From Caldanaerobius polysaccharolyticus DSM 13641 (lineage in GTDB: Bacteria > Bacillota > Thermoanaerobacteria > Thermoanaerobacterales > Caldanaerobiaceae): a stretch of DNA of 64,000 nucleotides. The stretch spans positions 522,545-586,544 of the forward strand of contig NZ_KE386494.1 of NCBI RefSeq assembly GCF_000427425.1, read 5' to 3'. Both the position numbers and the translations under genes were made by a program. The notes beneath the pieces were generated by a model. The model saw only the letters and a list, made by a program, of their open reading frames with translations. It was not told the DNA's origin and did no database searches. Below are positions 1-64,000 of the stretch, one piece after another. Numbering within the stretch: position 1 is the first letter of the stretch; each line of letters starts with the position of its first letter.

Positions 1-523
1 CATCAATGCCATTGTTGCCATTACCTACTAATACCTTCCCTAGCGGCTTTACCTTATCTCCTAGATACGTCCTACCCGAATGATTTTCAAAACCCACTAT
101 CATCTCCCCGGAATCCAGTTGTACCACCACATTGCCTACAAGGCGATCTTTCCCACTCTCTGTATATACATCTAATAATCCCATTCCAGGTATTACAGTG
201 CCATTCTGAGCTCTATAATAATTACCTAATAATTGATATGAACCGCAAACAGCCAGTATGACAACCCCGTTCTCCGCAGCATCTTTAAGGGAAGGGGCTT
301 TGACGTTAAGAAGATCTTCTGACATAAGGTTTTGCTCCTTATCCTGCCCCCCTCCCATAAATACTATATCATAGTCATTGAAATCCACATTATCTCCAAT
401 GCCCACCTTATCAACTAATACATCTATTCCTCTCCATTGGCAACGTTTTTCAATGGCTATCACGTTTCCTCTATCGCCGTACAGGTTCATGAGGTCAGGA
501 TATAGATAGCATAATTTTAACAA
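1..523 (-). CDS. gatD: Lipid II glutamine amidotransferase subunit GatD (partial, runs off the left edge)
   Basis: Glutaminase subunit of the MurT-GatD complex, which amidates D-Glu in the lipid II stem peptide in the cytoplasm. About 174 codons are visible and the C-terminus lies outside the window. The N-terminus reads LYPDLMNLYGDRGN, a hallmark of the CobB/CobQ-like GatD group. GGGQD follows near residue 57 and the nucleophile region AVCGSYQLLG puts Cys at about 93, with Ser where many relatives have Gly. FENHSGRTYLG is the conserved stretch after it. The start is TTG, chosen because GGGAGG lies 7 bases upstream and no ATG fits the fold. It begins 2 bases after the murT stop, so the two are co-transcribed and probably translationally coupled. 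Confidence 0.9.
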   Translation of the reverse strand, partial: MLKLCYLYPDLMNLYGDRGNVIAIEKRCQWRGIDVLVDKVGIGDNVDFNDYDIVFMGGGQDKEQNLMSEDLLNVKAPSLKDAAENGVVILAVCGSYQLLGNYYRAQNGTVIPGMGLLDVYTESGKDRLVGNVVVQLDSGEMIVGFENHSGRTYLGDKVKPLGKVLVGNGNNGID

Positions 524-525
524 AT

Positions 526-1908
526 CTATCCCTCCCAAAAGGGTTTCGCGTAACCGGATTTTTCCAACATTCTCCTTAACTCCAACATACAGGTGTAAGT
601 AGGCAATACAAACAACACATCTCCCTCAGGGACTCTTGAAATAGCTTCTCTCAAAGCCTTTTCCATATCGTTTATAGTAATTACCTCGCTCTCCACTTCC
701 GCGTACTTAAGCCTAAGGGTCAATTCCTGAGCCCTCCTGCCAGTAGTGACAATCTCTTTGAGACCCTTCATAAGCGCTAGTTCCTCAAAATCTACATCCC
801 ATATCCATGACACATCCGTTCCGTCAGCGTACTTATCGTTCAACGCCAACAACAGATGTTTATTCCCTTCCAAGGAGGCTATAGTGTTTATTACCTGATT
901 GTAACCAGCGGGATTTTTTACCAGAAAAAACATCACTCTTTTATTGCCTACCTCAACAATTTCTCCGCGCCCAAAAGACGTTTTGTTCTGGGCCAAGCCA
1001 TCTCTGATCACTTCAGGCTCTACTTGGAACACACTAGCTACCGCCACAGCTGCCAACGCATTGTATACATTGTACATCCCCACCATGGGTACGTAAATGT
1101 CCAAGTCTTTTTTAAAACACTTTACAGCTAAATGAGAACCTGATATATCTCTGTCCACCAGTTTTAATAGGGATACATCAGGTTCTGGCCTGCTATGGCC
1201 ACACTCTGGACATTTGTACTCTCCTAAATGAGAGTACACATACCTTATGTATATATACTCCGAACCGCAATTGTCACATATCTGAACGTCCAGATCTTCT
1301 CTTTGCCCCTCAGAAATATCCCTATCGTCTACCCCAAAGAATATGCTATTGGCGTGATACCTGCTCAACCCTGCTACCCTAGGGTCATCGGCGTTTAGTA
1401 CGATTTTACATTCCCTTGATAGCTTTTTTAAACCTTTATCTATTAGATATAATGTCCTATCGATCTCAGTATACCTGTCCAATTGATCTCTAAAGAGGTT
1501 TGTCACAACTACCGCATGGGGTTTAATCTCTTTACACGCTAGGGGCATAGTGGCTTCATCCACTTCTAATAGCAATATGTCACCTTTAGGTTTCCCTAAA
1601 AAGCTACAGCCATTCAATACCGACGTAGTCAAACCCGATATAAGGTTAGCACCGCTCACATTATTTAGCACTTTATATCCATTTCTCTCAAATATGCTTT
1701 TGATCATCCTGCAGGTAGTAGTTTTACCATTGGTTCCCGTCACAATAATGCGACCTTTGGTAAACCTGCCTGCCAGCTTTTCCAATAGATGCGGATCTAT
1801 TTTTCGCACTATTTTCCCTGGCAGACTAGTGCCACCACGTCCTATAGCCCTGAGAAATCTTTGAGTGAACTTTCCAACTATAATAGCAAAAATAAGCCTC
1901 AGATCCAC
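526..1908 (-). CDS. murT: Lipid II isoglutaminyl synthase ligase subunit MurT
   Basis: Mur-ligase family ATP-dependent subunit that activates the D-Glu carboxylate of lipid II for amidation with ammonia from GatD. It has the ATP loop in VTGTNGKTTTCR, a four-cysteine ribbon (CDNC ... CPEC) inserted in the central domain as is typical of MurT, and the C-terminal DUF1727 region. The frame is open up to an ATG at 1983, but that ATG has no ribosome binding site. The GTG at 1908 (start VDLRLIFAIIVGKF) has GGAG 11 bases upstream and gives the usual family length of about 460 residues. A candidate promoter also lies inside the longer reading frame, so the GTG is preferred. gatD follows 2 bases after the stop. 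Confidence 0.9.
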   Translation of the reverse strand: MDLRLIFAIIVGKFTQRFLRAIGRGGTSLPGKIVRKIDPHLLEKLAGRFTKGRIIVTGTNGKTTTCRMIKSIFERNGYKVLNNVSGANLISGLTTSVLNGCSFLGKPKGDILLLEVDEATMPLACKEIKPHAVVVTNLFRDQLDRYTEIDRTLYLIDKGLKKLSRECKIVLNADDPRVAGLSRYHANSIFFGVDDRDISEGQREDLDVQICDNCGSEYIYIRYVYSHLGEYKCPECGHSRPEPDVSLLKLVDRDISGSHLAVKCFKKDLDIYVPMVGMYNVYNALAAVAVASVFQVEPEVIRDGLAQNKTSFGRGEIVEVGNKRVMFFLVKNPAGYNQVINTIASLEGNKHLLLALNDKYADGTDVSWIWDVDFEELALMKGLKEIVTTGRRAQELTLRLKYAEVESEVITINDMEKALREAISRVPEGDVLFVLPTYTCMLELRRMLEKSGYAKPFWEG

Positions 1909-1931
1909 TGGGTTTACATCTCCATACAAAA

Positions 1932-1961
1932 ATAATATATATATATTCAAAACAATGTTAA
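1932..1961 (-). promoter_or_regulatory. Candidate promoter for murT-gatD
   Basis: On the minus strand TTAACA is followed after 18 bases by TATTAT. It would start transcription near 1925, just upstream of the preferred GTG start of murT at 1908 and downstream of the terminator of the preceding operon. The spacing is one base longer than ideal and the region is very AT-rich, so chance is possible. Confidence 0.4.
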
Positions 1962-1992
1962 TCGCTATAAAATATGATAACATAAATGAGTT

Positions 1993-2015
1993 AAAAAAAA
2001 AGACCTAAACGGCCT
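1993..2015 (-). terminator. Intrinsic terminator of the dnaE-pfkA-pyk operon
   Basis: On the minus strand a 5 bp stem (AGGCC/GGTCT, one G-U pair, 5-base loop) runs straight into nine T residues. It lies about 50 bases past the thioesterase stop codon and before murT. The stem is short but the T-tract is strong. Confidence 0.55.
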
Positions 2016-2064
2016 GTGAAATGCAGTTACCTTTATCATCTATTTTTAACATAAAATATAAACA

Positions 2065-2478
2065 TTATTCATCTGCTTCGCAATACTTATTCAAGGTTTC
2101 CCATAGTTCTCTATCTACTTTTTTTAAGTTAATCGGCTTCATGTTTTTATCCGTAAACGCCAATCTCACATATCCCTCGGCCAAAAGCTCCACGCCATTC
2201 AGTATTTCATATTGAAATTTTATGGTAGCCGCTTTTAGTTCGGCGATCTTGGTGTTAATAGTCAACACCTGATCGTACATTGCAGGCTTAACGTAATGGC
2301 AAAAGTTCTCTACCACCGGCATAAATATCCCCTTCCCCTCTAACGCCTTATATGGGATATTTATGTCCCTCATGTATTCTGTACGTCCCACTTCAAACCA
2401 AACAAAATAATTGACATTGTAAGCAACGCCCATCTGGTCGGTCTCTGCATACCTTACCCTTACTTTGGTCGTGTGCAA
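2065..2478 (-). CDS. YbgC/FadM-type acyl-CoA thioesterase (4HBT hotdog fold)
   Basis: Cytoplasmic hotdog-fold thioesterase, likely hydrolysing acyl-CoA; its physiological substrate is not shown by sequence. The N-terminal motif RVRYAETDQMGVAYNVNYFV contains the catalytic Asp (about residue 14) of the 4-hydroxybenzoyl-CoA thioesterase family, and the length of about 137 residues is normal. Two starts are possible. A GTG at 2487 overlaps the pyk stop but has a poor ribosome binding site. A TTG at 2478 has GAGGTGA five bases upstream and is preferred. It is the last gene of the operon, coupled to pyk and followed by a terminator. Confidence 0.82.
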   Translation of the reverse strand: MHTTKVRVRYAETDQMGVAYNVNYFVWFEVGRTEYMRDINIPYKALEGKGIFMPVVENFCHYVKPAMYDQVLTINTKIAELKAATIKFQYEILNGVELLAEGYVRLAFTDKNMKPINLKKVDRELWETLNKYCEADE

Positions 2479-2483
2479 AAAGG

Positions 2484-3902
2484 TCACCTCTCTACCACGT
2501 GCACTTTTATGAGGTTAGTAGTGCCAGTCTGATTAACAGGAACGCCAGCAGTAATCACTACCGTATCCCCCTCCCTTACGAAACCTGATGCCAACGCCGT
2601 TTTAACAGCCTCTTCAATCATCTCGTCGGTGGAGTTTACAGCTTTTGTTATGAGGGGATATACACCCCATACAAGAGACAATTGCCTCGTCACCATGCGA
2701 TCATATGTAACCGCTATTATAGGCGCAGCAGGCCTGTATTTTGATACCATTCTGGCCGTCAAACCAGACTTGGTGGCCGTTATTATGGCGGTGGCACCTA
2801 GGTCCTGAGCCGTAGTGCATGTAGCATGGCTTATAGCGTCGGTCACTGTAGCGTGAGAGCAATATTTTTCCCTTAGCAGCCTTTCATAATCAATGGCGTC
2901 CTCAGTCCTGGCAGCAATCCTAGCCATCATCTTCAAGGACTCTATAGGGTATTTTCCTGCTGCGGTTTCTCCTGACAACATTATGGCATCTGTCCCATCA
3001 AAGATAGCATTAGCTACATCAGCGACTTCTGCCCTGGTAGGCCTGGGGTTGCGTATCATAGAATCCAGCATCTGGGTGGCCGTTATTACAATTTTACCTG
3101 CGTCGTTGCATTTTTTAATAATTCGCTTCTGCACCAAGGGAACTTCTTCAGCTGCAATCTCTACCCCAAGGTCTCCTCTAGCTATCATGATACCATCCGA
3201 CACTTCTATGATTTCGTCGATATTGTCCACGCCTTCACTGGTTTCGATTTTAGATATGATCTTTATATGAGATCCTCCGTTTTTTTCCAGAAGCTCTCTT
3301 ATCTCAAGGACATCTGACGCTTTTCTTATAAATGATGCAGCGATAAAATCGACGCCTTTTTTTATGCCAAAAATTATATCGCTTATATCCTTTTCTGTTA
3401 CAGAAGGCAAATTAACTTTAACCCCTGGAACGTTTACGCCTTTGTTGTCACCCAGTATTCCGCCGTTTTCCACAAGGCATTTTATATCGCCGCCGTCGAT
3501 ATCCATTACTTTCAAGGCTATAAGCCCATCATCTATAAGAATGGTATCTCCAGGCTTTACATCCTCAGGTAAACCTCGATATGTTATACTGCAAAACCTC
3601 TTATCACCTATTACATCTCTGGTAGTGAGTACAAATTCTTGGCCTTCTGTCAACTCCACGCTTCCATTTTGGACTTTACCTGTCCTAATTTCAGGGCCTT
3701 TGGTGTCCAACATAATTCCTACTTCCGCCGATTCTCTTTCGCATATTGACCTGACCATGTCAATGGTTCTGCCGTGCTCCTCCTGAGTTCCATGGGAAAA
3801 ATTGAGGCGCACCACGTTGAGGCCGTAACTCAGCAAAAGTTTAAATATCTCGGGGTCTCTACTTGCAGGTCCCAGTGTACATATAATCTTGGTCTTTCGC
3901 AT
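2484..3902 (-). CDS. pyk: Pyruvate kinase
   Basis: Converts phosphoenolpyruvate and ADP to pyruvate and ATP in the last step of glycolysis. The 472-residue protein has the N-terminal KIICTLGPAS motif, NFSHG, the IARGDLGVE catalytic block and the ATQMLDSM...PTRAEVADVANA signature. Its length matches the classic three-domain enzyme. It lacks the extra C-terminal PEP-utiliser-like domain found in the roughly 585-residue enzymes of Bacillus and many Thermoanaerobacter. pfkA lies 12 bases upstream, so the two irreversible glycolytic steps are co-transcribed. Confidence 0.96.
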   Translation of the reverse strand: MRKTKIICTLGPASRDPEIFKLLLSYGLNVVRLNFSHGTQEEHGRTIDMVRSICERESAEVGIMLDTKGPEIRTGKVQNGSVELTEGQEFVLTTRDVIGDKRFCSITYRGLPEDVKPGDTILIDDGLIALKVMDIDGGDIKCLVENGGILGDNKGVNVPGVKVNLPSVTEKDISDIIFGIKKGVDFIAASFIRKASDVLEIRELLEKNGGSHIKIISKIETSEGVDNIDEIIEVSDGIMIARGDLGVEIAAEEVPLVQKRIIKKCNDAGKIVITATQMLDSMIRNPRPTRAEVADVANAIFDGTDAIMLSGETAAGKYPIESLKMMARIAARTEDAIDYERLLREKYCSHATVTDAISHATCTTAQDLGATAIITATKSGLTARMVSKYRPAAPIIAVTYDRMVTRQLSLVWGVYPLITKAVNSTDEMIEEAVKTALASGFVREGDTVVITAGVPVNQTGTTNLIKVHVVER

Positions 3903-3914
3903 TTTCCCACCCCA

Positions 3915-5083
<1,169 letters not shown>

Positions 5084-5141
5084 AAAACCGCCTCCTGAAA
5101 AAACCAACCCATAACATATCCAATTTTAATTTTAATCTTTT

Positions 5142-8100
5142 TTATAGAGTTTTGCAATAAACAAACCTCACACTATCCTTGCCCAGGGCATCCTCCAAAA
5201 GGTTTAGCAGATTTTCATCCTTCCTTACCCAGAGTACCCGTTCAGCCATGACCATTTTTTTATCTCTTTCCGAATATATAAAAACAGGCACATCTCCCCT
5301 AAAGCGGCTCAACATATTCCTTATCTTGCTTAAATAAGAAAAATCGGGTACCTTAATGTAAAGTTTATCCAAAGCCTTGTCCTTTGTCAGTACGCTTATG
5401 TCCTCGCATATAACCTTGGGGCTCTCATCTTCTCTTAAACTTACTCTACCGGTTATGAGCACGATATTATCTTGCACGATGATTTCCTTTTTCTTCTCGT
5501 ATATATTCGGAAACACGATCACCTCAAAAGATCCGTACATATCTTCTACAGTGACAAAAGCCATCATACTGCTGGACTTTGTAAATTTCACTTTTACCTC
5601 TGTTATCAGCCCTCCTATTGTAACCAGCTGATTATCCCTTAAAACTCCTTTTTCGTAACCCTGCTCGTATTCCAGCTCTTGCTGCATAAAGTCTCTGCTA
5701 TCCACGTTACACAGCTTTTTCATTTCCTCAGCATACTCTGATAAAGGATGACCACTTACATAAACCCCTAAAACCTCTTTCTCCAATGCCAACAGCTTGC
5801 GGCGGGGAAACTCTGGTATATCCGGTAACTCTTCATTTTTAGGGATTACATCTGAACCCTCAAAAGCCATATCAAAAAGCGATACCTGGCCTTCTGCATT
5901 TCTCTTCCAATTATTTATTCTGGCATCGATCAACTTGTCGTATAACGCCATATACTGGGACCTTTTGCCTCCCAGGGAATCAAAAGCCCCTGCCTTTATC
6001 AAGCTTTCCAAAGATCTTTTATTTAATTCCCCCCATTCCAATTTATTCACAAAATCCGATAGGCTGGTAAACTTACCTTTTTGCGTCCTCGCCCTGATGA
6101 TGGTATCTATAAGCCCTTGTCCTACATTTTTTATAGCCAAAAGTCCAAATCGTATTTTGTTTCCACATACTGAAAATTTTTCCACGCTTTCATTGATATC
6201 AGGGGGAAGAATCTCTATGCCCATCTTTCTACATGCCTGGATGTAAAAAGCGACTTTATCCGTATTGTCCATGACACTGGTCAAAAGAGCCGCCATAAAC
6301 TCCACAGGGTAGTGGCATTTCAAATACGCTGTCTGATATGCCACGACAGCATAAGCCGCTGCATGGGCTTTATTAAAAGCGTAATTAGCAAAATCCACCA
6401 TTTCATCAAAAATCTTATTGGCCGTAGCCTCATCGATGCCGTTTCGTATAGCCCCTGGCACCACTATATTTCCGCTTTCATCGGTTATACCGTATATGAA
6501 ATTCTGCCTTTCTTTCTGCATCACGTCCATTTTTTTCTTAGCCATAGCTCGCCTTACCAAATCGGCTCTGCCCAGAGAATACCCAGCTAATTTTCTGACT
6601 ATCTGCATTACCTGTTCCTGGTATATAAGGCACCCGTAAGTCACGTTCAGTATATCCTCCAAGAGAGGATGATCGTATTTTATGAGCTCAGGGTTGCGCT
6701 TATTTTTTATGTAGACAGGTATTTGATCCATAGGCCCCGGCCTATACAGAGATATGCCCGCTATAATGTCTTCAAGACTATCTGGCTTTAATTCCATCAT
6801 GAACTGGGTCATACCGGCGCTTTCTAACTGAAATATACCCTCTGTATTGCCTTCACTTATAAGCTTATAGACGTTTTTGTCATCGTATTTTAATCGGTCA
6901 AGATCTATATCTTCTCCTTTGGCATCCTTGACCATTTGTATCGTGTCCTTAATCACAGACAGGGTCCTCAATCCCAAAAAATCTATTTTCAAAAGTCCCA
7001 TTTCTTCCAATGTAGTCATGGGAAACTGGGTAGTGACTACATCATCGTTTTTTTGCAGCGGAACTATTTCCATAAGGGGAAGCTTTGATATGAGAACGCC
7101 AGCTGCGTGGGTAGACGCATGCCTCGGAAGTCCTTCTAACTTTCTAGCCGTATCTATCAGGTTTTTCACCTTGGGACTGGTATGATATAGTTGTCTGAGT
7201 TCGCCGTTTAATTCCAGCGCCCTGTCTATAGTCATGCCTAATTCCAATGGAACTTTCTTAGCAATCTGATCTACCTCGGCATAAGGGATGTTAAGGGCTC
7301 TTCCCACGTCCCTGATGGCCGCACGAGCTGCCATGGTACCAAAGGTTATTATCTGAGCCACATGATCTGCACCGTACTTGTGCACCACGTAATCTATTAC
7401 TTCTCCTCTTCTCTCGTACTCGAAGTCTGTATCGATATCAGGCATGCTAATCCTCTCTGGATTTAAAAATCTCTCGAATACCAATCCGTATTGTATAGGA
7501 TCTATTTTGGTTATGCCAAGGCAATAAGCTACAAGGCTTCCCGCTCCAGAACCTCGTCCAGGCCCTGTCAGTATTCCCTTTTCCCTGGCATATCTTATAA
7601 AATCCCACACTATGAGAAAATACTCCACGTAACCCATGTCATTGATTACCTTAAGCTCATATTCCAGCCTTTGCACAAGGTCATCGGTGATATGTTTGTA
7701 TTTCTCTTTAAGCCCTTTAAAGCAAAGCTCTCTAAGGTACTGATAATTGGTCATGCCTTGAGGAGCTTTAAAGTCAGGGAGATAAACCTTTCCAAATTCA
7801 AAGGATACATTACATTGTTCAGCTATCTTAACAGTATTGGAGATAGCTTGCGGTATATCCTTAAAAAGGCTATACATTTCCTCAGGGGATTTAAGATAAT
7901 GCTGGTCGCCATCAAATTTCATCCTATCCTCATCTTCCACTGTTTTACCTGTCTGAATACACAAGAGTATATCCTGGGCAGCGGCATCTTCTCGGCAGGT
8001 ATAATGGACGTCATTGGTCGCTACCAGCGGTATGCCGGTCTCATCAGCTAGCTGCAGGATAAGTTTATTTACTTCCTTTTGCTCTGGAATACCTGAGTCC

Positions 8101-8621
8101 TGAAGCTCTAAATAAAAATCACCATTGAATACTTCTCTGTAAAAAAGCGCTAAATCTCTAGCCCCATCGTAATCCCCTGCTAAAAGCCTAGAAGGTATTT
8201 CCCCTGAAAGACATGAAGAAAGGGCTATAAGCCCTCCTGAATAAGACTTTAAAAGCTCATGATCCACCCTGGGCTTATAATAATGGCCTTCAATAAATCC
8301 CAGAGACACTAGCTTTACCAAGTTTTTATAGCCCGTCATATCTTTAGCCAGCAATATGAGGTGATAATTTGCTTGATCTAACTTGGGGTCGCGGTCAAAT
8401 CTGCTTCTGGCAGCCACGTACACCTCACAGCCGATAATAGGTTTAATTCCCTCTTCTATACATTTTTTATAAAAATCCATTACGCCATACATGACGCCAT
8501 GATCTGTTATAGCCAATGACTTCATTTTCAGCTCTTTTGCCCTATTCACAATGTCAGATATGCGCGAAGTCCCATCCAATAGGCTGTATTCGGTATGAAC
8601 GTGAAGGTGTACAAAATCCAC
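5142..8621 (-). CDS. dnaE: DNA polymerase III alpha subunit DnaE
   Basis: Replicative C-family DNA polymerase, 1159 residues. The N-terminal PHP domain starts FVHLHVHTEYSLLDG and keeps its histidines (HLHVH, ITDHG, TNDVHY), so it may retain metal binding. The palm has GPGRGSGAGSLVAY and the catalytic SMPDIDTDF. Helix-hairpin-helix and OB-fold regions follow in the last third (near TIGGLITEVKVKFTK). The GTG at 8621 (VDFVHLHV) is chosen because AAGGGGG lies 8 bases upstream and family members start here; an ATG at 8645 overlaps the HD-GYP gene and lacks a site. The dnaE-pfkA-pyk order is common in Clostridia. Confidence 0.96.
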   Translation of the reverse strand: MDFVHLHVHTEYSLLDGTSRISDIVNRAKELKMKSLAITDHGVMYGVMDFYKKCIEEGIKPIIGCEVYVAARSRFDRDPKLDQANYHLILLAKDMTGYKNLVKLVSLGFIEGHYYKPRVDHELLKSYSGGLIALSSCLSGEIPSRLLAGDYDGARDLALFYREVFNGDFYLELQDSGIPEQKEVNKLILQLADETGIPLVATNDVHYTCREDAAAQDILLCIQTGKTVEDEDRMKFDGDQHYLKSPEEMYSLFKDIPQAISNTVKIAEQCNVSFEFGKVYLPDFKAPQGMTNYQYLRELCFKGLKEKYKHITDDLVQRLEYELKVINDMGYVEYFLIVWDFIRYAREKGILTGPGRGSGAGSLVAYCLGITKIDPIQYGLVFERFLNPERISMPDIDTDFEYERRGEVIDYVVHKYGADHVAQIITFGTMAARAAIRDVGRALNIPYAEVDQIAKKVPLELGMTIDRALELNGELRQLYHTSPKVKNLIDTARKLEGLPRHASTHAAGVLISKLPLMEIVPLQKNDDVVTTQFPMTTLEEMGLLKIDFLGLRTLSVIKDTIQMVKDAKGEDIDLDRLKYDDKNVYKLISEGNTEGIFQLESAGMTQFMMELKPDSLEDIIAGISLYRPGPMDQIPVYIKNKRNPELIKYDHPLLEDILNVTYGCLIYQEQVMQIVRKLAGYSLGRADLVRRAMAKKKMDVMQKERQNFIYGITDESGNIVVPGAIRNGIDEATANKIFDEMVDFANYAFNKAHAAAYAVVAYQTAYLKCHYPVEFMAALLTSVMDNTDKVAFYIQACRKMGIEILPPDINESVEKFSVCGNKIRFGLLAIKNVGQGLIDTIIRARTQKGKFTSLSDFVNKLEWGELNKRSLESLIKAGAFDSLGGKRSQYMALYDKLIDARINNWKRNAEGQVSLFDMAFEGSDVIPKNEELPDIPEFPRRKLLALEKEVLGVYVSGHPLSEYAEEMKKLCNVDSRDFMQQELEYEQGYEKGVLRDNQLVTIGGLITEVKVKFTKSSSMMAFVTVEDMYGSFEVIVFPNIYEKKKEIIVQDNIVLITGRVSLREDESPKVICEDISVLTKDKALDKLYIKVPDFSYLSKIRNMLSRFRGDVPVFIYSERDKKMVMAERVLWVRKDENLLNLLEDALGKDSVRFVYCKTL

Positions 8622-8634
8622 AGCAAAAACCCCC

Positions 8635-9690
8635 TTACACCTCATATGTATCCACGATAAAGAGAGAGAGATGTTCCATTAAATCTATTTCTTCGTATTT
8701 GCCCTCTTCATTTTCGTCGATAACCCTGACTACAGGCCTGTCCTGCATGTCGGGGTTATTGCGTACAACTATTCCCTTTTGACCTGTATTTAAAATAACA
8801 CCTGAACCAACAGGATACAAGGCAATAAACCTTAAAAAGGTATTTACAAGATCGTAATCAAACTGGCTCATAGACATAGATCTCAAGTATTCTACCGCAT
8901 CAGGTATTTTCATCTTGCGGCGGTAAACCCTGTTGGAAGTGAGGGCATCATAAACATCGCATATAGCCGCTATCTTCGCAAACTGGTGTATATTATCTCC
9001 TTTGAGTCCCAATGGATAGCCTTTACCATCAGGCCTCTCGTGATGACACAGAGCTATATAGCAGGAATAACCTGAAATCTCTCCGCTCTCTTTTAACATC
9101 TGATACCCATAAATAGTATGTCTTTTGATCTCGTCAAACTCGGCCGGGGTGAGCTTAGAGGGCTTCTTCAGTATGCAATCGGATATACACACCTTACCTA
9201 TATCGTGAAGAAGAGCGCCTGTGCCCAATTCACTTAATTTTATCCTGTCGTACCCTAAAGCCAAACCTAACATCAGCGATAACACACACACGTTAACGCA
9301 ATGGCTAAAGGTGTACTCGTCCTTTGCCCGTATATCTTGGAGATTCACCAGCATTTCGGATCTTTCCAGTAATTCATCAATGATAGATTCTACAATGGCT
9401 TTAGCTTGACTCGTGTCTACGTGTTTGTTCATGCTTATTCTTTCCATGGTGTTTTTTACGAAGATTTTCGCGTTTAACCTCGTTTCATCGGATATTACGT
9501 CTTTTATCACCACATCTCTGGATAAATCGTCCTCAATATAAACATCTGTAATACCTACTTCCTTTAGCCTCTTTATGTACTGTTCAGTGAGTACAACGTC
9601 TTTGTTAAGAAGCAACTGACCATTGGCGTTGTATACCGCTTTAGCTATGACCATACCTGGCTTTAAATTATATGTGCTAATAAGCCTCAT
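8635..9690 (-). CDS. HD-GYP domain protein, probable c-di-GMP phosphodiesterase
   Basis: A 351-residue soluble protein. Residues 1-120 form an N-terminal domain opening RLISTYNLKPGMVIAKAVY, often seen before HD-GYP domains. Residues 125-280 are the HD-GYP domain with LLHDIGK (HD at 162-163), the HHERPDGKGYP motif (near 216-226) and DVYDALTS. These are the metal ligands and GYP signature of cyclic di-GMP hydrolases. A C-terminal extension of about 60 residues (GSGVILNTGQKGIVVR) resembles a small beta domain. The ATG at 9690 is used because GGGAG lies 6 bases upstream. It precedes dnaE in the same direction. Enzymatic activity is inferred. Confidence 0.88.
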   Translation of the reverse strand: MRLISTYNLKPGMVIAKAVYNANGQLLLNKDVVLTEQYIKRLKEVGITDVYIEDDLSRDVVIKDVISDETRLNAKIFVKNTMERISMNKHVDTSQAKAIVESIIDELLERSEMLVNLQDIRAKDEYTFSHCVNVCVLSLMLGLALGYDRIKLSELGTGALLHDIGKVCISDCILKKPSKLTPAEFDEIKRHTIYGYQMLKESGEISGYSCYIALCHHERPDGKGYPLGLKGDNIHQFAKIAAICDVYDALTSNRVYRRKMKIPDAVEYLRSMSMSQFDYDLVNTFLRFIALYPVGSGVILNTGQKGIVVRNNPDMQDRPVVRVIDENEEGKYEEIDLMEHLSLFIVDTYEV

Positions 9691-9710
9691 ACACATCTCC
9701 CAACTTTAAA

Positions 9711-9737
9711 CAAAAAATAAAGGGTTTTATTTACCCT
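9711..9737 (-). terminator. Probable intrinsic terminator after HPr
   Basis: On the minus strand AGGGT and ACCCT form a 5 bp stem with a 7-base loop, overlapping the HPr stop codon and followed by a T-rich run (TTATTTTTTG). It would end the whiA-HPr transcript just before the HD-GYP gene. The stem is short, so it may be leaky. Confidence 0.5.
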
Positions 9738-10006
9738 ATAACTTCATCAGATGAATCCGAACTCAGAAGCTCAGCTAGCGTTTCTACAGCCTTTACCTCA
9801 TCATCTCCATTGGCTATTATGGTTATAGTTGCTCCTTTTGACACGCCCAGTGACATAATACCCATGATGCTTTTAGCATTAACCCTTTTTTCATCTTTCT
9901 GAATCCATATTAACGAGTTAAAATTACCTGCTACCTGCACAAACAAAGCCGCAGGCCTGGCATGCAAACCCGTCTTATTTTTGACTACTACCGTCTTTTT
10001 ATACAA
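9731..10006 (-). CDS. ptsH: HPr phosphocarrier protein encoded next to whiA
   Basis: A 91-residue HPr-family protein. With the TTG start at 10006 it reads MYKKTVVVKNKTGLHARPAA. This puts the PTS-phosphorylated histidine at residue 15 and the HPr-kinase target serine (NAKSIMGI) at residue 46, exactly as in canonical HPr. The frame is open to an ATG at 10015 overlapping the whiA end, but that gives His18 and Ser49 and a ribosome binding site touching the start. In Bacillus this locus holds crh, whose residue 15 is Gln; here His is kept, so PTS transfer as well as regulation is expected. HPr kinase is at 20393. Confidence 0.9.
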   Translation of the reverse strand: MYKKTVVVKNKTGLHARPAALFVQVAGNFNSLIWIQKDEKRVNAKSIMGIMSLGVSKGATITIIANGDDEVKAVETLAELLSSDSSDEVIG

Positions 10007-10007
10007 T

Positions 10008-10967
10008 TCACACATCCCCTCTCTGTTCTCTTATCTTTTTGGCTATGTCTTCTATTTTCTTTAAACGGTGATTTACTCCCGATTTACCCAATGGCGGGTT
10101 TAGCAATTGTCCCAATTCTTTTAAGCTCAGATCTCTGTTCTCTAAGCGGATGACTGCCAGCTCATATAGCTCTTCAGGGAGGCTTTTTAGGCCTACAGTA
10201 CTATCTATGTACTGTATGCTTTCAAGCTGCCTTAAAGCCGCATTTACCGTTTTGCTCAAATTGGCGGTTTCACAATTTACGATTCTGTTGACGTTGTTTC
10301 GCACATCTTTAAATACTCTCACGTTTTCAAAATCCAGCAGAGCTTTGTGAGCGCCAACCATGTTTAAAAAATCTACTATCTGTTCTCCCTCTTTTAAGTA
10401 TACTATATAATTATTTTTTCGCGCAATGATTTTTCCTTTAAGTTCAAAGAATCTTAATAACTCCCCAATGCTGAAAGCGTATTCCTCACTTCTGACCACC
10501 ATTTCTAAATGGTAGCCTTTCTCGGGATCATTAAGAGAACCGCATCCGAGAAAGGCCCCTCTTAAATACGCCCTCTTTTCCCTATCGCCGTCGATTATGC
10601 GGTCGAGTATTTTATTGTTGATATCCCAACTACCGTCACTTGTTATAAGTATTATACCACATTCCATAAGGATTTTAAATGCATTTTCACCTTCGATTGT
10701 AATAAAATATAAATTGTGCTTGCCGAGATACCTGTTTCTTTTAATGCATACCTCCTGCCTAAAGCCAAAAACCTCCTTTATCAGCACGTATATCTTCTTT
10801 ATTATGGCAGCATTTTCAGAAGATATTCTCACGGCAATGCCCTTCATCCCATGTACTTCTATATATCCGCAGGTGTGTATCAGCGCCGATAGTTCCGCTA
10901 ATTCACACGACCTCTCCTCATCTTTTACTCTACTCAATTCTTCTTTTACTTGATGGGAAAATGACAA
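10008..10967 (-). CDS. whiA: DNA-binding protein WhiA
   Basis: WhiA is a conserved Gram-positive DNA-binding protein linked to cell division and sporulation control. The 319-residue sequence starts MSFSHQVKEELSRV, has the central LAGLIDADG-like region (AYLRGAFLGCGSLNDPEKGYHLE near 140) and ends in a helix-turn-helix segment (LSLKELGQLLNPPLGKSGVNHRL). The start is TTG with GGGGTG 7 bases upstream. It overlaps the frame leading into HPr by a few bases and follows a small Trp-repeat gene by 4 bases. The rapZ-yvcK-whiA-HPr neighbourhood is the classic Firmicute set, here split by four inserted genes. Confidence 0.95.
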   Translation of the reverse strand: MSFSHQVKEELSRVKDEERSCELAELSALIHTCGYIEVHGMKGIAVRISSENAAIIKKIYVLIKEVFGFRQEVCIKRNRYLGKHNLYFITIEGENAFKILMECGIILITSDGSWDINNKILDRIIDGDREKRAYLRGAFLGCGSLNDPEKGYHLEMVVRSEEYAFSIGELLRFFELKGKIIARKNNYIVYLKEGEQIVDFLNMVGAHKALLDFENVRVFKDVRNNVNRIVNCETANLSKTVNAALRQLESIQYIDSTVGLKSLPEELYELAVIRLENRDLSLKELGQLLNPPLGKSGVNHRLKKIEDIAKKIREQRGDV

Positions 10968-10971
10968 AAAC

Positions 10972-11259
10972 TTACACCCCTTTGTCTCTTTGGGAAGACT
11001 TATAATCCTCCCATTCCTGTTTATTTTTAGAGTTAATCCATCTGCCGTATTCCTCTGAATTCAACCATTTGACGTACTGCTGATAATCTTTCCACTCCTG
11101 ATACTCTCTGGAATTCTTCCAGAAATTGAATTCTTCCAGCATCGTCCACCTTTTAAACTCTTGAAATTCAAGCCATTTATACAGGTTTATACTTCTCCCG
11201 TAAAGGTTGTCGTAGACTTTATAGTACTCGTAATCCCTTCCGTACTTTGGTCCAGGCAA
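10972..11259 (-). CDS. Small protein with tandem 18-residue Trp repeats (unknown function)
   Basis: I do not recognise this 95-residue protein. From about residue 30 it consists of three tandem 18-residue units, plus a partial fourth. Each has Trp at unit positions 4 and 13, Glu at 9 and Phe or Tyr at 10, for example YVKWLNSEEYGRWINSKN. Spacing of Trp by nine residues puts both on one face of a helix, so a helical repeat with an aromatic stripe is likely. It has no signal peptide or membrane segment. The TTG at 11259 (MPGPKYGRDYEYYKV) has AAGGAG 9 bases upstream; the ATG at 11298 has none. It sits 4 bases before whiA in the same operon. Confidence 0.7.
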   Translation of the reverse strand: MPGPKYGRDYEYYKVYDNLYGRSINLYKWLEFQEFKRWTMLEEFNFWKNSREYQEWKDYQQYVKWLNSEEYGRWINSKNKQEWEDYKSSQRDKGV

Positions 11260-11323
11260 CGCAATCATCTCCTTAATGTACCACAGTTTATAGTACATTA
11301 TATGAGGATTGCGTAGAAAAGTA

Positions 11324-12319
11324 CTAAGCCTGGACTACGTGTTCGTGCTCATCGTGAGGCCGAGTGCTAACGCTGTTAGACCACTTGCCGCATTTGTCGC
11401 CCCACCGCGCCACCACTATGTCGTTCTGTATAAACTCCACCACTTCGCACATATTGGGGCATCCGTCGCAGTCAAAACCGTTGGTCTTATACGTGAATTC
11501 CGTGACTTTGAAACCTTTAAAATTAGTGGCTTTATTTCTCACAGCATCTTTTGCAAGCAACGCGGCCCCTATAGCTCCCATTACGCCATGGTATTTGGGC
11601 ACTATGACCTCCATCCCCAGCGACCTTTCAAAAGCCGCTTTTATCCCCTTGTTGGCAGCAACTCCACCCTGAAACAAAATAGGTTCCTGTATATCTTTTC
11701 CTTTACCTACGTTGTTGAGATAATTCCTTACCAAAGCCTCGCACAAACCATTTATTATATCAGGGAGGCTGTAACCCAGCTGCTGCTTGTGTATCATATC
11801 GGATTCGGCAAATACCGTGCATCTTCCCGCAATCCTAACTGTCTCCTTAGCCTTTAAAGCCATGTCTCCAAACTCTTCGATGGGAATATTCAACCTGTGG
11901 GCCTGTTGATCCAGAAAAGATCCTGTACCCGCCGCACATACCGTGTTCATGGCAAAGTCTGTCACGATCCCGTTTCTCAATATTATAATTTTTGAGTCCT
12001 GCCCTCCGATCTCAAATATGGTTCGCACGTCAGGTTTTATATGGGTGGCCGCTACAGCATGGGCCGTTATCTCGTTTTTCACTATATCAGCACCGATTAT
12101 AAGCCCAGCCAGTTTTCTGCCACTTCCCGTAGTCCCTGCCCCAACTATCTCCACATTCCCAGGCATGGCCTCCTGAAGCAATTCCAAGCCTTTTAAAACC
12201 GCTTTTATTGGTTGTCCCTGCGTCCTTATATATATACTGGTTATGACGTCTCCTGATTCGTCCACCAGCGCCAGATCAGTACTCACAGAACCCACATCAA
12301 CTCCAAGATAAGCCTTCAC
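11324..12319 (-). CDS. 2-Hydroxyacyl-CoA dehydratase activase (BadF/BadG/HgdC family ATPase)
   Basis: ASKHA-fold ATPase of the family that reduces 2-hydroxyacyl-CoA or benzoyl-CoA dehydratases/reductases with ATP hydrolysis. It shows LGVDVGSVSTDLALVD and FEIGGQDSK nucleotide motifs, the cluster cysteine in NTVCAAGTGSFLDQQA, and a second Cys at AGRCTVFAESD. These two cysteines bind a 4Fe-4S cluster at the dimer interface in HgdC. A C-terminal CDGCPNMC motif gives extra cysteines not found in short activases and may bind another metal site. The start is GTG with AAGGAGG 9 bases upstream, overlapping the preceding gene by 23 bases. No dehydratase subunit is adjacent, so the client is unknown. 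Confidence 0.85.
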   Translation of the reverse strand: MKAYLGVDVGSVSTDLALVDESGDVITSIYIRTQGQPIKAVLKGLELLQEAMPGNVEIVGAGTTGSGRKLAGLIIGADIVKNEITAHAVAATHIKPDVRTIFEIGGQDSKIIILRNGIVTDFAMNTVCAAGTGSFLDQQAHRLNIPIEEFGDMALKAKETVRIAGRCTVFAESDMIHKQQLGYSLPDIINGLCEALVRNYLNNVGKGKDIQEPILFQGGVAANKGIKAAFERSLGMEVIVPKYHGVMGAIGAALLAKDAVRNKATNFKGFKVTEFTYKTNGFDCDGCPNMCEVVEFIQNDIVVARWGDKCGKWSNSVSTRPHDEHEHVVQA

Positions 12320-13394
12320 TTGATACCGCCTCCTTACTGTCCCGTTTCTTATGTAAAAGATCTATAAAGGCTTCCAGCCTCGTCTGATAACCTGCTGTTC
12401 CCGTGTTTTCATCATAGCTTAAAGACATAATAGGCACATTCATGTCCTTGCTTACCCTCTGAAGTATGCCCTGGGCCACTATCTCAGGCGTGCACGTAAA
12501 AGGAAATATGTGTATTATGCCATCGCATTGGCCAGCGTATTTTACGGCATTTCCTATGGAATTTACCCCATGTCCTCCTATATGCCTTTTAAGATACGGC
12601 CTGGCGTATTTCTTTATCCTCTCAAACTTCCACACAAATACACTGGACATCAAGTAGTCACTTAAATACTCGGTCTTTATCACTTCAGCGCCCAGCTCGT
12701 TGAGTTCTTTGTATATGTTCTGGCTCGGATATGGCTCCAGCAGGAAGTATATCTCACCGATAACAACGATTTTTAACGGGTCCCTATCGTCTTTTTCCTC
12801 TAAAGATCTCAGCGCTTCTATCCCATCTCTCGTAACCTTTTTTATCTCCTTCACTGAGTCGGCTTCATCCAATTTGTCGATATACTTTTCAAATATGCGA
12901 GTAGCCTCGCCTCTCTTCCTCTCATGGGCACGGGAAATCAAAAGCTGCCTCTCCAACCTATCTGAAGATACGATTTTTCTCCAAGCAAGATTGAGGCCGT
13001 GAAGTACGTTTTTTACAGTGGCTTTAGGAAAAAGCGGAGCCAAGTCCTGCAAAAATCCTTTTAAATCGCGGTCAGGAGGGTCTACCACCACCATCTTTAC
13101 ATCATATCCCAGATCTCTAAGTATTTCTTTTTGAACTTGGCCATAATAGCCAAAACGGCACGGCCCCACGCCTCCCAGCATCACTATTGCCTCCGCGCCC
13201 TTTTCTATCGCTTCAATGTAATTCCCTACATTGATTTTCAATGGCAAGCAGGCCAGCTCCGGCGAATGCTGCACACCTATATCCAAGGTCTTTTTGGTTA
13301 TAGGTGGAGGCACTATAACCTCTGCTCCCAGATGTTCAAAAAGGCACTTGAGTGCAATACTTAAGCTCCCCATGTGAGGAAACGTAATCTTCAT
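12297..13394 (-). CDS. Acyl-CoA dehydratase activase-associated protein (CoA-substrate activase / DUF2229-like, second component)
   Basis: A 365-residue protein resembling the part of long CoA-substrate-specific activases related to 2-hydroxyglutaryl-CoA dehydratase subunits. The N-terminus MKITFPHMGSLSIALKCLFE and the patch ELACLPLKINVGNYIEAIEKG, with a Cys and a Pro, are typical. IVMLGGVGPCRFGYYG adds another Cys that could ligate an iron-sulphur cluster, and FPFTCTPEIVAQG lies near the end. In many anaerobes this domain, the next gene's domain and the ATPase are one protein of about 1400 residues. Here they are three overlapping genes. It overlaps the upstream gene by ATGA and the ATPase by 23 bases. 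Confidence 0.75.
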   Translation of the reverse strand: MKITFPHMGSLSIALKCLFEHLGAEVIVPPPITKKTLDIGVQHSPELACLPLKINVGNYIEAIEKGAEAIVMLGGVGPCRFGYYGQVQKEILRDLGYDVKMVVVDPPDRDLKGFLQDLAPLFPKATVKNVLHGLNLAWRKIVSSDRLERQLLISRAHERKRGEATRIFEKYIDKLDEADSVKEIKKVTRDGIEALRSLEEKDDRDPLKIVVIGEIYFLLEPYPSQNIYKELNELGAEVIKTEYLSDYLMSSVFVWKFERIKKYARPYLKRHIGGHGVNSIGNAVKYAGQCDGIIHIFPFTCTPEIVAQGILQRVSKDMNVPIMSLSYDENTGTAGYQTRLEAFIDLLHKKRDSKEAVSSEGLSWS

Positions 13395-14365
13395 CGCCCC
13401 ACCGCCTCCTTTAGCCTCAAAAGGTCAATAAAAGCCTCTAACCTCGTCTGGAGGCCCGCTTCACCCGACTGTTCGTCAATAGTAAGGCACAGTAGCGGAA
13501 GCGTCTTTTTTCTCTTGTATTCCCTCTCTACCAGCTCTTTTATAAGGGAATCAGGGCCGCAACCGAAAGCAGTCACCATAATGACACCATCCACATTCTC
13601 CTCGTCTAGAAAATAAAGCCCAGCACCCAATAGCTGTCTCCCGTAAGTCCAGAACATGTCCTTTTTAAAATGAGACGCTCCCTGGGCGATCTGCTCTTCC
13701 GTGAGCATATCAGCAGTAATTACCTGGCAACCCATGTCATTAAGCCTGTCTATTATCGACATATTTATGTAGTCATCGTAGATATCGTACGAATGACCAA
13801 TAAGTCCTATCCTCATGCCATATCGCCTCTTCTCAGGGCTCACGTGGGCCCCAAAGAGGATTTTAAGGGCATCGTTGGCCGTCGTCTCCTTCAAAAGCCT
13901 CTCGTATTCTCTCTGCACCCTATCCGCCTTATCTCGGGCTTCTTTTATCTGGTGTACATCCTTTGTAAACATTCTGCCCAGCCTTATAACTTCCCTATCA
14001 AAGGCCTTTTCTCCTTTATAAAGATTTACTTCCATTTCTATAACAGGGGGAATATCGTCCAGCATCGCTTTCACCAGATCGGGTAAACCCAGGAATTTGG
14101 CACATAGATACCTATTCTTCTCTACGCTGACTATACGGGGTACAAATATACAATCAACGCCTTTGCCTTTTAAATCCAGTATATGCCCAAACATCACTTT
14201 GACAGGCAGACATGCCTCATCAACGCTGTTCTTTACCCCTGCATCCAGAATAGCCTTGTTGGTCCTGGAAGACACCACTACTTTGTTTCCCAACGTCTCA
14301 AGAAATACCTTCCACCATGGGAAAAAATTATAGTACAATAAAGCCCTGGGTACACCGATGACCAC
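13391..14365 (-). CDS. DUF2229-family protein (first component of activase set)
   Basis: A 324-residue protein starting MVIGVPRALLYYNFFPWWKV, the characteristic opening of DUF2229. It carries NSVDEACLPVKVMFGHILDL, which parallels the Cys-Leu-Pro patch in its neighbour, and VTAFGCGPDSLI with another Cys. The paired patches suggest the two proteins are distant paralogues that may share an iron-sulphur site. The GTG at 14365 is preferred because GGGAGGTG lies 5 bases upstream; the frame extends to 14380. It is the first gene of a tight three-gene set that ends with the ATPase. No dehydratase partner is encoded nearby. Confidence 0.75.
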   Translation of the reverse strand: MVIGVPRALLYYNFFPWWKVFLETLGNKVVVSSRTNKAILDAGVKNSVDEACLPVKVMFGHILDLKGKGVDCIFVPRIVSVEKNRYLCAKFLGLPDLVKAMLDDIPPVIEMEVNLYKGEKAFDREVIRLGRMFTKDVHQIKEARDKADRVQREYERLLKETTANDALKILFGAHVSPEKRRYGMRIGLIGHSYDIYDDYINMSIIDRLNDMGCQVITADMLTEEQIAQGASHFKKDMFWTYGRQLLGAGLYFLDEENVDGVIMVTAFGCGPDSLIKELVEREYKRKKTLPLLCLTIDEQSGEAGLQTRLEAFIDLLRLKEAVGR

Positions 14366-14478
14366 TTTAACACCTCCCATAATATCTTAGACATATACCG
14401 CATATATAATACCGTTGTCCTCACTCTTATTGTTTTACTATATTATACCTCAAAGTCAAATATTTTCACCAGTGAATT

Positions 14479-15435
14479 TTAAATGAGAGATAATATGGTA
14501 TCAGCGAGCACTTCTTCATCATGGCGTATCAATCCCTTTACAACTTTAACCAGTTCCTTGCTTACCACTGTACCATATACATCTACACCATCGGGATATA
14601 CAGGATAAGCACCATCTTTTTGATAAAACTTTAAAAGCTCTAAAGGAATAGGCATGCTATTGGCCACAATGTAATCAAGCTTTGTTATCTTACCTATCCT
14701 CATAAGTTCTTTAACATGGTCAGAAGCCGTATAGCCATCAGTCTCCCCGGGCTGTGTCATAATATTTAAAACGTATACCTTTTTAGCCGTAGACTTATTA
14801 ATTGCCTCCGATACGCCTGGTATCAGAAGATTGGGCAATATGCTGGTATAGAGGCTGCCAGGCCCTAAAACAATACAATCTGCCGTCTCCAGGGCATTTA
14901 TAACCTCAGGCAAGGGTTCCACGTCATCGGGTTGAATGCCAAGCTCCACAATACGAGTTTTTTTGGCCTTAGAGTATTCCGGTATACGGGACTCACCTAT
15001 TATAACGCCCCCGTCCTCAAAAACCGCCTTTAGCTGTATATTCGACAACGTCACAGGAAGCACTCTACCTACCACAGCCAGCACATCACTCATACGCCTT
15101 ACAGCCTCTTCAAAATTACCCGATATCCCATTCATCGCCGCAAGAAACAAATTGCCAAAACTTTGCCCTTTTAACATGCCCTCTGTAAAGCGATAATTTA
15201 AGAGTTTATACATTATAGGCTCTGTATTAGCCAAAGCCAATATGCAATTTCTTATATCGCCGGGAGGCAATATACCCAGATCTTGCCGCAGCATACCTGA
15301 CCCTCCACCGTCATCTGCTACTGTCACCACGGCAGTTATCCTGGAGGTACGTTTTTTAAGCCCTCTTAAAAGGGTAGATAAACCCGTGCCACCTCCCAAA
15401 GCGACGATATTAACATCTTTTCCTCCCTCTCCCAT
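14479..15435 (-). CDS. yvcK: YvcK/MgfK family protein
   Basis: CofD-fold protein required in Bacillus for growth on gluconeogenic carbon and for cell-shape control, and reported to bind UDP-sugars. The 318-residue sequence has VALGGGTGLSTLLRGLK, TVADDGGGSGMLRQDLG and PPGDIRNCILALAN, the family signature. The ATG at 15435 has AGAGGT 6 bases upstream and no later start fits. It lies 13 bases after rapZ in the conserved rapZ-yvcK pair. The fold resembles the 2-phospho-L-lactate transferase CofD, but context and motifs mark it as YvcK. Confidence 0.94.
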   Translation of the reverse strand: MGEGGKDVNIVALGGGTGLSTLLRGLKKRTSRITAVVTVADDGGGSGMLRQDLGILPPGDIRNCILALANTEPIMYKLLNYRFTEGMLKGQSFGNLFLAAMNGISGNFEEAVRRMSDVLAVVGRVLPVTLSNIQLKAVFEDGGVIIGESRIPEYSKAKKTRIVELGIQPDDVEPLPEVINALETADCIVLGPGSLYTSILPNLLIPGVSEAINKSTAKKVYVLNIMTQPGETDGYTASDHVKELMRIGKITKLDYIVANSMPIPLELLKFYQKDGAYPVYPDGVDVYGTVVSKELVKVVKGLIRHDEEVLADTILSLI

Positions 15436-15448
15436 ATCGATACCTCTT

Positions 15449-16300
15449 TCATTTTAATATATCCCTATGCTCTACAAACACAGCGTAGTCATTTTTGCGC
15501 AAATAGTTGTACAGCTCGTTGGCAACAGTCACCGACCGATGTTTGCCACCAGTGCAACCCACCGCTATGACCAATTGCGTTTTGCCTTCTTTTACGTAAT
15601 ACGGAATTAGAAATTGCAGTATGTCGTATAACTTGGCCATAAATTCTTTAGTTACAGGAAAGCTCAACACATAATCCCTCACAGGAGCATCATTCCCTGT
15701 TAAATCCTTAAGCTCCTCTATATAAAAGGGATTAGGTAAAAACCTGACGTCAAAAACCAGATCGGCATCCAGTGGAATACCTGACTTGTAGCCAAAAGAA
15801 ACGACTGTTATAACCAATCCTTTAAATTTTCGCCCCTCTAAGAATATGTTGGCCAACTGCTCTCTCAGCTGTGAGATAGTCAGGTTAGAGGTATCGATTA
15901 TCGCTGTAGCTTTATTGCGTATAGATTCTAGCCTCTTTCTCTCGTCATGTATAGCCGCAATAACCCTTCCATCGTGGGCAAGAGGGTGCTTGCGCCTGCT
16001 CTCTTTATACCTCTTTATTAGCGCGGTATCGCTGGCTTCCAGAAACAATATCTCATATTGGTAATTCATTTTCTGCAAATACTCAAGGCTCGAATTGAGG
16101 TCATCAAAAAATTGCCCTCCTCTTAAATCAATAACCAGCGCTACTTTGTCTATTTTTTTTGATTCCGTAAATAGCTCGGAAAGCTTGGGAATCAAAGATG
16201 GAGGCAAATTGTCAATACAAAAATAACCCATATCCTCCAAAGCTTTAACAGCCTGGCTGCGCCCCGCTCCGGATAAGCCTGTTATTATGACAAACCTCAT
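15449..16300 (-). CDS. rapZ: RNase adapter / nucleotide-binding protein RapZ (YvcJ)
   Basis: P-loop protein. In E. coli RapZ directs RNase E to the GlmZ small RNA; in Bacillus (YvcJ) it binds nucleotides and influences competence. The 283 residues include Walker A GLSGAGRSQ, the DNLPPSLIP segment, and the C-terminal VAVGCTGGKHRSV phosphate-binding motif. The Lys of Walker A is Arg, as in a number of homologues. The start ATG has GGGGAGAGG upstream. It is between murB (24 bases upstream) and yvcK (13 bases downstream). Confidence 0.94.
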   Translation of the reverse strand: MRFVIITGLSGAGRSQAVKALEDMGYFCIDNLPPSLIPKLSELFTESKKIDKVALVIDLRGGQFFDDLNSSLEYLQKMNYQYEILFLEASDTALIKRYKESRRKHPLAHDGRVIAAIHDERKRLESIRNKATAIIDTSNLTISQLREQLANIFLEGRKFKGLVITVVSFGYKSGIPLDADLVFDVRFLPNPFYIEELKDLTGNDAPVRDYVLSFPVTKEFMAKLYDILQFLIPYYVKEGKTQLVIAVGCTGGKHRSVTVANELYNYLRKNDYAVFVEHRDILK

Positions 16301-16324
16301 CTGTTCCTCTCCCCTTGTAACCTT

Positions 16325-17212
16325 CTATTCTCCCACAATTTTAACCTCAGGTTCCAGCTCTACCCCAAATTTATCGCGTACGGTCTTCCTCACATGCTCT
16401 ATCAACCTCAACACGTCGTCAGCCGTGGCGCTGCCCAGATTTACTATGAATCCAGCGTGTTTTTCAGAAACTTGGGCATCGCCAATTCTAAAGCCCATTA
16501 AGCCAGCTTCCTGAATAAGCTTACCGGCGTAATAGCCCGCCGGCCTTTTAAATACACTACCAGCACTGGGCTGAGATAACGGCTGTTTAGCTTGCCTCCT
16601 ATGAGTAAAATCATCCATTAGGGCTTTTATGTGACTGCAGTCACCTTTTTGCAATTTCAAAACGGCATTGAGCACAATTTTACCGCTACCTTGTAGTGCT
16701 GTCTTCCTGTATCCAAAATCCATATCAGCTTTTGTGTAGGTAAAAACCTGTCCATTTTCATCCATAACAGTACACTTTACAAAAATATCCTGTATCTCAT
16801 AACCGTACGCCCCGGCATTCATCATCACCGCACCTCCCAGCGTGCCTGGGATACCAGACAGGCCCTCCATGCCAGAAAGTTCATTCTTTAAAGCAATCCT
16901 GGCCAATCTTGAAAGCAAGATGCCAGCTCCCGCTTCTAAATTTTCACCATCCACTGTAACCCGGGAGAAATTATCAGCTATTTTTATCACCACGCCCCTT
17001 ATCCCTTTGTCCTTTACCAGCAAATTAGTGCCATTGCCCATAACAAAGTAAGGAGTGCGGGTTTGTTTGCACCAGATAAGTACATCTCTTAATTCATCCT
17101 CATTTCTCGGTAAAACCAGATAATCAGCCTTACCCCCTATTTTAAAAGACGTGTGTCTGCTCATCAATTCATCTTTAAGCACCACGGTTATATCCTCGAG
17201 TTTTTTTGCCAT
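16325..17212 (-). CDS. murB: UDP-N-acetylenolpyruvoylglucosamine reductase MurB
   Basis: FAD enzyme reducing UDP-GlcNAc-enolpyruvate to UDP-MurNAc in peptidoglycan synthesis. The 295-residue protein shows SFKIGGKADYLVLP, GNGTNLLVKD, the FAD-binding GLSGIPGTLGGAVMMNAGAYG, GYRKTAL and the catalytic SAGSVFKRP serine. The length and absence of the YR-loop insertions point to the type II group usual in Firmicutes. It is the first gene after a good promoter and heads the murB-rapZ-yvcK transcript. Confidence 0.95.
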   Translation of the reverse strand: MAKKLEDITVVLKDELMSRHTSFKIGGKADYLVLPRNEDELRDVLIWCKQTRTPYFVMGNGTNLLVKDKGIRGVVIKIADNFSRVTVDGENLEAGAGILLSRLARIALKNELSGMEGLSGIPGTLGGAVMMNAGAYGYEIQDIFVKCTVMDENGQVFTYTKADMDFGYRKTALQGSGKIVLNAVLKLQKGDCSHIKALMDDFTHRRQAKQPLSQPSAGSVFKRPAGYYAGKLIQEAGLMGFRIGDAQVSEKHAGFIVNLGSATADDVLRLIEHVRKTVRDKFGVELEPEVKIVGE

Positions 17213-17247
17213 ACTACTTCCCTTCTACGAAAAAATGTTCTTTTTTT

Positions 17248-17275
17248 ATTATATCATATACTAAAAAGATGTAAA
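17248..17275 (-). promoter_or_regulatory. Promoter for murB-rapZ-yvcK
   Basis: On the minus strand TTTACA, 16 bases, TATAAT, with a TG one base before the -10 (extended -10). Predicted transcription start is near 17241, about 30 bases upstream of the murB start codon. Confidence 0.7.
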
Positions 17276-17292
17276 ATTAAACAAAAGCTTTT

Positions 17293-17334
17293 AAAAAACA
17301 AAAAGCCTATACCTTCAAAAAGGTACAGGCTTTT
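17293..17334 (-). terminator. Intrinsic terminator of hppA
   Basis: On the minus strand AAAAGCCTGTACCTT and AAGGTATAGGCTTTT pair (one mismatch) around a TTTG loop, followed by a T-rich tail. It lies 18 bases after the hppA stop and before the murB promoter, insulating the two units. Confidence 0.85.
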
Positions 17335-17351
17335 GCATCAAGACTATGATA

Positions 17352-19487
17352 TCACCTGAAAAGCGACACAAAAACTAATGTTATGGTGCTTATGAGCTTA
17401 ATCAACACGTGTAGTGAAGGACCTGCTGTATCTTTAAAAGGATCTCCTACCGTATCACCTACAACTCCTGCCTTGTGGGCATCAGATCTCTTACCACCAT
17501 AATTGCCTAGCTCTATAAACTTCTTGGCATTATCCCAAGCACCACCGCTGTTATTTAAAAACAATGCCATAATCACACCTGCGATAGTTCCAACCATTAA
17601 AAATCCGCCAGCAGCCTCTTTTCCAAGAAGAATACCCACCAAGATAGGCGTAATTACGACTATAAGGCCAGGGACAACCATTTCTTTTAAAGCGCCCTTC
17701 GTGACGATATCTACGCACTTAGCATAGTCAGGCTTAGCTTTGCCTTCCATTATACCCGGAATCTCTTTAAATTGCCTTCTAACCTCAAGGATGACGTACT
17801 GTGCAGCCCTGCCTACAGCGCGTATAGCTGTAGAGCTAAACAGAAATACTATCATAGCGCCTACAAACGCACCTATAAAGACCTCGGGTTTTCCAATATC
17901 TACAGCAAACCAGGACGTAAGCGGTTTGCCCAATATCTTCTTTACCTCATCCAGGTAAGCCGAGAACAGTAAAAAGGTAGCCAGAGCAGCCGAACCCACT
18001 GCGTAACCTTTAGTCAACGCTTTTGTAGTATTGCCACACGCATCCAACCTATCTGTCACAAGCCTTATGCTTTCAGGTGCTCCCGACATCTCGGTGATAC
18101 CGCCTGCATTATCGGTGATAGGCCCAAACGTATCCATAGCTAGTATATATGCCGTAGTGGAAAGCATACCCATCGTGGCAATAGCAGTACCGTAAAGTCC
18201 TGCACTGGAAATACCAGGTAATGCAGCTTCGCCCAGTTTATAGGCGATGAATATTGCCAGTGATATAAACACCACAGGAAGCGCCGTAGATTCCATACCT
18301 ACTGAAACGCCTGTGATTATATTCGTAGCAGGCCCTGTAGTTGAAGCTTTAGATATCTCCTGAACAGGCCTCTTGGTCACAGAGGTATAGTAGTCGGTTA
18401 AAAACACAAATATATAGCTCAATATCACACCCGTGACCGCTGAACCATATAATAACCAGTAATTAACTTCCCTTCCATCAGAAAGCTTACCTGACAGCAT
18501 GGACTTTACCACAAACACGAGAACAATTAAATTTATTATCGTGGTCACTAAATAACCTTTGTTCAAGGCCTTCATGGGGTCTTTGGACTCATCCTTTGCA
18601 TTTACAAAAAATATCCCTATTATAGATGCAATTATACCTATAGCACGGGCTACAAGAGGAAACAAAATGCCTTTCCACCCAAATATAGGATACAAAGCTA
18701 CGCCCAGGATCATAGCGCCTATGTTCTCAGCGGCCGTAGATTCAAAAAGGTCCGCACCTCTTCCCGCGCAATCCCCTACGTTATCTCCTACCAAGTCCGC
18801 TACAACAGCAGGATTCCTGGGATCATCTTCTGGAATGCCGGCTTCTACCTTTCCTACTAAATCCGCACCTACATCAGCCGCCTTGGTGTATATACCTCCT
18901 CCCAGCTGTGCAAACAGCGCCACAAAAGACGCTCCAAAACCAAAACCCACAATCAAAGAAGGAGCTTCTTTTATGAGGGATTCATTACCCGACATCCCAC
19001 CGTAAAGCAAGAACAGTGTAGCAACTCCTAAAAGCGATAAGGCAGTAACCGCAAGCCCCGTAACAGCTCCACCCCTCAACGCTATCTGAAGGGCTTTATT
19101 CAATCCAGACCTGGCACCGGCTGCAGCTCTTATATTTGAGTTAACAGCCATATACATGCCTATGTAACCAGACACAGCCGAACATATGGCGCCCATAATA
19201 AACGCAAAGCCTATACGCCATGCGAAATCGCTTGCCACATCGCTACCTTGAGAGAGATGGCCAAAATAATTGGCAATAACAATTATCAGCGCCACTATCA
19301 CAGCCAATCCACCTATGGTCTTGTATTGCCTATTCAGGAAAGCCATAGCACCCTCTCTTATAGCGCCAGCAATCTCCTGCATTTTTTCATTGCCCTTTTC
19401 CTGGGCAAAGATAAATCTGATCAGGCCACATATAACCAAAATTGCTATAACTATAACACCGTAAATTAAAGCAAGATAAGTACCCAA
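17352..19487 (-). CDS. hppA: Membrane-bound ion-translocating pyrophosphatase, K+-independent H+ type by sequence
   Basis: Integral membrane pump with about 16 helices that couples PPi hydrolysis to ion export. The substrate site DVGADLVGKVEAG...EDDPRNPAVVADLVGDNVGDCAGRGADLFES is intact. In the segment GNTTKALTKGYAVGSAAL a Lys (about residue 489) occupies the position that is Ala in K+-dependent enzymes. An Ala-to-Lys change there is known to remove K+ dependence, and known Na+ pumps are K+-dependent, so a K+-independent H+ pump is inferred. The TTG at 19487 has GGAG 9 bases upstream; TTG and GTG codons a few codons earlier are too close to the site. It is monocistronic, with its own promoter and terminator. 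Confidence 0.93.
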   Translation of the reverse strand: MGTYLALIYGVIVIAILVICGLIRFIFAQEKGNEKMQEIAGAIREGAMAFLNRQYKTIGGLAVIVALIIVIANYFGHLSQGSDVASDFAWRIGFAFIMGAICSAVSGYIGMYMAVNSNIRAAAGARSGLNKALQIALRGGAVTGLAVTALSLLGVATLFLLYGGMSGNESLIKEAPSLIVGFGFGASFVALFAQLGGGIYTKAADVGADLVGKVEAGIPEDDPRNPAVVADLVGDNVGDCAGRGADLFESTAAENIGAMILGVALYPIFGWKGILFPLVARAIGIIASIIGIFFVNAKDESKDPMKALNKGYLVTTIINLIVLVFVVKSMLSGKLSDGREVNYWLLYGSAVTGVILSYIFVFLTDYYTSVTKRPVQEISKASTTGPATNIITGVSVGMESTALPVVFISLAIFIAYKLGEAALPGISSAGLYGTAIATMGMLSTTAYILAMDTFGPITDNAGGITEMSGAPESIRLVTDRLDACGNTTKALTKGYAVGSAALATFLLFSAYLDEVKKILGKPLTSWFAVDIGKPEVFIGAFVGAMIVFLFSSTAIRAVGRAAQYVILEVRRQFKEIPGIMEGKAKPDYAKCVDIVTKGALKEMVVPGLIVVITPILVGILLGKEAAGGFLMVGTIAGVIMALFLNNSGGAWDNAKKFIELGNYGGKRSDAHKAGVVGDTVGDPFKDTAGPSLHVLIKLISTITLVFVSLFR

Positions 19488-19522
19488 TGACACCAACTCC
19501 TTTAATTATTGTATGTTGCTAC

Positions 19523-19560
19523 TGATTTTGATGCAAAACCCTTTCTTTACACCAAAATCA
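19523..19560 (-). other. Stem-loop in the hppA leader
   Basis: In the roughly 70-base leader between the hppA promoter and its start codon, TGATTTTGGTG and CATCAAAATCA can form an 11 bp stem (one G-T pair) with a 16-base loop. No T-tract follows, so it is not a terminator. It may stabilise the message or be a protein site. It matches no riboswitch I know. Confidence 0.45.
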
Positions 19561-19572
19561 AACCCATTTTAT

Positions 19573-19601
19573 ATTATAGTAAAATACTGATATTTAGTAA
19601 A
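19573..19601 (-). promoter_or_regulatory. Promoter for hppA
   Basis: On the minus strand TTTACT, 17 bases, TATAAT. Predicted start near 19566, about 75 bases upstream of the hppA start codon. Confidence 0.7.
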
Positions 19602-19666
19602 ACGCTTTATTTTTTTATAAGCAGCACTTTTCAGAACAAAAAGGACTATTTTCTCTTTTACTCTCT

Positions 19667-20386
19667 CTATTTCTCATTAAATCTCGATTTTAAACATCTT
19701 TTAAATTTTTCTACTGATGTGTTTACAATCAGGTCTTCAGGAACCTCTGCTTCTCTTATGACCTCATAAGCCTTGTCAAACCTACCTATATCAAAAGCTA
19801 TATGAGCATCGCTGCCAAGGGACAGCATAACTCCATAATCTCGAGCCAGCCGTGCAATATTCAGACAATTTTCATAACTACCTTTTCGACTGCCCATAAA
19901 CGTGCCGTTGTTGATTTCTAAAATCTTACCGTACTTTTTAGCGGCGTTTACTACAGCTTCCTGATCAATGGGATATCTGGGATTGCCCGGATGAGCAATG
20001 ATGTTAACATAAGGATTTTTTATAGCATTTATCATCGCTTCCGTGTTCTCTTCCACGCTACCACCTGGATAGCATATCTCGTGAAGGCTGGCGATCACCA
20101 CATCCAGTTTTTCAAGGTATTTTTCAGATAGGTCAAGCTTTCCATCGTATCCCATTATATTGGCTTCAACACCCTTTAAAATCTCCACACCGTAAATATT
20201 GTCTGGAATCACCCTTAAGTTACCGAAAAAATACTCATGAGGTCCTCCTGGCATAGCAGGACCGTGTTCAGTGATGCATATAAGCTCAAGGCCCTTGTCG
20301 GAGGCTACTTTAGCCATTTCTATAACAGTGCTGTAAGCATGGCCTCCTGCTATAGTATGGCTGTGCGTATCCAATACAAACTTCAA
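19667..20386 (-). CDS. PHP-domain phosphatase (YcdX-like)
   Basis: A 239-residue stand-alone PHP protein, a trinuclear-metal phosphoesterase fold. Metal-ligand motifs are clear: DTHSHTIAGGHAYST at the start, ITEHGP, KGVEAN, ASLHE, AHPGNPRYP and SLGSDAH. These fit the YcdX group of probable phosphatases with unknown natural substrate. The start is TTG at 20386, with a weak GGGTGAT upstream, and lies 6 bases after the hprK stop. It ends the FHA-ftsW-pbpA-uvrC-hprK run. Confidence 0.87.
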   Translation of the reverse strand: MKFVLDTHSHTIAGGHAYSTVIEMAKVASDKGLELICITEHGPAMPGGPHEYFFGNLRVIPDNIYGVEILKGVEANIMGYDGKLDLSEKYLEKLDVVIASLHEICYPGGSVEENTEAMINAIKNPYVNIIAHPGNPRYPIDQEAVVNAAKKYGKILEINNGTFMGSRKGSYENCLNIARLARDYGVMLSLGSDAHIAFDIGRFDKAYEVIREAEVPEDLIVNTSVEKFKRCLKSRFNEK

Positions 20387-20392
20387 ACCCTA

Positions 20393-21322
20393 TCACCCTT
20401 CCTTTCCGCTCTCTATTTGCTGCAAAAGTCGCTTATTTAATTCCTGGGCGGCATTGTAGCCCATGGACTTCTGCCTATGATTCATGGCCGCCACTTCCAT
20501 TATTATAGCCAGGTTTCTACCAGGCCTTACGGGTATGGTGAGTTTTGGAAGGTTTATGCCCATGATTTCCATGTACTCGTCCTCAAGGCCCAACCTGTCA
20601 TAGTATTTTCCTTCCTGCCATTCTTCCAGTTGTACCACCATGTCTATCTCTTTGCTGTTTCTTATGGCGCCGACGCCGTATAGATTTTTAACATCTAGTA
20701 TGCCGATACCCCTGATCTCTATAAAATGCCTTATCAATTCAGGAGCAGCACCTATTAGGGTATTCTCACCAACTTTCTTTATCTCTACAGCATCATCTGC
20801 CACCAGGCGATGACCCCTTTTCACCAGCTCCAATGCCGTCTCGCTTTTACCGATGCCGCTTTCGCCTAAAAGAAGCATGCCCAATCCGTACACGTCCACC
20901 AATACTCCGTGGAGTGTTATCCTCGGCGCCAGTTCTTCATTTAAGTAGTTGATCAACCTGTTTATAAATTTAGTGGACTCCTGACTTGTCCTCAGGAGAT
21001 ACCTCCCATATTTTTTAGCAGCGCTCACTATTTCAGGCCTTATTTCCAGCCCTCTTGTTACCACAAGACATGGTATATCGTAGCTGAAAAACTTATCAGC
21101 CCTTTCTTTTTTCAATTCATCGCTTAAAGACGCAAAAAAAGACGTTTCAACCATACCCATAACCTGTACGCGCTCATAAGCGAAATGCTTATAATAGCCG
21201 TCTAACTGCAATCCCGGCCTGTTTACATCTATTGTCGTTATGGGGATGCTGTCTTTTCCTTCCACGATGATCTCCAGTTCCAGGTCTTTTATCATTTTTT
21301 CCACAGTTATACTAATCGACAA
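20393..21322 (-). CDS. hprK: HPr kinase/phosphorylase
   Basis: Bifunctional enzyme that phosphorylates and dephosphorylates Ser46 of HPr, controlling CcpA-dependent carbon regulation. The 309 residues contain the P-loop LLLGESGIGKSETALEL, VADDAVEI and the C-terminal EIRGIGILDVKNLYG signature followed by PVRPGRNLAIIMEVAA. The TTG start has AAGGGGG 6 bases upstream and overlaps the uvrC end by about 11 bases. Its target HPr is encoded in the same window at 9731. Confidence 0.95.
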   Translation of the reverse strand: MSISITVEKMIKDLELEIIVEGKDSIPITTIDVNRPGLQLDGYYKHFAYERVQVMGMVETSFFASLSDELKKERADKFFSYDIPCLVVTRGLEIRPEIVSAAKKYGRYLLRTSQESTKFINRLINYLNEELAPRITLHGVLVDVYGLGMLLLGESGIGKSETALELVKRGHRLVADDAVEIKKVGENTLIGAAPELIRHFIEIRGIGILDVKNLYGVGAIRNSKEIDMVVQLEEWQEGKYYDRLGLEDEYMEIMGINLPKLTIPVRPGRNLAIIMEVAAMNHRQKSMGYNAAQELNKRLLQQIESGKEG

Positions 21323-23186
21323 TTTGATCCCCCTTGTCCTTTTGGCCTCCGCTGTGAAAAAACTCGTAAATGGAAAGGGCTACTTTGCTATTTATGCCTT
21401 CAACCTTTTTAAGATCATCCAGCGAGGCATTTTTTATATCTTCAATAGAGCCAAAATGTTTCAAAAGGGCCTTTTTACGGGCTTCTCCTACCCCTATTAT
21501 ATCATCTAAAACAGATTTTGTAACGGACTTACTGCGCAAGATCCTGTGATATGCAATAGCAAACCTGTGGGCTTCTTCCTGTATCTTAGCTACCAGCCTA
21601 AAAGCCCGCGAAGTCATCGACATGCTGATTTCCCCGCCTCTATATATCAACCCTCTGGTCCTGTGCTTATCGTCTTTTACCATGCCACATACTGGTATAT
21701 CAATATTCATATCTCTCATCACATCAAGGGCAGCATTCACATGGCCCTGGCCACCGTCAATTAATATGAGGTCAGGCATCCGCGAAAATTTATCATCGTC
21801 TTGTCTTCTGGCGTGCTCAAACCTCCTGAACAGCACCTCTTGCATGCTGCTGTAATCGTCAGGACCTACTACAGTCTTTATTTTAAATCGCCTGTAATCC
21901 TCCTTCCTAGGTTTACCATTTTCAAACACCACCATTGAGGCAACTGATTCGCTTCCTTGGACGTTGGAAACATCATAAGCCTCTATCCTATAAGGTGCAG
22001 CGTCAAGCCCTAGCATATCTGCCAATTCCAAGGAAGCTTTATCAGTAACCGCATTGTTCTGTTTTTTGTCTAAAGCAGCAAGGTCCATTGCTTTCTCAAG
22101 GGTATCTTCTGCGTTGTTTTTCACCATTTTAACTAAATCCAATTTTTCCCCTCTCTTAGGAACAAAAACCCTCACTTTAGATCCCTTAATATCGGAAAGC
22201 CATTGAGACAATACCTCTTCCTCTCCTGTCTCACACATCAACAATATTTCTTCAGGTATAAAAGATAAACCCGAATAATACTGTTTGAGAAAACCGGCCA
22301 TTATTTCACTATCGTCCAAATGTTCTGTGTTTTTTAAAATATGGCTATCTCTATCTATGAGTTTACCTTTTCTTATGAAAAATACCTGCACACATACCCT
22401 GTCCCCCTTGCGCGCCAGAGCCACCACATCTACGTCGCCCATATCCAGCTTTAAAACCCTTTGCTTTTCCATGAGTTTTTCTATAGCGGATATCTGATCT
22501 CTTAACCTGGCAGCCCTCTCAAAATCTAAATTATCTGAAGCTGCTTTCATCTCTTGTTTCAAAATATCGATAAGCTTATCCTGCTTCCCGTCTAAAAACA
22601 TGCTCACATCGTGACAAATCCTACGGTATTCTTCATAAGATATCTTTCCTGTGCAAGGCGCCGAGCATTTCCCTATGTGGTAATAAAGGCATTCCCTCAT
22701 TTTGCCTTTCTTTTTGTCTACATCCACATTGCACGACCTTATAGGGAACATCTTTCTTATTACGTCTATGGTTTCTCTTACCGCATAAGCGCTGGAATAA
22801 GGCCCATAGTATTTAGAGCCATCTTTAACCACTTTCCTGGTAAACATTATCCTGGGATACTTCTCATTGGTGATTCTTATATAGGGGTAGTTTTTATCAT
22901 CCCTGAGCAGTATATTGTACTTGGGCTTGTTCTCTTTTATTAGATTGCACTCCAGTATAAGGGCCTCCAATTCCGATGCGGTTATTATATACTCAAAATC
23001 GGCGATATTGTTAACCATTGCACGCACTTTTGGCGACTGATTTTTGCTGTTCTGAAAATACTGCCTTACCCTGTTTTTAAGAGAAATTGCCTTGCCCACG
23101 TATATTATCTCATTTTTGTCGTTTTTCATTATATAAACACCTGGTTTTTCAGGCAATGCTTTTAACTTCTGCTGCAAATCCTTCAT
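21312..23186 (-). CDS. uvrC: UvrABC excision nuclease subunit C
   Basis: Makes both incisions in nucleotide excision repair. The 624-residue protein has the N-terminal GIY-YIG nuclease (KPGVYIMKNDKNEIIYVGKA), a UVR motif at about residue 205 (DNLDFERAARLRDQI), the RNase H-like C-terminal nuclease (YDVSNVQGSESVASMVVF ... LILIDGGQGHVNAA) and a terminal HhH pair (IIGVGEARKKALLKHFGS). Start ATG with AGGTGATGAC before it. It lies between pbpA (4-base gap) and hprK. Confidence 0.96.
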   Translation of the reverse strand: MKDLQQKLKALPEKPGVYIMKNDKNEIIYVGKAISLKNRVRQYFQNSKNQSPKVRAMVNNIADFEYIITASELEALILECNLIKENKPKYNILLRDDKNYPYIRITNEKYPRIMFTRKVVKDGSKYYGPYSSAYAVRETIDVIRKMFPIRSCNVDVDKKKGKMRECLYYHIGKCSAPCTGKISYEEYRRICHDVSMFLDGKQDKLIDILKQEMKAASDNLDFERAARLRDQISAIEKLMEKQRVLKLDMGDVDVVALARKGDRVCVQVFFIRKGKLIDRDSHILKNTEHLDDSEIMAGFLKQYYSGLSFIPEEILLMCETGEEEVLSQWLSDIKGSKVRVFVPKRGEKLDLVKMVKNNAEDTLEKAMDLAALDKKQNNAVTDKASLELADMLGLDAAPYRIEAYDVSNVQGSESVASMVVFENGKPRKEDYRRFKIKTVVGPDDYSSMQEVLFRRFEHARRQDDDKFSRMPDLILIDGGQGHVNAALDVMRDMNIDIPVCGMVKDDKHRTRGLIYRGGEISMSMTSRAFRLVAKIQEEAHRFAIAYHRILRSKSVTKSVLDDIIGVGEARKKALLKHFGSIEDIKNASLDDLKKVEGINSKVALSIYEFFHSGGQKDKGDQIVD

Positions 23187-23190
23187 GTCA

Positions 23191-24606
23191 TCACCTCCCG
23201 AGATACGCCGATATCACATCTCTCGCAATGGGCGCCGCAGTAATGCCACCTGTACCGCCTTCTTCCACCAGCACGGCGACAGCTATCCTTGGGTCGTCAG
23301 CAGGAGCAAAACCTACAAACCACGCGTTGTCTCTATCTTTACCTGTCTGAGCCGTTCCCGTCTTCCCCGCAACCTGTACGCCTGATATGGCCGCGGCGGT
23401 TCCTGTACCGCTGTTTACAACGGATACCATCATGTCCTTTATAGCAGCGGCGATTGCCGGCGAAACTGGCGTCAGAAAGCTCCTTGGCGAAGCACTCTGG
23501 ACCACTTTGCCGTCAGGGCTTATCACCTCTGATACCATATACGGTTGCATCATAATGCCATTATTGGCTATGGCAGAGGTTATCATAGCCATCATAATAG
23601 GGGTAACCTGAACCTTTCCCTGCCCAATGGATCTCTCTGCAAGCTCCACATTATCTGACAACAGCTTAAAAGGTGGAAATGTGCTTTTGGATACAGGCAG
23701 GTCAAAATCTAATTCATTATTGAAACCAAAAGCTTCTGCCATTTTGATCATATCGCTTTTGCCTACCTCAAGCCCTATCTTTACAAAAGTAGAATTGCAC
23801 GAAACCCTGAAAGCATCGCGCAAATTTAAAGATCCATGGGCTTCGCCCTGGTAATCCGATATCTTTCTTCCATCGACTATTACATATCCCTTGCAATTGT
23901 AAATTTTATCATTAATCCCAGAAACGTACTTGATCGCTGCGCTGGCTGTCACTATTTTGAATGTAGAACCAGGGGCATACAAACCATTTAACGCCCTGTT
24001 CAATAGCGGACTATTGGGATCGCTGTTCAACTGTTTCCAATCGCGGTCAATGGTATTAGGGTCAAAGGTTGGTTTTGACACCAAAGCCAAAACAGCGCCA
24101 GTTTTCGGATCCATGGCTACCACTGCGCCTTTATAGTCGCCCAGCGCATTGTACGCTACTCTTTGGAGTTTGCCGTCTATGGTCAACCTCAAGTTATCGC
24201 CGATCTTGCTCTTGCCCAGTATTTCTGAGCGCAGCACGTCCACAGGTTTATTGCTCCCTAAACCTAGTAAAGCCCTGTTATAATAAGCTTCTAGTCCCGC
24301 GCTTCCATATTGAACGCTTCTGTAGCCTACTATAGGCGAAAAGATCTTTCCATCAGGGTACACGACATTCCAGTAACCATTGCCGTCTTTAGAACTGTAT
24401 GCCAATACCTGACCGTTTCTGTCGATGATACTTCCTTTCTTGACCTTGCGCTCTTCCATCAACGCCCGAGTATTGTACGGATTTGACAACAGACTGGGAG
24501 CATATGAAATCTCAAAATAGGTCATGTACACCACAAGAGACAAAAGCATAAGCGACAATATCCCAAAAACCACTTTTATACTTCTATTGGTCCTATTGGT
24601 GTTCAA
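23191..24606 (-). CDS. pbpA: Penicillin-binding protein, PbpA/PBP2-like transpeptidase
   Basis: Class B-type peptidoglycan transpeptidase anchored by an N-terminal helix (VVFGILSLMLLSLVVYMTYF). The penicillin-binding domain has all three motifs: PGSTFKIV (active serine), SCNST, and KTGTAQTG. At about 470 residues it is short, matching the Clostridial and Actinobacterial PbpA group that pairs with an adjacent FtsW/RodA. The TTG at 24606 has AGGTGA 5 bases upstream; a GTG at 24615 with a poorer site is the alternative. It overlaps the ftsW end, so the glycosyltransferase and transpeptidase are coupled. Confidence 0.92.
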   Translation of the reverse strand: MNTNRTNRSIKVVFGILSLMLLSLVVYMTYFEISYAPSLLSNPYNTRALMEERKVKKGSIIDRNGQVLAYSSKDGNGYWNVVYPDGKIFSPIVGYRSVQYGSAGLEAYYNRALLGLGSNKPVDVLRSEILGKSKIGDNLRLTIDGKLQRVAYNALGDYKGAVVAMDPKTGAVLALVSKPTFDPNTIDRDWKQLNSDPNSPLLNRALNGLYAPGSTFKIVTASAAIKYVSGINDKIYNCKGYVIVDGRKISDYQGEAHGSLNLRDAFRVSCNSTFVKIGLEVGKSDMIKMAEAFGFNNELDFDLPVSKSTFPPFKLLSDNVELAERSIGQGKVQVTPIMMAMITSAIANNGIMMQPYMVSEVISPDGKVVQSASPRSFLTPVSPAIAAAIKDMMVSVVNSGTGTAAAISGVQVAGKTGTAQTGKDRDNAWFVGFAPADDPRIAVAVLVEEGGTGGITAAPIARDVISAYLGR

Positions 24607-25816
24607 TGCTATCACCTATTCTCTCTGAAACTGACTTGAGTATCCCAAGTAAAATAAAGCTCATGACAATAGAACTTCCTCCATAGCTTATAAATGGCAG
24701 TGTAACTCCTGTGAGGGGAATAAACTTTATCACGCCACCTATAATGGTAAACACCTGTATGCTGAACATAGCCGTAAGGCCCACGGTTACCAATTTATCC
24801 ACAATGTCCTCACACCTTAAAGATATCCTCATGCCCCTGTACAGTATCAAAAAGTACATGATTATAATAGCGGCTGCCCCCAAAAAACCCATTTCCTCGC
24901 ATATGGCAGAGAAGATAAAATCGGTGTATACGGCAGGAATCAATTCAGGGTGTCCAAGGCCAAGGCCGGTACCCAGATACCCCCCTGAAGATATGGCAAG
25001 CAGAGATTGGACGATCTGATATCCCTTACCTGGCACATCTATCCATGGATTTAACCATGCATCGATTCTGATCCTGACGTGGTCAAATATATAAAAACTC
25101 ATCAGGCCCCCTATTCCCAAAGCCATAAACCCTATAGCGGCGTAAAGCCAATTGGATGTAGCCACGTACACCATGACCAACCCCGTGAGGAAAAATATCA
25201 AAGCAGATCCTAGGTCCTTCTGCAACATCAAAAAAAGTACCAGTAAAAGTGTAATGCCAAAAGCAAATAGCACCTGCCTTTTCCCTTTTTTCTCGGCTAG
25301 AAAATTTGACATAAACAATACGTACAACAGCTTTACAAACTCCGAAGGCTGAAATGTAACTCTACCTATGCTGAGCCAATTGGTAGATCCGCCCACTTCT
25401 TTGCCGAACACAAGGGTTACAATAAGCATGGCAAACCCCGCCACTATATAACCAAAGTAATACCTGTTGACCTTATCGGTAAATCTATACAAGTAAGCAG
25501 TTATTATAAACAAAAGCATGCCAGATGCCACCCATACAATCTGCTTTATCGCCAAGTTGGGTTGCAGGCGGTATATTATTATAAGCCCTATTTCGGACAG
25601 AAAAGCGCTTATTAGAAACAGCACCACATCCCCCTCGGGCATGAGGTATTTTATGAGAATGTAAACCATGGAAAAGACAAAATCAAATATCAGCGCTATA
25701 TACAGAGGCTCTGTCCTGACAGGTATTTTATATATAGAAAGCAGAGAAAAAGCAATAAAACTCATGATGTATATTAAATAAAAAAGTCTCCTATACACTC
25801 TCTCCTGTATTTCCAT
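24593..25816 (-). CDS. FtsW/RodA/SpoVE-family peptidoglycan glycosyltransferase
   Basis: SEDS-family membrane protein that polymerises lipid II. The 407 residues carry about ten membrane helices. Signature stretches are VTFQPSEFVKLLYVLF, LQKDLGSALIFF, IDAWLNPW, SGGYLGTGLGLGHPELIPAVYTDFIF (given in parts: YLGTGLGLG and TDFIFSAICEEMGF) and LTGVTLPFISYGGSSIV near the end. Paired with the class B PBP downstream and an FHA protein upstream, a set also known from Actinobacteria (fhaB-rodA-pbpA). Whether it serves division, elongation or sporulation cannot be decided from the sequence. Confidence 0.92.
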   Translation of the reverse strand: MEIQERVYRRLFYLIYIMSFIAFSLLSIYKIPVRTEPLYIALIFDFVFSMVYILIKYLMPEGDVVLFLISAFLSEIGLIIIYRLQPNLAIKQIVWVASGMLLFIITAYLYRFTDKVNRYYFGYIVAGFAMLIVTLVFGKEVGGSTNWLSIGRVTFQPSEFVKLLYVLFMSNFLAEKKGKRQVLFAFGITLLLVLFLMLQKDLGSALIFFLTGLVMVYVATSNWLYAAIGFMALGIGGLMSFYIFDHVRIRIDAWLNPWIDVPGKGYQIVQSLLAISSGGYLGTGLGLGHPELIPAVYTDFIFSAICEEMGFLGAAAIIIMYFLILYRGMRISLRCEDIVDKLVTVGLTAMFSIQVFTIIGGVIKFIPLTGVTLPFISYGGSSIVMSFILLGILKSVSERIGDSIEHQ

Positions 25817-25828
25817 CCTATTCTCTCC

Positions 25829-26260
25829 TCATCTTCTATCAAAGTGCTCGCTAAACCTGAAATCTTCATTGGCGATAGAAATTATATCGCCGGATTTTAA
25901 CCTTACAGGCTTCTTAATCCTCCTTCCATTTACAAAAGTCCCATTAGTGCTTTTGAGATCGTCTACCCAAAATTTTCCGCCTTTTTTGTAGATCTGAGCA
26001 TGTTTACTGGACACGTATTCGTTTTTTAAAATCACATCGCAATCGTCAGCCCGCCCGATGGTTGTCACATTGTACAGAGTGTAATTCTCAAAAGGAGGCT
26101 TTAAAGAGGCTATGCGAGCCGTTGTCTCTACATTTCTTATATCCTTTTTGCTCCTATCGCCTCTTATATCCATGTACAACAGCTTGAGCACATTGTACAA
26201 AAAATAGTATATTATAATTATAAATACAAATCTCAATACCCACGCAATAAAATTATACAT
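25829..26260 (-). CDS. FHA-domain membrane protein
   Basis: A 143-residue protein with one N-terminal membrane helix (WVLRFVFIIIIYYFLYNVLKL) and a C-terminal forkhead-associated domain that would bind phosphothreonine. FHA hallmarks are TTIGRADDCDV, SSKHAQIY and LKSTNGTFVNGRRI. The ATG at 26260 (MYNFIAWVL) is chosen because GAGGTGA is upstream; the frame is open to 26329 but that region holds the promoter. It begins the FHA-ftsW-pbpA transcript and probably links Ser/Thr kinase signalling to the cell-wall pair. Confidence 0.9.
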   Translation of the reverse strand: MYNFIAWVLRFVFIIIIYYFLYNVLKLLYMDIRGDRSKKDIRNVETTARIASLKPPFENYTLYNVTTIGRADDCDVILKNEYVSSKHAQIYKKGGKFWVDDLKSTNGTFVNGRRIKKPVRLKSGDIISIANEDFRFSEHFDRR

Positions 26261-26288
26261 ACCTTCACCTCTATGGATTTCTGGGTAT

Positions 26289-26297
26289 ATTATATCA
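26289..26297 (-). promoter_or_regulatory. Extended -10 promoter for FHA-ftsW-pbpA-uvrC-hprK
   Basis: On the minus strand TGATATAAT gives a full extended -10. No good -35 is seen at 16-18 bases. Start near 26282, 22 bases before the FHA gene and just after the uvrA terminator. Confidence 0.55.
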
Positions 26298-26312
26298 CAA
26301 ATACCTTTTACC

Positions 26313-26344
26313 CATAAAAATAAAAGCACAACTCATGTGCTTTT
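26313..26344 (-). terminator. Intrinsic terminator of uvrA
   Basis: Minus-strand AAAAGCACA and TGTGCTTTT pair perfectly around a 5-base loop, followed by ATTTTTAT. The stem begins within the uvrA stop codon region. Confidence 0.85.
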
Positions 26345-29147
26345 ATTTGCTCTTACTAAGTATTTTCTTTAGATATTGACCTGTATAGGAGAATTCATTC
26401 ATGGCCACTTCTTCGGGGGTACCACAGGCAATCACTCTACCCCCTTTATCACCGCCATCAGGACCCAAGTCGATGATATAATCAGCTGTTTTTATGACGT
26501 CCATGTTGTGCTCAATGATTACAACGGTATTGCCACCTTCAACCAACCTGTTTAAAACCTGGATAAGCCTGTCCACATCTGCCATGTGAAGCCCTGTAGT
26601 AGGCTCGTCCAGTATATACACAGTCCTCCCCGTGGCTTTCTTGCTCAACTCGGTTGCCAGTTTTATCCTCTGAGCTTCCCCTCCAGATAATTGAGTGGAA
26701 GGCTGTCCTAATTTGATGTACCCAAGGCCTACATCGTGCAAAGTCATGAGCTTATTCTTAATCCGGGGTATATTTTCAAAGAACTCCAAGGCCTCATCAA
26801 CGGTCATGTCCAGTACATCTGATATATTTTTACCTTTGTACTTTATTTCCAGCGTCTCTTTGTTATATCTTTTCCCTTTACATACCTCACATGGCACGTA
26901 CACATCTGACAGAAAATGCATCTCAATCTTTATAATCCCATCGCCGTGACATGCCTCACAGCGACCTCCTTTTACGTTAAAGCTAAACCTACCCTGCTTA
27001 TAACCTCTCATCCTGGCTTCAGGGGTAAGAGCAAATACCTCTCTGATATAGTCAAAGACGCCGGTGTAAGTGGCAGGATTAGACCTAGGCGTCCTACCAA
27101 TAGGCGACTGATCTATGTTTATCACCTTATCCAGGTTCTCCACTCCCAGAATTTCATCGTGATCGCCCGGTACCTCCTTTGCCTTGTTCAATCGCCGGGC
27201 AAGGCTCTTATAGAGTATTTCATTTACAAGGGTGCTTTTACCCGACCCGGAGACTCCCGTCACACACGTTATCACGCCCAGTGGTATCTTCACGTCAATG
27301 TCTTTGAGGTTATTTTCTCTAGCCCCTTTTATCTCCAGCCATTTTCCGTTAGGCTTTCTCCTCTCCTGGGGAATGTGTATCTTTTTTGCGCCGCTCAAAT
27401 ATTGGCCTGTTATAGATTCCTTGCACCTCTTTATATCCTCAACGGTACCCGCTGCTATGATCCTACCGCCGTTCTCCCCAGCACCTGGACCCACGTCTAT
27501 GATGTAATCAGAAGCATACATGGTATCCTCATCGTGCTCCACCACTATAAGGGTATTGCCCAAGTCTCTCAGGTGTTTGAGGGTTTTTATAAGCTTGTCG
27601 TTGTCTTTTTGGTGAAGTCCTATGCTGGGCTCATCCAGGATGTAAAGGACACCCATTAGCCCTGAACCGATCTGGCTGGCCAGTCTTATCCTCTGGGCTT
27701 CTCCTCCCGAAAGAGTTCCTGCAGAGCGGGATAATGTGAGGTAATCCAGCCCTACGTCAATTAAAAACCCTAACCTGGCGTTTATCTCCTTTAAAATCTG
27801 GCCAGATATAAGCCTTTCCTTTTCGCTCAGCTTAAGCCCTTCTAAAAACTTTTTTAGCTCTATAATAGACATATTGCTGAGTTCAGCGATGGACTTTCCA
27901 CCCACGGTCACCGAAAGGCTTTCTTTTTTTAACCTATCCCCCTTGCAAGCTTCACATGGGATTATCCTCATGTATTTTTCTATCTCTTCTTTTACTATCT
28001 CAGACTGGGTTTCATGGTAACGCCTTTCAAGATTGTTTATAACGCCCTCAAAGCTGGCATCGTAATAACGACCATCAGACCCCTTGACCTTTACCTTTCT
28101 ATCGCCTATACCATAAAATATAATATCCAGCTTATCACCTAGGTCCTGTAAAGGGACTGTAATGTCAATGCCATATTCTCTGGCCACGGCCAGAAGAACT
28201 TTGTACGTCCAGCTGTCTTCAGAAGCTATCCACGTATTTACCGCACCTTCTAATATAGATTTTGACATATCAAAAAGCAAATCGGGGTCGATTTTCATCT
28301 TAAACCCCAAACCGCTGCACTCAGGGCAGGCGCCATAAGGGCTGTTAAATGAAAACATCCTGGGGGTAAGTTCCTCAATACTTATGCCACAGTCGGGACA
28401 CGCTAGATTCTGACTGAACAGCAAATCCTCACCGTCCAGCACGTTTATCACCACAAGCCCTCCAGAGAGCTCCAGTGCCGTTTCTATAGAATCAGCCAGC
28501 CTGCTCCTTATATCATTCCTTACGATCAATCTGTCCACAACTACATCTATGTCGTGCTTCTTGTTTTTCTCCAGATTTATATCCTCTCCAATATCATAGA
28601 TGTTACCATCAATCCTAAGCCTCACATAGCCCGCCTTTTTTATGTCATTGATGAGCTTAACATGTTCGCCTTTTCTGCCCCTCACCACAGGCGCCAGAAC
28701 CTGTATTCTCGTCCTCTCCCCTAGTGCCATCACTTTGTCGATCATCTGATCCACCGTCTGCTGAGAGATCACCCTGCCGCACTTAGGGCAATGAGGGATT
28801 CCTATGCGAGCGTATAGCAACCTAAGGTAATCGTGTATTTCGGTTATAGTACCCACAGTAGATCGCGGGTTTTTGCTGGTCGTTTTTTGGTCTATAGATA
28901 TTGCCGGCGACAGCCCTTCAATGTAGTCCACATCGGGCTTATTCATCTGACCCAAAAACTGTCTGGCGTAAGCAGAAAGGGATTCTACATACCGCCTCTG
29001 GCCTTCAGCATATATGGTATCAAAAGCTAATGACGATTTGCCAGAACCGCTAAGCCCTGTTATCACCACCAATTTATCCCGTGGAATCTTTACATCTATG
29101 TTCTTTAAATTGTGCTCCCGGGCCCCTTTGACATAAATATAATCCAT
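26343..29147 (-). CDS. uvrA: UvrABC excision nuclease subunit A
   Basis: Damage-recognition ATPase of nucleotide excision repair, 934 residues. Two ABC ATPase modules are visible: Walker [13 protein letters not shown] near residue 31 and [12 protein letters not shown] near 635, with [12 protein letters not shown] signatures for each half. Zinc-finger cysteines are at CPDCG...CPECSG and CEACHGDG...[10 protein letters not shown]. Start ATG preceded by GGGGTGAG. The tRNA-Ala terminator ends only about 13 bases upstream, so no room for its own promoter is visible. Confidence 0.97.
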
Positions 29148-29159
29148 TATCTCACCCCA

Positions 29160-29190
29160 TAAAAATAAAAGCTATCATAGCGATAGCTTT
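29160..29190 (-). terminator. Terminator after tRNA-Ala
   Basis: Minus-strand AAAGCTATC and GATAGCTTT form a 9 bp stem with a 5-base loop, followed by TATTTTT. It lies 30 bases after the tRNA 3' end and 13 bases before uvrA. Confidence 0.8.
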
Positions 29191-29218
29191 AACGCCTCAT
29201 ATCTACTGTATTTCTGTA

Positions 29219-29292
<74 letters not shown>

Positions 29293-29305
29293 GCCGACGA
29301 TATAT

Positions 29306-29334
29306 ATAATACAATATTTTTTCCTCCGTGTCAA
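29306..29334 (-). promoter_or_regulatory. Strong promoter for tRNA-Ala
   Basis: On the minus strand consensus TTGACA, 17 bases, TATTAT. The -35 overlaps the stop codon of the TSCPD gene. Predicted start is about 7 bases upstream of the mature tRNA 5' end. Confidence 0.8.
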
Positions 29335-29594
29335 TACGTGTTTACTGAATGTTTTAATACGAGTTCTTCCACTGCCTTAGCAAATTGGTCAGGGCACGAT
29401 GTATCCCCTTGGCATTTAATGCCTTTAAGCCTCTCCGTCGCCTCCTTTACGTCCATCCCCTCTAAAAGCTTTGCCAGGCCTTGAAGATTTCCCTTACACC
29501 CCGCTATAAAATTTACATTGGCGATTTTACCGTCTATCACATCAAATACGATTTTCTTGCAGCAGACGCCGTGAGGTACATAACTGTAACGCAT
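29331..29594 (-). CDS. TSCPD-domain protein (four-cysteine family, unknown function)
   Basis: An 87-residue protein of the small TSCPD family with a four-cysteine pattern: GVCCKKI, AGCKGNLQG, IKCQGDTSCPDQF. The TSCPD motif is also found at the end of vitamin B12-dependent ribonucleotide reductases, but this stand-alone group has no assigned role. The cysteines suggest metal binding. Start ATG with GAGGTGA 9 bases upstream, 19 bases after nagA. It is probably the last gene of the nag transcript. Its stop codon overlaps the tRNA promoter. Confidence 0.85.
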   Translation of the reverse strand: MRYSYVPHGVCCKKIVFDVIDGKIANVNFIAGCKGNLQGLAKLLEGMDVKEATERLKGIKCQGDTSCPDQFAKAVEELVLKHSVNTY

Positions 29595-29613
29595 CAGTGC
29601 TATTCACCTCTCA

Positions 29614-30033
29614 CTATTTTTTATATGCAATCTTCCCACTAATTACTGTCATATCAACAGACAAATCATTATTTAAAACAACAATGTCAGCATCCTTGCC
29701 TGTGCTTATACTGCCTTTTCTGTCATCTATGCCAATTGCCCTCGCAGGATTAAGAGTAGCCATTTTTATAGCTTCTGAAAGGGGTATTCCAAGAGTCGTT
29801 ATATTTGCCACTGCTTTATCAAGAGTAAGAGTACTTCCGGCTAAAGAACCGTTCTCTATTCTCGCTACGCCTTTTTCTACGATAACTTTTTGTCCACCAA
29901 ATACATACTTACCATCTCCAAGACCGCAAGCTAGCATCCCGTCTGAAATTAATATAATTTTTTCTGTACCTTTTATCTTTATTAAGATTTTTACTGACGC
30001 TGGATGTGAGTGTATAAAATCACATATTAGTTC
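29614..30033 (-). pseudogene. nagA: C-terminal part of frameshifted nagA
   Basis: Reading backwards from 30033, this frame continues the NagA protein as ELICDFIHSHP, then KIILISDGMLACGLGDG, GGQKVIVEKGVARIENGSLAG and the ending KDADIVVLNNDLSV. These are the expected C-terminal parts of N-acetylglucosamine-6-phosphate deacetylase, including the histidine of the ICDxIH motif and the catalytic Asp of the ISD motif. The first ATG in this frame is at 29937, well inside the domain, so this part cannot be an independent active enzyme. It joins the upstream part only through a one-base frame change near 30034-30040. Confidence 0.85.
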
Positions 30034-30767
30034 ACTATATATTTTCTATCGTCCAGAAACACCTCACCTAAGGCACCGGGTTCCCTGTGTTGAAAACCTT
30101 TCATGCCGTTATATGTATGAACGGCAAGTGAAGCTCCATGGTCAACGGCGTTTTTCATCTCTTCATAAGTAGCATTTGTATGCCCTAATGATATTTTTAT
30201 ACTCTTCTGGGTTACATATTTTACAAAGCATCCATCTATATCTTTTTCGGGAGCCAATGCTACTACTTTTATGCTATTATTTGACGCCTCAATGAACTTT
30301 TCCATAATGCTAATATCTGGTTCTAATATATACCTCTCGTCCTGAGCTCCTTTGTGTTCTTTGCTTATAAATGGCCCTTCGACATATGCGCCTATTATTT
30401 GCGCTCCATCTGTCCCTTTCTTCATTGTATCGCTTACGTTTTTAAGGGCATTATGAATATACTGTACTCCCATCGTCATAGTTGTAGCACAAAATGAAGT
30501 TACACCATGCTCTGCAAGATGAACTGAAATACTGTTTAATGCATCATAGCTTGCATCCATCACATCATATCCAACGCCACCGTGTACGTGTATGTCAATA
30601 AAACCAGGTACTATTTTTTTGCCAGTTACATCAAATACTTCAGCATCTTCTTTTATTATACCTTTCCCTATTTCTGATATCTTGCCGTCTGAAATTAATA
30701 AATCGCAATCATAAAGTATTCCGTCATTTGTATATATTTCACCATGCCTGAATAAAATGTTTTTCAT
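30027..30767 (-). pseudogene. nagA: N-terminal part of frameshifted nagA (N-acetylglucosamine-6-phosphate deacetylase)
   Basis: NagA deacetylates GlcNAc-6-phosphate to glucosamine-6-phosphate, the step before NagB. This part has PGFIDIHVHGGVGYDVMDA (metal ligands), GAYVEGPFI (the catalytic-site Glu), ISLGHTNA and AVHTYNGMKGFQHREPG, then LDDRKYIVN and a stop at 30027. The rest of the protein is intact in the -1 frame. Deletion of one base after KYI explains the break; rejoined, the protein would be about 384 residues, the normal length. No slippery heptamer is present. It could be a sequencing error, a recent mutation, or less likely a programmed shift. Start ATG has AGGTGG 7 bases upstream. 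Confidence 0.85.
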
Positions 30768-30811
30768 ATATATCCACCTTACAGTTAAAAATTTTATAAT
30801 TTATCATTCTA

Positions 30812-30820
30812 ATTATACCA
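30812..30820 (-). promoter_or_regulatory. Candidate extended -10 promoter for nagA
   Basis: On the minus strand TGGTATAAT is an extended -10 between the sugar kinase stop and nagA, with a start near 30805. No convincing -35 is present, so it may need an activator or be weak. Confidence 0.4.
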
Positions 30821-30831
30821 CACGTGAATGT

Positions 30832-31800
30832 CTACTGGCTTAATATAAGGGCAGCTGCTCCTAACACCCCAGCATCCTTGCCAAGCTTCGCTCTTACAAT
30901 TTCTACTACCTCTGCATTGGCTTTTAAAGCCCTTTTGCCTATTTCCTTCATTATCCCTGCGTACATCATATCGAGGTCGTTGGACATGCCTCCACCTATT
31001 ATAATGCGCCGGGGATTAAAACTGTTTATGATATTGGATATGCCAACCCCTAAAAGCTCTGCTTCTCTGTTCACCATCTCCAGCGCGTATTCGTCCCCTT
31101 TTCGCGCAGCGTCAAATACCACCTTCGCGTCTACTTTCTCTATGTCCCCTCCCACCATATCCAGTATTATGGACTCTCTCCTGCCGCTTTTAAGCCCCTC
31201 TACAACACGCCTGGTAAAGGCAGTACCAGAAGCCAAAGCCTCCCAACAGCCATAATTGCCGCAACCGCACAGAGGGCCATTCATATCAATGGTGGTGTGA
31301 CCTAACTCTGCACCGTTGGAATTCTCTCCGTGAAATAGCTTGCCATCTATAAAGGCGCCTCCTCCTATACCCGTGCTCACCGTTATGTACACAAAGTTTT
31401 TGATGCCCTTGCCAGCTCCAAAAATCCCTTCCCCAACAGCAGCCGCATTGGCGTCATTGTCTACTTTTATAGGTACTGGAAATTCTTCCTGTATCCTGTC
31501 CTTCAATGGAACATCTACCCAACCAGGCAGGTTAGAAGTAAACTTGATAACCCCTTTTTCAGCGTCCAGCGGACCAGGCGACCCTACTCCTATTCCCTCC
31601 AGTTCGCCTAAGGAAACCCCTGCTTTATCCATAACAGTGTGTATGGTATCCTTTATCTTTTGTATTACCGCATCAGGCCCTTTATATGCTTCAGTAGGGA
31701 CGTTTTCCCTCACCAGTATCTCTCCTACTTTATTTATGAGAACAGTGCTCAACTTGGTACCTCCCAGGTCCACTCCTACTATGTACTCTTTGTCAGACAT
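30832..31800 (-). CDS. ROK-family sugar kinase (glucokinase or N-acetylglucosamine kinase)
   Basis: A 322-residue cytoplasmic kinase with phosphate motif VGVDLGGTKLST, the substrate-site DNDANAAAVGEG, TVSTGIGGG, the EVGH-type ELGHTTID and the ROK zinc motif CGCGNYGCWEALASG. The family includes glucokinase, GlcNAc kinase and others. Position next to nagA, a GH20 hexosaminidase and nagB favours GlcNAc or a related sugar, but the sequence alone does not decide. The ATG at 31800 (MSDKEYIVG) has GGCGGTGAT upstream; the longer frame to 31848 reaches into a hairpin and has no site. Confidence 0.9.
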   Translation of the reverse strand: MSDKEYIVGVDLGGTKLSTVLINKVGEILVRENVPTEAYKGPDAVIQKIKDTIHTVMDKAGVSLGELEGIGVGSPGPLDAEKGVIKFTSNLPGWVDVPLKDRIQEEFPVPIKVDNDANAAAVGEGIFGAGKGIKNFVYITVSTGIGGGAFIDGKLFHGENSNGAELGHTTIDMNGPLCGCGNYGCWEALASGTAFTRRVVEGLKSGRRESIILDMVGGDIEKVDAKVVFDAARKGDEYALEMVNREAELLGVGISNIINSFNPRRIIIGGGMSNDLDMMYAGIMKEIGKRALKANAEVVEIVRAKLGKDAGVLGAAALILSQ

Positions 31801-31849
31801 AATATCACCGCCTATCTTTCGAATTTTTTGCATACATGCCACGCACACA

Positions 31850-31876
31850 ATGGACTGGCTGGTAGAGCCAGTCCAT
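31850..31876. other. Perfect 11 bp stem-loop between GH20 and ROK kinase genes
   Basis: ATGGACTGGCT and AGCCAGTCCAT pair without mismatch around a 5-base loop, directly after the GH20 stop codon and before the kinase. No T-tract follows on either strand. A messenger-stabilising or processing hairpin in the polycistronic message is a better reading than a terminator. Confidence 0.6.
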
Positions 31877-31879
31877 CAA

Positions 31880-33517
31880 TTATCTTATACTTAAATCCAC
31901 TCTTCCTGCAGCTGACCAGAATTTACCCTCAACTATTTCAAGTCCCTCAGACTTTCTTTCGGCTAGCCAAAGCCTGGCATATGCGTTTGCGAGTTCTAAA
32001 AGATCAGAGGTTGTTATATTACCCTCAAGCCTTTTCAGACATACGCGTAACACCTGTCTTATAAACCACAGATCCTCAGGAAGATTTACTTTAGACGACT
32101 CTTGAGTAACTTCTTCAAAAACTTGTTTTATATTAGTTTTATCAGATTCGCTCATGCGGTAATACCAATAATCTGCAAAAAGCAAGTGCTTTATGTTATT
32201 GGTTATCTCCGCTCTGCCAAAGGCTTTTCGTACGCGCAGCACATTTCCATCCTCACCAGATAGGCTGATCCATTTCTGCTCCCACTGACCGCTGCCCTCT
32301 GCCAACTCCATGCCAGCTAAAAGAAGCGGCTTTAAGTATGAAAATAGGCATTCCTCACCATCGTCACCCCAGGCTGTTATAAAAAAGCCAGGCAGTTTCT
32401 TATGAACTGCTGCACCTATAAAGTTCTTTAAATTTTCAATGGCGCAGTGGAAATCAGGGTAGAATCTGCCCCAGTTTGAAAGCCCAGGACATACTATCTG
32501 TTTATCTTGGCGCTGACTTCCGAAGCTTTCTATTTTATTTAAAAAGAACTCTTTTGTTTGCGCACTGTAGTCCCAGTTGGCTATAATAACGCGATCCCAT
32601 ATATCGCTCTTTAGTATACTTTCCCATATTTTTCTCTCACTTGATCTAAGGTACATGCCGGTTACCATATCACCCCATACTATTGGGATTTTACCGTATT
32701 TTTCAACCATCTCAATCATATTGCGATAATGATATTCATACAGCATTGGACCTTGGAATGTCCATGTTTTATCAAGGCTTTTTCCCCTGCCCAGCGCCCA
32801 CGTTTCATCCCCGCCTATATGTATGTATTTTGACGGGAAAAATTCCAACACTTCTTCAAGGAGTTCATATGCAAACCCTCTCGCCTCATTATCTGATAGG
32901 TCTAAGCATCCCTCGCGGGGTAAATGCCATTCGCTGTATTTTGAAAACTCTGGCAACATCAGTATCTGTTCCATATGGCCTGCAAGCTCAACTGAGGGCA
33001 ATACCTCTATGCCAAGTTTACGACCGTGTTCTATTATCTCTTTAAGTTCTTCTTGCAAAAGCCTTCCTCTCGTACTTCCTATTTGAGGGTACTTTTGCCA
33101 TGAGAACAGGTCTTCAAGATAGATGGCAAAATAATTGTATTTAAGCAAGAAAAGCCAGTTTAGTATATCTTTAAAAGTTGAAACACTGGGAACACCGCCA
33201 CGTGCTATATCGAGATGATATCCTCTAAAAGGAAAACAAAAATCCTCTTCTATGACGACTTCTGGCAGAGCATCTTTTCTCTGCATTAAAAGCTGTATTA
33301 TTGTAGCATAAGCGATGTTTTGATCACCCCATATTTTTATCTTGCCATCTTCTATCGATATGCCACATCCTTTTTTGTCTATTTTTTCAATTGTCCAACA
33401 ACCTTTGGGTATAGAAAAGGTTTGTGCCAAAAAACAGGGCATGTTTGAAAAGCCGTCAAAAGCAAACCATTGCCCCGTAAAACGTATAGATTTGGGTTGA
33501 GGTACTATGTTGACCAC
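31880..33517 (-). CDS. Cytoplasmic GH20-family beta-N-acetylhexosaminidase
   Basis: A 545-residue glycoside hydrolase. Residues 90-380 form a GH20 TIM barrel: FRGYHLDIARGG, the active-site pair Asp237-Glu238 in YIHIGGDETW, and IVWGDMV. GH20 enzymes remove terminal GlcNAc or GalNAc by substrate-assisted catalysis. A degenerate N-terminal alpha/beta domain (residues 1-88) precedes it and a helical C-terminal region of about 130 residues follows, which I do not recognise. There is no signal peptide, so it acts on imported oligosaccharides. The GTG start has GGAGGAG 6-7 bases upstream. It lies between the DraG-like gene and the sugar kinase. Confidence 0.88.
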   Translation of the reverse strand: MVNIVPQPKSIRFTGQWFAFDGFSNMPCFLAQTFSIPKGCWTIEKIDKKGCGISIEDGKIKIWGDQNIAYATIIQLLMQRKDALPEVVIEEDFCFPFRGYHLDIARGGVPSVSTFKDILNWLFLLKYNYFAIYLEDLFSWQKYPQIGSTRGRLLQEELKEIIEHGRKLGIEVLPSVELAGHMEQILMLPEFSKYSEWHLPREGCLDLSDNEARGFAYELLEEVLEFFPSKYIHIGGDETWALGRGKSLDKTWTFQGPMLYEYHYRNMIEMVEKYGKIPIVWGDMVTGMYLRSSERKIWESILKSDIWDRVIIANWDYSAQTKEFFLNKIESFGSQRQDKQIVCPGLSNWGRFYPDFHCAIENLKNFIGAAVHKKLPGFFITAWGDDGEECLFSYLKPLLLAGMELAEGSGQWEQKWISLSGEDGNVLRVRKAFGRAEITNNIKHLLFADYWYYRMSESDKTNIKQVFEEVTQESSKVNLPEDLWFIRQVLRVCLKRLEGNITTSDLLELANAYARLWLAERKSEGLEIVEGKFWSAAGRVDLSIR

Positions 33518-33566
33518 AAATTTCTCCTCCCTTTAACTTTTTTGATTTTATTGGTACTGCTTTAAT

Positions 33567-35705
33567 TCAATCATCCAACTTTCCTATTTTGAAATTCTTG
33601 AAGTGGCAGTGACCTCCTTTTAACAAAGATACTCCTATCTGGCCTCTTAAGTAAGGATTATTTTTATCATCATATTCAATCAATACTTTGCCTTTACTCA
33701 TAGCTTTTATGTTGGCACCTTTTACTTCAATCCTGAACGTATATTCATTGTTATATTCCCACTTAAATGGAATTTCTTTAAGTGGGCGATACCCATTTTC
33801 ATTTTTGTAAAGTACAAGCTTGTCATTATCCGCAAGGCCTACAGCATACGAACGCATAGCCCCTTGTACACGGAAGTTAATATTGTGGTACTTCCCCACC
33901 TTTGGAATCACTGTGGCTTCAAAACTGTAATCCTTCCAATCATAGCTCCCTGTATAAGCCTCTCCAAAATCATTTGTGCTTCCACTTAACTCCCCATTTT
34001 CCAATGTCCATATTCCTTTAAGATAAGTGAACTGGCTTACCTCTTTGTGTAAACCATGCCATACTTCCATCCTTTCTTTATTAAATTCTATCGTATAGTC
34101 AGGCTGTCCTGAAAAATCAAAATCATCAACATATGCAACAAATGTAGAATTCCAGCCGTGTTTCAATATAAACTTTACTCCAGCTTCTTCAATACATGCG
34201 CCTTCAAGGTGGGGAATCTCAAATGAAAGTTCTATCCATCTATTTGCTATTAGTTCAACTTTCTCCGATTCAATAAACTTTTCGTTATTGCCATCTTTAA
34301 CATACAAACATGCAAAAGCCTGCGCGTCACTATCCTCCGGAAGCATTACACTGGCACTTATCCTTTGTCCTGGATATAGTATTGGTGAAAAACTTGGATC
34401 ATAGCGGCTGTCATGGAAGTCACTAGGCCTATAGTAAGTTTTATGAAACACCCTTAATTCATTGCCGTATGCTACAGGTTTTGCTATCACTTTGAGAGCA
34501 CCTTTACCACTGTGAGAGAATTGAGTAGTATGAACCAAGTCATACTCAAGATTGCTCTCACTCTCCCACGCCAAACGAAAGCCATGGGTTGAGCCCGGAA
34601 ATTCAAAATGGAACTTAGCTGCCCTTCCCTCCAAAATATCCTTCCACTCTTCTGGTGGCTCTTCTCCTGCTATTTTATATGCAAGGTTTGCAATATATGA
34701 TGCGCACCATGGAATATCAAGTATGTTTAAACTTCCTATGACACTCGAACACACCAAAAAATCGTTGATAGGTTTTCTCCATTTTTTATAGTCTATACCT
34801 TCAAGCCCGCATAAAACTCCCATAATAGTGCCAACATTGCCAACATTGCAGTCGGTATCCCAACCGCACATGTTGCAGATGTTAATAGTTTTTGAGAAAT
34901 CTCCTTCCCCATACAACATGGATAATATCATTACAGCGGAATTAGGAATTATATGGCACGTGCCGGGATAGCGGTCATATCCATAATTAGTTTTTATAAA
35001 CTTAAAGCATTCTCTCCAATTTTCAGGATGCTCATTATAAAACTTTATTACATCACGAGCCATCCTAGCATATTCGCAGTCCTTTGGTATAACCGACAAT
35101 CCCTTCTCTATAACCTTTTTTATATCCTTCTCTGTAAATGCAGCGCTGATGCAAGCAGCTACAAACATACCGCCGTAGATACCGTTTCCTCCATGGGAAA
35201 CGCTGGCCGCTTTTTCTGCATATTCAGCCGCAAGTTTGGGGTTATCAGGTATTACCAACCCCCACGTATCAATAAAGATCTGGCCGCCAATTTGCTCAGC
35301 CACAGCTGGCCCATTCTGTTCTATGGAACCCGAAAGCGGAGCCATTATACCGCTCCTTAAATTAAGGTATGCGGTGTGCTCTGTTGACTTACCGTATCCA
35401 CCCCACCAGAAAAAACCATGCTCATAGGGCACATAATTAAGCCAGGTTAGACCTATATGCTCGGCTGTGATGTCAGAAGTGTATGTATAGTCTTCCAGTG
35501 CCCGCAAAAAAAACAGTGGCCCATTAATGTCATCATCAGCTGCAAATTCCTTGTAGTTCACAAGATAGTCAGTAATTTCTCCATAAATTTTTCCTATCTT
35601 TTCATATGTCCATCCTTCAATCGGGGCCCCGTGACGAACTCCTATTATTTTACCCAGTAAGCCTGCATAGACTCTATTTATATAATCTTTTGGAATTTTC
35701 CCCAT
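33567..35705 (-). CDS. ADP-ribosylglycohydrolase (DraG-fold) protein with C-terminal beta-sandwich domains
   Basis: A 712-residue two-part protein. Residues 1-340 are an ADP-ribosylglycohydrolase fold: GLLGKIIGVRHGAPIEG, three aspartates 57-59 (AADDDING) and GWDTDCNVGNVGTIMG (Asp283, Asp285). These are the positions of the two metal sites in DraG enzymes, so activity is likely. Residues 345-520 look like a carbohydrate-binding-type beta sandwich. Residues 530-712 resemble a concanavalin-like or DUF1080-type domain (GIWTLENGELSG ... FEATVIPKVG). No signal peptide. The ATG at 35705 has AAGGAGAG upstream; an ATG at 35738 does not. Context between GH20 and GH172 genes suggests a sugar substrate rather than ADP-ribosylated protein; this is inference. 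Confidence 0.8.
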   Translation of the reverse strand: MGKIPKDYINRVYAGLLGKIIGVRHGAPIEGWTYEKIGKIYGEITDYLVNYKEFAADDDINGPLFFLRALEDYTYTSDITAEHIGLTWLNYVPYEHGFFWWGGYGKSTEHTAYLNLRSGIMAPLSGSIEQNGPAVAEQIGGQIFIDTWGLVIPDNPKLAAEYAEKAASVSHGGNGIYGGMFVAACISAAFTEKDIKKVIEKGLSVIPKDCEYARMARDVIKFYNEHPENWRECFKFIKTNYGYDRYPGTCHIIPNSAVMILSMLYGEGDFSKTINICNMCGWDTDCNVGNVGTIMGVLCGLEGIDYKKWRKPINDFLVCSSVIGSLNILDIPWCASYIANLAYKIAGEEPPEEWKDILEGRAAKFHFEFPGSTHGFRLAWESESNLEYDLVHTTQFSHSGKGALKVIAKPVAYGNELRVFHKTYYRPSDFHDSRYDPSFSPILYPGQRISASVMLPEDSDAQAFACLYVKDGNNEKFIESEKVELIANRWIELSFEIPHLEGACIEEAGVKFILKHGWNSTFVAYVDDFDFSGQPDYTIEFNKERMEVWHGLHKEVSQFTYLKGIWTLENGELSGSTNDFGEAYTGSYDWKDYSFEATVIPKVGKYHNINFRVQGAMRSYAVGLADNDKLVLYKNENGYRPLKEIPFKWEYNNEYTFRIEVKGANIKAMSKGKVLIEYDDKNNPYLRGQIGVSLLKGGHCHFKNFKIGKLDD

Positions 35706-35772
35706 TTTTCTTACTCTCCTTTTTCTATTGCCTTTCATTAAGAATGGAGATAGTTCTGCAAAAAAATAATGA

Positions 35773-36855
35773 TTATATAACCTCTAATACGTCTGCATCA
35801 GGAAATTTAGGGAATGGGCTATGAGGTTCACTCTGATACCAGTAGCCAACTGATGCAATATCATCCTGTAAAGGAAGGTATCGTCCGCCAGATCTCCAAC
35901 CTAAAGCCTGTATGGTTACTTTCAAATCTTTTTCAAAGCGTATTGGATCCATTATATGCCAGCGGTACATTCCGAAACGCTGTTGGCTTTTATATAAGCC
36001 GTCGGGTTTTATTACTTGAGAAAGACCTGAGTACAATGATGAGAATTTACCGTATTGTCCTTGAGGAAATTCAAAATTCCATGCACCTCCGAAATAGTCT
36101 TCAGTTCCAGTGCCGCATATGGTAGGAAAATCTTTATCCCCATCTAAGTAAAATTTTATCTCGCCTTCACCCCACCATCCGTTGTTGTTTACGCCCCATG
36201 CGATATATGTACCAACGTAATGCCCTTGTCCTTTTACATCGTCAAGTATTATATGGACCTCCTTATATTTAAGGGGATTATCACGACGCCATTGGGCATG
36301 AAAATACCCCACATTATCAGGTATATCCGTCAACGTATAGTCAATTTGATAGTACAGCACTGCAGGCTTATCGCTGAGATTTTCTATGGTGATCTTCGCT
36401 GATTTTTTAAAAGGCATAGTCCAATAAGAATTCATTCCACCAGCTGGATTTACAGCGATGGCTATAGAGTTTACATTGCTTAGCTCGCACCATCCATTGC
36501 AAAAAAAATCGCCAAAGGGAGTTTCCACTGATGGATGCTCTTCTCCATCCCAGTACATCCTTAGTACAAGAGATCGCCATTTATCTGGAAAACATGTCAT
36601 CCATATGTGCTGGATAACGCCAGGTCCTTCAATATCTGCTAATGTAAAAACGCTTTTTTCTGGAATATTTATTGATGGAGAAACCTTCCAACCCACTCCC
36701 AGCTCCCTGGCGCATTCTTTTCCTGTGCCTTCTGTTGCCATTCCACCTTTACCTTTTTCACCAGTAAAGTTTTCTGGGCTTATCGATCGAGATTTCGCGT
36801 TAGATAATAGAGGTAAATTACCAAGGTTTAATCCGAAACCATTAAAAATCATCAT
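35773..36855 (-). CDS. DUF2961 / glycoside hydrolase family 172 protein
   Basis: A 360-residue protein with the DUF2961 signature. DIEGPGVIQHIWMT, GEGEIKFYLDGD (Glu230 and Glu232) and PTICGTGTEDYFGGAW (Glu252) are the conserved glutamate blocks. Members of this family were placed in GH172, which includes difructose-dianhydride-forming fructofuranosidases and D-arabinofuranosidases. The exact substrate here cannot be read from sequence. No signal peptide. Start ATG with AGGAGGG before it. It lies 67 bases upstream of the DraG-like gene, and a ROK kinase remnant lies just upstream of it. Confidence 0.85.
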   Translation of the reverse strand: MMIFNGFGLNLGNLPLLSNAKSRSISPENFTGEKGKGGMATEGTGKECARELGVGWKVSPSINIPEKSVFTLADIEGPGVIQHIWMTCFPDKWRSLVLRMYWDGEEHPSVETPFGDFFCNGWCELSNVNSIAIAVNPAGGMNSYWTMPFKKSAKITIENLSDKPAVLYYQIDYTLTDIPDNVGYFHAQWRRDNPLKYKEVHIILDDVKGQGHYVGTYIAWGVNNNGWWGEGEIKFYLDGDKDFPTICGTGTEDYFGGAWNFEFPQGQYGKFSSLYSGLSQVIKPDGLYKSQQRFGMYRWHIMDPIRFEKDLKVTIQALGWRSGGRYLPLQDDIASVGYWYQSEPHSPFPKFPDADVLEVI

Positions 36856-36902
36856 TTATCCCTCCTGATCATCGTTTCCATAAATATTTTAACACCACTT
36901 TT

Positions 36903-36995
36903 TTAAAAACGATTGTTTTTATAGCCTCTACCTGAGCCGATCCAACGCTCTCCAATAGCAACAGCGTTAACGTCATTTATCAATATCGTTTTCTT
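36903..36995 (-). pseudogene. Remnant of a ROK-family sugar kinase gene
   Basis: In the gap between the GH172 and isomerase genes the minus strand translates without a stop as KKTILINDVNAVAIGERW followed by IGSGRGYKNNRF and TAA. This matches the ROK block seen twice elsewhere in this window (DNDANAAAVGEGIFGAGKGI in the kinase and [20 protein letters not shown] in the repressor). About 30 codons survive, without the ATP motif or the zinc motif. It starts 2 bases after the isomerase stop. It is a decayed relic or a deletion end point, not a functional gene. Confidence 0.75.
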
Positions 36996-36997
36996 AT

Positions 36998-37876
36998 TTA
37001 TTTGTTAATAACCGAATTCAAGTTTAATAAAGCATCAAGATGTCTAGATGTATCGAAAACCAAAAAATCAGGCATAATGCTGTACGGTGAAAGCTCTGCA
37101 GTTATATATCCGTCATACTTAACTTTGTACAGAGTTTTCATCACTTTTATCCAATCCACATCACCTTGAAAAATATTCTTGAACCCTTTAATATTCCCTA
37201 TTGAAGTATCAAAATCTTTAACATGCACTCTTATAATGTAATCTGAAAGAATCTCTATCCAATATTCTGGATAAGAAAATGCCATTACGTTGCCCACATC
37301 AAAATAAGATTTTACGTAAGGGCTCCCAATCTCCTCTATAAAATTTCTCATCTCTATAGGACTTAATAAAAACTTATTCCAGACATTCTCTATTCCTATA
37401 TACACTTTATTCTCTTCTGCTTTCACTCTTAATTCTTTTAAGGCCTTCAAAGACTTATTATATGCATCTTTATATGAAACAGTTTCATTGACAATACCCG
37501 GTACCACAAGTACTGCATCTGTTTCCAATAATACCGCAGTGTCAATCATTTTCTTAACTATATCAATTCCTTTTTGTCGTATCGCATTATCTTCACTTGT
37601 CAATGAATACACCCAGTGTAAGGACGTCGAGATACCAACTATTGATATCCCGACGTCTTTTGATATATTCAAGATTTCTTTTATTTCTTTCTCACTCGAC
37701 TCAATTGTTAATCCATAATTTTCACCTAATTTTAAATCGTCAATTACACTTTTGCTTTTATTAAATTCCGTCATATTAATCTCTATACCGTCATATCCAG
37801 CTATTTTTGCCTTTTTAATGCATTCTTCCAATGAATAATTTTGTGGAAAACACCAGGCATTAATCCCCTTTTTCAT
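36998..37876 (-). CDS. Sugar phosphate isomerase/epimerase-type TIM barrel (AP endonuclease 2 superfamily)
   Basis: A 292-residue xylose-isomerase-like TIM barrel. Metal-binding positions are recognisable: Glu in YIGIENVWNKF, Asp in SYFDVGNV, His in IRVHVKDFD and Glu in GYITAELSP. The family includes tagatose and psicose epimerases, inosose dehydratases and lyases acting on 3-keto sugars, so reaction type is open. Start ATG with AGGTGG upstream. It follows the second Gfo/Idh gene by 4 bases, so isomerase and dehydrogenases are co-translated and probably act on the same sugar. Confidence 0.85.
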   Translation of the reverse strand: MKKGINAWCFPQNYSLEECIKKAKIAGYDGIEINMTEFNKSKSVIDDLKLGENYGLTIESSEKEIKEILNISKDVGISIVGISTSLHWVYSLTSEDNAIRQKGIDIVKKMIDTAVLLETDAVLVVPGIVNETVSYKDAYNKSLKALKELRVKAEENKVYIGIENVWNKFLLSPIEMRNFIEEIGSPYVKSYFDVGNVMAFSYPEYWIEILSDYIIRVHVKDFDTSIGNIKGFKNIFQGDVDWIKVMKTLYKVKYDGYITAELSPYSIMPDFLVFDTSRHLDALLNLNSVINK

Positions 37877-37880
37877 ACTA

Positions 37881-38855
37881 TTACCACCTTACAACTTTAT
37901 TTTCTCTCGCTGATTCGTATGCCATCAAAGCAATCTTAAGGGCAAATAAACCGTCCTCACCTGTTACTGGAGAAGGTCTATCATTTTTAATGCAATCAAT
38001 AAAATCCTTCAACATTAGATAATTCATATCATCTCCCCAGTCCAAATACTGGCTATATTTAATATTATTGCTATATAGCATTCCATGTTGTGCAAATGCG
38101 TCTAAATTAATTGCTCCTTTCGTACCTATTATTTCCATAGTCACATCTCCCCATGTAGGAAAAGATTCAGGCCTCGACCATGAAGCATCAAGTGTCGCGT
38201 ATGTGCCATTTTCAAATTCCATTGATATGATTCCACTATCTTCAACAGGTATATCGTAAAACATGGTACCCATCTTGGCATAAACTTCTTTTATATCAGA
38301 ACGTAAAATCCAATGCATCAGGTCCGCAACGTGTACGGTATGGTCTATAATAGCGCCTCCTCCAGATAGATTTTTGTCGACAAACCACCCGCCGGGCATC
38401 TTACCATGATTTGTGGCATTTATAGCAATAATGTCTCCTATTATCCCACTATCAATAATCTCTTTTGCGCGTTTTACTGACGGTTCATATCTTACTGGAA
38501 ACGAAACCATCAATTTTACGCCATTTTTATTACATTCATCTATCATTTTTTCTGCATCACTAATGGTAGTTGCGATTGGTTTCTCTACAATAACATTTTT
38601 CTTAGCTTTAGCAGCATTTATCGTCATTTCGGCATGTTTTACATTTGCAGAACATATGATCACTGCATCTATGTCTTCATCTAACAGTTTTTTATAATCT
38701 TTATAATATTTAAGCCCATAATTTTGCGCAAAATTTTTACCTGCTAGCTCATTGCTTTCAGCAATCCCTGCAATTTCAACATTAGGAATGTTCTTTAAAG
38801 CAGATACATAACCATTAGCATGCATATGCTCACAGCCTAAAATACCTATCCTCAT
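37881..38855 (-). CDS. Gfo/Idh/MocA-family NAD(P)-dependent oxidoreductase (second)
   Basis: A 324-residue sugar dehydrogenase with an N-terminal Rossmann fold (IGILGCEHMHANG) and VEKPIATTISDAEKMI, containing the conserved EKP lysine of the family. The C-terminal alpha/beta domain has GGGAIIDHTVHVADLMHWIL with the catalytic-site Asp and His. The first glycine motif is altered (GCEHMH in place of GxGxxG), as in some members. Its ATG overlaps the previous stop as ATGA, with GAGGAGGTG just upstream. Substrate unknown; likely oxidises or reduces a cyclic sugar or ketose. Confidence 0.88.
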   Translation of the reverse strand: MRIGILGCEHMHANGYVSALKNIPNVEIAGIAESNELAGKNFAQNYGLKYYKDYKKLLDEDIDAVIICSANVKHAEMTINAAKAKKNVIVEKPIATTISDAEKMIDECNKNGVKLMVSFPVRYEPSVKRAKEIIDSGIIGDIIAINATNHGKMPGGWFVDKNLSGGGAIIDHTVHVADLMHWILRSDIKEVYAKMGTMFYDIPVEDSGIISMEFENGTYATLDASWSRPESFPTWGDVTMEIIGTKGAINLDAFAQHGMLYSNNIKYSQYLDWGDDMNYLMLKDFIDCIKNDRPSPVTGEDGLFALKIALMAYESARENKVVRW

Positions 38856-39871
38856 TTTAGCACCTCCTCAGGTTTAACTGGTCTATCCAACTTTATAGAT
38901 TTTATAGCAGCCAGCGCAATACCCAATGACTCTAATGCCTCATTCCCTGAAATAGGCGGTTCTTTTTTAAATTCAACTGCATTTAAAAATAGCCTTATTT
39001 CTCTTGTGTACGGATTAGAATCTGTATCGAGCGGGCTTTCTGGTACAGCTACACCACTTTTTTCACTCTTTATATTTGTTGTTCTAACATTAAGAGGTAC
39101 TGATTTAGAACTGTCATATTCAATAAGTCCCTCCGTACCTGCTATTTCAAGTTTAGTTACAAATGGAGTGTCCTCTGAACCTGACCAGTCCGCTACAAGA
39201 TGAGCTATAACGCCATTATAAAATTCTAAAATTACAAGGTCATATTCTGGATCTTTGTAATCTTTTCTTTTTAAAATATTACCTTTTGCATATACTTCTT
39301 TAACAGGTCCAAAGCACATTTTTAAAAAATCTATATCATGTATAAGCATATCCTGTATTGCCCCGCCGCTTTTTTCCGCAATGCCATACCATTCCCTCGT
39401 TACAGCTGGATTAGGTCCACCCCTATATGTCCTCACTATCTTAGGAAGACCGATAAGTCCTTTTTTTATTGTACCATACGCATTCTCATATTCCGGAAAA
39501 TACCTTAAGACATGTGCAACCATAAATGTGACTCCTGCGACGTTTGTGGCTTCTATCATCTTTCTCCCTTCTTCGATACTTAAAGCCATTGGCTTTTCAC
39601 ACAAAACATGCTTTTTTGCAGAAGCCGCTTTAAGCGTATAATCGCAATGTAAATAAGTCGGTACACATATATCCACAACATCTATATCAGGTCTTTCTAT
39701 TATTTTATCGCCATGATCATAATATTCGGCATTAAACATCGAAGCGAGCTCCTTGGCTCTCTCTGGTATTATGTCTGCAACCGCAACAACCTTTGCTTCA
39801 GGAATACTTTTATAGCACTTTGCATGTATAGTACCAATACCACCTGCTCCAATAATACCCACTTTAAGCAT
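38852..39871 (-). CDS. Gfo/Idh/MocA-family NAD(P)-dependent oxidoreductase (first)
   Basis: A 339-residue paralogue of the next gene, with the dinucleotide motif VGIIGAGGIGTIHAKCY, the CEKPMALSIEEGRKMI lysine motif, and GGAIQDMLIHDIDFLKM carrying Asp and His of the active site. The pair differ strongly in sequence, so they probably catalyse different steps, for instance oxidation of one sugar and reduction of another. Start ATG has AAAAGGAGG. It heads the five-gene run dehydrogenase-dehydrogenase-isomerase-GH172-DraG, 89 bases after nagB. Confidence 0.9.
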   Translation of the reverse strand: MLKVGIIGAGGIGTIHAKCYKSIPEAKVVAVADIIPERAKELASMFNAEYYDHGDKIIERPDIDVVDICVPTYLHCDYTLKAASAKKHVLCEKPMALSIEEGRKMIEATNVAGVTFMVAHVLRYFPEYENAYGTIKKGLIGLPKIVRTYRGGPNPAVTREWYGIAEKSGGAIQDMLIHDIDFLKMCFGPVKEVYAKGNILKRKDYKDPEYDLVILEFYNGVIAHLVADWSGSEDTPFVTKLEIAGTEGLIEYDSSKSVPLNVRTTNIKSEKSGVAVPESPLDTDSNPYTREIRLFLNAVEFKKEPPISGNEALESLGIALAAIKSIKLDRPVKPEEVLK

Positions 39872-39960
39872 ATAAGTTCCTCCTTTTAAATTAATTTTAT
39901 AGCTTTGTACAATAATATCCTGCCTTTCTTCCCAATAACATTTTATTATTCACTGCTATA

Positions 39961-40713
39961 CTAAAGGCTACAGCTTATTTCTTTTTCATCAATAAGACTC
40001 GCAGCTTTTCTGTCGATTACCAGAGTAACATCGGGGTGAAGGGCAAGGACTGTTGAAGGCACATTTGTAGTAAGGTATCCTTTTATAGTTTCTCTTATAG
40101 CCTTCGCCTTGTTCTGGCCGGATGCCAGCAGCATAATCTTTTTGGCCTTCATAATCGTGCCTACACCCATGGTTATAGCTTTTCTTGGCACCTCTTCAGC
40201 ACTATGAAAAAATCTCTTATTAGCCTCTATGGTCTCTTTAGCCAGCTGTACCACATGAGTTTTGGTATCTATATTGGTATCAGGCTCATTAAAACCTATA
40301 TGGCCATTTACTCCCAACCCTAATATTTGAAGGTCAATACCCCCTGATTCCCTTATGGCTTCTTCATATCTTTCACATTCTTTCTCCAAGTCCTCGGCGC
40401 ATCCATCAGGAATGTGAATATTCTCTGGCTTTATGTTTATATGGTCAAAAAAATTTTTGTGCATATAATAATGATAGCTTTGCTCATGGTCCGCAGGTAA
40501 ACCGATGTACTCATCAAGATTGAAGGATACCACATTTGAAAAATCGATAATACCTTTTTTATACATTTCAACAAGTTCGCCATACATGCCCAATGGCGTA
40601 CTGCCTGTAGCCAGTCCCAGTACCAGATCTGGCTTGTTTTTTATCTCCCACGCCACCATTTCCGCTGCTTTTCTACTCATGTCCTTGTAATCTTCAGTTA
40701 TAAATATCCTCAT
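39961..40713 (-). CDS. nagB: Glucosamine-6-phosphate deaminase
   Basis: Converts glucosamine-6-phosphate to fructose-6-phosphate and ammonia, linking amino sugars to glycolysis. The 250-residue protein has [26 protein letters not shown] with the catalytic Asp, and [15 protein letters not shown] with the Asp/His/Glu region. Length is close to the Bacillus enzymes, without the allosteric C-terminal part of the E. coli enzyme. Start ATG overlaps the stop of the NagC-type repressor, so regulator and enzyme are co-translated. Confidence 0.95.
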
Positions 40714-41906
40714 ATCAATACCCCTTTCAATACATCAGTAGATTCCAATACCCGCGCCACTCCGCCTATACACCCAGCATTGTTGCCCAACAAGGACTTT
40801 TCGATGGTGACATCAAAGGGTGCCAACCGATTCACAGACGCCATGATCTTATCCATTGCTTTGTCTCCGGCGTAATATAGATCGCCACCTAATATCACTT
40901 TTTTAGGATTTATAACAGCGATCAAATTCGCTATTCCCATAACCAGCAGTTCAATATATTCATCGATTACCTTCTGGCACAATTTATCGCCAAGCTCATA
41001 TCCCTCGAAAACCATATGCGGTTTAACCGCTGAACCAGTTTCGTTAATCGCTTTATGAAGATACGAATCACTATAGCTGGCCATCAACTTCAATGCATTT
41101 CGTACCATGGCATGATCGGCAGCCTGCAACTCAAAAGCGCCAAAATCATTAAGAGTGAAGCTCTCCTTAACTCCTTGTCCAAGTACCATATAACCGATCT
41201 CTCCAGCCGTATAACTGCTACCTCTATATAGTTTACCATCAATTATTATTCCACAGCCTATACCTCTGGCCACAGATAGATATATGAAGTTATCAATCCC
41301 TACGCCAGCGCCCTTCCACTTCTCTCCAAGTGCTGACAGTTTTACATCATTTTCAGGATAAACAGGTAGGCCTATTTTTTTCTCCAGTTCCTTTGATATC
41401 TTTACATTTTGCCATTTTAAAGCCGGTGAGTATACAACAGAGGCTTCTTCAATATTCACTATACCCGGAATGCCTATTCCTACCCCTAGCACTTTCCCTT
41501 GATCTCTTAATTTATCTACGATGTCAATCACATCCTTTATAACATCTTCACCGCTGTTTAACCTGCATATAGTGCTATTTAAAATATTGCCACCTAAATC
41601 AGACAACACCGCCCTTATGCTATAACCGCTGATATTTATACCTATAACTCTGGCTACATCCGGGTTAAAAACCAGGTTTATTGGCTTTCTACCACCATTA
41701 GATGAAGCCTCGCCTTTCCCCTCTTCTTTTACATAGCCAATTTTAAGCAGCTCATCTATAATTGATGAAACAGCAGATTTGCTCATGTTGAGTTCTTTAG
41801 CTATATCAGCCCTGGAAATAGATCCTTTACGAACTATCAAGCTTATAACATTAGACATGTTTATATTCTTCATCATCTGCGTAGATGCCTTTTTATAGAT
41901 TCCCAC
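40710..41906 (-). CDS. NagC/XylR-type ROK transcriptional repressor
   Basis: A 398-residue repressor with an N-terminal winged helix ([29 protein letters not shown]) and a ROK sugar-binding domain ([46 protein letters not shown]). The zinc motif CxCGxxGCxE of ROK proteins is missing: the region reads [17 protein letters not shown] without cysteines, a change seen in other XylR-type repressors. It probably senses GlcNAc-6-phosphate or a related sugar and controls its own operon with nagB. GTG start with GGGGG 7 bases upstream. Confidence 0.9.
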
Positions 41907-41919
41907 TTTATTGCCCCCA

Positions 41920-41942
41920 TAGTTCGTTCTCTTGACTAACTA
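41920..41942. promoter_or_regulatory. Candidate operator of the NagC/XylR-type repressor
   Basis: A 23-base imperfect palindrome with half-sites TAGTTcGT and AC.AACTA (seven of eight positions symmetric) centred at 41931. It lies downstream of the -10 and upstream of the repressor start codon. The TTAGTT...AACTAA form is like operators of XylR-type ROK repressors, so autorepression is likely. Confidence 0.6.
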
Positions 41943-41947
41943 ATTTG

Positions 41948-41976
41948 ATTCTATCATATATAGCTTAATTTTGCAA
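41948..41976 (-). promoter_or_regulatory. Promoter for nagC-like repressor and nagB
   Basis: On the minus strand TTGCAA, 17 bases, TAGAAT with TG one base before the -10. Predicted start near 41941, inside the candidate operator. Confidence 0.65.
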
Positions 41977-42011
41977 TACCGTTACTTATTGACCATATCG
42001 GTTGATATTAT

Positions 42012-43037
42012 TTATTCATGTACATCTATCATGACTTTCATGGCGTGATCTTTTTGTTTTTCTATGTATTCGTAAGCCTTAAGGTAATCTCTAAAAGGAA
42101 AATGATTTGTAATAAGAAATTTAAGATTTACTTTTTTGTGCTGAATCATTTCAATGGCTTTTATATAATCTTCTTCCACATACATCAATGTCCCTATCAG
42201 CCTTAGCTCTCTATCCTGTACCAGCCCCAGATCTACCGTGACCTTTTGACCAAACACTCCTACTACAATGATGTCTGTCCCTTTGCGGGCACAACTTATC
42301 GCCTGCTCTACAGTAGCATTGACTCCCACACACTCCAGAATCAGATCGGCTTTGTCGGGTCCAAAATTTTCTGTTAGCGCCTCTTTAAGGTCCTTTTTAT
42401 CAGGGTTTACGCAAAAATCTATACCACATCTTTCAGCAATACCCAGGCGATAATCGCTCAGGTCCGTTATCATAACCTTTTCCGCTCCCATTCCCTTTGC
42501 CGCCTGAGCCACAAGATTTCCTATCGTGCCTGCCCCCAAGACCAACACTTTTTTCCCGATGACACCGTTGCTTCTTCTCAGCGCGTGCACAGCCACGGCC
42601 AAAGGTTCCACCATAGCTCCCTCATCGTAGCTTATGCCTTCAGGGAGCCTTAAAACCTTTTTAGAATCTACAGCAAAGTATTCAGAAGCCATACCAATGG
42701 TCTGAAAGCCCATTACTTTAAGCTCCTCACATATATTATACCTTCCATGAGTACATGGATAACAACTGCCACAGTACACCTGTGGTTGCACTGTAACCAT
42801 ATCTCCTGCCTTTAAATTCCTTACGTTAGAGCCAACCTTTACTATTTGCCCGGACACCTCGTGGCCCTGAACGACCGGATATCCTGTGTAGGGATGAGTG
42901 CCATGATAAACGTGGACATCTGAACCGCATATACCTATTCTCATTATCTTTATAAGTACATCATTGACCCCAATTTCCGGAATGGGAACATCCCGAAATT
43001 CTATTTTACCAGGAGAAGTCATAACCGCTTGAATCAT
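42012..43037 (-). CDS. Zinc-dependent medium-chain alcohol/polyol dehydrogenase (sorbitol or threonine dehydrogenase-like)
   Basis: A 341-residue MDR-family dehydrogenase. Catalytic zinc ligands are in GICGSDVHVYHG and VQGHEVSG; the structural zinc site is CGSC-x2-C-x7-C (YCGSCYPCTHGRYNIC). VLVLGAGTIGNLVAQAA is the nucleotide site. The substrate is probably a polyol or sugar alcohol. Start ATG with AGGATGG upstream. It directly follows a LacI-family gene in the same direction, which probably controls it. Confidence 0.9.
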   Translation of the reverse strand: MIQAVMTSPGKIEFRDVPIPEIGVNDVLIKIMRIGICGSDVHVYHGTHPYTGYPVVQGHEVSGQIVKVGSNVRNLKAGDMVTVQPQVYCGSCYPCTHGRYNICEELKVMGFQTIGMASEYFAVDSKKVLRLPEGISYDEGAMVEPLAVAVHALRRSNGVIGKKVLVLGAGTIGNLVAQAAKGMGAEKVMITDLSDYRLGIAERCGIDFCVNPDKKDLKEALTENFGPDKADLILECVGVNATVEQAISCARKGTDIIVVGVFGQKVTVDLGLVQDRELRLIGTLMYVEEDYIKAIEMIQHKKVNLKFLITNHFPFRDYLKAYEYIEKQKDHAMKVMIDVHE

Positions 43038-43053
43038 AAGTGACCATCCTTTC

Positions 43054-44070
43054 TTAAATAAGCCTTCGTACTCCGTTGCCTACAATCAACTGGGGTGTAT
43101 ATATTACCTCTCGATTTACAATAGACCTATCTTTTATCCTCTCCAAAAGCATCTCGCCAGCTTTCCTGCCTATTGTTCTGGCATTTAAAGTCACTATACT
43201 GGGCTGTACGTACATAAGCTCTACGTTATCTATATCGCCATAGGAGGCTATGGATACGTCTTCAGGGACCTTTATTTTATTTACCCTGAAATATTTCAAT
43301 GCACCCAGTGCCATGGCGTTATTCATAACTACCACTGCCGTCGGCGGATCAGTCAATTTCAGCAACTCTGCTGCCCCCTGATAACCGGATTCCATAGTAA
43401 AATCCCCATCGTACCTGTAAACGTAATCATCTCCCACTTCTATACCTGCTTGTAACATAGCCTTTTTAAATCCCTCAAAGCGTTCTTTACCCGTACTTAC
43501 GCTTAAATCTCCGTTTATCACAGCGATTTTCCTGTGTCCTGAAGATAACAGGTGTTCGGTTAAAGTATAAGCTCCCTCAAAATTATTGCTGTCAATAAAG
43601 TCCCCTCTAAAAGCACTGTCTTGCACCTTTCTGTTAACCAGAATTACGGGCAAATCATTGCTAAGTTTGGAAATAAAATCATCGTTTCTGCCTGTGGTAT
43701 TTAATATCAAGCCGTCAACCTTCCGGCTTATAAGCAATTTAAGGTACCTCAACTCTTTTTCTTTTTTATTGTCAGTGCTGCACACGATCATATTGTAATT
43801 TTCTTTATTTATAACGTCCTCTATCGCTTTTGTCATTGAGGTGAAATAATCATTAGAGATATCAGAAACAATAAAACCTATGGTAAAGGTCGTATCGTTT
43901 TTCAAACTCCTCGCTATTGAGTTAGGATAATAGTTTAGCTCTTTAATTGCTTTTAAAACCCTTTTCTCTATCTCCGGGCTTACGTAATAATTGTTATTTA
44001 TAACCCTGGATACAGTAGCAATAGAAACTCCTGCATGTTTAGCCACATCCTTTATTGTAACATTGCTCAC
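43054..44070 (-). CDS. LacI-family transcriptional regulator
   Basis: A 338-residue regulator with the N-terminal LacI helix-turn-helix and hinge (VTIKDVAKHAGVSIATVSRVI ... NSIARSLK) followed by a periplasmic-binding-protein-like sensor domain (TIGFIVSDISNDYFTSM). The GTG start has GGAGGG 8 bases upstream. It probably senses a sugar and regulates itself and the dehydrogenase 16 bases downstream. Its own promoter and a LacI-like half-palindromic site lie just upstream. Confidence 0.93.
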   Translation of the reverse strand: MSNVTIKDVAKHAGVSIATVSRVINNNYYVSPEIEKRVLKAIKELNYYPNSIARSLKNDTTFTIGFIVSDISNDYFTSMTKAIEDVINKENYNMIVCSTDNKKEKELRYLKLLISRKVDGLILNTTGRNDDFISKLSNDLPVILVNRKVQDSAFRGDFIDSNNFEGAYTLTEHLLSSGHRKIAVINGDLSVSTGKERFEGFKKAMLQAGIEVGDDYVYRYDGDFTMESGYQGAAELLKLTDPPTAVVVMNNAMALGALKYFRVNKIKVPEDVSIASYGDIDNVELMYVQPSIVTLNARTIGRKAGEMLLERIKDRSIVNREVIYTPQLIVGNGVRRLI

Positions 44071-44084
44071 AGGCCTTGCCCTCC

Positions 44085-44096
44085 GTAAACGTATTC
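44085..44096. promoter_or_regulatory. Candidate LacI-family operator
   Basis: GTAAACGTATTC, an imperfect palindrome around the central CG typical of LacI and CcpA-type sites, between the lacI-like promoter and its start codon. Two symmetric positions deviate. It could equally be a catabolite-responsive element. Confidence 0.35.
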
Positions 44097-44120
44097 TAAA
44101 TATCCACTAAATACATATTT

Positions 44121-44150
44121 ACTATATTATATAGCGTTTCTCTTTGTCAA
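44121..44150 (-). promoter_or_regulatory. Promoter for the LacI-family gene and dehydrogenase
   Basis: On the minus strand consensus TTGACA, 18 bases, TATAGT. Start near 44114, about 45 bases before the GTG. Confidence 0.65.
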
Positions 44151-44213
44151 GATAAATTTAACAATAAGGTTGCATCTGTAAGTTACGAGTTTTGTAGCAA
44201 AATGTGAAATTTA

Positions 44214-44242
44214 TTGACTTTTCCCATATAAAGTGCTATTCT
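44214..44242 (+). promoter_or_regulatory. Promoter for the MATE gene
   Basis: TTGACT, 17 bases, TATTCT on the plus strand, giving a start near 44249 and a leader of about 115 bases. The rest of the 290-base gap between the divergent lacI-like and MATE genes is AT-rich; I see no further gene or structured RNA there. Confidence 0.55.
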
Positions 44243-44363
44243 ATCTTATGTTATTATGTGGATATTTAACCGATAATGTGTTATATATTGTTGTATTATC
44301 ATGAAAATTAAGATTGTTTTTTAGTGGCATGTTTTCTAATTTTGCAGTTTGAGGAGACACAAA

Positions 44364-45746
44364 ATGTTAATCCGCAAAGACGTTTTAAATTTAACATTGC
44401 CTATTATCGCCGAACAGGCATTTGTGATGTTCATGGGCGTCATAAACACTATCATGGCCAGTCGTTTGGGAAAAGAGGCTGTTTCAGCCATAGGTATGGT
44501 TGACTCTATAAACAATATATTTATCGCTTTTTTCTCCGCCCTGGCAGTAGGCGGTACGGTGGTAGTAGCGCAATACATAGGCCAGAGAAGCGTTAAATAC
44601 GCCAATGAATCGGCAAAGCAGGCAGTATACTCAGGAACGTTATTATCTCTAGCCATAACCATTATCATGTGGGTATTTCGCAAATACATAGTCATGTTGC
44701 TCTTTGGGGCAGCAGAGCAAAGCGTTTTGAACAACGCCAACATATACATAACGATAACGCTTATGACGTACCCCTTTATCTCATTGCAGCTTGTAGCCAG
44801 CGGGGTACTTCGAGGCGCAGGCGACACTAAAACCCCTATGAAAGTTACCATAATGATGAACGGACTCAATGTGGTATTCAGCTACATTTTGATATACGGC
44901 TTGCACATTAAAATACTTTTTTTGCACGTATTTCTAGAAGGCCTCGGAGTAAGAGGCGCAGCTCTGGGAATTGCCACCGCCAGAATTATCGGTGCGATCA
45001 CTATAACACTGGTCTTAATCAGGGGATCAAAAATCATTAAATTGACCCAATTACACAGGTTTAAATTAAACACCACACTGCTTAAATCTATATTCAACAT
45101 CGGTATACCCGCTAGCGTGGAGTCATTGCTCTTTAACGGCGGAAAGCTGATAACGCAGGTCTACATAGTAGACATGGGCACCGTATCCATAGCCGCTAAT
45201 TACATAGCAGGTTCCATAACCGGCATGTTGAATATTCCGGGTTCAGCGATGAGCATAGCCGCCACCACCATCGTAGGTCAAGATATGGGCAAAGGGGACA
45301 GCAATGATGCAAAAAACTCAATGTGGTATCTGACAAACCTTTCAACCGCATGCCTTGCGACACTAGGAGCACTGTCTTTTCCCTTATCAAGAGTACTGGC
45401 CTCATTGTACACCCAGAACAGCGAAATAATAGCCCTTACTTCCAGCCTGCTCAAATGGTACGCCCTATGGATGCCCGTATGGCCTTGGGCTTTTGTCCTG
45501 CCCGCAGGCCTAAAAGGCGCCGGAGACGTTAAATACACTATGGTCACTTCTATCATAGGAATGTGGGCGTTCAGGATTACAATGGGTTACATACTGGGAA
45601 TACCGCTAAAAATGGGTGTAGTTGGCGTTTGGCTGGGCATGTTCACCGATTGGCTGGTTCGGGGATTTCTCTATTACAAGCGCCTACAAAGCGGCAAATG
45701 GAAAGAACACACCGTGGTGCAAAAAAACTCTCCACTTAACCTATAA
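44364..45746 (+). CDS. MATE-family multidrug/cation antiporter
   Basis: A 460-residue efflux protein of the MatE family with about 12 membrane helices. Typical stretches are NLTLPIIAEQAFVMFMGVINTIMASRLG near the start, SGVLRGAGDTKTPMKVT at the end of the first half and the second-half repeat PAGLKGAGDVKYTMVTSIIG (split here as LKGAGDVKYTM). These RGAGD/KGAGD repeats mark the two MatE halves. The ATG at 44364 is chosen because GAGGAGA lies 6 bases upstream; the frame extends 5 codons further. It stands alone on the plus strand. Substrate not predictable. Confidence 0.92.
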   Translation: MLIRKDVLNLTLPIIAEQAFVMFMGVINTIMASRLGKEAVSAIGMVDSINNIFIAFFSALAVGGTVVVAQYIGQRSVKYANESAKQAVYSGTLLSLAITIIMWVFRKYIVMLLFGAAEQSVLNNANIYITITLMTYPFISLQLVASGVLRGAGDTKTPMKVTIMMNGLNVVFSYILIYGLHIKILFLHVFLEGLGVRGAALGIATARIIGAITITLVLIRGSKIIKLTQLHRFKLNTTLLKSIFNIGIPASVESLLFNGGKLITQVYIVDMGTVSIAANYIAGSITGMLNIPGSAMSIAATTIVGQDMGKGDSNDAKNSMWYLTNLSTACLATLGALSFPLSRVLASLYTQNSEIIALTSSLLKWYALWMPVWPWAFVLPAGLKGAGDVKYTMVTSIIGMWAFRITMGYILGIPLKMGVVGVWLGMFTDWLVRGFLYYKRLQSGKWKEHTVVQKNSPLNL

Positions 45747-45857
45747 ATAAAACTCATCATTCCTTATGCTCCTGTCTGCCTCCAGAACATCTCATACACT
45801 GTAAACATAACATAATAACATAAAGAAGTTTTCCTACAATCGAAAGGAGTTCTATTT

Positions 45858-46802
45858 ATGCTATCAAGCGTTAAATTTATAAAGCAATCACTGGAATTGC
45901 ACCTCTTTTTTGCGAGGATTATGAAAGAACATTCGTTCTTTTTAGAAGCAGGGTTTACTCCAAAGGATGCCAATTTTACTTACCAAGCCGACGTATTACG
46001 AATGGAGTTCGACAGACTTTTAGCGGATACAATATCGCTATCTAATGGCGTCGTCAGCCCCGAGGTTGTTCAATCCGGCGAAGTAGTCACACCTTATACG
46101 TTAAGGGCTGAAATGGCAACGACGTATTATACAGGAGTACAGATACCAACTGGCCTTACACAAGCAGAAACCGGATTAATGGGCGGGGAACCTATGATCT
46201 CAAACCCATTTCTTGAGCAAAACGTATTTATATTAAATCAACAAGCGATATGTTTAATCTCGGCTTTAATACAGTTTAAGACTACACTTTTGTCCAATGT
46301 ATTGTCCTGCAGAATGTTTACAGTCAATTATCCGTTACTTATTGACCACATTTTGCGGGAAGCGAAGTTCTATTTGCAAATGGTTCAAAGGCTTCAAAAT
46401 CGTGAAGAAATCAATGTAGAAAAAGAAGCCTACGAGCAAGAAATATTCTGGAATAAGATTATGGCAGAACATTCAAAATTTATACGGGGATTATTAGATC
46501 CAACTGAAGACGAGCTTATTAATATTGCTAATAACTTTGGAAACGAATTTGACCAGCTGGAAAAAGAAGCAAAACGAGCTATGGATAAGGCATTGCCACC
46601 TGAAAAAGTTACAAGGGATAGTCTCGAAGCCACAAAGAAGATCCGCGATTTTAAGGCGCAAGGTACGCAAGGATTGCTTGAATGTAAAATCAGATCCATA
46701 ATTATACCGCTATTGGGTGACCATGTACTGCGCGAAGCTAATCATTATCTGCGTTTGTTAAAAATGTTTCAAAAAACTCATAGTGTAAAATCGGCAAAGT
46801 AA
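45858..46802 (+). CDS. DUF2935 protein, two ferritin-like repeats
   Basis: A 314-residue protein made of two similar all-helical halves. Each half has a first helix with Glu and His (LELHLFFARIMKEHSFFL; EQEIFWNKIMAEHSKFI), a helix with EFD and a last helix PLLxDHxLREAxxYL (PLLIDHILREAKFYLQ; PLLGDHVLREANHYLR). The repeated E...H and DH..RE positions look like a di-metal site, as in ferritin-like folds. DUF2935 has no assigned biochemical role. Start ATG with AAAGGAG 8 bases upstream; no clear promoter is visible in the 110-base gap. A bidirectional terminator follows. Confidence 0.88.
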   Translation: MLSSVKFIKQSLELHLFFARIMKEHSFFLEAGFTPKDANFTYQADVLRMEFDRLLADTISLSNGVVSPEVVQSGEVVTPYTLRAEMATTYYTGVQIPTGLTQAETGLMGGEPMISNPFLEQNVFILNQQAICLISALIQFKTTLLSNVLSCRMFTVNYPLLIDHILREAKFYLQMVQRLQNREEINVEKEAYEQEIFWNKIMAEHSKFIRGLLDPTEDELINIANNFGNEFDQLEKEAKRAMDKALPPEKVTRDSLEATKKIRDFKAQGTQGLLECKIRSIIIPLLGDHVLREANHYLRLLKMFQKTHSVKSAK

Positions 46803-46835
46803 AAAACTCGCCCTATTTGAGCGAGTTTTTATATT
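46801..46835. terminator. Bidirectional terminator between DUF2935 and ferredoxin genes
   Basis: AAAAACTCGC and GCGAGTTTTT form a 10 bp stem with T-tracts on both strands, so it can end both the plus-strand DUF2935 transcript and the minus-strand ferredoxin transcript. Confidence 0.85.
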
Positions 46836-46839
46836 CCCT

Positions 46840-47205
46840 CTATCCGTGAATAAGGGCCGGAAGGCACCTAACGCACACATGTTTTGTTTCGCCCTTATAC
46901 CTGTATTCCAGAATGGGTGCATCGTACTGGGTATTGCCGCAAAACGCACAGCTGTCAGCCTTTAGCCTCATCTTGTGCTCTATAACAGCCTGCTCATTAA
47001 AAGGCGCAGCCTCTCTTTCCTCTATGGTCAATGCCCCTGTGGGGCACACATTGAGGCAAAAGCCTGCCCCATCACAGAGCTCCTCGCTTATCACCCTGGC
47101 CTTGCCGTCAACTATGGCGATGGCGCTTTCTACGCAAGGCGAAACACATAAGCCGCATCCGTTGCATTTTTCCTCATCGATTTTTATAATCTTTCTTAAA
47201 ACCAC
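46840..47205 (-). CDS. Ferredoxin-like iron-sulphur protein with C-terminal zinc ribbon
   Basis: A 121-residue protein. The first cluster motif is complete (CNGCGLCVSPC). The second reads CDGAGFCLNVCPTGAL, where Ala replaces the middle Cys, so it has only three of the usual four ligands plus the CP cysteine pattern. The C-terminal third carries two more CxxC pairs (CAFC and CVRC), probably a zinc or rubredoxin-like ribbon. An electron-transfer or regulatory role is likely but the partner is unknown. GTG start with GAGGTGG close upstream. Divergent from the sigma factor gene, with a CRP/FNR-type palindrome between. Confidence 0.85.
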   Translation of the reverse strand: MVLRKIIKIDEEKCNGCGLCVSPCVESAIAIVDGKARVISEELCDGAGFCLNVCPTGALTIEEREAAPFNEQAVIEHKMRLKADSCAFCGNTQYDAPILEYRYKGETKHVCVRCLPALIHG

Positions 47206-47267
47206 AATACCACCTCTTTACAATATTTTTAAACCAGGACTATTTTACTATAAATAAAATAAAAAAC

Positions 47268-47283
47268 TGTGATATATGTCACA
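47268..47283. promoter_or_regulatory. CRP/FNR-family palindrome
   Basis: A perfect TGTGA-N6-TCACA palindrome between the divergent ferredoxin and sigma factor genes. Its centre is about 42 bases upstream of the start predicted from TATAGT at 47306-47311, the class II activator position for the sigma operon. It is about 40 bases from a possible ferredoxin start on the other strand. In Firmicutes this consensus is bound by FNR/CRP-type regulators. Confidence 0.6.
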
Positions 47284-47305
47284 AAACAGCTTTTTGATGT
47301 GTTTA

Positions 47306-47311
47306 TATAGT
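47306..47311 (+). promoter_or_regulatory. Candidate -10 of the sigma factor operon
   Basis: TATAGT on the plus strand with no recognisable -35 at the right distance; the CRP/FNR palindrome takes that position. Such an arrangement fits an activator-dependent promoter. Confidence 0.4.
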
Positions 47312-47326
47312 GAAAATGTGGCGGGG

Positions 47327-47821
47327 GTGATCAAAATCCAACACGAGAATTTCAAAGATATCTTTGAAGCTTATTACCATAAGGTATGCCGGCAGGTAGC
47401 ACTCACCTTAGGAGATGAAATCCTGGCCCAGGATGTGGCTCAAGAAGCCTTTTTAAAGCTTTATACAAATCCTCCCGCCGATACCGCCAGTATAGGAGGT
47501 TGGTTGTGCAAGGTGGCCATGAACATAGCTTATAACCGAATAAGAACTGAAAAAAACTTGAAAAGCCGCGAGCAAAAAGCACTTTCGCAGGATCTGCTCT
47601 TCTCCCCAGAAGACACAGTTATAGACATGATGGAACGCAAAAAAGCCAGAGAGGTGCTTATGAAAATGGACAGAAAAGACATGATGTGCCTAGTGCTCAA
47701 GCATTCGGGATACAGCTACGAGGAAATCGCCAATGCCCTGGGCATAAAAAAATCCTCAGTGGGCACCACTATTGCCAGGGCTCAGAGAAAGTTTAAAAAG
47801 CTATTTGAAAGCGAGGTGTAA
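47327..47821 (+). CDS. ECF-type RNA polymerase sigma factor
   Basis: A sigma-70 family protein of about 164 residues with region 2 (FEAYYHKVCRQVALTLGDEILAQDVAQEAFLKLY, seen in parts as EILAQDVAQEAFLKLY and GGWLCKVAMNIAYNRIR) and region 4 (LVLKHSGYSYEEIANALGIKKSSVGTTIARAQRK, with SYEEIANALGIKKSSV). The frame is open to 47276, but that ATG sits in the palindrome and upstream of the likely transcription start, so GTG 47327 is chosen. Its Shine-Dalgarno (GGCGGGG) is unusually close, so the start is uncertain. The stop is 3 bases before the zinc anti-sigma gene. Confidence 0.88.
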   Translation: MIKIQHENFKDIFEAYYHKVCRQVALTLGDEILAQDVAQEAFLKLYTNPPADTASIGGWLCKVAMNIAYNRIRTEKNLKSREQKALSQDLLFSPEDTVIDMMERKKAREVLMKMDRKDMMCLVLKHSGYSYEEIANALGIKKSSVGTTIARAQRKFKKLFESEV

Positions 47822-47824
47822 AAC

Positions 47825-48958
47825 ATGTGCTTTGATGAAGGTACTCTTCAGGCCTATATAGACAATGAACTGGACGATGACACCCACAGGGAAGTAAGAT
47901 TTCATGTAATGCAATGCGCAAAATGCAGATCCAAGTTAAAAGAGCTTAAAGAAATAGACAGCTTCGTGGGCAGGACCATGAATGTACCGCCCATAAATAC
48001 CGACACAGCGTGGCTTGTGTGGAGCAAAAAAATGATGAAAAGGAGAGGTGTGTTCAATATGGTAAAGAGGTATAAAAAATACATCGCAACGGCAGCGGCC
48101 GTCGCCTTTATCGCGTCATCCATCATCTTTCCCCCCGTAAGAAATGTAGAAGCCCACTTATTGAGCCTTTTCAGGCTCAACAAATTCCAGGCCGTCACCA
48201 TAACTCCTGATGACATACAGAAGATGCAGATGCAATTTCAGCAAAACGGCATCAATAATATAGACCTCAAAGAATTTGGCGACATAAAAATCGCCGGCGA
48301 TCAAGTATTTCAAACCTTCCAGCCCGACGAAATAGATAAGTTCAAATCTTCTCTGGGGTACGATATAAGCATACCACAAGTAGACAACTTCAAAATTCAA
48401 TATTTAAGTATAGAGAAAAGCAGAAAAATAGAATTTAAGCTTAACGTAGATAAAGTCAACAGCCTGATAAAAACCTTTGGCGGAAACAAGCTGTTCCCAG
48501 AAAGCTTGAAAGGAAAGACATTCACCGTAAACCTCGGCGATATAGCCAATATAGGTATGAGAGAAGGAGAAGGTCAGGACAAAAACAGTTCTTTCCTCTC
48601 CATGGGCACCGTAAAAGTTCCTGAGATCACCGTGCCCGAGGGCGTGGACCTCAATGAGGTAAGGGATGCTGTCATAAACCTGCCGTTTCTACCCGATAAT
48701 ATCAAAAAACAGATAGCCGCAATAAAGGACTGGAAAAACACCATACCTGTGCCTCTTGCCAATGACAAAAACAGCAGCAGCGAAGCCCAAAACGTGACTA
48801 TAAACGGCAATCCGGGCATCCTGGTGGTACACCGCCTCAAAAATCAGAATTACCAGTACAGCACACTGGCATGGGTTAAAGGAGACGTAATATACACTCT
48901 CCAGTCATCAAACCTGCCGCCGGACCAACTAACTCAAATAGCCGGGTCCATGAGGTGA
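47825..48958 (+). CDS. Membrane anti-sigma factor with zinc-finger domain
   Basis: A 377-residue single-pass membrane protein. Residues 1-45 form an anti-sigma zinc domain (His27, Cys31, Cys34 in FHVMQCAKC). Residues 87-104 are the membrane helix (IATAAAVAFIASSIIFPP). The remaining 270 residues are outside the cell and include a C-terminal beta-rich domain (PGILVVHRLKNQNYQYSTLAW) like the sensor domains of Clostridial anti-sigma proteins. It would hold the sigma factor at the membrane until an envelope signal arrives. GAGGTG upstream of the ATG; coupled to sigma and the ABC transporter. Confidence 0.88.
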   Translation: MCFDEGTLQAYIDNELDDDTHREVRFHVMQCAKCRSKLKELKEIDSFVGRTMNVPPINTDTAWLVWSKKMMKRRGVFNMVKRYKKYIATAAAVAFIASSIIFPPVRNVEAHLLSLFRLNKFQAVTITPDDIQKMQMQFQQNGINNIDLKEFGDIKIAGDQVFQTFQPDEIDKFKSSLGYDISIPQVDNFKIQYLSIEKSRKIEFKLNVDKVNSLIKTFGGNKLFPESLKGKTFTVNLGDIANIGMREGEGQDKNSSFLSMGTVKVPEITVPEGVDLNEVRDAVINLPFLPDNIKKQIAAIKDWKNTIPVPLANDKNSSSEAQNVTINGNPGILVVHRLKNQNYQYSTLAWVKGDVIYTLQSSNLPPDQLTQIAGSMR

Positions 48959-48962
48959 TCCC

Positions 48963-49877
48963 ATGATAATAGAGACGTACAGCCTGACAAAGCAGTTCAA
49001 CGGCAAGGGAGGTTTTTCTGATATAAACCTGACCGTAGACAGCGGTCAGGTGTTTGGTTTCCTGGGACCCAACGGCGCAGGAAAAAGCACTTTTGTGAAG
49101 ACACTGGTGGGGCTATTGTACCCCACCTCAGGTCTTGCTTACATCCTGGGAAAGCCCCTAGGCGATGCAACCGTCAGGGAAAAAATCGGCTTTTTGCCCG
49201 AGGGCTTTAAATATCACGACTGGATGACAGGTAAGGAACTTATGGAATTTCACGCCAGGCTATATAAAATGAAAAACCCCAGTAAAAGAATCCAAGAGCT
49301 TATAGAACTGGTAAAACTAAAAGGGCACGAATCAAAAAGGATCAAGAATTACAGCAAGGGCATGCAACAGAGGATAGGTCTTGCCATAGCCCTTTTGCCT
49401 GACCCTGACGTCGTATTTTTGGATGAGCCTACCTCAGCATTAGACCCGGTGGGGCGTATAGAAGTGAGGGAGATCATAAAAGAGCTTAAAGCCATGGGTA
49501 AAACCGTATTTTTAAACAGCCACCTTTTAAGCGAGGTGGAAATGGTATGCGATGAAGTAGCGATTATAAACCACGGGCACATCATAGCCAAGGGAAAGCT
49601 TGACGAGCTCCTCGCGAAGACCACCAGAGTTGAAATAACAGCAGAAGGAGTATCTTCTGACCTGGTAGATAAACTGTCGTCTATGGGCGACGACTTTCAA
49701 ATCCGTGGCAATACCATGGTACTGACAGTGAAGAACAGGGATGACATCCCCTTGATATCAAAAACAGTGGTGGAGTCAGGAGCCAGGCTCTACGAGCTTA
49801 AAAACCACACAGATTCACTGGAAGAGTTATTTATAACCCTGCTAGGAAAGGATGAACAAAATGCTGACCATCGTTAA
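48963..49877 (+). CDS. ABC transporter ATP-binding protein
   Basis: A 304-residue ATPase with Walker A GPNGAGKSTFVKT, signature YSKGMQQRIGLAIA and Walker B VVFLDEPTSALDP, plus a C-terminal extension of about 80 residues usual for exporters of the CcmA/DrrA type. It follows the anti-sigma gene by 4 bases with GAGGTGATCCC before the ATG, and overlaps the permease by 17 bases. Likely exports an antibiotic, peptide or lipid, under control of the sigma factor. Confidence 0.93.
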   Translation: MIIETYSLTKQFNGKGGFSDINLTVDSGQVFGFLGPNGAGKSTFVKTLVGLLYPTSGLAYILGKPLGDATVREKIGFLPEGFKYHDWMTGKELMEFHARLYKMKNPSKRIQELIELVKLKGHESKRIKNYSKGMQQRIGLAIALLPDPDVVFLDEPTSALDPVGRIEVREIIKELKAMGKTVFLNSHLLSEVEMVCDEVAIINHGHIIAKGKLDELLAKTTRVEITAEGVSSDLVDKLSSMGDDFQIRGNTMVLTVKNRDDIPLISKTVVESGARLYELKNHTDSLEELFITLLGKDEQNADHR

Positions 49878-50712
49878 ATACACCATAAAGGAAATGGCCA
49901 GAAAACGGGCTTTGCTTTTTGTAGCTCTGCTTACCGCAGGGTTTCTTGCCATCTATGGATACGGCTTGCATATGGTCTTCAGAAACACTGGCAATAGTGG
50001 CAACTTCACCAACGTTTTTTACTACATACAATATTCACAGCTTCTGTCAGCGGGGCTTTACTTTGGCAGCTTTATAGTGGCATTTTTGACCGTATTGACA
50101 TCGGTCAGCGCCATATCAGGAGACGTGGAGAGCAGCGCCATATATGCAGTGCTGGTAAAACCCATAAAAAGGTATGAGGTTGTACTGGGCAAATTCATAG
50201 GCTACGGAATCATCCTCACCGTTTATAGCTCCTTTTTCTTCCTGGCCATAATCGGCCTCAACATAGCTACAGGCAACAAGTTGACCTTTCAATTTTCAAA
50301 CATCCTGAAGGCGATGTTTTATTTTGACCTGGGGCCTATAGCCTTCCTGTCCTTTGTCGTATGCATGAGCTCTATGCTTTCCACCGTCAATACAGGTGTC
50401 ATAAGCGTCATGGCGTACGGCATTGCTATGATAGGCGGCATCCTGGAGCAGATAGGGACATTAATACCCAAAGGAGAGGGACAGGGCCTGATCAACGCAG
50501 GTATAATCACCAGCCTTGTAATGCCCACTGATGTGATCTTTCGCAAGATGACCTCAGAGCTTTTAAGCACCTCAGAGGGATTTAGCTTTATAACAGGCGG
50601 GCTTTTCGGCGCTCAATCCCAGCCCAGCCCTTATATGATAGGGTACATCTTCGCGTACATCGTCTTTCTGGTGATTTACGGCTCCGTAAAATTCACTCAC
50701 AGGGATCTCTAA
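49861..50712 (+). CDS. ABC-2 type transporter permease
   Basis: A 283-residue membrane protein with about six helices, starting [20 protein letters not shown], a typical ABC-2 opening. Helices include [22 protein letters not shown] and [15 protein letters not shown]-like C-terminal segments ([15 protein letters not shown]). The ATG at 49861 has GGAAAGG 9 bases upstream; one at 49852 would touch it. It pairs with the ATPase upstream. Its last 20 bases overlap the end of the converging rarA gene. Confidence 0.9.
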
Positions 50713-52051
50713 ACTGCTTCTGTCCCATCTTTTTCTTTAAACTGTTTATCTGCTCCAGCCTCTGTTTAAAATTCTTTTCCAGGCCTGATTCCGTAGGTTC
50801 ATAATAACTCCTATCCTTTAAATTATCAGGCAGGCACTGCATGTCTGCCACTTTCTCATCATAATCGTGAGCGTACTTATACCCATCGCCATACCCTAGC
50901 TCTTTCATAAGCCTTGTAGGGGCATTCCTCAGGTGAAGAGGCACTCCTTCTGCCATGGTTTTCAATGCATCCGCCTTTGCCCTGTTGTAAGCCACATACA
51001 CCGCGTTGGACTTGGGAGCCAGCGCCAGATATACAGCCGCCTGGGCCAGGTTTACGCTGCATTCTGGCATCCCAATATAGTGAGCAGCATCATAGGCAGC
51101 CACCGCTATCTCCAGTGCTCTTGGATCTGCCAGCCCCACGTCCTCCGATGCAAACCGTATCATCCTCCTGGCCACGTACAGAGGATCCTCCCCTGCCTCC
51201 AGCATCCTGGCCAGCCAGTATACCGCTGCCTGACAATCGCTGTTTCTCAAGGACTTGTGAAACGCCGAAATGAGGTTATAATGCTCTTCTCCCTGCTTGT
51301 CGTACAGCAGGGATTTTCTCTGCATGGCATCCTCCAGTATAGCATCTGTTATCACCCGCCTGCCGTTGCCATCGACAGGGCAGCCTGTAACAGCCATCTC
51401 CAGGGTATTTAACGCCACCCGGGCATCCCCATTGGCAAAGGTAGCTATTTTTTGCAGCTGCTCATCTCTTATTACCACATCGTACTGCCCCAGGCCGCGC
51501 TGGCTGTCCTCTAAAGCCCTTTTGAGCAAAACCATAAGGTCCTTCTCGCTCAATGGGTTCATGACAAAGACCTTGGAGCGGGATAACAGCGCCGAATTCA
51601 CCTCAAAAGAAGGATTTTCTGTAGTCGCCCCGATCAATATGATATCGCCTTTTTCCACATAAGGCAAAAAAGCATCCTGTTGCGCCTTATTGAAGCGGTG
51701 AATTTCATCAATAAACAGCACAGTCTTGTTCCCAAATCTGCTCTCAGCCTCAGCCTTTTCCATGATCTGCTTTATATCTTTTATGCCAGAGGTGACTGCG
51801 CTAAATGTGACAAAATTGGAATGGGTCATATGAGCGATGATCATAGCTAAGGTGGTTTTACCCACGCCCGGCGGTCCCCAGAGGATCATGGACGTTATGC
51901 TGTCTGTCTCTATAAGGTTTCTCAAAAGCTTGCCCTTTCCCAGTATATGCTCCTGACCCACAAACTCATCCAGATTCTGAGGTCTCATCCTGTCAGCCAG
52001 CGGCTTATTTTTTTCTCTTTCCCCATCAAATATAGACCTTTGTTTATACAT
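50693..52051 (-). CDS. rarA: Replication-associated recombination protein RarA (MgsA), AAA+ ATPase
   Basis: Clamp-loader-like AAA+ ATPase acting at stalled replication forks. The 452-residue protein has [19 protein letters not shown], Walker [13 protein letters not shown], Walker [12 protein letters not shown], sensor 1 GATTENPSF and the RarA C-terminal region ([14 protein letters not shown] ... [21 protein letters not shown]). ATG at 52051 shares bases with the upstream stop codon (TGATG). It converges on the ABC permease with a 20-base overlap and no terminator hairpin between them. Confidence 0.95.
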
Positions 52052-53481
52052 CAAATCCTCTCACCAAACTCCTCATCATTCATATCGTATACCTTCCACG
52101 GTATTCTGCTTATCAATTTGCCTCTATATAATGCCTGGCTACCCATGAATATGTGCTGGATATTTCCCTTATCAGGAAGTTTAACCTCATACCATATACT
52201 TCTTTTGAACTCACGCATATTCACAATATTTCGATCAGCTATGGAGTTAAAAGCTCTGCGGTATACAATCAACTTGCCATTTACAACTCCCACGTCAAAG
52301 CGCTTAATATCGTTACCCTTGTAAAATATCCTCATCTGAAGCTGGTACGCTACTTTATTTGAAATCGGCGCTTTGGTCGTAAGTCCAATCCATAGCACGC
52401 CATTATACCTGAATACCCGCAAGTCATCCAAATCCGCACTTTTATATATCTCCTGGCTGAACATACCATCGATACTCTTTGCTACTATATAATCTTTGGT
52501 TTTATCCAGCGCGCCCAAGGACGGCAACTGGTTAACCCCTGAAATATTCACCTTTGGCACATACCCAAACAGCTCACTCTTCCTGACAAAAGCCATCAAA
52601 AAAGGCTGCATTATCTCAATCTGCGTCCTATATTGCAACAACGCTTTTTTCTTGATGCTTATCTCATCTTGACTTAACTGGAATCTCTGCCATCTCTCCC
52701 ATTTAAGATCTATCGGTGGGTTTTCATTCAGCGTAGTAACAGCCATCCACGGCACAGGCCATTGGGGATGGTGAACAAGATACGTATGTTCCCTTATATG
52801 GTAATTCTGTTGTAATATGGTATAAACCACGAAATTGCTAACAGCCCAATGATCGGCATTTGTATCATTAGGATCCGGATAAAAAATATCAGTAGGCCTA
52901 AAACTTTTGACCAAAGATGAAAACGCCTCAAAGGCATTCTGTCCTGTATACTCTATCCCAGGTCTGTACACGTTGGTCTTGTACGGTGAGCGATAAACCC
53001 ATACGCCGCCACTTCTGCGCGGTACATTCCAGAAATCGTCCCACAAAAACCTCAAACTGCCATCGGCGAATCCTAAAAATATCAAATCTTTTCTCGGCAA
53101 TCCCAGCGTTTGCATCGCCACTATGCTCTCTCTTTGCCTCTGAACCCCTAACCTGTAAAAGTCCTTATTGGTGGGATGTAGTCGTTTTGAAAAATTTATA
53201 GCCGCGCGCTTGTAACTCTCTCCAGATGTAAAAATAACTACTTTAATTGGTATATGCATCTTTAAAGCTTCTTTTATGACACCTGCGGCGCCTATAGATT
53301 CATCGTCTGGATGGGGTGCAACTACCATAATTCTGCTGCCGGGGTAATCAAATTCAGGGATATCGGTTTTTAACGTCATATTGGCAATAACCGAACCAAG
53401 ATTCATCGTGCTAAATAAAAACACCAGCACCAGTGACACACCTGCTAATAAATACATATATCTCTTGATTCTTTTTTGCAT
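52051..53481 (-). CDS. Membrane-anchored PIG-L family deacetylase
   Basis: A 476-residue protein with an N-terminal membrane anchor ([16 protein letters not shown], residues 8-23), so the catalytic domain lies outside the cell. The PIG-L/LmbE fold shows [14 protein letters not shown] with the zinc-binding HPDDE and the second zinc site near [15 protein letters not shown] enzymes deacetylate N-acetylglucosamine in glycolipids or small molecules. The last 200 residues (about 290-476) form an extra domain I do not recognise, with [11 protein letters not shown] near the end. Start ATG with GAGGCGGG close. Followed directly by rarA. Confidence 0.88.
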
Positions 53482-53510
53482 CCCGCCTCACCCGAGAGTA
53501 AGTATATCAC

Positions 53511-53519
53511 TTTTTTATT
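53511..53519 (-). promoter_or_regulatory. Extended -10 promoter for PIG-L gene and rarA
   Basis: On the minus strand TGATATACT forms an extended -10, about 25-30 bases upstream of the PIG-L start. No clear -35. Confidence 0.5.
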
Positions 53520-53539
53520 ACAAATTCATTAATATTTTT

Positions 53540-54337
53540 TTAACAGTTAACTTGCATTTTAAAAAAAGTCAATAATCCATAAAAAAATCCCTCTATCACC
53601 TTTTCTATGTAATCAGTGCTCCTCAGGTGCGCATCATCAAGTCTATTATTTATATTCCCGAGGTATACATTTACAACGCCCCTCAAACCCTTTTCTTTTT
53701 CTTCATACACGTACCCACGACCATCAAGGGGAAGCTTTAGCTCCAACCCGTGATATATTTCCATAGCCGCCCTTTCTAATTCAGAGGAGCTATATGTGAC
53801 TTTATACCCAGTGAAATCCTCTGATTCATGCAATAAAGCTATAAATATACTTATATCGGCTTTTACTTCACCATTCCTGTATACAACCTTACAACCGTAC
53901 TGCTCTACTGCACTGCCGATTTTATCTGCAATTTTTCTCAATACATCCTTTTCCACAAGTTTGGTGGGGCTTACATGCATACTTTCAGAAGGTATAAGCC
54001 TTATTACCTTGCCCTCAAAATACCGCCTTAACTGTGATCTATCCAAAATCACTGTTAAAGAAAATGGCACACCGTTCTTCGGCATTACATCATAACGGGT
54101 GTCAAATTGTGTACGTATATATGCGATGACATTGTTGTCTCTCTGGGCTAACTCTATACAATTTATTAATCCGTCGTATACGCTTTTGCTTTCAGCGGAG
54201 AAATTCAACATTGTGTTGTAAAACATCACTTCCATACTTCTGCTATCAATAGCTCCAATACTATATCTGGGTTCATTCAACAGCTGAAAACAAATTTGAC
54301 TTTTATAACCTTCAACCTTGTTATAATAATTGGTCAA
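53540..54337 (-). CDS. Unknown protein, possibly a degenerate Amidase_3-type fold
   Basis: I do not firmly recognise this 265-residue protein. It has no signal peptide or membrane helix. The C-terminal 110 residues (ADISIFIALLHESEDF, VTYSSSELERAAMEIYHGL, LRGVVNVYLGNINNRLDDAHL, then YIEKVIEGFFYGLLTFF) follow the order of motifs in N-acetylmuramoyl-L-alanine amidases, but the zinc histidines and catalytic Glu are not visible. A catalytically dead relative is possible. The annotated TTG at 54337 has no ribosome binding site. An in-frame ATT at 54358 has GGGAGG 7 bases upstream and may be the real start, giving MKKSISYLTNYYN. Its promoter overlaps that of the divergent CofE-like gene. Confidence 0.6.
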   Translation of the reverse strand: MTNYYNKVEGYKSQICFQLLNEPRYSIGAIDSRSMEVMFYNTMLNFSAESKSVYDGLINCIELAQRDNNVIAYIRTQFDTRYDVMPKNGVPFSLTVILDRSQLRRYFEGKVIRLIPSESMHVSPTKLVEKDVLRKIADKIGSAVEQYGCKVVYRNGEVKADISIFIALLHESEDFTGYKVTYSSSELERAAMEIYHGLELKLPLDGRGYVYEEKEKGLRGVVNVYLGNINNRLDDAHLRSTDYIEKVIEGFFYGLLTFFKMQVNC

Positions 54338-54398
54338 ATATGAAATACTTTTTTTAATAAAAATTCCTCCCTATTCCAAATATGTGGCAAAATTGTGA

Positions 54399-54426
54399 TT
54401 GAAATATTTGTCATATATAGTATAAT
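54399..54426 (+). promoter_or_regulatory. Promoter for the CofE-like gene
   Basis: TTGAAA, 16 bases, TATAAT on the plus strand, start near 54433. The -10 shares bases with the -10 of the divergent promoter. Confidence 0.65.
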
Positions 54427-54447
54427 ATTTGTAATAAGCTTAATCAA
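54419..54447 (-). promoter_or_regulatory. Promoter for the unknown gene 53540-54337, overlapping the divergent promoter
   Basis: TTGATT, 17 bases, TATACT on the minus strand, start near 54412. Its -10 overlaps the plus-strand -10, so polymerase could occupy only one at a time. Confidence 0.6.
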
Positions 54448-54458
54448 GAGGTGTACAA

Positions 54459-55106
54459 ATGTACAGAATACCTGTCAGAACACACATAATAACAGAGAAA
54501 GACAACATCGTATCTGTAGTCAAAAAGTACATAGAGAATATCGCAGAGCCAGGTGATATCGTGGCCATCGCGGAGAGCGTTGTTGCGATCACTCAGGGAA
54601 GGGCTTATCTGCCCAAAGACGTAAAGGTTGGATTGCTGGCTAGGTTTTTATGCAAGTTCCCCCAGAGGCACGGAAGCCTTACATCGCCGCAATCCATGCA
54701 ACTGGCCATAAACGAAACCGGGCATTTTCGAATTCTGCTTGCAGCAGGTATAGGCGCCATAGGTAAGCTTTTTGGCATAAAAGGCTGGTTTTTTAAAATC
54801 GCAGGTAGGCAGGTAGCCCTAATAGACGATGTAGCTGGCACCATGCCACCCTATCACAGGCACATCGTACTAGGACCTAAAGACCCCGATAAGGTATGCA
54901 ATGCCATAAAAAAAGCCACAGGCATTGATGCTATAATCGTTGACGCCAACGACATAGGCTGTGCGAATATTGTGGGCCATTCTTCTGGAATAAGTATGGA
55001 TATAAAAAAGCAGCTTACAAACATCTTCAAAGAAAATCCCGCGGGAAACGGCGATCAGCAAACCCCTATTGTGCTGTTAAAAAGATGCAAGGCAAAGGAC
55101 ATGTAG
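54459..55106 (+). CDS. F420-0:gamma-glutamyl ligase (CofE)-like protein
   Basis: A 215-residue protein of the CofE family: GDIVAIAESVVAITQGRAY matches the CofE nucleotide/metal block, and IDDVAGTMPPYHRH, IIVDANDIGCANIVG follow the family pattern. CofE adds glutamate to coenzyme F420-0, but single-copy homologues occur in many Clostridia that do not make F420, and their substrate is unknown. No other F420 gene is in this window. Start ATG has GAGGTG 5 bases upstream. It converges on a GT4 gene with an 8-base gap and no visible terminator. Confidence 0.78.
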   Translation: MYRIPVRTHIITEKDNIVSVVKKYIENIAEPGDIVAIAESVVAITQGRAYLPKDVKVGLLARFLCKFPQRHGSLTSPQSMQLAINETGHFRILLAAGIGAIGKLFGIKGWFFKIAGRQVALIDDVAGTMPPYHRHIVLGPKDPDKVCNAIKKATGIDAIIVDANDIGCANIVGHSSGISMDIKKQLTNIFKENPAGNGDQQTPIVLLKRCKAKDM

Positions 55107-55113
55107 AACCCGG

Positions 55114-56217
55114 CTACTTACCGCAAAGTACATCACTGTACACCTGAATGACTTTTTCGCACATTTTATCAGCGCTAAACAACTCCTTGTACCTTTCATA
55201 GCCTTTTAAACCATACCTTTGGCCGCGTTGGGGATCGTTGAGAAAGTAAAGTATAGCCTCTTTTAATTTTCCCACGTTCCCTGGCTTTACCAGCAGACCA
55301 TTGACTCCATCTACCACCTCCTCGGGTATTCCCCCTACATCTGTCGCTACTATCGGTTTGGCTGCCCTCATGGCCTCGATGACTGACACAGGCATTCCCT
55401 CTGAAAAAGAAGGCAGGACAAAGACATCTGAACTTTTCAACAATACATCTACGTCATCTCTATAACCTAAAAGCTTTACCTGTTCTTGTCTATTCAATAC
55501 CTTTATAAGGTCTTCCAGTTGGCTTTTCTGAGGCCCGTCGCCCAGGACCAAGAACTCCACGTCATCCCTCTCCTTCAATATTTCATCTGCAGCCTTTATC
55601 AAGTATTCAACCCCTTTTTCCGGTATAAGCCTGGCCACTGATATAACCCTTTTCTTACCACTCAATTCTTTAACATCGTCCTTCGCGCCCCCATCAACGA
55701 AATCTGGTATTCCATTGTATACCGTCCGGATTTTGCCCTCAGGTACCCCCATCTGCTCAATCACATGGACCTTTAAAGCCTCCGACACTGCAATATAGGC
55801 TTTGGTGCGCCCTGAAAGGATTCTCTCCATGAGCACAAAAAACTTTCTCAAAAAAAATCTATCAGGCATATAATTGTGAACTGTTACTACCGTAGCATAT
55901 ACACCGTCGACCATGCACGCAAGTCTGCCTACCACTGATGCTATGTACCCGTGCATATGGACCACGTCAGGTCTTTCTTTTTTAATAACAGAAGATATTT
56001 TTATTGCCTGGCTAAACAGCGAAAATACATTGCTGTCGTTGTTAAATACCACCCTATACGCCTTTATCTCCAGACCTCTAAACCACCTTTCGGTGACATC
56101 ATCAATATCTCCGATCAAACAAACGTCATACCCTTTTTCAATCAGCATAGATAGAAGTATCTTTATGTGAGACAGCATGCCGCCTTGAGATGTCCTCACG
56201 ATGTGCGCTATTTTCAT
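55114..56217 (-). CDS. GT4-family glycosyltransferase
   Basis: A 367-residue GT-B glycosyltransferase with the N-terminal IAHIVRTSQGGMLSHI, VVHMHGYIASVVGRLA, the RLIPEKGVEYLIKA motif and the donor-site EGMPVSVIEAMRAAKPIVAT with E-x7-E. It transfers a sugar from an NDP or phospho-sugar donor, probably to a lipid or cell-surface acceptor. Start ATG with AAGGAGG 8 bases upstream. The acceptor cannot be told from sequence; neighbours UgtP-like and PIG-L suggest glycolipid or surface sugar work. Confidence 0.9.
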   Translation of the reverse strand: MKIAHIVRTSQGGMLSHIKILLSMLIEKGYDVCLIGDIDDVTERWFRGLEIKAYRVVFNNDSNVFSLFSQAIKISSVIKKERPDVVHMHGYIASVVGRLACMVDGVYATVVTVHNYMPDRFFLRKFFVLMERILSGRTKAYIAVSEALKVHVIEQMGVPEGKIRTVYNGIPDFVDGGAKDDVKELSGKKRVISVARLIPEKGVEYLIKAADEILKERDDVEFLVLGDGPQKSQLEDLIKVLNRQEQVKLLGYRDDVDVLLKSSDVFVLPSFSEGMPVSVIEAMRAAKPIVATDVGGIPEEVVDGVNGLLVKPGNVGKLKEAILYFLNDPQRGQRYGLKGYERYKELFSADKMCEKVIQVYSDVLCGK

Positions 56218-56238
56218 AAATCAATCCTCCTTATGTTA

Positions 56239-56266
56239 ATTATAATTATAGACTTAAAACTTTCAA
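56239..56266 (-). promoter_or_regulatory. Candidate promoter for the GT4 gene
   Basis: On the minus strand TTGAAA, 16 bases, TATAAT, with the -35 touching the stop of the transporter gene. The predicted start is only about 15 bases before the GT4 start codon, so the leader is very short. Confidence 0.4.
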
Positions 56267-57178
56267 TTAAACTATATATTTGATAAACGGCAGTATTATT
56301 AAAGTGGTTCCTACATTAAATAGCGTGTGGATAACGGCAATCTGTCTGGCAGGGTCATTGCCACCGATTGCCTTTGATAAGTCCACCAGTGGATTTAACA
56401 GCATCATAAATATCACGGTGCCAAATACATTAAACAACAAGTGAAAATACGCCGCGTTTTTTGCGCTTTTATTTTTAGTTATAACCGCTGCTATCAATGT
56501 ATCAAAACACGTGCTGATATTCTGCCCAAACACTATAGGCGCTGCGCCAAAAGCAGATATCATATCAGCCCTGGCAAGGGACTGCAACATGGCAATTCCC
56601 ACTGTGGAGGATTGAATAATAGTAACTAAAGCAATACCAATAAGCAACCCTTTAAAAGGGCTGTCGTCGATCCCCTGCATCATTCCCACAAAATTCAAGT
56701 TTTCCCTCAATGGCATCATTGAATCGCTCATATAGTCAATGCCGTAAAATAACAAACCGATACCTGCGACAAACTGAGAAATACACCTCAGCTTTGAATT
56801 TCGGCTCAAGATGTACCCCAAAACACCTATCGGAACGAGATATACAGTATAATAAAACGCGTTAAAGGATATAATATTGACGGTTATAGTTGACCCTATA
56901 TTAGATCCCATTATTATTGCTGCTGCCTGGCCAAAATCGATAACGCCTGCATCGATAAAACTGATCAACATAATGATGACCCCGCTGCTGGACCCAGACA
57001 ACGCGGTTATAGCAAATCCTATAAAAATGTTCACAAGCACACTCCTGGAAACACGAGCCATGAGCCTTTTGACTTTTTCTGTAGCCATGCCTTTTAAGGC
57101 ATCATTCATAAAATACACGCCAAACAAAAACACGCAAAGCCCCAAAAAGATTTTTATAGCCACAACGGTATATTGCAT
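56267..57178 (-). CDS. Na+/phosphate cotransporter family protein (NptA/YjbB-like), short form
   Basis: A 303-residue membrane protein with the two inverted PNaS repeats of the family: LSGSSSGVIIMLI and IIQSSTVGIAMLQ, with the QSS and GSSS motifs that line the transport path. Known full-length relatives of about 530 residues carry a C-terminal PhoU-like domain; it is missing here, so this is a minimal form. The ATG at 57178 (MQYTVVAIKI) has GGGGG 7 bases upstream. It is divergent from the UgtP-like gene. Confidence 0.85.
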   Translation of the reverse strand: MQYTVVAIKIFLGLCVFLFGVYFMNDALKGMATEKVKRLMARVSRSVLVNIFIGFAITALSGSSSGVIIMLISFIDAGVIDFGQAAAIIMGSNIGSTITVNIISFNAFYYTVYLVPIGVLGYILSRNSKLRCISQFVAGIGLLFYGIDYMSDSMMPLRENLNFVGMMQGIDDSPFKGLLIGIALVTIIQSSTVGIAMLQSLARADMISAFGAAPIVFGQNISTCFDTLIAAVITKNKSAKNAAYFHLLFNVFGTVIFMMLLNPLVDLSKAIGGNDPARQIAVIHTLFNVGTTLIILPFIKYIV

Positions 57179-57245
57179 ATAAATTCCCCCTTTCTTATCT
57201 TCATTTTTTAAAAACTCCAATGTTAATATATTTTTAATGTTTTTG

Positions 57246-57254
57246 TGATATAAT
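57246..57254 (+). promoter_or_regulatory. Extended -10 promoter for the UgtP-like gene
   Basis: TGATATAAT on the plus strand, start near 57261 and a leader of only about 13 bases. No strong -35. Confidence 0.5.
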
Positions 57255-57273
57255 AGCTTGTGGAGGATAAGGT

Positions 57274-58422
57274 ATGGGAAAAAGAATTTTAATACTATCA
57301 GAAAAAGTCGGAGAAGGTCATGAGCGGGCAGCTAAAGCCGTTCAAAAGGCAATATACGCCTTAGAACCTTCTGCCCACGTCTTAATTTTGAATCCCTGGA
57401 AGACATTTTACCCTGCTCTGACACAGTTATCCACAGAGACATACCTGATGACACTAAAAGTAAAGCCAGAGCTATGGGGTTATATATACGATAAGGAAAG
57501 AGCTCAGAGAGGCAAAAAAATAATAAAAGTCGTAGGCAAAGGCATATACTTCCAGATGGACAGAATACTCCGGCGTTTTAAACCCGATTTCATCGTGTGC
57601 ACCCATCCGTTTACGTACTATGCGATATATCAGTTCAAAAAAGAGCTTTTTAAGTCAGGCGTAAAAATAGCTTCTATCGTCACAGACTTTGATATCCATA
57701 GTTACTGGATAGACGAATGCGTGGACATTTATTTTGTAGCCTCCGATGATGTAAAGGAGAAAATTATCAAAGCTGGAGTAAAAGGCGACAATGTGTATTC
57801 TACGGGAATCCCCGTAGACATAGCCTTCAGCTCCAAGCCAGACAAACTAGAGATGAGGTCAAAATTAGGCTTTAAACCTGAAATGCCATTAATTTTGATA
57901 ATGGGAGGAGGGCTAGGCCTGGGCAATATAGAAAATATAGCCCGGGAAATATCCAGAGTACGCCGCAGTTATCAGGTAGTTTTAATAGCTGGCAATAACG
58001 AAGAGCTAAAAAACGAAACAAAAGCCATAGCTCGCAAATCCCTTACTCTTATGCACGTTACAGGATTCGTGGACAATGTAAATGAGTACATGGCCGCATC
58101 AGATCTCATAGTCACAAAAGCAGGGGGATTGACCATATCTGAAGCCCTGGCCATGGATTTGCCCATTATCATAAGCACCGCATTGCCTGGCCAGGAAACA
58201 TACAATCTGGATTTTCTGCTAAAAAAAGGAGCAGCCCTTAAAGCAGACAGTCCTGCAGAAATAATCGATGCCATTGACAGGCTGCTGAGAGATCAAGAGC
58301 TATATAATCGCATAAAAGATAATTGCAAAAAGATTTCAAAGCCCAATTCCTCTATAGAGGTGTCAAAAGTAATATTAAACGAAATAGAAAAAAGCAGAAA
58401 TTTTTTTGAGTCCATACAATAA
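57274..58422 (+). CDS. Processive diacylglycerol glycosyltransferase-like protein (UgtP/MGDG synthase family)
   Basis: A 382-residue GT28-type enzyme that would glycosylate diacylglycerol to make glycolipids. It opens ILILSEKVGEGHERAAKAVQKA, which matches the MGDG synthase domain, and carries the C-terminal GT28 block LIMGGGLGLGNIENIA, FVDNVNEYMAASDLIVTKAGG and LPGQETYNLDFL. A peripheral membrane location is expected. Start ATG has GGAGG 7 or more bases upstream. It stands alone, followed by the promoter and hairpin of the decarboxylase gene. Confidence 0.9.
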   Translation: MGKRILILSEKVGEGHERAAKAVQKAIYALEPSAHVLILNPWKTFYPALTQLSTETYLMTLKVKPELWGYIYDKERAQRGKKIIKVVGKGIYFQMDRILRRFKPDFIVCTHPFTYYAIYQFKKELFKSGVKIASIVTDFDIHSYWIDECVDIYFVASDDVKEKIIKAGVKGDNVYSTGIPVDIAFSSKPDKLEMRSKLGFKPEMPLILIMGGGLGLGNIENIAREISRVRRSYQVVLIAGNNEELKNETKAIARKSLTLMHVTGFVDNVNEYMAASDLIVTKAGGLTISEALAMDLPIIISTALPGQETYNLDFLLKKGAALKADSPAEIIDAIDRLLRDQELYNRIKDNCKKISKPNSSIEVSKVILNEIEKSRNFFESIQ

Positions 58423-58430
58423 ATAAGGTA

Positions 58431-58459
58431 TTGAAAAATTCACCTCACAGGTCTATAAT
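58431..58459 (+). promoter_or_regulatory. Promoter for the Orn/Lys/Arg decarboxylase gene
   Basis: TTGAAA, 17 bases, TATAAT. Start near 58466, immediately before a strong hairpin. Confidence 0.75.
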
Positions 58460-58470
58460 TATATCGCTGC

Positions 58471-58504
58471 AAGCCCGAAACTTTGCAGAGTTTCGGGCTT
58501 TTAA
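58471..58504 (+). terminator. Hairpin after UgtP-like gene and inside the decarboxylase leader
   Basis: AAGCCCGAAAC and GTTTCGGGCTT pair over 11 bp with an 8-base loop, followed by only four T. It can end transcripts from the upstream gene, but the decarboxylase promoter lies upstream of it, so it also forms at +5 to +40 of that message. A weak terminator, attenuator or 5' stabiliser are all possible. Confidence 0.6.
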
Positions 58505-58530
58505 ACCGTAGAAAGAAGGTGTAAATAAAC

Positions 58531-60015
58531 TTGTACAAATTGGATCAGACGAGAACCCCTCTTTTTGACGCGCTTTTAAAATATTATGAAAACAATACCG
58601 TGCCTTTTCACGTACCAGGTCATAAAAAAGGCGCAGGAATGCACGATAAATTTAAAAAATTTACAGGAACCAACGTGCTATCCATCGATGTAACCGTATT
58701 TAAGGAAGTGGATAGCCTTCACAAACCTACAGGCGCAATAAAAGAAGCCCAAGAACTAGCTGCAGATGCTTTTGGCGCTGACGCTACTTTCTTCTGCATC
58801 CATGGCACAACCGGAGCCATCCAGGCCATGATATTGAGCACAGTAAAAGAAGGGGATAAAATCATCATCCCCAGAAACGTTCACAAATCAGTTACTTCGG
58901 GAATAATACTAAGCGGTGCTACACCTGTGTACATAAAACCCGAAATAGATGACAGATTGGGAATAGCCATGGGCGTGACGCCGGCCGCTGTAAAAAAAGC
59001 CATAAGCGAAAACCCCGATGCTAAAGCCGTTTTGATAATAAACCCTACTTATTACGGCGCTGCTACCGACATAAAAACGATCGCCGACATCGTCCACCAG
59101 AACAACATGTTGTTGCTGGTAGATGAAGCCCATGGCCCTCATCTAAAATTTAATGAAAAACTTCCTTTATGCGCTCTAGACGCCGGTGCCGACATGTCAT
59201 CCCAGAGCACCCATAAAATACTGGGAGCTATGACCCAAGGCTCTATGCTTCACGTCAGAAACACCGTAGACATCAACAGAGTTAAAGCTGTGATGAGCCT
59301 GTTGCAGACCACCAGCCCTTCATATGTGATACTGGCATCGCTGGACGTAGCCAGGATGCAAATGGCCACAGAAGGCAAAGCGCTGCTGGATAGAACCATC
59401 GGGCTGGCGCAATACGCCCGCAAGGCCATAAATCGCATGCGAGGCCTTTATTGCCCGGGTGAAGAGCTCATAGGCCGCAATGGCATATATGACTTTGATC
59501 CCACAAAGGTAACAATTAATGCCAGGGAATTGGGAATAACTGGATATCAGCTGGAGAGGTTGCTCTCGGAAAAATACCACGTACAACTGGAGCTGGCTGA
59601 TATGTACAACGCCCTTGCCGTATTCTCCATAGGAGATACCAAAAAATCGGTAGACGCGCTTCTACACGCCCTGGAGGAAATAAGCGAATCTTATTATAAA
59701 AAAGGAACAAAGAAGTTTACGTGCCGTGACATCCCTGACATACCAGAACAGCTTTTAAACCCTAGAGAAGCTTTCGCCAGCGATACCGCCCTGCTGCCTC
59801 TAAAAGACAGCGTAGGCCAGATAAGCAGCGAATTCATCCTCTCATACCCACCTGGCATCCCTGTGTTATGTCCTGGCGAGATAATAACCCAGGAGATCGT
59901 AGACTACGTAGAGGAAATGAAAGCAGCAGGGTTGTTCGTCCAGGGAACAGAAGACCCTGACGTAAACTACATAAAGGTGGTCAGAGATCTAAAGGCCATC
60001 AATATAACCGCATGA
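58531..60015 (+). CDS. speA: Orn/Lys/Arg decarboxylase family, SpeA-like (PLP-dependent)
   Basis: A 494-residue fold-type I PLP enzyme of the short Orn/Lys/Arg decarboxylase group, most like Bacillus arginine decarboxylase that starts polyamine synthesis. Seen motifs are PFHVPGHKKGAG, FFCIHGTTGAIQAM, LLVDEAHGPHL (Asp198, His201) and SSQSTHKILGAMTQGS with the PLP lysine at 229. It lacks the N-terminal wing domain of the enteric enzymes. The TTG start has AAGGTG 9 bases upstream. Lysine or ornithine specificity cannot be excluded. A bidirectional hairpin follows. Confidence 0.85.
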   Translation: MYKLDQTRTPLFDALLKYYENNTVPFHVPGHKKGAGMHDKFKKFTGTNVLSIDVTVFKEVDSLHKPTGAIKEAQELAADAFGADATFFCIHGTTGAIQAMILSTVKEGDKIIIPRNVHKSVTSGIILSGATPVYIKPEIDDRLGIAMGVTPAAVKKAISENPDAKAVLIINPTYYGAATDIKTIADIVHQNNMLLLVDEAHGPHLKFNEKLPLCALDAGADMSSQSTHKILGAMTQGSMLHVRNTVDINRVKAVMSLLQTTSPSYVILASLDVARMQMATEGKALLDRTIGLAQYARKAINRMRGLYCPGEELIGRNGIYDFDPTKVTINARELGITGYQLERLLSEKYHVQLELADMYNALAVFSIGDTKKSVDALLHALEEISESYYKKGTKKFTCRDIPDIPEQLLNPREAFASDTALLPLKDSVGQISSEFILSYPPGIPVLCPGEIITQEIVDYVEEMKAAGLFVQGTEDPDVNYIKVVRDLKAINITA

Positions 60016-60019
60016 AAAC

Positions 60020-60053
60020 ACCCCTTCAGCCATTTACGGCTGAAAGGGGTTTA
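60020..60053. terminator. Terminator between decarboxylase and SDR genes
   Basis: CCCCTTCAGCC and GGCTGAAAGGGG form an 11 bp stem with one bulged A and a 6-base loop. T-tracts are short on both sides (TTTAAAT and TGTTTTC), so it is of medium strength for both converging transcripts. Confidence 0.65.
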
Positions 60054-60791
60054 AATATAACCTCCGTCTACGGTTATCACCTGCCCTGTTAAATAGCACG
60101 CCTCATCTGACGCCAGATAAACAGCCACTTCAGCCACATCCTCGGGTGTTCCGATCCTCTTTACAGGTATGGCATTTCTCATCTTTTCCAGTTCCTGAGC
60201 AGTAAAGCTTCTGAGCATATCTGTATCTATAATGCCAGGGGCTATGGCATTAACCCTTATACCGCTAGGACCCAACTCCTTTGCCAGGGCTTTAGTCATA
60301 GCTATTATCGCCCCTTTAGCTGTAGAATAAGCCACTTCCATAGCCGCGCCACAAATGCCCCATATGGACGTTATATTTATTATACAGCCTTTTTTCTCCG
60401 ATATCATATAAGGCAGTACTTCCTTTAAAACATTATAGGTCCCCAATACATGGGTATCCATAACCTCTTTCCATTGCTCATCAGGCATATCAGTAAAAAG
60501 TGTATAGCGCGCAATTCCCGCATTGTTTACCACAATGTCAGGTCTTCCCACATTGACTTTTGCTACCTCAACCATTTCCCTGACGGATTTTCTATCCCTC
60601 ACGTCAGCGCCAAAGGCCACTGCGTACCCGCCTTTACTCCTTATCTCTCTGACGAGTTGTACAGCCTCATCTTTAGACTTATGGTAATTGACCAAAACCT
60701 TCGCACCTTCCAGTGCCATCCTATAAGCTATAGCCCTGCCTATACCTCTAGAAGCTCCTGTCACTATAGCTGCCTTGCCTTTTAGTTTCAT
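60051..60791 (-). CDS. Short-chain dehydrogenase/reductase (FabG-like)
   Basis: A 246-residue SDR. Motifs are AIVTGASRGIGRAIA (NAD(P) site), NNAGIARYT, the catalytic Ser in ITSIWGICGA and YSTAK, and the C-terminal GQVITVDGGYI. It resembles 3-oxoacyl-ACP reductase but lies outside any fatty-acid cluster, so substrate is open. Its ATG overlaps the CsoR stop (ATGA), showing translational coupling with the repressor. Confidence 0.9.
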   Translation of the reverse strand: MKLKGKAAIVTGASRGIGRAIAYRMALEGAKVLVNYHKSKDEAVQLVREIRSKGGYAVAFGADVRDRKSVREMVEVAKVNVGRPDIVVNNAGIARYTLFTDMPDEQWKEVMDTHVLGTYNVLKEVLPYMISEKKGCIINITSIWGICGAAMEVAYSTAKGAIIAMTKALAKELGPSGIRVNAIAPGIIDTDMLRSFTAQELEKMRNAIPVKRIGTPEDVAEVAVYLASDEACYLTGQVITVDGGYI

Positions 60792-61054
60792 TTTACAAAT
60801 TTCAACACCGACTGGATAACCTTGTTGACCTTTTCCACGTTGACGCCCTGCTTTTCAATGTCCACAAGGCATTCTTTTGCGTGGTTTTCCAGTATCGAAT
60901 AACCTACTTTCTCTATCGAGGACTTTATGGCAGCTATTTGCAACAGGATTTCATCGCACGTCTTTCCCTCTTCCACCATTTTCTCTATGCCGTCAATATG
61001 CCCTTTAATGGTCCTCAGCCTGAATATGATGTCCTTTTTCATATCGTCAGCCAC
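60788..61054 (-). CDS. CsoR/RcnR-family (DUF156) metal-sensing repressor
   Basis: An 88-residue all-helical repressor. With the GTG start at 61054 the ligands are Cys33 (KTCDEILLQI), His58 and Cys62 (ENHAKECL), the Cys-His-Cys set of copper-sensing CsoR. Persulfide and formaldehyde sensors of the same family lack this exact trio. The GTG is preferred because AAGGAG lies 9 bases upstream; TTG at 61060 is too close. Unusually it is placed after aroA and before an SDR gene, not with a copper exporter. Confidence 0.87.
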   Translation of the reverse strand: MADDMKKDIIFRLRTIKGHIDGIEKMVEEGKTCDEILLQIAAIKSSIEKVGYSILENHAKECLVDIEKQGVNVEKVNKVIQSVLKFVK

Positions 61055-61056
61055 TG

Positions 61057-62346
61057 TCAATCTCTCCTTATACCATTTAATACACCCATAAAACCAGGAA
61101 AAGAAATATCAACGCAATCAAAACCCTCTATTGTCGATTCCCCTCTTGTAATCAAAGCAGCTATTGCCATGGACATGGCAATGCGGTGGTCTCCAAAGCT
61201 TTTAAATGTCGAAGCTTTAAGGCCTCCTTTAGGTTTACCGTATATAACCATTCCGTCATCGGTTTCTTCCACATCCACGCCTAGCAACCGTAAATTATGA
61301 GCCATCCCATAAATCCTGTTGCTTTCTTTAACCTTAAGCTCTGAAGCGTCCTTTATGGTAGTAACCCCTTGGGCTACAGATGCGGCAATGCAAAAAACAG
61401 GTATCTCATCTATCATCCTCGGTACTATATCCCCTGATATTATAGTACCATGAAGCTGACTGGCCCTCACCCGTATGTCGGCTACAGGCTCATTGTTCAC
61501 CGTTCTCCTATTTATCAACCGGATATCCGCTCCCATGCTAACCAGAGCATCAATTATTCCCGTCCTAGTGGGATTTACCCCCACGTCCTTTATCAACACG
61601 TCGGAATCAGGTACTACAAGAGCACCTACAATAAAATATGCCGCTGAAGAGATGTCACCTACCACATACACAGTCTGGGCTTTTAATCGTTCTACAGGTC
61701 GTGACACAATACGGTTGCCTGAAACCTTAACATCCGCCCCAAAAGCTGAAAGCATTGTCTCCGTGTGGTCCCTGGACTTTACAGGCTCATAGATTACGGT
61801 TTCTCCTTCAGCGTACAGGGATGCCATTAGTATAGATGATTTTACTTGAGCACTGGCCACAGGCATGGTGTACTCAATGCCTTTAAGATAAGAACCTCGT
61901 ACGGTTATAGGGGCATACATATCCCCATTTCTACCTTGTATCACCGCTCCCATCTGGCGCAATGGCTTTATAACCCTGCCCATGGGCCTTTTTCTTATAG
62001 AATCGTCGCCATCTAGCACAGCCTCAAAAGGCTGTCCTGCCAAAATACCTGTCATTATCCTTATAGTAGTTCCAGAATTGCCTACATAAAGGGTATTTTC
62101 AGGTTTTTTTAGCCCCCTTAGCCCTTTGCCGTGCACCACTATTTTTTCGCCCTGCTCTTCGATATCTACACCTAATTGCCTGAAACAGGCTATAGTAGAC
62201 AGACAATCCTGTCCCTTTAAAAAATTATATATAACCGTATCCCCTTCAGCAAGAGCTCCTATCATAATCGCCCTATGGGATATGGATTTATCCCCAGGGA
62301 TAGTAATAGTACCGTACAGTCCCCTGCATTTGCCTTTTACCTGCAT
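61057..62346 (-). CDS. aroA: 3-Phosphoshikimate 1-carboxyvinyltransferase (EPSP synthase)
   Basis: Transfers the enolpyruvyl group of PEP to shikimate-3-phosphate in the shikimate pathway. The 429 residues show IPGDKSISHRAIMIGALAEG, LYVGNSGTTIRIMTGILAGQ, DGDDSIRKRPMGR and the C-terminal FGDHRIAMSMAIAA. GNSGTT with no Ala at the first Gly region is the plain form; glyphosate class was not decided. Start ATG overlaps tyrA by 10 bases, and CsoR begins 3 bases after its stop. Confidence 0.95.
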   Translation of the reverse strand: MQVKGKCRGLYGTITIPGDKSISHRAIMIGALAEGDTVIYNFLKGQDCLSTIACFRQLGVDIEEQGEKIVVHGKGLRGLKKPENTLYVGNSGTTIRIMTGILAGQPFEAVLDGDDSIRKRPMGRVIKPLRQMGAVIQGRNGDMYAPITVRGSYLKGIEYTMPVASAQVKSSILMASLYAEGETVIYEPVKSRDHTETMLSAFGADVKVSGNRIVSRPVERLKAQTVYVVGDISSAAYFIVGALVVPDSDVLIKDVGVNPTRTGIIDALVSMGADIRLINRRTVNNEPVADIRVRASQLHGTIISGDIVPRMIDEIPVFCIAASVAQGVTTIKDASELKVKESNRIYGMAHNLRLLGVDVEETDDGMVIYGKPKGGLKASTFKSFGDHRIAMSMAIAALITRGESTIEGFDCVDISFPGFMGVLNGIRRD

Positions 62347-63191
62347 GATATAACCCTCTCCCGATAATTCTTGGCTCTCGAAAAGAAATCGCCCAATTTC
62401 TCTCCATTCTCCTCTTCCAGAATGTTTTTAAAGTGCTCCAGTTCGCCTTCAAATGCCTTTATAGCATCCAGGATCTTGCCCTTATTGCGCAAACACACGT
62501 CTCTCCACATCTCAGGAGAGGAAGAAGATACCCTGGTCAAATCCCTGAAGCTTCCCGCCGCTATCTCGCTCAATACGCCATCTTTGTCACTATCCATTGT
62601 TGTATTTAACAAGGCAGCAGATATCACATGAGGCATATGGCTTATAACAGCCACTGCCACATCATGATAATCAGGGTCTATAAGCAGTGGTCTTGCCTCT
62701 ATCGAGGAAACTATAGATGTAAGCAAATCCACTTTGTCCGAAGGAGCTGCTAAAGGCATCAAAAGGTACGCGCAATTTTTAAACAAATCGGGAGTAGCGT
62801 TAAAATATCCGCCTTTTTCCATACCGGCCATAGGATGTCCCGATATAAAGTAAACCCCATGGGGAATTTCCTCTACAACCTTTTTAAGCATATCCCCTTT
62901 TACGCTACACACGTCGGTCACTATAGTACCTGCTTTTACCCTGTGCGCCACGGCCTTTACCGTATCATATACCTTGCTCACAGGAGTGCACACAAACACC
63001 ACATCAGCAGCAATGTCTCCCTCTATGTCGCCCAGTGAAAGCCAGAATTCATCCACCACTCCCTCGTCAAAAGCCGTCTTGAGGCTATTGAAGTCTACAT
63101 CCACCGCCCATATTCGATGGCATAGGCGAGCTTTTATGGCCTTTGCCAGGGAGCCGCCTATAAGCCCCAAACCTATTATTCCTATGTTCAC
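62337..63191 (-). CDS. tyrA: Prephenate dehydrogenase
   Basis: NAD-dependent oxidation of prephenate to 4-hydroxyphenylpyruvate for tyrosine synthesis. The 284-residue protein opens [18 protein letters not shown] (Rossmann), has [17 protein letters not shown] and [15 protein letters not shown] with the catalytic-site His, and [13 protein letters not shown]. It lacks a C-terminal ACT domain present in some Firmicute forms (about 370 residues), so feedback control by tyrosine through ACT is not expected. GTG start shares bases with the aroF stop (GTGA). Confidence 0.94.
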
Positions 63192-64000
63192 AGGCCAACC
63201 CTTCTTCCCATTACATCGGCAATTTTAGACACACCGCTGACCAGGTCTTTGAACTCCTCAGGCTTTAAAGACTGGGGGCCATCGGACAATGCCAGCTTAG
63301 GCTCAGGATGCACCTCAATTATGAGGCCATCGGCACCTGCGGCAATGGCCGCCATAGCCATAGGTTTTATAAGCTCCCGCTTCCCCGTGCCGTGGCTGGG
63401 GTCCACGATTATAGGCAAATGGCTCTTAGACTTAACCACAGGTACAGCGCTAAGGTCTAGGGTATTCCTGGTATACGTCTCAAAGGTTCTTATCCCCCTC
63501 TCGCACAAGACTACATTGGGATTGCCTTCTGCCACAATGTATTCAGCGGCATTTAGCCACTCCTCTATGGTAGACGCAAGACCTCTCTTCAAAAGGACAG
63601 GCTTTTTACTTCTTCCCACTTCTCTCAACAGCTGGAAGTTCTGCATATTGCGGGCACCAATTTGAAGCATATCAACCTTTTCGGCTACCCGCTCCACATC
63701 CTGTGTGTTTACCACTTCTGTGACTATCCTTATGCCCAGCTCTTTTTTAGCTTCCACCATTAACTCAAGCCCTTCCCATTGTAGTCCTTGAAAAGAATAA
63801 GGGGACGTCCTGGGCTTAAACACACCACCTCGCAAGATCTTGGCACCACAACTTCTAACAGCTCTGGCCACAGTCATAAGCTGTTCCTTGCTTTCTACCG
63901 CACACGGCCCCGCTATAAGCACGATTTCAGCACCGCCGATTTTCACGCCGTCCACGTCCACGACCGTAGGCTCGGGTTTAAAATTCCTGTTAACCAGTTT
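63188..64000 (-). CDS. aroF: 3-Deoxy-7-phosphoheptulonate synthase (partial, runs off the right edge)
   Basis: First enzyme of the shikimate pathway, condensing PEP and erythrose-4-phosphate. The frame is open to the window edge, reading [18 protein letters not shown] before the catalytic domain, so the start lies outside. Seen motifs are [56 protein letters not shown] and [11 protein letters not shown]. This is the AroF/AroA-beta type of Bacillus and Thermotoga, normally about 338 residues with an N-terminal ferredoxin-like regulatory domain, of which the end is visible. It leads the aroF-tyrA-aroA operon. Confidence 0.95.

Follow-up and report, generated by a model that had tools for sequence, protein, structure and literature searches.

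Gene content and organisation of the locus

The window, i.e. the whole stretch of 64,000 nucleotides that was analysed, carries a co-directional run of genes on the minus strand, in which a NagC-type repressor, nagB, two Gfo/Idh dehydrogenases, a TIM barrel, GH172, a DraG-fold protein, GH20, a ROK kinase and nagA follow each other in this order. The run comprises the following features:

43054..44070, minus strand: LacI-family regulator (ORF; LacI assigned by eye from the sequence)
42012..43037, minus strand: zinc alcohol/polyol dehydrogenase (ORF; assigned by eye from the sequence)
40710..41906, minus strand: NagC-type ROK repressor with winged HTH (Pfam ROK and HTH)
39961..40713, minus strand: nagB, glucosamine-6-phosphate deaminase (TIGR00502 above cut-off)
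38852..39871, minus strand: Gfo/Idh dehydrogenase 1, triad (Pfam)
37881..38855, minus strand: Gfo/Idh dehydrogenase 2, triad (Pfam)
36998..37876, minus strand: xylose-isomerase-like TIM barrel of the UlaE/ketose-3-epimerase type, triad (Pfam AP_endonuc_2, fold match)
35773..36855, minus strand: GH172 (DUF2961), predicted exo-alpha-D-arabinofuranosidase (Pfam; ExoMA1 match)
33567..35738, minus strand: ARH/DraG-fold protein, predicted ribosidase (Pfam ADP_ribosyl_GH; predicted structure)
31880..33517, minus strand: cytoplasmic GH20 beta-N-acetylglucosaminidase of the GcnA/GH20C type (Pfam; PDB matches)
30832..31848, minus strand: ROK-family sugar kinase (Pfam ROK; TIGR00744)
29615..30767, minus strand: nagA, GlcNAc-6-phosphate deacetylase, frameshifted (two halves match TIGR00221)

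All genes named in the first-pass annotation of this DNA were checked against the ORF list and found at the claimed place and strand, and their families were borne out by Pfam (ROK 268 bits, GH20 76, ADP_ribosyl_GH 189, DUF2961/GH172 337, AP_endonuc_2 132), which also recovered the two Gfo/Idh proteins, Glucosamine_iso and ROK with HTH. The cluster had nevertheless been drawn too short, as the co-directional run starts further up, with the LacI-family regulator gene as its probable first member and the zinc alcohol/polyol dehydrogenase gene adjoining the cluster, to which it belongs with uncertainty. A promoter-like TTGACA-18-TATAGT lies at 44150-44121 on the side of the LacI-family gene. The short gaps and ATGA overlaps described previously were found in part: nagC and nagB as well as the two Gfo/Idh genes overlap by 4 bp and 4 bp separate Gfo/Idh 2 from the TIM barrel gene, whereas wider gaps of 89 bp (nagB to Gfo/Idh 1) and 142 bp (TIM barrel to GH172) coincide with module boundaries. 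In agreement with the earlier description, no signal peptides of the cluster proteins were visible by eye and no transporter genes were found between 29.2 and 44.1 kb. Among RNA families, only tRNA was detected between 25 and 46 kb.

The amino-sugar genes

The proposed flanking genes nagA, ROK kinase, nagB and NagC-type repressor are all present, and thus nagA, nagB and a NagC-type regulator occur together as in a nag operon, but it had been missed that a single frameshift near position 30040 divides nagA in two. Its halves match TIGR00221 at positions 4-241 and 242-380, and it is the sole nagA copy in the genome. NagB scored 327 bits with TIGR00502 (curated cut-off 237) and the ROK kinase 271 bits with TIGR00744, the ROK glucokinase family (cut-off 260). 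GH20 contains the motif HIGGDE with the catalytic pair D237-E238, and its Pfam score exceeds the cut-off. Its best solved relatives are the cytoplasmic beta-N-acetylglucosaminidases GcnA/GH20C (2epk, 5a6b), with which it shares the D-E pair, although it is divergent and shorter (545 versus 627-649 aa). These results support cytoplasmic glycan use with GH20 acting on beta-GlcNAc, as suggested before.

Distribution of the gene set

A comparison with one genome of the same genus (G001) revealed nagC-nagB, the Gfo/Idh-Gfo/Idh-TIM triad, GH172 and the DraG-type protein at four separate loci, while GH20 is absent from that genome. The NagC-type repressor there is 93% identical and adjoins nagB (94%); the triad orthologues of Gfo/Idh 1 and Gfo/Idh 2 are 70% and 73% identical. 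Furthermore, neither GH172 nor a TIM barrel of the cluster type was found near DraG at any of 79 DraG loci. Because the modules are unlinked in G001 and the 79 loci lack both partners, the co-occurrence proposed for the whole set fails, and a conserved whole cluster is rejected. The exact gene set was found at this locus alone and does not appear to be one dedicated pathway, so that the common oxidation-plus-hydrolysis route postulated earlier is unsupported; the parts of the cluster, by themselves, look real and useful. The pairing of TIM barrel and Gfo/Idh does recur, being adjacent in 15 of 21 loci, seven of them with a ROK gene.

GH172 resembles an exo-alpha-D-arabinofuranosidase

The DUF2961 match of GH172 (cut-off 27 bits) covers the catalytic fold across most of the protein. 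Alignment with ExoMA1, the GH172 exo-alpha-D-arabinofuranosidase of Microbacterium arabinogalactanolyticum (PDB code 8IC8), is nearly full length (E=2e-150, 504 bits), and both proteins lack a signal peptide. Asn253 of ExoMA1, which favours alpha-D-arabinofuranoside over alpha-D-fructofuranoside (PMC10509167), is equivalent to N260 by alignment, and this residue is invariant in 10 orthologues. E230, E232 and E252 are likewise invariant and are candidates for the catalytic pair. The protein is thus predicted from its sequence to be an exo-alpha-D-arabinofuranosidase closest to ExoMA1, in line with the furanoside activity first suggested.

One may ask whether the glycosidases jointly degrade a single glycan with terminal beta-GlcNAc, alpha-D-arabinofuranose and alpha-D-ribofuranose, such as pieces of actinobacterial wall brought in by a distantly encoded ABC system. 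GH172 and the DraG fold would each have pentofuranosides as substrates, and among the characterised GH172 enzymes the closest one is cytoplasmic and comes from a D-arabinan cluster (PMC10509167). However, unlike in the ExoMA1 system, a GH183/DUF4185 endo-arabinanase, a transporter and a D-arabinose isomerase or kinase are missing beside GH172 and from all ORFs between 29.2 and 44.1 kb, and relatives of GH172 with 58-90% identity are either solitary or next to GH4 and GH127. We therefore regard a common glycan as unlikely.

The Gfo/Idh-Gfo/Idh-TIM triad

In Gfo/Idh 1, the EKP motif at 92-94 and D174/H178 are invariant (8 sequences). The TIM barrel contains the metal ligands E163, D193, H218 and E261 on beta5 to beta8, as do the O-/C-glycoside eliminases OGE and CGE, and these residues are invariant in 20 sequences. 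The best fold match of its predicted model (pLDDT 91.7) is the L-xylulose-5-phosphate 3-epimerase UlaE (3cqj; TM 0.83-0.87), which shares the metal-binding E-D-H-E residues but only about 20% identity, and the TIM barrel gene is partnered with Gfo/Idh genes instead of ascorbate genes. The nearest folds are ketose 3-epimerases, and sequence and model together predict a UlaE-like ketose 3-epimerase.

Alternatively, the triad might interconvert cyclitols or keto sugars by means of two inositol-type dehydrogenases and a TIM barrel of the inosose-isomerase or ketose-epimerase type, unrelated to the adjoining glycosidases. Thermotoga maritima 3ezy is the best solved relative of both Gfo/Idh proteins, the inositol 2-dehydrogenase model ranks best or second for both, and the triad stands alone in G001. 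This is opposed by their scores of 194 and 173 bits against the TIGR04380 cut-off of 355, by the 20-56 bits obtained with the IolO/IolE models (cut-offs 290-300) and by the absence of iolCDE genes nearby, which together make this alternative improbable. Beside its triad, G001 encodes an SBP_bac_5-like protein, the sole relative of which in the window's genome is distant in position and 30-34% identical.

It appears slightly less probable still that a dedicated pathway operates, in which one Gfo/Idh protein oxidises a GlcNAc-containing glycoside to a 3-keto sugar, the TIM barrel or a beta-sandwich domain cleaves it and the second Gfo/Idh protein reduces the product. The O-/C-glycoside beta-eliminase pathway likewise combines Gfo/Idh and a metal-dependent TIM barrel in one cluster, and the recurring TIM-Gfo/Idh pairs are sometimes found near amino-sugar genes, namely GH3, a BadF-type kinase and ROK in L183, a PIG-L deacetylase in L191, a GH20 directly downstream of the pair in L225 and NagA/NagB-like genes in L227. 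Moreover, the fold matches of the TIM barrel include a 2-hydroxy-3-keto-glucal hydratase (8ro4). However, the catalytic His two residues past the beta5 metal ligand, essential in these eliminases (His134 of AtOGE, His143 of PuCGE; PMC10628242), is replaced by Val165 within an invariant ENVWN, which led us to reject the TIM barrel as a 3-keto-glycoside eliminase. The 3-keto route is weakened because this His is missing, the nearest folds are epimerases and both Gfo/Idh proteins score far beneath the 3-dehydrogenase cut-offs; the PF06439 match under its cut-off (see below) and the unlinked modules of G001 also speak against it.

The ARH/DraG-fold protein

The predicted structure of the DraG-fold protein (pLDDT 92.5) consists of a catalytic domain (residues ~19-370), a beta-sandwich (~385-543) and a CBM66-like domain (~550-719). 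Foldseek identified the all-helical ARH fold (1t5j, 6g1q, 2woc) shared with the ADP-ribosylhydrolases DraG, ARH3 and MJ1187 (PF03747), with TM values to target of 0.72-0.73 (1t5j, 6g1q). ADP-ribosylhydrolases are known to remove a mark from proteins and nucleic acids; as in these enzymes, the Glu flap residue and the aspartates are conserved (E41, D68-D70, D294 and D296 invariant in 40 sequences). Thr76 and Thr317, metal-ligand threonines of human ARH3, align by hand with Asp68 and Cys297, both invariant in the subfamily. As these two positions appear changed, the substrate may differ from ribose. Compared with the ARH binuclear metal site (PMC7050489), the Glu flap and aspartates are represented by E41, D69, D70, D294 and D296.

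The C-terminal domain superimposed with CBM66 of Bacillus subtilis (4b1m, 4azz; rmsd 1.9 Å, TM to target 0.83) at 17-20% identity, yet it is joined to a cytoplasmic ARH-fold domain and not to a secreted GH32. CBM66 is a fructofuranoside-binding type. The former label of a DUF1080-type domain was corrected, since PF06439 scored 26.0 bits, just beneath the Pfam cut-off of 26.8, and the predicted structure matches CBM66; the domain was hence discarded as a sign of 3-keto chemistry.

Unlike the ADP-ribosylhydrolases, the subfamily with its two additional beta-sandwich domains is often found in operons for sugar import with ribokinase, which recur in many genera. CUT1 ABC permeases are present in 32 of the 79 DraG operons, ribokinase-family (PfkB) genes in 28 and both in 21; 51 operons, like the cluster itself, have no ribokinase-family gene. 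Of seven neighbouring kinases that were sampled, five score above the TIGR02152 cut-off for ribokinase, and that of G001 falls narrowly below. Four sugar operons (L037, L052, L053, L055) contain a second DraG-type gene. Among 82 further operon neighbours, recurrence was limited to four sulfatases, three Gfo/Idh and more importer parts, and the papers searched contained nothing pertinent on glycosidases or ribosidases of the ARH fold that are encoded in sugar operons. Since the relatives sit in ABC-importer/ribokinase operons, action of the DraG fold on a sugar-linked bond, as put forward in the first-pass annotation, is supported.

The protein is a widespread, apparently undescribed ARH-fold enzyme which would probably free ribose from imported ribosides. 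It is plausible, if tentative, that ARH-fold proteins with a CBM66-like domain form an undescribed family of cytoplasmic ribofuranosidases across Bacillota, i.e. an ADP-ribosylhydrolase recruited to nutrition on a ribose-containing compound in ABC-importer/ribokinase operons. An ordinary protein ADP-ribosyl hydrolase placed in a sugar operon by chance would agree with the fold and most metal ligands of ARH3/DraG, but is very improbable in view of the two fused carbohydrate-binding-type domains, one a close CBM66 match, the importer/ribokinase operons of many genera and the second DraG-type genes.

A proposed composite catabolic operon

A lineage-specific composite catabolic operon, which would be transcribed as a unit and fed by imported short glycans, is moderately favoured by the genes present, the independence of the modules, the conserved active sites, the folds and the links to neighbouring genes. 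A GlcNAc core of NagC-type repressor, NagB, GcnA-type GH20, ROK kinase and NagA would have gained three independent modules. The triad most likely would oxidise, epimerise and re-reduce a freed sugar or cyclitol, GH172 would strip alpha-D-arabinofuranose off imported oligosaccharides, and the ARH-fold enzyme with its two beta-sandwich domains, one of CBM66 type, would most likely hydrolyse an alpha-D-ribofuranoside at a two-metal centre. The ribose could then be passed to a ribokinase; a true ribokinase is encoded elsewhere in the window's genome. The locus would thus exemplify a nag operon collecting unrelated furanosidases and cautions against treating each gene cluster as a single pathway.

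If a large ARH branch indeed resides in sugar-import/ribokinase operons, the fold would also serve as a nutrient glycosidase, many "ADP-ribosylglycohydrolase" annotations would need correcting and a ribose-containing nutrient of soil and gut would appear to have gone unrecognised. Within the composite operon, the ARH-fold enzyme would be the newest part. The composite reading is also favoured by a further comparison with G001: the RbsK-SGNH-HSP20-ADH locus of the window's genome is 80, 85, 86 and 92% identical to that of G001, which includes a DraG gene that the locus of the window's genome lacks, and the DraG protein of the window groups with DTU092 and not with the G001 copy.

Gene content of the cluster

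Open reading frames and family profiles confirmed the gene list of the first-pass annotation. From first to last transcribed, the minus strand carries genes for a NagC-type ROK repressor, NagB, two Gfo/Idh proteins (1, then 2), a TIM barrel, GH172, a DraG-fold protein, GH20, a ROK kinase and NagA. The absence of transporter genes from the cluster was likewise borne out. The same-strand run, though, begins further upstream than annotated, with a LacI regulator, its probable first gene, and a zinc dehydrogenase preceding the nagC repressor. Ahead of the LacI gene lies the region's best match to a promoter; such matches also arise by chance. Nor is nagA (29615-30767, minus strand) intact: this sole copy of the genome carries one frameshift in a short A run near 30040, and its two halves together span the full length of the NagA model. 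A sequencing error could account for the frameshift, as could a recent lesion giving a fresh pseudogene.

A lineage-specific collection of genes

The GC content differs by gene (TIM 32%, Gfo/Idh 2 36%, Gfo/Idh 1 38%, nagB 40%, GH172 41%, ROK kinase 47%), and the Gfo/Idh-Gfo/Idh-TIM triad is flanked by the two largest gaps of the cluster, 89 and 142 bp. In the one same-genus genome compared (G001, assembled in 90 contigs), the parts are scattered. There, nagC-nagB (93 and 94% identical) adjoin fumarase-like genes, the triad (same gene order; 70, 73 and 68%) lies beside solute-binding proteins, GH172 (90%) stands alone and the gene for a DraG protein (56%) has a ribokinase-family kinase on one side and an SGNH hydrolase on the other; GH20 had no match in these contigs. 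The gene set is genuine, though lineage-specific, and the cluster is a collection, neither a described nor a conserved pathway. The single dedicated pathway of oxidation and hydrolysis proposed at first pass is thus not upheld.

Short glycans would be imported by a distant ABC system, as we assume, whereupon GH20 would release GlcNAc, by family knowledge, and GH172 D-arabinose, as strong homology suggests. The DraG-fold protein may release ribose, judging from neighbours and active site, which a ribokinase encoded elsewhere in the genome (305 bits, cut-off 299.65) could plausibly take up. ROK kinase, NagA, whose integrity is doubtful, and NagB would convert GlcNAc to fructose 6-phosphate, typical of their families, while the triad might conceivably redox-epimerise a freed sugar or cyclitol.

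The DraG-fold protein

E41, D68-D70, D294 and D296 are invariant in 40 DraG sequences and match the Glu of the flap and the metal-ligand aspartates of ARH enzymes (PMC7050489), whereas two threonine metal ligands appear replaced in a hand alignment. In a confident AlphaFold2 model (pLDDT 92.5), the helical domain matches MJ1187 (1t5j) and ARH3 (6g1q), and the C-terminal domain matches CBM66 at 1.9 Å, a module catalogued as fructoside-binding and attached to a GH32 beta-fructosidase (PMC10992016). We infer a predicted two-metal ribofuranoside hydrolase passing ribose to ribokinase. Since known ARH enzymes attack C1 of the ADP-ribosyl unit, an alpha-ribofuranoside is the first-guess substrate. 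This ARH-fold/CBM66 family is the part of the locus deserving follow-up.

A scan of genome contigs, seeded with the protein's own motifs, found this 700-residue architecture, at 46-74% identity, in at least 79 loci from genera that include Paenibacillus, Neobacillus, Blautia, Anaerocolumna, Acutalibacter, Caldicoprobacter and Treponema. Among the 79 loci listed, with operons taken as same-strand runs with gaps <300 bp, 32 have a CUT1-type permease in the operon, 28 a ribokinase-family (PfkB) gene and 21 have both. Five of seven neighbouring kinases scored exceeded the curated ribokinase cut-off; the G001 kinase fell just under it (294.7 versus 299.65), and the seventh, a second kinase of L055, is a distant relative. 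The full set, whose co-occurrence had been suggested as a check, did not recur: GH172 and a window-type TIM barrel were found in none of the 79 DraG loci listed.

The only PF03747 gene of the genome is that in the window. The kinase-SGNH-HSP20-ADH locus is kept (80, 85, 86 and 92% identical to G001) and lacks the DraG gene present between kinase and SGNH in G001.

Ribokinase-SGNH loci
L250 8735-10295 (G000:C2, about 1028.7-1030.3 kb), this genome: without DraG gene
L134 7607-11348 (G001): counterpart with DraG gene

In a tree of 40 DraG sequences, the window copy pairs, by topology alone, with that of the Clostridiales MAG DTU092 and not with the G001 copy. This pairing, together with the lack of a DraG gene at this genome's counterpart of the G001 locus, makes a separate acquisition of the DraG gene in the nag cluster probable.

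In each of four loci (L037, L052, L053, L055), one sugar operon holds a pair of dissimilar DraG-fold genes along with two kinases of the PfkB family, exemplified by L055 12272-14213 (kinase-SBP-permease-permease-DraG-kinase-DraG2).

GH172

Among solved structures, GH172 is closest to ExoMA1, an exo-alpha-D-arabinofuranosidase that lacks a signal peptide and in which Asn253 blocks the hydroxymethyl group of a fructofuranoside (PMC10509167). The equivalent N260 is invariant in ten orthologues. Orthologues (58-90% identical) are solitary or, in one family, lie between GH4 and GH127 genes. In the loci of that family (L130-L133) they stand beside GH4, with a GH127-type gene in L130 and apparently L133.

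The Gfo/Idh-Gfo/Idh-TIM triad

The TIM subfamily is sharply bounded, E-values dropping from about 1e-57 to 1e-16, one intermediate match aside. A Gfo/Idh gene is a same-strand neighbour, at most two genes away, in 15 of 21 TIM loci, and a ROK gene in 7 of 21. Such TIM and Gfo/Idh units show a real hint of a link to amino sugars, because related genes accompany some of them: L183 has GH3 and a BadF-type kinase, L191 encodes a PIG-L deacetylase, and two other loci have further genes. L225 10010-19849 (G013:C3) encodes in one direction an ABC importer, zinc dehydrogenase, creatininase, Gfo/Idh, a TIM protein of a more distant type (26% identical) and GH20 (56%); L227 9202-13083 (G001:C9), a second amino-sugar-like unit, comprises adjacent NagB-like (31%), TIM-like, Gfo/Idh and NagA-like (37%) genes.

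The predicted structure of the TIM protein has the fold and metal site of the ketose 3-epimerase type. Val165 stands where 3-keto-glycoside eliminases have their essential histidine (PMC10628242). Neither Gfo/Idh protein reached a curated dehydrogenase model. Where a GxGxxG nucleotide motif is usual, at the N-terminus, Gfo/Idh 2 (37881-38855, minus strand) has GxxGCEHMH; L137|11 shows a comparable variant, GLDSSH. One run at L137 5857-17016 (G009:C59) combines a ROK kinase, TIM (46%), Gfo/Idh, a different DraG-fold protein, an FAD oxidoreductase, DUF4127 and an M20-type hydrolase.
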